Source: an uncultured Alphaproteobacteria bacterium
GTDB lineage: Bacteria; Pseudomonadota; Alphaproteobacteria; UBA828
Reading direction: 5' to 3'
Assembly (NCBI GenBank): GCA_913053235.1
Contig: CAJXFT010000017.1
Coordinates: forward strand, 1 to 32,077
Length of the DNA stretch: 32,077 nucleotides
The notes beneath the pieces are model-generated. The model was given only the letters and a program-made list of their open reading frames with translations, was not told the DNA's origin and did not search any database. This document shows positions 1 through 32,077 of the stretch, piece by piece. The position numbers and the translations under genes were made by a program. Position 1 is the first letter of the stretch; each line of letters starts with the position of its first letter.

Positions 1-296
1 GGTCCGGCCAAGGCCGATACCAGGTCGAACGGCAGCAGCGCGCCGCCTTCGGTCATCAGGCCGGCCTGCGTCGGGGCGTTGAAATAATCGACGATGACAA
101 ATTGCGTGCCGTCGGGCGCGGTAATCAGGAGATCGGCGCCGGCGCGCGTAAAATCGGCATCGAGCAGCATGGCGCCGCCCGGTACGATGATTTCAGCCGC
201 GCCGAAAACCGGAATCGGTATCGGCGCGCCACCCGCCGCGCCGGACATTGCCGGCGACGTGGAGGCGAATATGTATTTTCCCTGTTCGATACTCAC
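1..296 (-). CDS. N-terminus of a probable large surface/adhesin-like protein (partial)
   Basis: An open frame on the minus strand starts at GTG 296 and stays open to the left edge (98 codons seen). A GGGGAGAG ribosome-binding site sits a few bases upstream, which decides the start; ATG at 248 is an alternative. There is no N-terminal signal peptide. Residues about 35–75 form a beta-rich module with the pattern DFTRAGADLLITAPDG followed by VIVDYF. This resembles the N-terminal prefix modules (FecR-like/BapA-prefix-like) of very large RTX, cadherin or VCBS-repeat proteins exported by type I secretion. The family assignment is inference from pattern only, since the diagnostic repeats and C-terminus lie outside the window. 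It follows the acyltransferase/cNMP gene on the same strand and overlaps its 3' end. Confidence 0.6.
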   Translation of the reverse strand, partial: MSIEQGKYIFASTSPAMSGAAGGAPIPIPVFGAAEIIVPGGAMLLDADFTRAGADLLITAPDGTQFVIVDYFNAPTQAGLMTEGGALLPFDLVSALAG

Positions 297-1377
297 GCTT
301 CTCTCCCCGGGTTTCGGGCATGGTTTTCATCAGTTTGCGCAGCATGCTCTGGGTTACGACGAGCACCTGAATATCGGTCTTCGCCACCACCGTGGCGCTG
401 CGCTCCACTTCGCTCAAGAACCCGACCTCGCCGAAAATATCGCCGCGATCGAAAGTCGCCACGGGCCGGCCGTTTTCGTCGCCCGCCCGCACTTCGACGG
501 CGCCGGAGAGCAGGATAAACATTTCATTGCCGAGCTCACCCTGGCGGATCAGCGCCTCACCGGCCTTGCATGACAGCACCGAGCCGGCAGCGATCACCCG
601 CTTGGCGTCCTGGCTGCTCAAACCGTGCAGGAGGGGAATGCTGGAATGCGGCTGCTCGTGCATTTGCTGGCCCAGATAGATCCAGAAGTCATCTTCGCTC
701 ATCTCGACCAGCGCCGTCGCCTCATTGGCTTCCGGGAATTGCCGCGAAAACCAGACCGCGGTGGCCGAACCGGCTTGGTAATTGCAGGCAATGCGGAAGA
801 GCGGAGATTTCACCCGCTTCAAATGCCGCGCATCGTCCAACAGCATTACCATGGGCGTCATCAGGCCCATTTTATCGGCAAAATTCCCGATGTAGCGGCG
901 GTATCCCAAGCGCTGGAAAAGTTGCGGCTGTGCCGGCCGGCAATGGCAAAAATCGAAGCGCACATTGCGCTCCTTGCTCATTTTGTATGCGGCGGCGAAC
1001 AGTATGGAAAGCGCCGGCGAGCCGCGCCAGCGCGCCGATACCGCCCATGCCGAAGTGAGCGACAGGTCGGAATCCGCATAATCGCTGAAGCGGTTGAGGT
1101 TGTAGCCCTGGTACAGCGCCGGCGGCACCGGCGTGACCATGCCATAGCTGAGGCGAAGCGTGCCCATGATTTCAGTGTCGTTGCCGAGATATAGAATCGT
1201 CGAGGTATCGTCTATCGGCTCCCGGACAATCAAATTCTTGTCGTCGCGCCCGGGCGGGTTGTCGTCCAATTCCTCGACCAGCACCGAATAGCGAAAGCGG
1301 TAGAGGCGAAAGCGATCGGCATCGTTTTGCGCCATATGCACGCTGGTGCCCTTGGGCAGTTTGGAAGCTTTTGCCAT
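193..1377 (-). CDS. Acyltransferase-like (GNAT/FeeM-type) protein with C-terminal cyclic-nucleotide-binding domain
   Basis: The 394-residue frame has two parts. Residues about 10–215 look like the autoinducer-synthase/N-acyl-amino-acid-synthase branch of the GNAT fold: RFRYSVLVEEL near residue 27, IMGTLRLS near 70, SAWAVSARWRGSPALSILF near 109 and RLGYRRY near 156. Residues about 248–352 form a cNMP-binding domain with a phosphate-binding cassette, GDIFGEVGFLSEVERSATV (312–330), which keeps the Glu and Arg expected for ligand contact. The inference is a cytoplasmic acyl transfer enzyme whose activity is gated by cAMP or cGMP; the substrate is unknown. The last 34 residues (361–394) are Arg-rich, lie in the region overlapping the next gene and look unlike a conserved tail, so a frameshift near position 297 or an unusual overlap should be considered. 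The gene follows tkt after a 72-bp gap. Confidence 0.8.
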   Translation of the reverse strand: MAKASKLPKGTSVHMAQNDADRFRLYRFRYSVLVEELDDNPPGRDDKNLIVREPIDDTSTILYLGNDTEIMGTLRLSYGMVTPVPPALYQGYNLNRFSDYADSDLSLTSAWAVSARWRGSPALSILFAAAYKMSKERNVRFDFCHCRPAQPQLFQRLGYRRYIGNFADKMGLMTPMVMLLDDARHLKRVKSPLFRIACNYQAGSATAVWFSRQFPEANEATALVEMSEDDFWIYLGQQMHEQPHSSIPLLHGLSSQDAKRVIAAGSVLSCKAGEALIRQGELGNEMFILLSGAVEVRAGDENGRPVATFDRGDIFGEVGFLSEVERSATVVAKTDIQVLVVTQSMLRKLMKTMPETRGEKREYRTGKIHIRLHVAGNVRRGGWRADTDSGFRRG

Positions 1378-1449
1378 CGCAATGCACCCGCTTTTCGATG
1401 TGACTCGTGAGCCGCGGTGGATTATCGCCCGGCAGGCATGAATTCCCGG

Positions 1450-3465
1450 TTAACGCGGAAGCTCGCGGCGCGCCGCCTCTATCACGGCTTCGGCGGTAAT
1501 TGCGAAATGCGGATACAAATCGCCGGCCGGCGCGGAAGCGCCGAACCCGCGCATGCCGATCATGACGCCGTTTGCGCCGAGATAACGCTCCCAACCGAAG
1601 GAAATGGCGGCTTCGATGCCGATGCGCGGAACCTTGGCCGGCAGCACCTCGTCGCGGTACGCCTGCTCCTGCTCGTCGAACAGCTCCCAGCACGGCAGCG
1701 AGACGATTCGCGTCGGATGCCCCTCGCCCTGCAAAACCTCGCGCGCTTCCGCCGCGAGGGCGACTTCCGAACCGGTCGCGATGAGAACGATGCGCGGCGC
1801 GCCGCCCTCCGCTTCGTGCAGGATATAGCCGCCGCGCGCCGACTGATTTTCATCGCTATGCGCGGTGCGCTGGGCCGGCAGCCCCTGGCGGCTCAAGGCC
1901 AATACCGAGGGGCCGTCGCCGTTCTCGATCGCCGCCTGCCAGCATTCCGCCGTTTCCACCGCGTCGGCCGGGCGGAACAGTTTCAGATTGGGGATCGCGC
2001 GCAAGCTGGCCAGTTGCTCGACCGGCTGATGGGTCGGGCCGTCCTCGCCGAGGCCGATCGAATCATGCGTCATGACATAAACGACGCGCTGGCCCATCAG
2101 CGCCGACAATCTGATCGCCGGGCGGCAATAATCGGAGAAAATCAAGAATGTGCCGCCGTAAGGAATGCAGCCGCCATGCAGGGCCAAGCCGTTCATCGCC
2201 GCCGCCATGGCGTGCTCGCGAACGCCATAGTGAATATAACTGCCGCTGAAATCGCCCGCCGCAATTGCCTTCATCGCGGCGGTCCGGGTGCCGTTGGAGC
2301 CGCTCAGATCGGCCGAGCCGCCGACCATCTCGGGCAGCGTTTGAGAAAGCACTTCGAGCGTTTTCTGGCTCGCCACGCGGCTTGCGAGCTTGGGTTGCTC
2401 ATCCGCCCAGCCGCGCCTGAGTTCGACCAGGCCGGCGCTCCAATCGACCGGCAATTCGCCGCTCGATACGCGCTCGAATTCAGCGCGCAGCGTTGCATCG
2501 GCGGCTTCCAGCCTTTGCCGCCAGGCGGCATGCGCTTCGGCTTTTCGGACCCCGGCCTCGCGCCAGCGGGCGAGAATATCGGCCGGCACGACAAACGGCG
2601 GGTGCGGCCAGTCCAGAGCGTCGCGCGCGCCGGCGATTTCCTCGCCGCCGAGCGGCGCGCCGTGGCTCGCTTCGGAGCCCTCCTTGGTCGGCGCCCCGAA
2701 GCCGATTCTGGTGCGGCAGACGATCAGCGCCGGCTTGTCGGAATCCCCGGCCGCTTCGATCGCCCCGGCGATCGCCGCCGGGTCGTGGCCATCGGCTTCG
2801 AAGGCGTCCCAACCCGAGGCCCGGACGCGCCGCATGGCATCGTCCGAGAGAGTGAGGCCGGTGGCGCCGTCGATGGAAATTTCGTTGCTGTCATAAAGCA
2901 CGGTCAGCTTATCGAGCCGCAAATGGCCGGCCAGGGAAATCGCCTCATGGCTGATGCCCTCCATCAAATCGCCGTCGCCGGCCAATACATAAGTGCGGTG
3001 ATCGACGAGCGCGTCGGTGAAACGCGCCGCCAGCATGCGTTCGGCGAGCGCCATGCCGAGCGCCGTGGCGAGCCCCTGGCCGAGCGGGCCGGTGGTCATC
3101 TCGATGCCGCCGGCGGCGCCGTATTCCGGATGCCCGGCGGTGCGGCTGCCGAGCTGGCGGAAGCGGTGGATCTGGTCGCTATCGATATCCGGGTAGCCGC
3201 ACAGATAGAGCAGCGAATAGAGCAGCATCGAGCCATGCCCGGCGGACAGCACGAAGCGGTCGCGGTCGGGCCAATCGGGGTGCGCCGGATCATGTTTGAG
3301 AAATCGCGAGAACAGCACGGTGGCGACGTCGGCGGCGCCGAGCGGCATGCCCGGATGGCCTGATTTGGCGGCCTCCACCGCGTCCATGGAGAGCGCACGG
3401 ATGGCGTTGGCCATGTCGCGGTGTGATTTGTCCGCCTGATCGGAACGCGTGGCTGAGTTCGTCAT
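1450..3465 (-). CDS. tkt: Transketolase
   Basis: Transketolase moves two-carbon ketol units between sugar phosphates in the pentose phosphate and Calvin pathways, using thiamine diphosphate and a divalent metal in the cytoplasm. The 671-residue product has the usual length. Visible signatures are GHPGMPLGAADV (36–47), the ThDP/metal motif GDGDLMEGISHEA near residue 160, GLGEDGPTHQPVEQLASLR in the pyrimidine-binding domain, and the phosphate-site stretch YCRPAIRLSALM. The frame is open for 21 more codons upstream, but that stretch is Arg/Val-rich and unlike the family. ATG 3465 (MTNSATRSDQ) with a GAAAGAG site in front is the natural start. It is transcribed away from the zapA cluster, so 3466–3671 is a divergent intergenic region. 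No Calvin-cycle genes are nearby, so a housekeeping role is likeliest. Confidence 0.97.
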   Translation of the reverse strand: MTNSATRSDQADKSHRDMANAIRALSMDAVEAAKSGHPGMPLGAADVATVLFSRFLKHDPAHPDWPDRDRFVLSAGHGSMLLYSLLYLCGYPDIDSDQIHRFRQLGSRTAGHPEYGAAGGIEMTTGPLGQGLATALGMALAERMLAARFTDALVDHRTYVLAGDGDLMEGISHEAISLAGHLRLDKLTVLYDSNEISIDGATGLTLSDDAMRRVRASGWDAFEADGHDPAAIAGAIEAAGDSDKPALIVCRTRIGFGAPTKEGSEASHGAPLGGEEIAGARDALDWPHPPFVVPADILARWREAGVRKAEAHAAWRQRLEAADATLRAEFERVSSGELPVDWSAGLVELRRGWADEQPKLASRVASQKTLEVLSQTLPEMVGGSADLSGSNGTRTAAMKAIAAGDFSGSYIHYGVREHAMAAAMNGLALHGGCIPYGGTFLIFSDYCRPAIRLSALMGQRVVYVMTHDSIGLGEDGPTHQPVEQLASLRAIPNLKLFRPADAVETAECWQAAIENGDGPSVLALSRQGLPAQRTAHSDENQSARGGYILHEAEGGAPRIVLIATGSEVALAAEAREVLQGEGHPTRIVSLPCWELFDEQEQAYRDEVLPAKVPRIGIEAAISFGWERYLGANGVMIGMRGFGASAPAGDLYPHFAITAEAVIEAARRELPR

Positions 3466-3634
3466 GCTCTTTCGGATCGCCGTCAAAACCCGCACCCTGC
3501 GGCGAGACGCCGAAACTCGTGCGATCACGCAACATGACGACGGTCGCGAGGAGCGTCAACCGCCACAATGCAGCACCCCGCGCAGTTGACGGCCATGCCC
3601 GCCTAGTCTAAGAGTTTCATGGTGAGATGTCAGT

Positions 3635-3663
3635 TTCGGAATTTGGGACAACATGCTGATAAT
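3635..3663 (+). promoter_or_regulatory. Candidate promoter giving a leaderless or near-leaderless mRNA
   Basis: TTCGGA (3635–3640), a 17-bp spacer and GATAAT (3658–3663), preceded by TGCT, stand just upstream of ATG 3672. The start point expected from this -10 falls within one or two bases of the ATG, and no Shine-Dalgarno sequence is visible. The -10 box is good (5 of 6) but the -35 is weak. Assigned by eye. The remainder of the 3466–3671 gap shows nothing else I can name. Confidence 0.35.
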
Positions 3664-3671
3664 ACTAAATT

Positions 3672-3983
3672 ATGCCGAATCTTGATGAATCCGTGGCGCG
3701 CCTCGGGAGGGCGGTCGAGCAGTTGACGCGGGCGCTTGAAAATGGCTCGGCAAAGGGCGCTGCCGGGCCGGCCGGCGGACTCGCCGAGTCGTTGCGTACC
3801 GTGCAAAAGGAGCGCGACGGTCTTCACGCCGACCTCAAATCCCTGCGCGCCGAACATCGCAAATCCGGCACCGCACTGCGTGAAGCGCAGGAAAACTACG
3901 CCGCCATGCAAGTGGTCAGCGAAGCCGTCGCCGGCCGGCTCGACGGCGCCATCGGCGAATTGAAAATTTTACTCAGCGAATAG
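3672..3983 (+). CDS. Small coiled-coil protein upstream of zapA (DUF4164-like)
   Basis: A 103-residue soluble protein. It is rich in Ala, Glu, Leu and Lys, with heptad-like hydrophobic spacing from about residue 5 to 25 and 40 to 100 (for example VARLGRAVEQL and KERDGLHADLKSLRAEH), so most of it should be a coiled coil. There is no signal peptide or membrane segment. Small proteins of this kind often sit directly before zapA in alphaproteobacteria (DUF4164 family), but no function is established that I can name. The gap to zapA is 12 bp, so the two are almost certainly co-transcribed. A role as a partner in division-ring assembly is only inference from position. The translation start lacks a ribosome-binding site and may be leaderless. 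Confidence 0.8.
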   Translation: MPNLDESVARLGRAVEQLTRALENGSAKGAAGPAGGLAESLRTVQKERDGLHADLKSLRAEHRKSGTALREAQENYAAMQVVSEAVAGRLDGAIGELKILLSE

Positions 3984-3995
3984 GCACCGGCGCGT

Positions 3996-4349
3996 ATGGC
4001 TCAGCTATCGGTCACCATCAACGGGCGCGACTATCCGATCGTTTGCGACGACGGCCAGGAAGAGCATGTGACCCGGCTTGCCGCCTATATCGACAAGCGC
4101 GCCGGCGAAATCGCCAGCACCGTCGGGCAGGTCGGCGAAGGCCGCCTGTTGGTGATGACCTCCCTCCTCGTCGCCGACGAATTGTCCGAGGCCTATGATG
4201 AGATGGAGCGGCTGCAAATCGCGGCGAAGAACTCCGAAGAAGCGATTCGCAACGAGACGCGCGAAAGTTTGGAAGCAAGAGTGGCACCCGTTGTCGAATC
4301 GCTGGCCACCCGCATCGAAAATATTGCCGCCGGCCTGGAGAGCGACTAA
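3996..4349 (+). CDS. zapA: Cell division protein ZapA
   Basis: ZapA binds FtsZ and cross-links its filaments at mid-cell. The 117-residue product has the standard N-terminal strand pattern, VTINGRDYPIVCDDGQEEHV (residues 6–25), then LAAYIDKRAGEI, followed by the long C-terminal coiled-coil helix (about 45–115) with VMTSLLVADELSEAYDEME. Length and order fit the family. It lies 12 bp after the small coiled-coil gene and is followed at once by the 6S RNA and 5-formyltetrahydrofolate cyclo-ligase genes, a synteny known widely in Proteobacteria, which supports all three calls. Confidence 0.95.
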   Translation: MAQLSVTINGRDYPIVCDDGQEEHVTRLAAYIDKRAGEIASTVGQVGEGRLLVMTSLLVADELSEAYDEMERLQIAAKNSEEAIRNETRESLEARVAPVVESLATRIENIAAGLESD

Positions 4350-4525
4350 GTTCCGCTTGGGCGGTTGCTGCGGAGCATGACACGCCGTAGTTTCCCGGGG
4401 CCAATAAGTTCCTCTAGGGAGCTGTCCCTGCCGGAGCCGTGGTTTCGGTATACGGCGCCCACCTGCTTTGCAGGCCTAGAGGAAACTTGCAGCGTGACGG
4501 CCGCTGCGGCACCGTCCACCTTCCG
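4350..4525 (+). ncRNA. ssrS: 6S RNA
   Basis: 6S RNA mimics an open promoter and sequesters housekeeping RNA polymerase holoenzyme. The sequence between zapA and ygfA folds as expected. A closing stem pairs 4358–4373 (starting GGGCGGT at 4359) with 4504–4518 (ending ACCGTCC at 4517), with one bulge and a few G·U pairs. A large open bubble follows (about 4374–4408 and 4485–4503). A perfect 10-bp stem then forms between TTCCTCTAGG (4409–4418) and CCTAGAGGAA (4475–4484). Inside it are small hairpins GCCGT/ACGGC (4436–4440/4452–4456) and CCTGC/GCAGG (4462–4466/4470–4474). Stem–bubble–stem order, size of about 170 nt and the zapA–ssrS–ygfA context all fit. Exact ends are uncertain. Confidence 0.85.
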
Positions 4526-4544
4526 CTAAAAGATTTCTCATGCC

Positions 4545-5183
4545 GTGAATGATTCGGACAATGTTTGGAAAGCGAAGAACGCGCTCAGGGAGTATGCCGG
4601 CGCGCGCCGGCGGCTCGCCCATCGCCTCGGCAGACCCGGCGCCGGCGTCCGCGCCGCCGATCATTTCCTGGCCAATATTCCGGTCGCACCGGGCGCCATC
4701 GTTTCGGGCTATTGGCCGATCCGCGACGAATTCGATGTCATGCCGGTGTTGCGCCGCCTCGACGCGGCCGGCTATCGCTGCGCCCTGCCATATGTCGACA
4801 AGAAGCGGCATGTCTTGATTTTCCGCGCCTGGCGCCCCGGCACCGTCATGCTCGAAGGACCATTTCGAATTCCCGAGCCCACCGAGGCGGCCGCCGAAAT
4901 AGCGCCGACCCTGCTGCTGGTGCCGCTGCTGGCCTATGATTCCGAGGGCTTCCGCCTCGGCTATGGGGGCGGATATTATGACCGCGCATTGGCCGATCTA
5001 AGGGCTGGCGTCGGGCCGGTGCTGGCGGTCGGCATGGCCTTCTCCGAACAAATGGTCGAACATGTCCCACATGGCGATCACGACGAACGGCTGGAATGGA
5101 TCGTGACGGAACGCGGCGCCATGCCTTTCACAGATCAATCCCACGATCAATCTCACGATCAATCCAAACGGGGTGGCAAATGA
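4545..5183 (+). CDS. ygfA: 5-formyltetrahydrofolate cyclo-ligase
   Basis: This enzyme converts 5-formyl-THF to 5,10-methenyl-THF with ATP, salvaging folate in the cytoplasm. The 212-residue product has the N-terminal basic helix (KNALREYAGARRRLAHRL), the SGYWPIRDEFD substrate-site region near residue 54, and the family signature LGYGGGYYDRALADL near 138–152. GTG 4545 is taken as the start because it begins the conserved basic region; no stronger start is visible. The last 16 residues contain DQSHDQSHDQS, encoded by a 12-bp tandem repeat, outside the conserved fold. The stop overlaps the ymdB start (ATGA). It directly follows 6S RNA, as in many Proteobacteria. Confidence 0.93.
   Translation: MNDSDNVWKAKNALREYAGARRRLAHRLGRPGAGVRAADHFLANIPVAPGAIVSGYWPIRDEFDVMPVLRRLDAAGYRCALPYVDKKRHVLIFRAWRPGTVMLEGPFRIPEPTEAAAEIAPTLLLVPLLAYDSEGFRLGYGGGYYDRALADLRAGVGPVLAVGMAFSEQMVEHVPHGDHDERLEWIVTERGAMPFTDQSHDQSHDQSKRGGK
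5133..5168 (+). repeat. Three 12-bp tandem repeats at the 3' end of ygfA
   Basis: Units GATCAATCCCAC, GATCAATCTCAC and GATCAATCCAAA follow one another without gap. They encode an Asp-Gln-Ser-His repeat in the ygfA tail and end 11 bp before the ymdB start. Being multiples of three, gains or losses of units would keep the frame. Confidence 0.8.
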
Positions 5184-5992
5184 AATTATTGATGTGCGGT
5201 GACGTGGTGGGGCGCGCCGGACGCGACGTGTTGAACAGCCATTTGCCGGAGCTGCGCCAATCGCTCGGGCTCGATTTCGTCCTGGTCAACGGCGAAAACG
5301 CGGCTGGCGGCTTCGGCATCACCGGAGAGATTTGCCGCTCCTTTTATCAGCTCGGCGCCGATGCCATCACGCTCGGCAATCACGCCTGGGACCAGCGCGA
5401 AACCGCCGCCTACATAGAGGGCGACGCCAAGCTCATTCGCCCGGCCAATTATCCGCCCGGCACGCCGGGGCGCGGCAGCGGCCTGTTCGAAATAGTCGGG
5501 GGGCGGAAAATCCTGGTCATTCAGGTGATGTGCCGGCTGTTCATGGATGCCATCGACGATCCTTTCGCCAGCCTCGAGGAGCTGTTGCGGCCCTACCGCC
5601 TGGGCGCCACGGTGGACGCCATCATCGTCGATATTCACGGCGAAGCGAGCAGCGAAAAGCAGGCCCTGGCGCGCTTCATCGACGGCCGCGTCTCGCTCGC
5701 CGTCGGCAGCCATACCCATGTGCCGACAGCGGATCATATGATAATGCCGGGCGGCACCGCGTTTATGACGGATGTCGGCATGTGCGGCGCCTATAACTCG
5801 ATTATCGGCATGGACATCGCCCCCATCATCGAACGCTTTACGCGCAAGATGCCGGGCAAGCGGTTCACGCCGGTGCTTGAGGACGCCACCCTGGCGGCGG
5901 TTTATGTCGAGACCGACGACGGCAGCGGCCTGGCCAAACGGATCGCGCCGGTGCGCATCGGCGGCGTGTTGACGCCGGCGATGCCGAATTGA
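5180..5992 (+). CDS. ymdB: YmdB-family metallophosphoesterase (2',3'-cyclic nucleotide phosphodiesterase)
   Basis: YmdB-type (TIGR00282) enzymes are dinuclear-metal phosphodiesterases; the Bacillus protein cleaves 2',3'-cAMP. The 270-residue product shows the full metal-ligand set: GDVVGRAGRD (residues 6–15), NGENAAGG near 38, GNHAWDQ near 67, DIHGEASSEK near 150 and GSHTHVPTADHM near 174. The frame is open 28 codons upstream inside ygfA, but ATG 5180 has a GGGGTGG site just before it and gives the conserved MKLLMCGD N-terminus. It overlaps the ygfA stop as ATGA, so the two are likely translationally coupled. The gene ends 21 bp from the convergent globin gene. Confidence 0.93.
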   Translation: MKLLMCGDVVGRAGRDVLNSHLPELRQSLGLDFVLVNGENAAGGFGITGEICRSFYQLGADAITLGNHAWDQRETAAYIEGDAKLIRPANYPPGTPGRGSGLFEIVGGRKILVIQVMCRLFMDAIDDPFASLEELLRPYRLGATVDAIIVDIHGEASSEKQALARFIDGRVSLAVGSHTHVPTADHMIMPGGTAFMTDVGMCGAYNSIIGMDIAPIIERFTRKMPGKRFTPVLEDATLAAVYVETDDGSGLAKRIAPVRIGGVLTPAMPN

Positions 5993-6013
5993 GGGATTAA
6001 AGCCGGGGCGCGG

Positions 6014-6625
6014 CTATTTGCGTGGATGCGGGGCGTCGGCCGCCAAGGCGGCCTGGGTGATGCCGTCGACGCCATCCAGCAGCGCCAGAGGCTTCGCCTC
6101 CGCGCGTGCCGGCGCCGCGCTTTCATCTATCGTCGCCACGGCGCTCGCCATGTCGATTTCGACGACGCGGTTTATCGCGCTCACGGTGGCCAGCAGGCGC
6201 GCCGCATCGTCGCCGCAATGTTCGATCGCCAGCTCGACCAATATTTTCAGCACATGGCCGTAGGCGCCAAGGTACCAGCGCGGCTCGAGGCCGGCCTTTT
6301 CATGCGCCTGGCCCATGCGGCTGACGCGGGCGAAATAGCCGGCGTCGAAGCGGCAAGATAAAAGGTTCAACAGATGGCGGCCCTGTTCGCGGCGCAGACA
6401 GGCAATGCCCTCGGCGCTTTGCGTCAGCAGGCGCATCTCCGGCCACGCCGAAACATATTGCAGAAACTCGGCGATGACGTCGTCGATGCGCTGCTCGACC
6501 ACGGGGCGAAACTCGGCCAGCAACTGGCGCGTCCCGGCGTCCAGCTGGGGATGCGCCGCGCTCTCCGCATAGGCCGCGTCCGCCGCCGCTTCGGCCGTCT
6601 CATAGGTCTTCGTTCGCGCCGCCAT
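6014..6625 (-). CDS. Stand-alone globin-sensor (protoglobin) domain protein
   Basis: The 203-residue product matches the globin-coupled-sensor/protoglobin fold. The proximal heme ligand is probably His108 in MGQAHEKAGLEPRWYLGAYG (104–123), a stretch close to the F-helix region of HemAT-type sensors. The N-terminal helix carries EFRPVVEQRIDDVIAEF (38–54), and the end of the globin is near IDMASAVATIDES (157–169). No methyl-accepting, GGDEF or kinase output domain follows; only about 30 residues of low-complexity tail remain. ATG 6625 is chosen over the 12-residue longer form because GGAGG lies four bases upstream. The likely role is O2, NO or CO binding, with signalling through a partner; the partner is not evident. 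It is divergent from the methyltransferase gene across a 128-bp gap. Confidence 0.85.
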   Translation of the reverse strand: MAARTKTYETAEAAADAAYAESAAHPQLDAGTRQLLAEFRPVVEQRIDDVIAEFLQYVSAWPEMRLLTQSAEGIACLRREQGRHLLNLLSCRFDAGYFARVSRMGQAHEKAGLEPRWYLGAYGHVLKILVELAIEHCGDDAARLLATVSAINRVVEIDMASAVATIDESAAPARAEAKPLALLDGVDGITQAALAADAPHPRK

Positions 6626-6753
6626 GTATCCTCCAGCGGGTGGTGAGCCTTGTGCCGTCATCTTATGCCATAATGACAGCCGAACGGTTTGCTATTATTT
6701 AACACCAAGGCGGGCCGTTCGAACAGGTTCATGCAAAAGGGGAAGTGCGGGGC

Positions 6754-7542
6754 GTGAAGGAAGAGGGTGCGGCGCGCGGTCAAGCCTGGGACGTCAATCT
6801 ATATGACCGGTCATTCGGGTTCATCGCCGAATTCGGCGCCGGGCTGGTCGAAATGCTGGCGCCGAGGCCGGGCGAGCGCATCATCGATCTGGGCTGCGGA
6901 ATCGGCCAGCTCAGCGCCCAAATCGCCGCCATGGGGTGCGAAGTCATCGGCATCGATGCCGATTCGGAGATGATCGATCTGGCGCGGCGGAAATATCCCG
7001 ACATTCGCTTCATATGCGCGTTGGGTGAGAATTTCTCGCTCGATGCGCCGGCCGACGCGGTGTTTTCCAATGCGGCGCTGCATTGGATGAAGCAGCCCGA
7101 GCCGGTGATCGCCAACGTCGCGCGGGCATTGCGGCCAGGGGGCCGCTTCGTCGCCGAAATGGGCGCCCACCGCAACGTGGTCACCATCACCGAGGCGCTC
7201 TATCAGGCCCTGGCGGAGCAGTCGGTGGCGCGCGAGGCGGTCGAGTTTCCATGGTATTTTCCGCGCTCCGGGGTATATGTCAGCCTGCTGGAGGCGGCCG
7301 GATTCGACGTTACGCATTTGAATTATTTCGCCCGCCCGACGCCGCTCGACAATTGCCCGAACGGGTTGAGCGACTGGATTCGCATGTTCGGGCGGAATTT
7401 TCTCGCCGCGGCGCCGAGCGGCGGCGAGGCGCAAATGATAGCCCGCGCCGAAGAGCTGTGCCGCCGGCGGCTGTGCCCGGACGGCCGCTGGATGACCGAT
7501 TATACGCGCTTGCGCTTTCGTGCCGAGCTATTTGACGGATAG
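6754..7542 (+). CDS. Class I SAM-dependent methyltransferase (trans-aconitate methyltransferase-like)
   Basis: The 262-residue product has the Rossmann-type SAM-binding signature IIDLGCGIGQLSAQI (43–57), the acidic loop VIGIDADSEMIDLAR at the end of strand 2, and FSNAALHW with VARALRPGGRF for motifs IV and V. The order SNAALHW–VARALRPGG resembles Tam (trans-aconitate 2-methyltransferase) and BioC-like enzymes. The substrate cannot be told from sequence. Two GTG starts compete (6745 and 6754). GTG 6754 keeps an acceptable distance from the AAGGGG site at 6737–6742, whereas GTG 6745 is only two bases from it. The next small gene begins 4 bp after the stop, so they probably share a transcript. 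Confidence 0.85.
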   Translation: MKEEGAARGQAWDVNLYDRSFGFIAEFGAGLVEMLAPRPGERIIDLGCGIGQLSAQIAAMGCEVIGIDADSEMIDLARRKYPDIRFICALGENFSLDAPADAVFSNAALHWMKQPEPVIANVARALRPGGRFVAEMGAHRNVVTITEALYQALAEQSVAREAVEFPWYFPRSGVYVSLLEAAGFDVTHLNYFARPTPLDNCPNGLSDWIRMFGRNFLAAAPSGGEAQMIARAEELCRRRLCPDGRWMTDYTRLRFRAELFDG

Positions 7543-7546
7543 AGTT

Positions 7547-7906
7547 ATGTCATTGATTTTGAAGCGTTTAACTGTGGGTTCGGCGATGTTGGCCGTGGCG
7601 GCTTGCCTGATGCTTCCCCCCGCCGCGGCGCCGCGCGCCTATGAGGCGACGACCGGCGTGGCGCTGCACCAGGCCTGCGCCGGCGCGGCGCCGCATGTCT
7701 GCCTGTCCTATGTCGCCGGCGTCGTCGATATGCACGAGCTGGGCTCATCCAGCGGCGACGCGCCGCTGTTCTGCCCGCGCCTCGAGGCGCCCGAAAAAGT
7801 CGGGCGCGGCGTCTGGCTTTATTACGAGCAACATCCGGAGGCCCTCGACGAGCCCGCCGCGCTGGGCGTGATCCGCGCCCTGGCGCTGATGTTCCCCTGC
7901 GAGTAG
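7547..7906 (+). CDS. Rap1a/Tai-family small exported protein
   Basis: The 119-residue product starts with a basic and hydrophobic signal sequence (residues 1–29). Cys20 within AVAAC could be a lipidation site, though it is a weak lipobox. The rest follows the Rap1a/Tai immunity-protein pattern: a Cys (44), then CLSYVAGVVD (52–61), FCPRLE (75–80), a YYEQHPEAL stretch (92–100) and the terminal FPCE, giving four spaced cysteines likely to form disulfides. Known members neutralise type VI amidase effectors in the periplasm, but the family also has many orphan members and no T6SS genes are nearby. Function here is therefore unknown. It lies 4 bp after the methyltransferase gene. ATG 7547 is preferred to an upstream frame inside that gene. 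Confidence 0.75.
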   Translation: MSLILKRLTVGSAMLAVAACLMLPPAAAPRAYEATTGVALHQACAGAAPHVCLSYVAGVVDMHELGSSSGDAPLFCPRLEAPEKVGRGVWLYYEQHPEALDEPAALGVIRALALMFPCE

Positions 7907-8019
7907 GTGCCGGCTGCCCAAATTCGGCCACATTGCTCCCCTATTGCCAAGGCTGCGAAACAACACGAGCTTTGGTATGCTGGCGAATCCAGGTTGCTAA
8001 ATAGCGTATTGAGGCGAAC

Positions 8020-8769
8020 ATGGCTGGACATTCAAAATGGGCCAATATTCAACATCGCAAAGGTGCCCAGGACGCCAAGCGCGCCAAACGCTTCGCCAAA
8101 CTGGTGCGCGAGGTCATCGTCGCGGCGCGCCAGGGCATGCCCGATCCCGAGCATAATGCCCGGCTGCGCACCGCAATCGCCGCCGCCAAGGCGCAAAGCG
8201 TGCCCAAGGAGAACATCGAGCGTGTTCTCAAGAAGGCCCAGGGCGGCGATGACAGCGTCAGTTACGACGAACTGCGCTATGAGGGATTCGGCCCCGGCGG
8301 CGTCGCCCTGTTGGTCGATGCCATGACCGACAACCGCAACCGCACGGCGGCCGAGGTGCGCTCGATCTTCAACAAACATGGCGGCGCGCTGGGTGAAACG
8401 GGCAGCGTCAATTACATGTTCGAGCGCATAGGCTCGATCCACTATGCCAGCGCCGCGGCCGATGCCGATGAAATGTTCGAGGCGGCGCTCGAGGCCGGCG
8501 CCAGCGATTGCGAATTCGATGACGATGGCCATGAGATTTCCTGCGCGCCCGATGATTTCGGCGATGTCAGCGAAGCCCTTGGCGAGCGCTTCGGCGCACC
8601 CGAAAATGCCGGTCTGGGGTGGAAGCCGCAGACCGCCATTCCGATCGACGAACATGCCGCCGAAACCCTGTTCAAGCTGATGGAGGCTCTGGACGATTGC
8701 GACGATGTGCAGAATGTCTCGGCCAATTTCGAGGTCAGCGACGAAGTCATGGAGAAGCTCTCGGCATGA
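8020..8769 (+). CDS. yebC: YebC/PmpR-family transcriptional/translation regulator
   Basis: The 249-residue product is of standard length and begins MAGHSKWANIQHRKGAQD, the family hallmark. It continues with IFNKHGGALGETGSVNYMFE in the middle domain and the C-terminal ENAGLGWKPQ region. The family binds DNA as a transcription regulator in some bacteria and has been linked to easing ribosome stalls at proline runs. The latter is of interest because tolA downstream encodes such runs, though that connection is inference. It overlaps ruvC by ATGA, a conserved neighbourhood. A 113-bp gap upstream (7907–8019) should hold its promoter; I see no convincing -35/-10 pair. Confidence 0.95.
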   Translation: MAGHSKWANIQHRKGAQDAKRAKRFAKLVREVIVAARQGMPDPEHNARLRTAIAAAKAQSVPKENIERVLKKAQGGDDSVSYDELRYEGFGPGGVALLVDAMTDNRNRTAAEVRSIFNKHGGALGETGSVNYMFERIGSIHYASAAADADEMFEAALEAGASDCEFDDDGHEISCAPDDFGDVSEALGERFGAPENAGLGWKPQTAIPIDEHAAETLFKLMEALDDCDDVQNVSANFEVSDEVMEKLSA

Positions 8770-9284
8770 TCGGCCCGCGCCGCTATATCGGCTTCGACCC
8801 GGGCTTGCGCGCCACCGGCTGGGGGCTGATCGAGGCCGAGGACAATCGCCTGCGCCATCTCGCCAATGGCACCGTGGTGACGGAGCCGGCGCTGGAGGTG
8901 GCCGAGCGCCTGCGCCAGCTTCACGAGGGCCTGGCCCGCATATTGGCCGAATGGTCGCCCGACGAAGCGGCGGTCGAGGAAACCTTCGTCAACCGCAACG
9001 CACGCTCGACCCTCAAGCTCGGATTGGCGCGCGGCGTCGTCCTCCTGGCGCCGGCGCTGGCCGGCTTGCATGTTGCCGAATATTCGCCCAACAAGATCAA
9101 GAAATCCGTCGTCGGCGCGGGGCATGCCGACAAAACCCAGATCGGCGTCATGGTGCGCCATCTGCTGCCGGGCTGCGAGCCGGTCGACGCCGATTCCACC
9201 GATGCGCTCGCCGTCGCGATTTGCCATGCCCACCACGCCGCCACCCAGCGCCACTGGCCGGCGGCTCGGGCGGCGGCCGTCTGA
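8766..9284 (+). CDS. ruvC: Holliday junction endonuclease RuvC
   Basis: RuvC cuts Holliday junctions as a dimer during recombinational repair. The 172-residue product carries the four acidic catalytic residues in the expected places: Asp11 in [12 protein letters not shown], Glu71 in AAVEETFVN, and Asp143 and Asp146 in [12 protein letters not shown]. The basic [12 protein letters not shown] stretch (112–123) is the DNA-contact loop. ATG 8766 overlaps the yebC stop and gives the normal N-terminus, although the frame is open further upstream. It is followed 10 bp later by ruvA. Confidence 0.97.
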
Positions 9285-9294
9285 GGCGGCGCGC

Positions 9295-9897
9295 ATGATT
9301 GCAAAACTGAGCGGCAGGCTGGATTCCACCGGCGAGGGATGGGCGGTGATAGATGTCGGCGGCGTCGGCTATCTGGTTTTTTGCGCCGGGCGCACCCTCG
9401 CCGCGCTGCCCGGCAACGGCGCCGCGATCTCGTTGGAAATCGAAACCGTGGTGCGCGAGGACCAGTTCACCCTCTACGGCTTCCTCGATGGCCATGAGCG
9501 TGAATGGTTCCGCCTGCTGCGCCGGGTGCAAAGCGTCGGCGCCAAAATGGCGCTCGCCATTCTCGGCCTGCTGTCGCCGGATGAATTGTCGCTCGCCATC
9601 GCCGCGCGCGACCGCGCCGCCCTGACGCGGGTCTCCGGCGTCGGACCCAAACTGGCCGAGCGCCTGATCACCGAATTGAAGGACAAGGCGCCGGCCGGCG
9701 CCATGGCGGTGACGATCGCCGCCAGCGGCGCCGGTGCCGACGGATCGCCGGCCGGCGATGCGGTCTCGGCGCTGGTCAATCTCGGCTATCGCCAGAGCGA
9801 GGCGTTTGGCGCGGTGGCCGGCGCGGCGCGGCGCCTCGGCGAGGACGCCCCCATAGAAGCGCTGATTCAGGCCGGCCTTAAGGAACTCAGCGCATGA
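9295..9897 (+). CDS. ruvA: Holliday junction branch migration protein RuvA
   Basis: RuvA tetramers bind the four-way junction and load RuvB. The 200-residue product begins [11 protein letters not shown], followed by the OB-fold (to about residue 63) with [12 protein letters not shown]. Two helix-hairpin-helix motifs follow: [14 protein letters not shown] near 75 and [20 protein letters not shown] near 110. The C-terminal RuvB-contact domain includes [13 protein letters not shown]. The start is ATG 9295 because the upstream part of the open frame is ruvC in another frame. Its stop overlaps the ruvB start (ATGA). Confidence 0.97.
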
Positions 9898-10940
9898 ACG
9901 AAGAGCGCGTCGTTTCGCCCGAAGCCAAGAGCGAGGACGGCGCCGAGGTCAGCCTGCGGCCGCAGACGCTGGACGAGTTCATCGGCCAGCCGGTGATTTG
10001 CGAAAATCTGCATATCTTCGTCGAAGCCGCGCGGAACAGAGGCGAGGCCCTCGATCACGTGCTGTTTTACGGGCCCCCCGGGCTCGGCAAGACGACGCTG
10101 GCGCAGATCGTCGCGCGCGAGCTCGGCGTTGGCTTTCGCGCCACCTCCGGCCCGGTCATCGCGCGCGCCGGCGACCTGGCGGCGATCCTGACCAATCTGA
10201 ACGCCCGCGATGTGCTGTTCATCGATGAAATCCATCGCCTCAATCCGGCGGTCGAGGAGATCCTCTATCCGGCGCTCGAGGACCGTCAGCTCGATCTGAT
10301 CATCGGCGAAGGGCCGGCGGCGCGTTCGGTGCGCATCGATCTGGTGCCTTTCACCCTGGTAGGTGCTACGACCCGCACCGGGCTGGTGACGACGCCGCTG
10401 CGCGAACGCTTCGGCATTCCGCTCAGGTTGGATTTCTACGGCGCCGAAGAGCTTGAGGAGATCGTGCGGCGCAACGCGGCGAAACTGCAATTCGATCTGA
10501 CCGATGAGGGGGCGCGCGAAATCGGCCGCCGTTCGCGCGGCACGCCGCGTATCGCCGTGCGCCTGTTGCGCCGCGTCCGCGATTTCGCCGCCGTCGCCGG
10601 GACCACGCGGGTCGACGCGGAATTGGCCGACCGGTCGCTGGGCCGCCTCGAAGTCGACCAGCGCGGCCTCGATTCGCTCGACCGGCGCTACCTGCGCTGT
10701 ATCGGAGAAAATTACGGCGGCGGTCCGGTCGGCGTCGAAACCATCGCCGCGGCGCTCTCGGAGCAGCGCGATGCGCTCGAAGAGGTGATCGAGCCGTTTC
10801 TCATTCAGCAGGGTCTGGTGCAGCGAACGCCGCGCGGCCGCGCCCTGACCGCGCATGGCTTCCGCCATTTGGGCCTCGACATACCGAAGCCCGAATCCTC
10901 GCAGTTCGAATTGATGGAGGAGGGCGGCGATGAGCAGTAG
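9894..10940 (+). CDS. ruvB: Holliday junction branch migration ATPase RuvB
   Basis: RuvB is the hexameric AAA+ motor for branch migration. The 348-residue product shows [12 protein letters not shown] at the N-terminus, Walker [13 protein letters not shown] (about 60–71), Walker [12 protein letters not shown], sensor 1 [19 protein letters not shown], and the C-terminal winged-helix with [15 protein letters not shown]. All key residues look intact. It is coupled to ruvA by ATGA and overlaps ybgC by 11 bp. In alphaproteobacteria ruvCAB is often followed by the tol operon, as here. Confidence 0.98.
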
Positions 10941-11403
10941 CGCCGGCGCCGCCCGCATACCGGCCACGGAAACGGCTGTCTTGGGCCGCATGGCCGGCAA
11001 GGTTTTCATTTTTCCTTTGCGGGTATACTACGAAGATACCGACGCGGCGGGGATCGTCTATTACGCCAACTATCTGAAATTCATCGAGCGCGCGCGCACC
11101 GAAATGATGCGCGCCGCCGGTATCGAACACAGCGCCATGCGCGCGGCGCACGGCGTTATGTTCATCGTCAAGAGCTGCGCGCTCGACTACCGCCGGCCGG
11201 CGCGGCTCGATGACGTGCTCGAAATCCACACCCGCATCGTTGTTCTGAAACGCGCCAGTTTGGAGGCCGAGCAAGCCGTGCTCAAAGACGGCGAAATATT
11301 GCTGCATGCCGAATTGCGGCTCGCCTGTATCAACCGGGAAGGCGCGCCGGCGCGCTTTCCACCGGATCTTCGCGCCGCCCTCGAGGCGTTGGTGCGGGGC
11401 TAG
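10930..11403 (+). CDS. ybgC: Tol-Pal-associated acyl-CoA thioesterase YbgC
   Basis: YbgC is a cytoplasmic hot-dog thioesterase encoded at the head of tol-pal operons, linked to phospholipid metabolism. The 157-residue product carries the active-site stretch [20 protein letters not shown] (residues 32–51), with the catalytic Asp in the EDTDAAG segment. [13 protein letters not shown] and the usual C-terminal strands follow. The first 25 residues or so (before FPLRVYYED) are an extension of low conservation; a later start at MAGKVF is possible. ATG 10930 has a strong GGAGGAGGG site and overlaps the ruvB 3' end by 11 bp. Confidence 0.93.
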
Positions 11404-11430
11404 CGGCAAGCAGGAACAGGTTTTAGGAAT

Positions 11431-12167
11431 ATGGAGACCGATCTCGTTACCGCCGTGGCACTGGGTGCCGACGCCGTCGCGCATAGCCTGTCTCCGTGGC
11501 AGCTGTTCCTCGAGGCCGATATCATCGTCAAGGCGGTGATCATTCTGCTGATCGTCTGTTCGTTTTGGAGCTGGGCGATCATATTCGAGAAAGTGTCGCG
11601 CTTTCGCCGGGTGGCGCGCCAGGCGGCGGCGTTCGAGACCCTGTTCTGGTCCGGCGGCTCGTTGCAGCAGCTTTATGAAAATATCCAGGAGCAGGCGACG
11701 CATCCGATGTCGCGCCTGTTCGAATCGGCGATGCGCGAATGGCAGCGCTTCTCGCAGGGCGGCAGCCGGCAACTCGAGGCCTCGCGCGTCGAGGGCCTGC
11801 AGCGGCGCATTGCCCACGCCATGGACGTGACGCTCGACCGCGAGCTCGATCAGTTGCAGAAATATTTGGGATTCCTGGCCACCGTCGGCTCGACGGCGCC
11901 CTTCGTCGGCCTGTTCGGCACGGTTTGGGGCATCATGAACAGTTTTCAATCGATCGCCGCCAGCAAGGACACATCGCTGGCCGTGGTCGCGCCCGGCATC
12001 GCCGAAGCCCTGTTCGCCACCGCGCTCGGCCTGGTCGCGGCGATACCTTCGGTGGTTGCCTACAACAAGCTGAGCGGCGATCTCGACCGCTATAGCGGCC
12101 GCCTCGAATCCTTCGGCACCGAATTCCGCTCGCTGATGTCGCGCCAGCTCGAGGAGCGCGTGGTGTA

Positions 12168-12168
<1 letters not shown>
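11431..12168 (+). CDS. tolQ: Tol-Pal system protein TolQ
   Basis: TolQ forms, with TolR, the inner-membrane proton channel that energises TolA. The 245-residue product has three membrane helices: about residues 30–53 (AVIILLIVCSFWSWAII), 143–165 (LGFLATVGSTAPFVGLFGTV) and 185–210 (APGIAEALFATALGLVAAIP). The second and third contain the conserved TVGSTAPFVGLFGTVWGIM and ALFATALGLVAAIP signatures of the MotA/TolQ/ExbB family. The start ATG 11431 has TTAGGA upstream. It overlaps tolR by one base (TAATG). Confidence 0.97.
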
Positions 12169-12608
<440 letters not shown>

Positions 12609-12614
12609 AGGGCG

Positions 12615-13631
12615 ATGGGCAGGCGTGGCTGGATATTTTCGGGGGTGCTGCACGCCGGCGTGATCGCGGCGGCGGTGATCGGCCTGCCGTCCCTGTTCGA
12701 CGGCGAATCCGAATATGTCGAGGAGGCCATCTTTGTCGCGATGGTGGCGGAAGAGGACGCGGCGGGCGTGCAACAGCCCGATCCCGAGCCCGAGCCCGAG
12801 CCCGAACCTGTCGTCGAAGCGGAGCCCGAGCCGGAGCCGGTCGAGGTGAAGGCACTGGAGCCGCCGCCACCGCCGCCCGAGCCCGAGCCCGAGCCGGAGC
12901 CGGTATTCGCCGCCGCCGCGCCGGAACCGCCGCCGCCGCCGGAGCCCGAGCGAATTCCCGAGCCCGAGCCCGAACCTGTGGTCTCCGAGCCCGAGCCGGA
13001 GCCGGAGCCCGAGCCCGAGCCGGTGGCCGAGGAAGTGCCGCCGGAACCGCCGGAGGCCAAGCCGGAGCCCGAGCCCGAGCCGCAACCGGCGCCGCCCGCC
13101 GCCCAGGCGAGCGTGCCGAAGCCGCGCGTCAAGCCGGCGCCGGCGCCGCCCAGTTTCGATTCGCTGCTGAGAAGCGTCGCCGAAGCGGAGCCGGAGGAGG
13201 AGAAACCGCAACCGCAACCGGAGCCCGAGTTCGACGCGCTGCTGGCCAATGTGGCCGACGCCCCGGCGCCCGAACCGGAGGTCGAAAAGCGCGACCCGCC
13301 CAGGCGCACGCGGGCGATGATGGTGGCGATGGCCAATCAGATTGCCGCATTGATCAAGGCCCGCGTCGAGGCCAATTGGAGCGTGCCGGCGGGCATCCGT
13401 GACGCCAGCGAGCTGGTGGTCACCATCCGCATCCGTCTGGGGCGCGACGGCGCCGTGCAAAGAGCCGATATTCTCGACCTGAATTACGCCGAGGACGCGA
13501 ATTTTCGTACCATGGCGGAAAGCGCCCGGCGCGCCGTGTTAAAGGCGTCCCCGATCAAGGCGTTGCGGCGCTTCGGCGATGACTATAATGAGTGGCGTGT
13601 TGTGACGATGACATTTCGCCCGCCGGTGTAA
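12615..13631 (+). CDS. tolA: TolA with an extended Pro-Glu-rich linker
   Basis: TolA links the TolQR motor to Pal/TolB across the periplasm. The 338-residue product has a short cytoplasmic start and one membrane helix (about residues 7–24, [18 protein letters not shown]). A long Pro-Glu-rich linker then runs from about residue 55 to 215 in place of the Ala/Lys-rich helix of enterobacterial TolA. The C-terminal TonB-like domain (about 230–338) contains [29 protein letters not shown] and a final [13 protein letters not shown]. The linker contains one run of six prolines and one of five. Position between tolR and tolB confirms the call despite low similarity in the linker. Confidence 0.93.
12779..13086 (+). 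repeat. GAGCCC/GAGCCG hexamer-rich repeat inside tolA
   Basis: A degenerate array of six-base units GAGCCC, GAGCCG and GAACCG encodes (Pro-Glu)n. Proline runs are encoded at 12861–12878 (six codons) and 12927–12941 (five codons). The reverse strand gives a spurious Gly-Ser open frame. Slippage by whole units would alter linker length while keeping frame. Confidence 0.85.
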
Positions 13632-13701
13632 GATGCGATCATGACAGCGGCGAGTTTGGACGGGGGTAACGACGGGTGATGACGAAGTGGAGAAGCGGCG
13701 C

Positions 13702-15087
13702 ATGATTTGGCGGACCGGCAGGGAACGGGGCACGGCTTCTCGTTACCGCCTCGGCGTGCCGTCGCGGCCCGCCATCTGGCCGCTCGCCATCCTCACCGTC
13801 ATCCTCATTGCCCTGACCCTGCCGCTGGCAACCGCACGGGCCGAATTGCGCGTCGATATTACGCGCGGGCAGGTCGAGCCGATGCCTGTCGCCATTTCCG
13901 ATTTTTACGGCGAATCCGGCGAAGCGATCGATTTCGGCAAGAAAATCGCTCAGGTCGTGGCGCGCAATCTGGAGCGCTCCGGTTTGTTTCGCCCGATCGG
14001 CAAAGGCGCCTTCATTCAGCGCCCCGAGGAGATGCTGAGCAAGCCGCGCTTCGCCGATTGGCGCCAGATCAACGCCCAGGCCCTGGTTACCGGGCGCGTG
14101 AAATTCAAATCCGGCGACCGTATGGAGGTCGAGTTTCGCCTGTGGGATATTTTTTCGGAAGAGCATATGGTCGGCAAGCGGCTTGAGAGCGCCACCAACC
14201 AGTGGCGCCGTATGGCGCATATTGTGACCGATGAAATATACAAGCGGCTGACCGGCGAAATCGGCTATTTCGACACCCGCATCGTCTATATCGCCGAAAC
14301 CGGGCCGCTCGACGCGCGCATCAAGCGGCTCGCGATCATGGACCAGGATGGTGAAAATCTGCGCTTTCTTTCGGACGGCAGTCAGCTCGTGCTGACCCCG
14401 CGCTTTTCGCCGACGGCGCAGGAAATCACCTATCTCTCCTATGACCAGGGCATCCCGCGCGCCTATCTGCGCGAGATCGATTCGGGGCAACATGAATTGC
14501 TGGGAAAATTTCCCGGCATGACCTTCGCGCCGCGTTTCTCGCCCGATGGCAACAGCGTCGTCCTGACCTATGCGGCGGACGGCAATTCGGAAATTTATGA
14601 AATGGATTTGCGCAGCCACAAAAAGCGCAGATTGACCGAAAACAGCGCCATCGACACGGCGCCCTCCTATTCGCCGGACGGCCGGCGGATCGTGTTTGAA
14701 TCCGACCGCGGCGGCGACCAACAGATATACGTCATGGATCGCCAGGGATCGCAGGCGCGGCGCATTACTTTCGGCAAGGGCCGCTATGGCACGCCGGTCT
14801 GGTCTCCTCGCGGAGATTTGATTGCTTTTACCAAAAGCTATGAGGGCCGTTTCTCGATCGGCGTGATAAAACCGGACGGCAGTGGGGAACGGATTTTGTC
14901 GCAGGACTTTCTCGTCGAGGGGCCGACATGGGCGCCCAATGGTCGGGTGCTGATGTTTTTCCGGCAGAGCGAACGCAATCCCGACTCCTCGGAATTGGTC
15001 ACCATCGACATCACCGGCCACCATGAGATGATTTTGTTTACAACCACGGCGGCCTCCGACCCGGCCTGGTCGCCCTTGATCCCGTGA
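13702..15087 (+). CDS. tolB: Tol-Pal system beta-propeller protein TolB
   Basis: TolB is the periplasmic protein that binds Pal and is displaced by energised TolA. The 461-residue product has a long signal sequence with hydrophobic core [19 protein letters not shown] and probable cleavage after ATARA (residue 47). The N-terminal domain spans about 48–180. Six propeller blades follow, with repeated [25 protein letters not shown] and [14 protein letters not shown] motifs. ATG 13702 is preferred to GTG 13687 because GGAGA lies about eight bases upstream of it. The gene follows tolA after a 70-bp gap that may still be read through. Confidence 0.95.
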
Positions 15088-15286
15088 ATATCCAGAGTTA
15101 TAAGATGTTACTCTTATTTAGCCGAATCTTGAAAATTAACAGATATTACATATCGGCGATCGTAAATAAGACCCATCTAAACATGTTTTTCTATTGGCTC
15201 GGCAAGTCAGACAAGAATATTTGTCAAAACTTAAGTGCCTCGTTCGAGCCCCCGGCAACCTGACTAATACTTGAGGGAGCGACCCG
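15088..15286 (+). promoter_or_regulatory. AT-rich intergenic region before pal
   Basis: This 199-bp stretch is clearly AT-richer than its neighbours and holds no gene. A small AT stem (ATAAGA 15100–15105 with TCTTAT 15112–15117) lies after tolB and could be a weak terminator. A possible promoter pair is TTGGCT (15194–15199), 17 bp, then AATATT (15217–15222). The pal ribosome-binding site GAGGGAG is at the right edge. A separate pal promoter is likely, but the exact elements are guesses. Confidence 0.4.
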
Positions 15287-15862
15287 ATGTGGAAGAGAGT
15301 TTTTGGAGCAAAAAAGATGGTGGCCATGGCCGCCGTATTGCTGATCGCGGCGGCCTGTTCGAGCACGTCCGACGATAACGCCGCGACGGTTGGCGACGGC
15401 GATGCGGCCGACACTGCGTCGGCGCAGACCGATCAATCCAGCGCCACCGATTCCTCGGCGGATGCGGCGGTGGATGTCGCCGCCGTCGAATCCTCGGGGC
15501 CGATTCCCGGGTCGCAGGAAGATCTCGTCCAGAATGTCGGCGATCGTGTGTTCTTCGAATATGACAGCGCCGTTCTGACACCCGAGGGGCGGCGCACCCT
15601 GGAGCGCCAGGCCGAATGGCTGCGGCTCTTCCCGGAGCTCAAAATCATGATCGAAGGCCATTGCGACGAGCGCGGAACGCGCGAATATAACCTGGCGCTG
15701 GGCGAGCGCCGGGCCACGGCGGCACGCGATTATCTGATTGCCTTCGGCATGGATTCGTCGCGCCTGCAAACGACCAGCTACGGCAAGGAGCGCCCCTACG
15801 CGCTCGGGCACAACGAGGAATCCTGGAAGCGTAACCGGCGTTCCGTCACTGTGGTGAACTGA
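15287..15862 (+). CDS. pal: Peptidoglycan-associated lipoprotein Pal
   Basis: Pal anchors the outer membrane to peptidoglycan and is concentrated at the division site by TolA/TolB. The 191-residue product has a lipoprotein signal ending LLIAAAC, with lipidated Cys24 followed by Ser, which favours outer-membrane sorting. A flexible Asp/Ala/Ser linker runs to about residue 75. The OmpA-like domain follows with VFFEYDSAVL and the peptidoglycan-binding signature IEGHCDERGTREYNLALGER. The linker is acidic and low in complexity, as is common in alphaproteobacterial Pal. A clear GAGGGAG site precedes ATG 15287. Confidence 0.97.
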   Translation: MWKRVFGAKKMVAMAAVLLIAAACSSTSDDNAATVGDGDAADTASAQTDQSSATDSSADAAVDVAAVESSGPIPGSQEDLVQNVGDRVFFEYDSAVLTPEGRRTLERQAEWLRLFPELKIMIEGHCDERGTREYNLALGERRATAARDYLIAFGMDSSRLQTTSYGKERPYALGHNEESWKRNRRSVTVVN

Positions 15863-15888
15863 TCCGAACCTGTCGCGGTGGCGGCCGG

Positions 15889-16977
15889 ATGAGGCCGATG
15901 AAGCCGATGCGACCGATCAAGCTGACGAAGACGGCGAGCGCGATCCTGTTATGGGGTGGGCTGGCCGTCTTTCTCGCTCATTCGCCAGCCGCCCACGCAC
16001 AGAACGATACGGCGATTCTGCGCAGCCAGGTCGAACTTCTGAAGGCCAATCTCGGGTCGCTGTCCAGGCAATTTCAGGAGCTGCAAAAATACGTCTTCGC
16101 CAACCAACGCGGCGAAGCGGGAAAGCTGGTAACGCCACCTTCACCGAGCCCTTCATCGGCCACCGCGGTGGATGTTTTCGGCCAGCGGCTGGCGGTCCTC
16201 GAATCGCGCCTCGATCAGGTCGAGCAAAACAAGATGCGCCGCATCGAAGGCCAGTTCGATGAATTGCGAAACCTCATCGAGCGCATGGACGCGCGCCTCG
16301 AAAAGCTCGTGGCGGATGTCGATTACCGCTTGACCGCGCTCGAATCCACGCCCCGCGCCGGCGCCGCAAGCGCCGCCCAGCCCGATCCGGCGGCCAGCGC
16401 CGCCGGCGCCGCCGGCGCCGGTGACGGCGCGGCGCAAACCGGCGGCGCCAGCACATTGGTGGATACCGATCAAGGATATAAGCCCTCGGGCGCGCCGCGC
16501 ATTCTCGGCACCATTCCGCTCGAGGATGGCGTCGTCGAGCCGATCGAGCCAGAAGCGCAACAGACGGCGAGCGCCTCAATTCTGCCGGAGGGCACGGCGG
16601 AAGAAAGATACAAATACGCCTTCGGCCTGTTGCGCAAAGCCCAATATGACGAGGCCGCCAAAATTCTCGGTGCTTTCATCGAGGTGCATCACGACCATCC
16701 GCTGGCCGAAAACGCTTCCTATTGGCGCGGCGAAACCTATTACGCCAGAAAGATGTTCGGCGACGCGGCGCGCATCTACGCCACCAACCTTCAGCTCTAT
16801 CCGGAAGGCGCCAAGGCGCCCGACAATATGGTGAAACTGGGCATGGCGCTGGCCAATCTGGAGCGCGCCAAGGAAGCCTGCCAGGCGTTCGCCGAGTTGG
16901 AGCGCAAATATCCCGAAATGCCGGCAAATGTGCGCCAGGCGGCGAATCGTGGCCGCAATACGGCGGGCTGCCCCTAA
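15889..16977 (+). CDS. cpoB: Cell division coordinator CpoB (YbgF)
   Basis: CpoB coordinates Tol-Pal with septal peptidoglycan synthesis in the periplasm. The 362-residue product has a signal peptide with probable cleavage after AHA (residue 37). A coiled-coil oligomerisation region (about 40–130) includes VELLKANLGSLSRQFQELQ. An Ala/Gly-rich linker spans about 155–190. TPR repeats (about 237–350) include YKYAFGLLRKAQYDEAAKIL and ASYWRGETYYARKMFGDAA. The start is ambiguous: three in-frame ATGs stand 9 bp apart at 15889, 15898 and 15907, and none has a clear ribosome-binding site. The gene follows pal by 26 bp. Confidence 0.92.
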   Translation: MRPMKPMRPIKLTKTASAILLWGGLAVFLAHSPAAHAQNDTAILRSQVELLKANLGSLSRQFQELQKYVFANQRGEAGKLVTPPSPSPSSATAVDVFGQRLAVLESRLDQVEQNKMRRIEGQFDELRNLIERMDARLEKLVADVDYRLTALESTPRAGAASAAQPDPAASAAGAAGAGDGAAQTGGASTLVDTDQGYKPSGAPRILGTIPLEDGVVEPIEPEAQQTASASILPEGTAEERYKYAFGLLRKAQYDEAAKILGAFIEVHHDHPLAENASYWRGETYYARKMFGDAARIYATNLQLYPEGAKAPDNMVKLGMALANLERAKEACQAFAELERKYPEMPANVRQAANRGRNTAGCP

Positions 16978-16992
16978 TCGCCGACTGGTTCC

Positions 16993-18378
16993 GTGAAGAC
17001 GCCCCTCATCGTTCAGCCGGGCGATGCGCCGGCCACCGGCAAAGCTTTGAGCGATGCCGAATTCCACCGCCTGATGGCGCCGGCGGGGCCGTTCGAGCCG
17101 GCCCCCCATCTGGCTGTCGCCGTATCCGGCGGTTCTGACAGTCTCGCCCTTTGCCTGCTCGCCGATGGCTGGGCGCGCCGGCGCAAGGGCCGCGTCACCG
17201 CGCTCACGGTCGAGCACGGCCTGCGCCCGGAATCGCCGGCCGAGGCGAAGCAGGTGGCGCGCTGGCTAAAAGGCCGAGGCATCGCGCATCGCACCCTGCC
17301 ATGGCGTGGGCGGAAGCCCGGGAGCGGCGTTCAGGCGGCGGCGCGGGGGGCGCGAATGGCGCTGCTCGCCGATTGGTGTCGGCGCCATCATGTCCTCCAC
17401 TTCCTCAGCGGGCACCAGTTGGAGGATCAGGCGGCGACATTATTGCTCAGGCTTTGCGCCGGCAGCGGCGGCGAGGGCCTGGCCGCCATGCCGCTGGTGC
17501 AGGATTTGGATGTGCCGGGCAGCGCCGCCGTGCGCCTCGTTCGGCCGCTTCTCGGCACCCCCGAACAGCGCCTGAAAGCGGTGCTGCGCGATGAATCGCA
17601 GGCCTGGATCGACGATCCCTCCAACCGCGACTCGGCTTACGCGCGCACCCGCCTGGCGGTGGCGCTCGATCAGTTGGGCGGCGAGGGAATGACGGCGCCG
17701 CGCCTCGCCCGCACGGCACGCCGCTTGGGCAAGGACCGGGCGGCGCTCGATATTGCGTGCGGCGAATTGCTGGCCCGCTCGGCGCTGCCGCACCCGGCCG
17801 GTTTCGCCCGGCTCGATTGGGCGGAGTGGCGAAAGGCGCCGGACGCGGTATCTCTTCGCGCCCTGATCCGCCTGCTGGCGAGCGTCGGCGCGCGCCCTTT
17901 CGGCCCGCGCCTGGAGCGCGTCGAGCGCCTGTGCGAGGAATTGCGGGGCGGCTATCCCGAGCGTGCCGCCACCCTCGGCGGCTGCCGCATCCTGCCTTAT
18001 CGGGCCACGCTGCTGATTTGCCGGGAGCCCGGCGCGGTGCAAGGTTCGGTGGCGGTGAAACCCGGTCAGGCGCTGCTTTGGGACGGCCGCTTCAGGATCG
18101 CTCTGCCGCGGCGCGCCGAATTCACGGGACAATGCAGGCTCGGCAAGCTCGGAGCGCAGGGGATTTCGCGGCTGCGCCGGGCGATGGCGGATGGCGATGC
18201 GGCGCTGGCCAGAATCCCGCCGCCGGCGCGCCCCGCCCTGCCGGCGTTTCGAGACCTTGACGGCGTGCTCGCGGTACCCCATCTAAACTATGTCAGATCT
18301 ACCGCCCAGCGCGGTTTTCGGGCGGAATATTATGCGGTGGAAAACCCCGGCGGGAATGTGTTCGGCCCGCCCGCCTGA
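16993..18378 (+). CDS. tilS: tRNA(Ile)-lysidine synthase
   Basis: TilS adds lysine to C34 of the minor tRNA-Ile(CAU), making it read AUA; it is essential in most bacteria. The 461-residue product has the PP-loop ATP-binding motif AVAVSGGSDSLALCLLAD (41–58), the LTVEHGLRPES stretch near 70, the GHQLEDQAATLLLRLCAGSG region and the WIDDPSNRDSAYARTR motif near 205. The C-terminal part is less conserved, as usual. The call is GTG 16993; no good ribosome-binding site is visible and ATG 17074 is an alternative that would shorten the poorly conserved N-terminus. It lies 15 bp after cpoB, a common alphaproteobacterial order before ftsH. Confidence 0.93.
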   Translation: MKTPLIVQPGDAPATGKALSDAEFHRLMAPAGPFEPAPHLAVAVSGGSDSLALCLLADGWARRRKGRVTALTVEHGLRPESPAEAKQVARWLKGRGIAHRTLPWRGRKPGSGVQAAARGARMALLADWCRRHHVLHFLSGHQLEDQAATLLLRLCAGSGGEGLAAMPLVQDLDVPGSAAVRLVRPLLGTPEQRLKAVLRDESQAWIDDPSNRDSAYARTRLAVALDQLGGEGMTAPRLARTARRLGKDRAALDIACGELLARSALPHPAGFARLDWAEWRKAPDAVSLRALIRLLASVGARPFGPRLERVERLCEELRGGYPERAATLGGCRILPYRATLLICREPGAVQGSVAVKPGQALLWDGRFRIALPRRAEFTGQCRLGKLGAQGISRLRRAMADGDAALARIPPPARPALPAFRDLDGVLAVPHLNYVRSTAQRGFRAEYYAVENPGGNVFGPPA

Positions 18379-18397
18379 CGGGTGTTCACTTCAAATA

Positions 18398-18426
18398 TTC
18401 GAAAAATTATATAAATCCGGTATATT
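18398..18426 (+). promoter_or_regulatory. Candidate ftsH promoter
   Basis: TTCGAA (18398–18403), a 17-bp AT-rich spacer and TATATT (18421–18426) lie in an AT-rich island between tilS and ftsH (18379–18523). The -10 matches the consensus at five of six bases; the -35 is weak. Another AT-rich stretch continues to about 18450. An independent promoter for ftsH, possibly stress-responsive, is plausible. Confidence 0.35.
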
Positions 18427-18523
18427 ATTGGATATTAAGTGGCAAAATATGCGACTCGTTGACGCGAAATAGAGCTTCCGGCGAGGCGCGTGTCAGAGCA
18501 GCGCCAGGCATGAGGGTGTTCGG

Positions 18524-20443
<1,920 letters not shown>

Positions 20444-20444
20444 C

Positions 20445-20465
20445 CCGGTGGATTGATTCCACTGG
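20445..20465 (+). terminator. Hairpin after ftsH
   Basis: CCGGTGGA (20445–20452) pairs with TCCACTGG (20458–20465) across a five-base loop, giving eight pairs including one G·U. It starts right after the ftsH stop. No T-run follows, so it is not a standard intrinsic terminator; it may be an attenuator or an mRNA 3'-end stabiliser between ftsH and folP. Confidence 0.4.
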
Positions 20466-20474
20466 CCGCGCATC

Positions 20475-20492
20475 GCCGCCGCCGCCGCCGCC
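20475..20492 (+). repeat. (GCC)6 trinucleotide repeat in the folP leader
   Basis: Six perfect GCC units end 12 bp before the folP start codon, in a stretch without a recognisable ribosome-binding site. Unit changes would alter the spacing of the folP leader. Confidence 0.75.
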
Positions 20493-20504
20493 GTCCGCAA
20501 TCCA

Positions 20505-21593
<1,089 letters not shown>

Positions 21594-21657
21594 TATGGTA
21601 GTAATTACCAATCGATTCGGGCTCGGCGGCAATGAACGCCGGGGCAAGTGACGGAAC

Positions 21658-23016
21658 ATGGCGAACAAATTTTTTGGCACCGACGGCATCCGCGGCACCG
21701 CCAACAAGCCGCCCATGACGGCGGAAATCGCGCTCAGCGTCGGCGAGGCGGCGGGCGCGCATTTTCTGCGCGGCGATCATCGTCACCGCGTCATCATCGC
21801 CAAGGACACGCGGCTGTCCGGTTATATGTTGGAGCCCGCGCTCACGGCCGGTTTTATTTCCGTCGGCATGGACGTGATCCTTGTCGGCCCGATGCCGACT
21901 CCGGCGGTCGCCATGCTGACGCGTTCGCTGCGCGCCGATATCGGCGTGATGATCTCGGCTTCGCATAATTCCTATGAAGATAACGGCATCAAGATTTTCG
22001 GCCCCGACGGCTACAAGCTCTCGGACGAGGTCGAAGCGGCGATCGAGGCGCGCATGGGTAACGGCGACATCGCCCACCGCGCCGCCCCGGCGCGGCTCGG
22101 GCGGGCGCGGCGGCTCGATGACGCGGAAGGCCGTTATATCGAATTCGCCAAGAACACCTTTCCGCGCAATCTGCGCCTCGATGGCCTGAAAATCGTCGTC
22201 GATTGCGCCAACGGCGCGGCCTACAAGGTGGCCCCCAAAGTGTTGTGGGAGTTGGGCGCCGATGTGGTTTCGGTGGGCGTCGAGCCTGACGGGCTGAACA
22301 TCAACAAAGGCTGCGGCTCGACCGATTGCGGCGTCATGCAGGCCGCCGTGGTGGCGCACGGCGCCGATCTCGGCATGGCGCTCGACGGCGACGCCGACCG
22401 GGTCATGATGTGCGATGAGGTGGGCGCGCTGTTGGACGGCGATCAAATCATGGCGCTGGTCGCCGAATATTGGGCGCGCACCGACCGCTTGCGCGGCGGC
22501 GGCATCGTCGCCACCGTGATGTCCAACCTCGGCCTCGAGCGCTATCTCAAGAATATCGGCCTCACCCTGGAGCGCACCAAAGTGGGCGATCGCTATGTGG
22601 TCGAGCATATGCGCCGGTATGGCTTCAATCTCGGCGGCGAGCAGTCCGGGCATATTATTCTCGGCGACTATGGCACCACCGGGGACGGTTTGGTCGCCGC
22701 CCTGCAAACCCTGGCCGTCCTGGCGGCGTCGGGGCGGCGCGCCAGCGAAGCCGCGCGGGCGTTCTCGCCGATTCCGCAAACTTTGCGCAACGTAACCTAT
22801 GGCCACCAGGACCCGCTCAACTACACCCGGGTGAAGAGCGCGATCGCCGACGGAGAATCGCGGCTCGGGCAGGGCGGCCGCCTGGTGATCCGCAAATCGG
22901 GGACGGAGCCGGTGGTGCGCGTAATGGCGGAAGGCGATGACGAGGGCTTGATTGACGAGGTCGTTGCCGACATTGTCAACGCCATGCATGAGGCGGCGGA
23001 ATGGCAGTTGAAATGA
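21658..23016 (+). CDS. glmM: Phosphoglucosamine mutase
   Basis: GlmM interconverts glucosamine-6-phosphate and glucosamine-1-phosphate on the way to UDP-GlcNAc, feeding peptidoglycan and lipopolysaccharide synthesis. The 452-residue product has the N-terminal [16 protein letters not shown], the phosphoserine loop [18 protein letters not shown] (active Ser102), the metal-binding [13 protein letters not shown], the sugar-binding [19 protein letters not shown] and the phosphate-binding [13 protein letters not shown]. All are intact and length is standard. A 64-bp gap separates it from folP, so it may be in the same transcript. Confidence 0.98.
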
Positions 23017-23047
23017 TCGCGGACGCACGTTCTCGAGCGGTGGAGAA

Positions 23048-23854
23048 GTGAAGGGCCGCGTCCTTATCGTCGCCGGATCCGATTCCAGCGGCGGTGCCGG
23101 AATCCAGGCCGATGTGAAAACCGTAACGGCGCTCGGCGGCTATTGCGGCACGGCGATTACGGTGCTGACCGCGCAGGATACCAAATCGGTGGCCAGGATC
23201 GAGCCGGTGTCGGCCGATATGGTGGCGCGGCAAATGCACATGATGCTCGACGATATCGGCGTCGATTGCATCAAGACGGGGATGTTGTACAGCCACGATA
23301 TCATCGAGGCCGTGGCCGATGTGATCGATGCCAAGGCGATGGATATTCCCCTGGTCGTCGATCCGGTGCTGGTCGCCAAGAGCGGCGATTCTTTGTTGCG
23401 CGAAGATGCCATGCAGGCGTTCAAGGCGCGCCTGATCCTGCGCGCTTCGATCATTACGCCGAATGTTCCCGAGTCCAGGGTGCTCTCCGGATTTGACGTC
23501 AATTCGCGCGACGACATGGTGCATGCCGCCGAAATGATGCATACGCTGGGCGTTCCCGCCGTGTTGCTCAAGGGCGGCCACATGACCACCGAGCTGGTGA
23601 CCGACGTGCTGAAAACCGATCACGGCATGGAGCTGTTCGAGGCCGAACGCATCCAGAGCCCGCACACGCACGGCACCGGCTGCACGCTGGCCTCCGCCAT
23701 CGCCACCGGAATTGCCCAGGGCATGGCATTGCGCGATGCCGTTTGCCGGGGGCGGGAATATGTGCGCCGCGCCATCATTTCGGCGCCCGGTTATGGCCAA
23801 GGCAACGGCCCCTTGAACCATACCGCGACGATTCCCCCGTTCGACGATTATTAA
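23048..23854 (+). CDS. thiD: Hydroxymethylpyrimidine/phosphomethylpyrimidine kinase
   Basis: ThiD phosphorylates HMP and HMP-P for thiamine synthesis. The 268-residue ribokinase-fold product begins MKGRVLIVAGSDSSGGAGIQ. It has VTVLTAQDTK-like spacing (ITVLTAQDTKSV), VVDPVLVAKSGDSLL, ITPNVPESRVLSG, and the anion-hole motif HGTGCTLASAIATGIAQG near residue 214. GTG 23048 is the start because the conserved strand begins immediately; a GGAG lies rather close upstream. The gene is 31 bp after glmM. No other thiamine gene or THI-box riboswitch was seen nearby. The following gap (23855–23935) holds only weak stems. Confidence 0.95.
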   Translation: MKGRVLIVAGSDSSGGAGIQADVKTVTALGGYCGTAITVLTAQDTKSVARIEPVSADMVARQMHMMLDDIGVDCIKTGMLYSHDIIEAVADVIDAKAMDIPLVVDPVLVAKSGDSLLREDAMQAFKARLILRASIITPNVPESRVLSGFDVNSRDDMVHAAEMMHTLGVPAVLLKGGHMTTELVTDVLKTDHGMELFEAERIQSPHTHGTGCTLASAIATGIAQGMALRDAVCRGREYVRRAIISAPGYGQGNGPLNHTATIPPFDDY

Positions 23855-23935
23855 ACCCGCAACAATCGGGTGGGCGCCGCTTCGCCACTGTCCTAGGTTG
23901 CTGTTGAAGGCAAACCTTGGAAGGCGGACAGCAGC

Positions 23936-24790
23936 ATGAGCAAGAACGCCGGATTATACGAACAGTCACGCAATTACGCGCGAATAGAACGCGCGATATC
24001 CTATTTGGAAGCGAATTTTCGCGACCAGCCGGAACTCGAGACGGTCGCCGAGGCGGTGGGCTTAAGCGCCGCTCATTTTCAGCGCATATTCAAGCGCTGG
24101 GCGGGCATTTCGCCGAAGCGCTTCGTCCAGTATCTCACCCTCGACCATGCCCGCGCGCGCCTCGCCGATTCGGCCTCCGTGCTGGATGCGACTTATGATT
24201 CCGGCCTTTCCGGGCCGGGGCGCTTGCACGATCTGTTCGTCACCTATGAAGCCATGACGCCGGGCGATTACAAACGCGACGGCGGCGGCGTCGAGATCGC
24301 CTACGGCGTTCACCCGAGCCCGTTCGGGCCGTGTTTTATCGGCGAGACCGAACGCGGAGTCTGTGCGCTCGGATTTGCCGACGAGGGTGCGGCGGTGCCG
24401 CTCGATGACTTCAAGCAGCGCTGGCGCAACGCCACCTTTCGCCGTGACGATAAACGCACCGCCACCACGGCGGCACGCATCTTCGGCGCCGCGAAGGGGC
24501 GTCTCGCGCTCGATCTGCGCGGCACCAATTTCCAACTCAAGGTGTGGGAGGCGCTCTTACGCATTCCGCCCGGCGCCATCGTTTCCTACGATGCCCTGGC
24601 CGGCGCGCTCGAAAAGCCCGGCGCCGCCCGTGCCGTGGGAAGCGCCGTTGCCGCCAACCCCGTCTCCTATCTGATTCCCTGTCACCGGGTGATCCGCAAG
24701 TCGGGCCGTTTCCACAATTATTACTGGGGCCCGGAGCGCAAGCGCGCGATGTTGGCATGGGAAGCGGCGCATTTCGCCCCGGCGGCCTGA
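23936..24790 (+). CDS. Ada-like HTH/O6-methylguanine-DNA methyltransferase fusion
   Basis: The 284-residue product joins an AraC-type helix-turn-helix (about residues 15–113, with VAEAVGLSAAHFQRIFKRWA) to a C-terminal O6-alkylguanine-DNA alkyltransferase. The latter has GTNFQLKVWEALLRIPPG (196–213), the active-site IPCHRVIRKSG (acceptor Cys249) and the terminal WGPERKRAMLAWE. The N-terminal zinc/methylphosphotriester domain of E. coli Ada is absent, so methylation sensing through that domain should not occur. The probable role is suicidal repair of O6-methylguanine with possible self-regulation. This AraC–MGMT architecture is common in alphaproteobacteria. ATG 23936 is supported by a GGAAGGCGG stretch about 11 bp upstream. 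Confidence 0.92.
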   Translation: MSKNAGLYEQSRNYARIERAISYLEANFRDQPELETVAEAVGLSAAHFQRIFKRWAGISPKRFVQYLTLDHARARLADSASVLDATYDSGLSGPGRLHDLFVTYEAMTPGDYKRDGGGVEIAYGVHPSPFGPCFIGETERGVCALGFADEGAAVPLDDFKQRWRNATFRRDDKRTATTAARIFGAAKGRLALDLRGTNFQLKVWEALLRIPPGAIVSYDALAGALEKPGAARAVGSAVAANPVSYLIPCHRVIRKSGRFHNYYWGPERKRAMLAWEAAHFAPAA

Positions 24791-24859
24791 AATACCGACC
24801 TTTCGCCTTGGCGGTGGGTGGCCGCGGACGTAAGGTCGCCGCACGACGGGAGGGGGCGC

Positions 24860-25315
24860 ATGTTTCACTGCTATCTCGATGATTTCACCACGGGCTCGAT
24901 TTTCGAGACCGAGGGAAAAACCCTGAGCGAGGCCGAGATTCTCGATTTCGCCTTCAAATACGACCCGCAGCCTTTTCACATGGATGTCGAGGCGGCGAAA
25001 GAAGGCCCCTTCGGCGGCCTCATCGCGAGCGGCCTGCATACCATGGCGATCGGCTTGCGGCTGATACTCCAGGCGCAAATATTCGCGCCCGGCGCCAGTT
25101 TGGGCTCACCCGGGATAGACGAAATACGCTGGCTGAAGCCGGTGCTGCCGGGCGATACGTTGCGCGTGCGGGGCGAGACCCTCAAAGTCACGCCGTCACG
25201 CTCCAAGCCCGATCGCGGCATCGTCAAAATTCGCACGGCGATCTTCAACCAGCATGGCGAAGAGGTTATGAGCATGCTCAGCATGCAGATTGTCAAACGC
25301 CGGGCCGCCGATTGA
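24860..25315 (+). CDS. MaoC-family hot-dog dehydratase
   Basis: The 151-residue product is a single hot-dog domain of the MaoC/(R)-specific enoyl-CoA hydratase type. It has FKYDPQPFHMDVEAAKEGPF near 33–52 and FGGLIASGLHTMAIG, in which the Asp…His/Ser-Gly-x-His pattern supplies the oxyanion and catalytic residues. The C-terminal strand pair is VLPGDTLRVRGET. The substrate is unknown. ATG 24860 has a strong GGGAGGGGG site and gives the family N-terminus; the upstream frame from 24818 is probably not translated. Its stop lies 7 bp before ctaA, so co-expression is likely, though the biochemical link to heme A is not evident. Confidence 0.88.
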   Translation: MFHCYLDDFTTGSIFETEGKTLSEAEILDFAFKYDPQPFHMDVEAAKEGPFGGLIASGLHTMAIGLRLILQAQIFAPGASLGSPGIDEIRWLKPVLPGDTLRVRGETLKVTPSRSKPDRGIVKIRTAIFNQHGEEVMSMLSMQIVKRRAAD

Positions 25316-25322
25316 GAGACTG

Positions 25323-26363
25323 ATGACATCAGCGCCCAACCGGGAGCGCGCGATCGCCGTCTGGCTGTTCGCCCTGTGCACCCTGGTCTTCGCCATGGTC
25401 TTGCTGGGCGGCGTGACGCGCCTCACCCATTCCGGTCTGTCCATGGTCGATTGGCGCCCGCTGGTCGGCGCCCTGCCGCCGATGAGCGAAGCGGCCTGGC
25501 AGGGCGTGTTTCAGCAATATCAGGAATTTCCCGAATACCAGAAGATCAATTTCGGCATGACCCTGGCCGAGTTCAAACGGATTTTTCTGTTCGAATATTC
25601 TCACCGCGTTCTCGGCCGGGCGATCGGCCTGGCCTTCGCTTTGCCGTTTCTCTATTTCCTCCTGCGCCGGCGCCTGTCGTGGCGCTTGGCGCCCCGGCTC
25701 GGCGTGCTGTTCGTGCTTGGCGCGCTACAGGGGCTGCTCGGCTGGTACATGGTTCAGAGCGGGCTGGTCGAGCGTCCCGATGTCAGCCCCTACCGCCTGA
25801 CCGCGCATCTCGGCCTGGCGGTCGTCATTTATGGCTACATGCTGTGGCTGGCGATGTCCCTGCTTCGGCCGGCGCGGCGTTCGCTGCCGTCGGCAGGCCA
25901 AAATCGAGTGTTGCGGATAGCAGCGCCGATTCTGGCGGCGCTGGTGTTTCTCACCATTTTGTCGGGCGGCTTCGTCGCCGGCAACGATGCCGGCCTCGCC
26001 TATAACAGCTTTCCCCTGATGGATGGCCGCTTCGTGCCGGCCGATATCTTCAGGTTTGAGCCATGGTGGCGGAATTTTTTCGAGAACCTGCCCCTGGTGC
26101 AGCTCGATCACCGCCTGCTCGCCCTGCTCGCCGTCATTGCCTCGGTTATATTGTGGCTAGCCAGTCTGGGTCAGCCGCTTACTGCGGGCGCGCGCCGCGC
26201 CTTTGCCGCCCTCGCGGCGATGGCCGTGGCCCAGCTCGCACTCGGCATCGCCACATTGTTGCTGTTCGTTCCGGTGCCGCTCGGCGCCGCGCACCAGGCC
26301 GGCGCGCTGCTGACTTTCAGCATGGCGCTGTGGACCTGTCATGAACTGTCGAGAAGCGATTAG
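25323..26363 (+). CDS. ctaA: Heme A synthase (COX15/CtaA)
   Basis: CtaA oxidises heme O to heme A for aa3-type cytochrome oxidase. The 346-residue product has about eight membrane helices in two four-helix halves. It carries the family's GGVTRLTHSGLSMVDWRPL (28–46), the EYSHRVLGRAIGL histidine helix, LTAHLGLAVVIYG, QLDHRLLALLAV and AAHQAGALLTFS, that is, the expected heme-ligand histidines. The WRPLVGALPP segment and the following loop place it in the proteobacterial/mitochondrial COX15 type. ATG 25323 follows a GAGAG site. The TAG stop is the first three bases of a palindromic repeat. Confidence 0.95.
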   Translation: MTSAPNRERAIAVWLFALCTLVFAMVLLGGVTRLTHSGLSMVDWRPLVGALPPMSEAAWQGVFQQYQEFPEYQKINFGMTLAEFKRIFLFEYSHRVLGRAIGLAFALPFLYFLLRRRLSWRLAPRLGVLFVLGALQGLLGWYMVQSGLVERPDVSPYRLTAHLGLAVVIYGYMLWLAMSLLRPARRSLPSAGQNRVLRIAAPILAALVFLTILSGGFVAGNDAGLAYNSFPLMDGRFVPADIFRFEPWWRNFFENLPLVQLDHRLLALLAVIASVILWLASLGQPLTAGARRAFAALAAMAVAQLALGIATLLLFVPVPLGAAHQAGALLTFSMALWTCHELSRSD

Positions 26364-26465
26364 AGCAAATCCCGAGCAGGTGGAATCACCTGCGACGACG
26401 CATTTGCTTATACTCCAAAATGTTAGAGCATCTCGCGTGAGCGCATGCGAACGTGAAACGCTCTA
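26361..26465. repeat. 105-bp palindromic intergenic repeat with TAGAGC termini
   Basis: The element begins TAGAGCA (26361) and ends GCTCTA (26460–26465). It contains two hairpins. The left has AGCAAAT (26364–26370) with ATTTGCT (26402–26408), enclosing GCAGGTG/CACCTGC (26376–26382/26387–26393) around a GAAT loop. The right has TAGAGC (26424–26429) with GCTCTA (26460–26465). It fills the whole gap between the convergent genes ctaA and the TVP38-family gene, and its ends supply both TAG stops. Similar TAGAGC-bounded palindromes with a GGTGGAATCACC core are, as I recall, dispersed in alphaproteobacterial genomes. It may act as a bidirectional terminator. Confidence 0.8.
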
Positions 26466-27110
26466 GCGGCGTATATATTTGATCATGCGCGGCATGAAGG
26501 CGATCAGCGCCAGCGCGGCGAAGCCGAACAGGCCGATCTCCACCCAATTGTCGCGCCCCGACGCCGCTTCCATGCCGATATGGCCGAGCCAGGAATAGGC
26601 GATGGTCGCCGGCGCCATGAAAATCAGCGTGGCGGCGATGAATTGAAGAAGCGAAATGCGCGACACGCCGAAAAAGTAATTAAGCGGCGCGTAGGGAAAA
26701 ATAGGAATGAGACGGGTTACGGCGACGAAACGCCAGCCCTCGCGCGCCGCGCCGTCAATGATGCGCGAGACGCGTGGCCCGGCATGGGCGGAAATCCATT
26801 CGGCGGCGACATAACGCGCGATGAGGAAGGCCAGTATCGCGCCCAGCGTGCCGCCGCCGAGGCTGTAGACGGCGCCCCATACGGGCCCGAAAAGCGCGCC
26901 GGCCGCCAGCGTGAACAGACTCGCGGGCATAAAAAATATCGCCGCCACGCAATAGGCGGCGATGAACAGCAGTGGCGCCAGGATGCCAAAATCCTCAATC
27001 CAGCTTTTGAGCGCGTCGACGGAGAAATGGCTCCAATGGGCGATAACGGCGCCGACCCCGGCGGCGATCAGCAGGATGACCAGAGAACGCAGAATGGCGG
27101 TGCGGCTCAT
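26463..27110 (-). CDS. TVP38/TMEM64-family inner-membrane protein
   Basis: The 215-residue product has about five or six membrane segments and the SNARE-associated (DedA/VTT) core: FFMPASLFTLAAGALFGPVW, GGGTLGAILAFLIARYVA, and RLIPIFPYAPLNYFFGVSRI with the conserved Arg and Pro residues. The family is linked to lipid scrambling or membrane homeostasis; the specific role is unknown. The open frame extends far upstream, but that part is the shadow of the transporter gene. ATG 27110 overlaps the transporter stop as ATGA, showing tight coupling. The TAG stop lies in the right end of the palindromic repeat. Confidence 0.9.
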   Translation of the reverse strand: MSRTAILRSLVILLIAAGVGAVIAHWSHFSVDALKSWIEDFGILAPLLFIAAYCVAAIFFMPASLFTLAAGALFGPVWGAVYSLGGGTLGAILAFLIARYVAAEWISAHAGPRVSRIIDGAAREGWRFVAVTRLIPIFPYAPLNYFFGVSRISLLQFIAATLIFMAPATIAYSWLGHIGMEAASGRDNWVEIGLFGFAALALIAFMPRMIKYIRR

Positions 27111-28354
27111 GATGCAAATTTCCGCATAAATCCGGGGATGACGCCGGCGCCGACCTCGAGGCCGAACAGCGGGCGCAGATAAATGCCGGCGAAAGTGCCG
27201 AGAAGACCGAAAACCAGCCACAGCCAACCGTGCGGGCTGCCCGACACGACGCCGCTGAAAAAGGCGCCGATATTGCAGCCGAAGGCGAGGCGCGCGCCGT
27301 AGCCCAACAGCAGCCCGCCGATGATGGCGGCGGCGAGCGAGCGCGGCGGAATTCGCATCAGCGGCGCCAAGCGCCCGGCCAGCGAAGCGGCCAGCGCGGC
27401 ACCGATGACGATGCCGATATTCATCACCGATGTAACATCCTGCTCGATGCCGCTGTCCAGCATTCGTGCCGGGAAGGGCCATTGCCAGAACGTCCAATCC
27501 CTAACGTCGAGGCCGGCGGCATCGGCGACCTTGGCGCCCCACAGCGTATAGCCCCAGGTGATGCCCCACGGCCGCCCGGCGACCAGCAGGGTGGCGATAT
27601 TGAGAAACGCCAGGGCGAGCGCGCCCCATAGCAGCGGCCAGCGGCCAAACAGCAGGCGCTGGAAGAACTCTCCCCGAGTGGCGATCCCGGCGCTCTTCTC
27701 CAGCCCGCCATGGCGCTTGCGCTCGATGCGGATGGTCACCACGGCAAGCGCCGCGATGAACGCCAACTGCATGGCCAGGCCGCCGGGCCAGCCGATTTCG
27801 CCGTACAGCGAGACGGCGGCGAATTTCGGCTGCGACAGCCACCATGGCAGATGCGCCGAACCGGCGAGCGAACCGGCGACGAAAGCGATCAGGGTTATCA
27901 GCATGCGCGTACTTCCGCCGCCGACGGTAAAGAGCGTTCCCGAAGCGCAGCCGCCGCCGAGCTGCATGCCGACGCCAAACAGAAAAGCGCCGGCCATCAC
28001 GGAGGTGCCGACCGGCGCCAGGGCGCCGCTCAAGGATTGGCCGAAAATACTGCCGCCGGCGAGGAGGGGCGCGAAAACCACGCTGGCCGTGGCCAGCATG
28101 ATCAGTTGCGCGCGCACGCCGGCGCCCCGGCCTTCGACGAGGAAGCGGCGATAGGCGGCGGTGAAGCCGAACAATGCGTGGTAAAGCGATATGCCGAGCG
28201 CGCCGCCGATGAGGTAGAGCGCGCCCTGGCGCCCGCCGACGGCGGCGCTCAAATAAATGATGCCGCCGGCCAACATTAAAAGCGCCACGCCGAGCGGCAG
28301 AAATTGCGTCTGTCCGGGCGTCAGCCAGGAAATTCGTCTCGCCATGGCGGTCAT
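27107..28354 (-). CDS. YeeE/YedE-family sulfur transporter (TsuA-like)
   Basis: The 415-residue protein has many hydrophobic segments in two related halves. Each half carries the YeeE/YedE cysteine motif: GVGMQLGGGCASGTLFTVGG in the first and GYGARLAFGCNIGAFFSGV in the second. Known members (TsuA) import thiosulfate through a relay of conserved cysteines in the inner membrane. The exact sulfur substrate here is inference. The start is uncertain: ATG 28354 and ATG 28345 are both possible, without a clear ribosome-binding site, and a longer GTG frame begins at 28390. It is coupled by ATGA to the TVP38-family gene. No rhodanese or TusA gene is seen beside it. Confidence 0.88.
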   Translation of the reverse strand: MTAMARRISWLTPGQTQFLPLGVALLMLAGGIIYLSAAVGGRQGALYLIGGALGISLYHALFGFTAAYRRFLVEGRGAGVRAQLIMLATASVVFAPLLAGGSIFGQSLSGALAPVGTSVMAGAFLFGVGMQLGGGCASGTLFTVGGGSTRMLITLIAFVAGSLAGSAHLPWWLSQPKFAAVSLYGEIGWPGGLAMQLAFIAALAVVTIRIERKRHGGLEKSAGIATRGEFFQRLLFGRWPLLWGALALAFLNIATLLVAGRPWGITWGYTLWGAKVADAAGLDVRDWTFWQWPFPARMLDSGIEQDVTSVMNIGIVIGAALAASLAGRLAPLMRIPPRSLAAAIIGGLLLGYGARLAFGCNIGAFFSGVVSGSPHGWLWLVFGLLGTFAGIYLRPLFGLEVGAGVIPGFMRKFAS

Positions 28355-28427
28355 GTGTTCACTATCGGCAATGGGCCGCGCACAAACCAATAAAATTGTG
28401 TTGAAGGGCCGGCGCGGCTGGTTGCGA

Positions 28428-29300
28428 TTACCAACTGAGTGCCGGAATCGCGGCGCTGGGGCTTTGTTTTGCGGCGCGGCAAATTTCGGCGAGAATATCC
28501 GGCTCGGGCGCCTGCAGGCGCGAAACGCCGAGTTCCTCGGCGAGCAGGCCGCCGGTCACCAACAGCGCATCGATACCGGCCGCGCCGGCACCCGATATGT
28601 CGGTTTCCAGCCCGTCGCCGACCGCCAACACCCGTGCGCGTTGCGAAATGCCGAGCATTTCCAGGGCCAGGCGGTAGACCAGGGGATGCGGCTTGCCGAC
28701 ATAGGCGACGGCACCGCCCATTTGTTCGTAAGCCTGAGCCAGGGCGCCGGCGCAGAGCTCGCGCGTGCCCAGGCGGATGACCTCGCGGTCGGGATTGACG
28801 CATACCATGGTGAGGCCGCGCGATGCCGCTTCGCCGAGCAGCGCTTCATGCGCCGCCAGGCTGGGGCGCTCCTCGCTCAACCCGATCGCGAGCAGGAAAT
28901 CGGCCTCCGCCAGCGTTGCCGATGGCGCATAGTCGAGGCCGTGCAGGAGGTCGTCATCGCCTGGCGTCGCCAGCGGAAAATAGCGCCTGCCGAGGTTTTT
29001 CAGCGCCGCCTCGCTGCCTGCCTCGAAGGCCAGCCGCGCTGCCTCGCCGGACGACAGCACGGCGTCGTAGAGCGCCGGCGATATGCCCTTATGTTCCAGG
29101 ATATCGGCGACTTTCCGCGCCCGCCGGGGCGCGTTCGACAGAAAAACCACGCGCTTGCCGGCGGCGCTGAGATGGGCGATGCAATCGAGGGCCTCGCCGT
29201 AAGCGTCGCCGCCCTGGTGCACCACCCCCCAGATATCGAGAATAAAGCCGTCATAGGCTTTGCTGAGCTCGGCGAGGCCCGCGATGATGGGTATTTTCAT
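28428..29300 (-). CDS. HAD-superfamily class IIA phosphatase (TIGR01459-like)
   Basis: The 290-residue product has the class IIA haloacid-dehalogenase motifs. Motif I is FILDIWGVVHQGG (residues 19–31) with the nucleophile Asp, motif II is VVFLSNAPRRA, motif III includes VGKPHPLVY and motif IV is VLAVGDGLETDISGAGAAG. The DIWGV form of motif I is typical of the proteobacterial subgroup TIGR01459. Relatives dephosphorylate small sugar or nucleotide phosphates; substrate unknown. ATG 29300 is preferred over an upstream TTG (29309). It is on the same strand as the EAL gene (65 bp upstream) and the transporter (73 bp downstream). Confidence 0.9.
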   Translation of the reverse strand: MKIPIIAGLAELSKAYDGFILDIWGVVHQGGDAYGEALDCIAHLSAAGKRVVFLSNAPRRARKVADILEHKGISPALYDAVLSSGEAARLAFEAGSEAALKNLGRRYFPLATPGDDDLLHGLDYAPSATLAEADFLLAIGLSEERPSLAAHEALLGEAASRGLTMVCVNPDREVIRLGTRELCAGALAQAYEQMGGAVAYVGKPHPLVYRLALEMLGISQRARVLAVGDGLETDISGAGAAGIDALLVTGGLLAEELGVSRLQAPEPDILAEICRAAKQSPSAAIPALSW

Positions 29301-29365
29301 ATGGCGCAATCTTCGCTTAACCAGACGCTTCTGTCACGGATGCGCGGCTTTGGGAAGTGCGCGGC

Positions 29366-30811
29366 TCAGGTTTTGCTCTCGCGCGGCTCGCCGAACAGAT
29401 AGCCCTGCCCAAAGCTGATGTTGTGGTCGAGAAGCTCGACCAGCTGGGGCTCGGTTTCGATCTTCTCGACGATCATCGTCACCCTCGAATCCATCAGGTC
29501 CTGCTGGAGATAGTGAAACTGCTCCTGTCCCCTTTCGGTGCCCGCCAGGGAAATCAGATTGGCCGCGTCGACCTTGATGTAATGGAAATTGCGCTTGGCG
29601 ATCTCGCTGAAATTGAAGTCCAGGCGTTCGACGCGATCGATCGAGAAGCTGAATCCCAACTTGGCCAGGCGGTCGAGATTTTCAGCGACTTCGTTGTAAT
29701 GCGTTTCCACATCGGCCTGTGAGAATTCAAAAATAAGATCGTCCACCAGCTCCAGGTTTTCGGACAGAAACTCGATGAATTGGCCGAAGAATGCATCGTC
29801 GCGCAAGGTGTGCGGAGAGACGTTGCAGAAGAAGCCGTAATCCCTGTTGTGACGCCGCACGCGGCGCAACAGTTGAATGCAACGGAACAGCAGGTTGTTG
29901 TCGATGGCGCCGACAAGGCCGGCGCGTTCGGCGAGTTCAAGATATTGCTTTGGGCCGATAAAATTTCCGGCATGGTCCTGGATGCGCGAATAGGCCTCGT
30001 AATATTCGACCCGGCGCGTCGGCAGCGAGACGATGGGCTGAAGGAAGAGACTGACCCGGGCGCGTTCCAGGGCGTCACGCGTGATGGCAAGTATATCCTG
30101 CGCGTTGCTGCCGGGTGGTTGCGCGGCCGTAATCCTCTGATTCTGACCGCCGGGAAATTGCACCATTTCCGATTCGTCCTGGCGATGCATGCTGCTGCTT
30201 AAATTCATGTAGCTGGCGCGATATTCGCTCACGGTCTCGGCCGTTGGCTGGGTATCCAATTCGAGGGCATTGTCGGCAGGATCGGGGACGGAATCGGGAA
30301 CGGGATCCAGACCGAGACCGAGACCGGGATCGGTGGGCAGGGGCGGCGCATTGTCCTGGCGCGGCGCTTGTGATTGCACGGGCGCGGCATTCTTCTTGGC
30401 GCCCTTTTTGCTGGTCAATTGTGAGAAAAGAATCCGCAACAGGCGAAGCTCGCCCAGCACCTCGTTGCTGGAGCGTGTGTTCGCCTCAAGATCGGCGCCG
30501 GCAGGGCTCGGCAGATGGCCGCCGCCGACCTGGGATTTGATTTCGCGCAGCTCGTTGCGCGCCTCCTCGAGATCGCGCAGCATGGCCTCGTTGGTCGACG
30601 CCACGACGCTGAGTTCCTGCGCGATGTAACGGCCACGCGTGCCGTTCACCACGCTTTGGTGGCCGAGAGCGCCGATGACCAGCACCGCGCCGCCGGCGAA
30701 CAAGGCGAGCATGGGCTCGATACCGGTGCTCAACAACGGCAAGCCGAAAGCGGCGGCGGCGGCGAGCGCGATATAACTTAGGGCGACAAGACTATGGAAT
30801 ATGAAGGCCAT
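29366..30811 (-). CDS. Membrane-anchored degenerate EAL-domain protein (TipF-like)
   Basis: The 481-residue product has two adjacent membrane helices (about 5–28 and 33–50), a coiled coil (about 65–130), a Pro/Asp/Gln-rich linker (to about 235) and an EAL domain (about 245–477). The EAL signature reads YYEAYSRI (E272 kept, Leu replaced by Tyr). NVS (330–332) and EK–ET near 449–453 are kept. The loop-6 DDFGTG motif is replaced by SIDRVERLDF (390–399). It is therefore predicted to be a c-di-GMP binder or inactive scaffold rather than a phosphodiesterase. The layout matches Caulobacter TipF, a flagellum-positioning factor; homology is inference. ATG 30811 begins the first helix; the open frame upstream is a shadow. 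No flagellar genes are in view. Confidence 0.85.
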   Translation of the reverse strand: MAFIFHSLVALSYIALAAAAAFGLPLLSTGIEPMLALFAGGAVLVIGALGHQSVVNGTRGRYIAQELSVVASTNEAMLRDLEEARNELREIKSQVGGGHLPSPAGADLEANTRSSNEVLGELRLLRILFSQLTSKKGAKKNAAPVQSQAPRQDNAPPLPTDPGLGLGLDPVPDSVPDPADNALELDTQPTAETVSEYRASYMNLSSSMHRQDESEMVQFPGGQNQRITAAQPPGSNAQDILAITRDALERARVSLFLQPIVSLPTRRVEYYEAYSRIQDHAGNFIGPKQYLELAERAGLVGAIDNNLLFRCIQLLRRVRRHNRDYGFFCNVSPHTLRDDAFFGQFIEFLSENLELVDDLIFEFSQADVETHYNEVAENLDRLAKLGFSFSIDRVERLDFNFSEIAKRNFHYIKVDAANLISLAGTERGQEQFHYLQQDLMDSRVTMIVEKIETEPQLVELLDHNISFGQGYLFGEPRESKT

Positions 30812-31045
30812 TCTCGAATTGCGCGGTTCCGTTGGCTGAGTCCACAGATTGCCCTCAGAGCCTTGATTTATGGTTAAGATATGGCATTTAGGCGCGGCGG
30901 CTTTGCAAGGATTACCTCTTTCGGGTAAGGTTTTGCCGTCGCATCCGAGCGATTTCCGGGAATCGTGCCGTCTCGATATGCGTTCACGATGTGCCGGATG
31001 CCGGCTCGGGCGCGGCCCGGACTGGGGAGAGGAACAATTGCGCCT

Positions 31046-32044
31046 GTGCGTGTTGTGGGAATCAGCGCCCTGATCGCCGGTATCGGCGTGATAATCGCCC
31101 TCGTGATCTACCAGGGCGCCGGCGACGTCGCCGCCGCCATCGCGGCGGTCGGCTGGGGTCTGGTGTTCGTTATCGTCTCGCGGATGGTACCGATTGCCCT
31201 TGACGGCTATGTCTGGCGTTTCCTTTTTCCCCGAGAGACGCCGCGCCCCGTCGCCTTGTTGTTGTGGGCGCGCTGGATCGGCGAGGGCGTGAATACGCTG
31301 ATGCCGGCATTTCAGGTGGGCGGCGCGTTGGTGCGCACGAGGCTTCTCGTCATGCGCGGAATCCCGGGCAAGATTGTCGGCGCCAGCGTCGTCGTCGACC
31401 TCACCCTGAGCACGCTGACGCAACTTCTGTTCACGCTTGTCGGCGTTGGCCTGTTGTTGGCGCGTTACGGCGACAACGATATCGCCCGGGGCGCCGGCGC
31501 CGGCGTCGGGCTGGGCATGATTCTGGTCGTTGGCTTTTGCGTATTTCAGCATCGCGGTCTGTTCGGCTTTCTGGTCGGCCTGGTATCGCGCGTCGCCAGG
31601 GGCCGCGATTGGGTCAAGGCGGTGGGCGGCGCCGAAGAGTTGGACAAAGCCATACGCTTGCTTTACCGGCGGCGCTGGGCTTTGACCTTCAACGCGGCGG
31701 GACAAATGCTGGCCTGGGCCTTGGGCGCCGCGGAAATTTGGCTGGCGCTCTATTTCATGGACATACCGATCACCATCGCCGATGCGCTGCTGTTGGAAAG
31801 CCTTATTCTGGCGGTGCGGGCGGCGGCATTCTTCGTTCCGGGCGCGCTTGGCGTTCAGGAAGGCGCTTTCGTTCTCATCGGCGCCGTCATCGGCCTGGGG
31901 CCGGAGGTGGCGCTGGCGCTTTCGCTCATCAAACGGGTGCGCGAGCTGGTGATTGGCGCGCCGGCGCTGCTCGCCTGGCAACTGGCGGAAGGCAAACATC
32001 TGTTTTCGCCGCGGCCCATTTTGGGGCGCTCAAGCGGCGATTAG
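31046..32044 (+). CDS. hpnL: HpnL-like integral membrane protein (lysylphosphatidylglycerol-synthase TM/UPF0104 family)
   Basis: The 332-residue product has about seven or eight membrane helices and the UPF0104/LPG-synthase transmembrane fold. Signatures are MPAFQVGGALVRTRLLVMRG and, near the end, FVPGALGVQEGAFVLIG followed by LALSLIKRVRELVIG. That ending is characteristic of the hopanoid-associated HpnL group (TIGR03476), proposed to act in lipid transport. The start is uncertain: GTG 31046 gives the usual N-terminus with GAGAGG 13 bp upstream. ATGs at 30989 and 30998 and GTG 30965 are in frame but lack a ribosome-binding site. It is divergent from the EAL gene across about 230 bp. The TAG stop lies in a repeat motif shared with ctaA. 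Confidence 0.8.
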   Translation: MRVVGISALIAGIGVIIALVIYQGAGDVAAAIAAVGWGLVFVIVSRMVPIALDGYVWRFLFPRETPRPVALLLWARWIGEGVNTLMPAFQVGGALVRTRLLVMRGIPGKIVGASVVVDLTLSTLTQLLFTLVGVGLLLARYGDNDIARGAGAGVGLGMILVVGFCVFQHRGLFGFLVGLVSRVARGRDWVKAVGGAEELDKAIRLLYRRRWALTFNAAGQMLAWALGAAEIWLALYFMDIPITIADALLLESLILAVRAAAFFVPGALGVQEGAFVLIGAVIGLGPEVALALSLIKRVRELVIGAPALLAWQLAEGKHLFSPRPILGRSSGD

Positions 32045-32077
32045 AGCATGTCAGGCGGCGAGATCCTCTCCGCCGAG
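32037..32077. repeat. Second copy of the GATTAGAGCA repeat end with hairpin, cut by the window edge
   Basis: GCGATTAGAGCA (32037–32048) is identical over 12 bases to 26356–26367 and again contains the TAG stop of the upstream gene. It is followed by a hairpin, GGCGG with a bulge then GAGA (32054–32063), closing on TCTCCGCC (32067–32074). The inner sequence differs from the 26361 element, so only the terminal motif is shared. Confidence 0.6.

Follow-up and report, generated by a model that had tools for sequence, protein, structure and literature searches.

The insertion sequence IS630 reportedly targets the TA within CTAG, as Tenzen and Ohtsubo are said to have described in 1991. Both IS630 and ISY100 insert into TA and duplicate it (PMC2170065). 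The 107-bp repeat RUP also inserts at TA and was linked to IS630-Spn1 (PMC2229807), and in pneumococcus the spacers of convergent genes hold an excess of RUP, BOX, SPRITE and IS elements (PMC3049150). Thirty-six pneumococcal genes have their stop codon inside a BOX element, and comparison with orthologues gave no strong evidence that they are truncated (PMC3049150). GTAG-tagged repeats are described as one large class of REP sequences (PMC3733652).

The DNA analyzed here (the window, 32,077 nucleotides) is the entire contig C17 of a MAG of 3.9 Mb in 363 contigs. The nearest named relatives of its CtaA were found in uncultivated Alphaproteobacteria labelled PW3 and in Rhodospirillaceae SI073_bin108. 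A repeat between two convergent genes, and a short resemblance to it further downstream, involve the following features:

25290-26363, plus strand: ctaA (heme A synthase, COX15-CtaA by Pfam), native C-terminus ..HELSRSD
26361-26465, plus strand: predicted MITE (miniature mobile element) of the IS630 type, 105 bp with the two TA target copies counted in
26361-26418, plus strand: unit A, the first hairpin (58 bp), which other copies carry as tandem repeats
26424-26465, plus strand: unit B, 42-bp palindrome TAGAGC..GCTCTA, second hairpin
26361-26362, no strand: TA target duplication, left copy; with the element's G at 26363 it forms the ctaA stop TAG
26464-26465, no strand: TA target duplication, right copy; with the element's C at 26463 it forms the minus-strand TVP38 stop TAG
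26463-27497, minus strand: TVP38/VTT-domain membrane protein, native C-terminus ..KYIRR (KYIRK and KYFRK in congeners)
30965-32044, plus strand: hpnL-like (LPG_synthase_TM) gene with a native TAG and no element copy
32052-32077, minus strand: 3' end of a convergent class I lysS (..GEDLAA-TGA), which leaves no room for a repeat after hpnL

Elsewhere in the window, a long Pro-Glu-type codon repeat run (CCCGAGCC) occupied positions 12759-13280 within the ORF 12615-13631.

The assignment of the element at 26361-26465 was based on its own sequence, on homologous copies in its own and congeneric genomes, and on empty sites. As reported in the initial annotation, the 105-bp element started with TAGAGC, ended with GCTCTA and closed both neighbors in frame: the ctaA stop TAG (26361-26363) was formed by its first three bases, and the TVP38 stop TAG on the minus strand (CTA, 26463-26465) by its last three. 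The annotation described it as a palindromic repeat, but the element consists of two adjacent hairpins, A and B, rather than one simple palindrome. Both strands of the two hairpins folded about 4 standard deviations better than shuffled sequences (z about -4). One pair of hairpin B was changed from C-G to G-C in 11 of 36 copies (columns 77 and 94 of alignment A1), and these compensatory changes could mean either that the pairing is being preserved for some purpose or just that two subfamilies exist. The signature of an intrinsic terminator, a hairpin followed by a T run, was absent inside the element; the sole weak terminator match (26458-26472) straddled its edge and drew on flanking sequence. 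A search of Rfam with the element gave no match at E up to 1.

A blastn-type search resulted in 41 matches within the genome of origin, tandem A units included. Across 60 searched genomes, for which per-genome copy numbers are to be read as "at least", the element was found in its own genome and in four of the five congeneric MAGs, and in none of the 54 genomes outside the genus. From 78 fetched stretches and the window, 77 elements and fragments were examined, some of which were fragmentary or located at contig ends of the MAGs. The family members were about 104-105 bp long, multi-copy, dispersed and without a transposase gene. No described repeat matching the family was found in searches of the literature, and a further candidate, a Rhizobiales RIME-type repeat, was dropped because the family was found only in one uncultivated genus and those searches turned up no match. 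Tandem arrays of two or three A units preceding a single B unit were present in L162, L166, L161, L163 and L160. Many contigs of the own bin started or stopped in or near an element (C13, C81, C94, C120, C154, C163, C255, C256 and C277), and the element therefore probably breaks the assembly; C154 and C277 resembled the halves of a single locus.

The C-termini of 17 element-bearing genes were searched in the genus, with ctaA treated separately, and 60 orthologue 3' ends were fetched. Of these, 47 terminated at the very residue homologous to the element-bearing end and 59 no more than 5 residues away from it, using TAG (33), TAA (17) or TGA (10). Empty sites with a good nucleotide alignment carried a single TA that was duplicated when filled, which could be followed at base level for L279 and L336. 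An empty site in the congener G004 read caatgac-TA-gcggtactggacaaa, whereas the filled site in the own genome (G000) read gcggc-[TA-GAGC..GCTC-TA]-gcggtactggacaaa. Likewise, the empty ctaA end of the congener G002 read gagat-TA-gcggcg (with the stop as gagat-TAG-cggcg) and the filled one in the window gcgat-[TA..TA]-gcggcg. As most orthologues end at the same residue and the empty sites carry a single TA, the stops existed before insertion. This refutes the proposal of the initial annotation that native C-termini had been replaced; the comparison it suggested, with homologues that lack the repeat, yielded the same end residues. Joining the window flanks gave GAT-TAG-CGG, in which one TA yields TAG for ctaA and TAA for TVP38. 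The C-terminus of the latter, KYIRR in the window, was KYFRK and KYIRK in L072 and L073. The ctaA gene of G002 had a different convergent neighbor, a putative YeeE/YedE-like gene, that also ended ..RR-TAA on the same TA.

A pyrimidine preceded the TA at 58 of 61 left ends, and a purine followed it at 42 of 45 right ends. Complete copies resided in YTAR in 35 of 40 cases, compared to 19% of the non-coding TAs in the same stretches (p about 1e-20), and in CTAG in 22 of 40, compared to 3.5% (p about 7e-22). The base-level empty sites showed that the target duplication is the 2-bp TA. A 4-bp YTAR duplication is excluded, because it requires equal outer bases and 18 of the 40 complete copies violate this. 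In one copy (L195, 1264-1368) a T followed the right TA (CTAT); as the flanks read CTA-T, the stop of its left gene may truly be supplied by the element.

Genes were called heuristically with a codon-usage score trained on the fetched stretches. Counting in-frame stops against chance, as the initial annotation had advised, showed that, among the ends to which a gene could be assigned, 36 of 46 on the left and 16 of 33 on the right had a TAG that coincided exactly with the in-frame stop of a coding ORF; the coincidence of element ends with in-frame stops was thus far above random phase (about 1/3 expected). At least one end served as an in-frame gene stop in 30 of 40 complete copies, so that the earlier statement that the elements sit or insert precisely at gene ends was descriptively right and applies genus-wide. 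Both convergent neighbors were closed by 7 of the 40 complete copies, and 23 were located between convergent genes. For these, spacers were rebuilt and their TAs counted: given that insertion took place in a convergent spacer, and with the genes called heuristically, 21 of 23 copies were at a stop TA, against 20.4 expected from a uniform choice among spacer TAs. Since the two values match, no extra targeting of stop codons is needed; the spacers are mostly shorter than 40 bp, and usually their only TA is that of the stop. In G001, G002 and G004, the stop of a gene ending in ..YFMYRA[VL]AL* was occupied by an element; the one in G001 had the reverse orientation, which points to separate insertions or to an inversion. 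The ends of further genes were occupied in two species, for instance L226/L158 with L175, and L220 with L195.

The hpnL-like gene had been proposed to be closed by the same repeat. The identical 12-base sequence GCGATTAGAGCA on which this was based is indeed present at the ends of ctaA (26356-26367) and hpnL (32037-32048), but only about 14 bases at the latter agree with one element end, and the repeat-free junctions of congeners natively read GCGAT-TAR. In the window, hpnL is followed by TAG-AGCATG-TCA-GGCGGCGAG, where TCA (32052-32054) is the stop of the convergent lysS. In the window, lysS is reached 7 bp downstream of the hpnL stop, and the spacer separating the two stops was put at 5-6 bp in G002, G004 and the window. 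The junctions without repeat read gcgat-TAG-cgctg-TCA (G002, hpnL ending ..SSSD) and gcggcgat-TAA-gatcg-TCA (G004). A second, about 80% identical hpnL copy in the own bin also lacked the repeat (gcgat-TAG-gcctgtcactgg-TCA). This second hpnL-lysS junction (L237, G000:C177, aligned to window positions 31978-32077) suggests a co-binned strain or species. GCGAT and the stop are native, and the extra AGCA match at hpnL is attributed to chance. A remnant of an element after microhomology deletion was considered and set aside, as the short spacers in G002, G004 and the window make chance the simpler explanation. The TAGAGCA motifs at 3206 and 3218 lay within a long ORF and were regarded as chance occurrences.

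A candidate source of the transposition activity was present in G002 as an IS630-family insertion sequence of about 1.05 kb (L246, 868-1919) with HTH_Tnp_IS630, HTH_32 and DDE_3 domains. Its ends, CTAGAGCGTTTC..GAAACGCTCTAG, showed the TAGAGC of the element, with TA on both sides. The transposase was encoded in two frames that met at a run of eight A, which may reflect programmed frameshifting. This insertion sequence was itself found where a hydratase-like gene ends, in frame with that gene. Identity to its ends extended over 12 nt in 2 copies, one of them the right end in the window, where unit B read inward starts with TAGAGCGTTTCA, and over 6 nt in 35; for most copies the terminal repeat in common is thus only 6 nt long, TA included. 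A terminal-repeat search across the genus found the full end pair only in G002. The one near-complete IS630 copy found was in this congener, and the home bin contained only remnants, with related but internally different ends (TAGAGCGGATTC). The target, the duplication and a short end motif make a good case for the IS630 kind, and we infer that an IS630-family transposase, with a partner such as the G002 copy, is the mobilizing enzyme. The DDE_Tnp_1 elements found in the genus had no TAGAGC ends. Two copies, L169 (3034-3287) and L220 (3010-3167), were adjoined almost directly by the same sequence, AATCGACATTCA, which in L169 continues into what reads like the end of an IS5-type transposase.

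The element is very probably a non-autonomous MITE of the IS630/Tc1-mariner kind that rebuilds pre-existing stops at TA targets. A transposase acting in trans would insert it at a TA, mostly in CTAG or another YTAR, and the TA would be duplicated. The mobile part would be GAGC..GCTC, such that TA and element together read TAG on either strand. Where the target TA opens a TAG or TAA stop codon, the stop of each gene would remain at the same residue. The element thus seems to end both neighbors while their proteins are unchanged, because TA and the terminal G rebuild the stop. The ancestral junction of ctaA and TVP38 was most likely GAT-TAG-CGG, with the TA common to both convergent stops (TAG on the plus strand, TAA on the minus strand), and one insertion left TAG on both strands because this single TA served both. 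Copies would survive mainly in short convergent spacers, where the stop codon is usually the sole TA, and we infer that purifying selection rather than a terminator function accounts for this survival. The TA duplication, YTAR target, unchanged C-termini and a placement that follows TA availability are all direct observations.

Other origins and roles were weighed against this explanation. A recruited gene-end module, combining a stop with a bidirectional transcription terminator and selected at convergent gene ends, is unlikely: the position of most complete copies at gene 3' ends, more than half of them between convergent genes, the two strong hairpins on both strands and the compensatory changes in hairpin B would fit it, but the element lacks a hairpin with a T run, its placement at stops equals the expectation from TA availability, and the native stops are older than the insertion. 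Moreover, pneumococcal RUP, BOX and IS elements have the same convergent bias, which was attributed to tolerance (PMC3049150). The role as a terminator proposed in the initial annotation is accordingly unsupported, even though the hairpins fold well; that as a stop holds in so far as TA and the first G give a stop codon, but this stop was there before insertion. A scenario in which the element took the place of native C-termini, or cut them short, and truly supplies new stops could apply to the left gene of L195, but is highly improbable given the shared end residues of the orthologues and the joined flanks, which read YTAR in 35 of 40 complete copies and are compatible with a prior TAA or TAG. 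Overall, the observation in the initial annotation was partly confirmed and its interpretation partly supported.

With regard to the type of element, an IS5-family MITE with a YTAR target and a 4-bp duplication, like MITEPsy1, is improbable, somewhat more so than the gene-end module. The CTAG/YTAR target resembles that of MITEPsy1 (PMC3189936), and an apparent IS5-type transposase end adjoins L169, with the same 12 bases after L220. However, 18 of 40 copies are at odds with a 4-bp duplication, and the TAGAGC ends are carried by the IS630 element and not by the DDE_Tnp_1 elements found in the genus; these data would be compatible with IS5 groups that duplicate a 2-bp TA. A REP/RAYT-type palindrome, related to the Y1 transposases of IS200/IS605-like elements, would account for palindromic, extragenic units in a tandem A-A-B mosaic; it is about as improbable as the replacement of C-termini, since the element has a TA duplication and terminal inverted repeats and shows no GTAG tag at the aligned ends.

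As an IS630-type MITE, the element reduces the closure of two genes by one repeat to a simple mechanism with base-level evidence. A stop codon encoded by a repeat need not mean an altered protein, and annotation pipelines or readers can mistake gene-end repeats for a terminator module or for the replacement of a C-terminus. A stop that restores itself is a general idea for TA-targeting elements. It is conceivable, though rather doubtful, that the terminal G beside TA is an adaptation that makes insertion into TAA or TAG stops silent and turns stops into safe harbors. If so, these harbors would include the single TA common to overlapping convergent stops, and stop-codon occupancy would be a general signature of IS630/mariner-type elements with ends beginning with G.

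Several known systems share parts of this organization. Correia/NEMIS and ERIC elements are about 100-155 bp long, with terminal TA, target duplication, terminal repeats and hairpin transcripts (PMC2229807). They occur in other hosts, and the terminal repeats of Correia are longer. To our knowledge, neither is related in sequence to the present element. MITEPsy1 of Pseudomonas syringae measures 100 nt and inserts into CTAG or YTAA (PMC3189936), but has a 4-nt duplication and a proposed origin from the IS5 family (ISPsy2), whereas the duplication here is 2 nt (TA). IS630 and ISY100 of the Tc1-mariner family share the TA duplication, and IS630 the preference for a TA located in CTAG, but they are autonomous with their own transposase gene, which the present element lacks. 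BOX elements of Streptococcus pneumoniae likewise contain gene stop codons inside the repeat, but are larger and modular, and the counterpart used for comparing their ends was ISSpn2, not an IS630 element (PMC3049150). RUP is similar in that both repeats are about 105-107 bp, non-coding, targeted to TA and in excess between convergent genes; RUP shares terminal repeats with an IS630-family element, and the present element probably does too (PMC2229807, PMC3049150). The two differ in that their sequences are unrelated and that the present element, hosted by an uncultivated genus of Alphaproteobacteria, is a two-hairpin mosaic of A and B with tandem A units, located mostly at stop codons. The element family is a further case of RUP-like repeats, in which the use of stop codons is unusually frequent.
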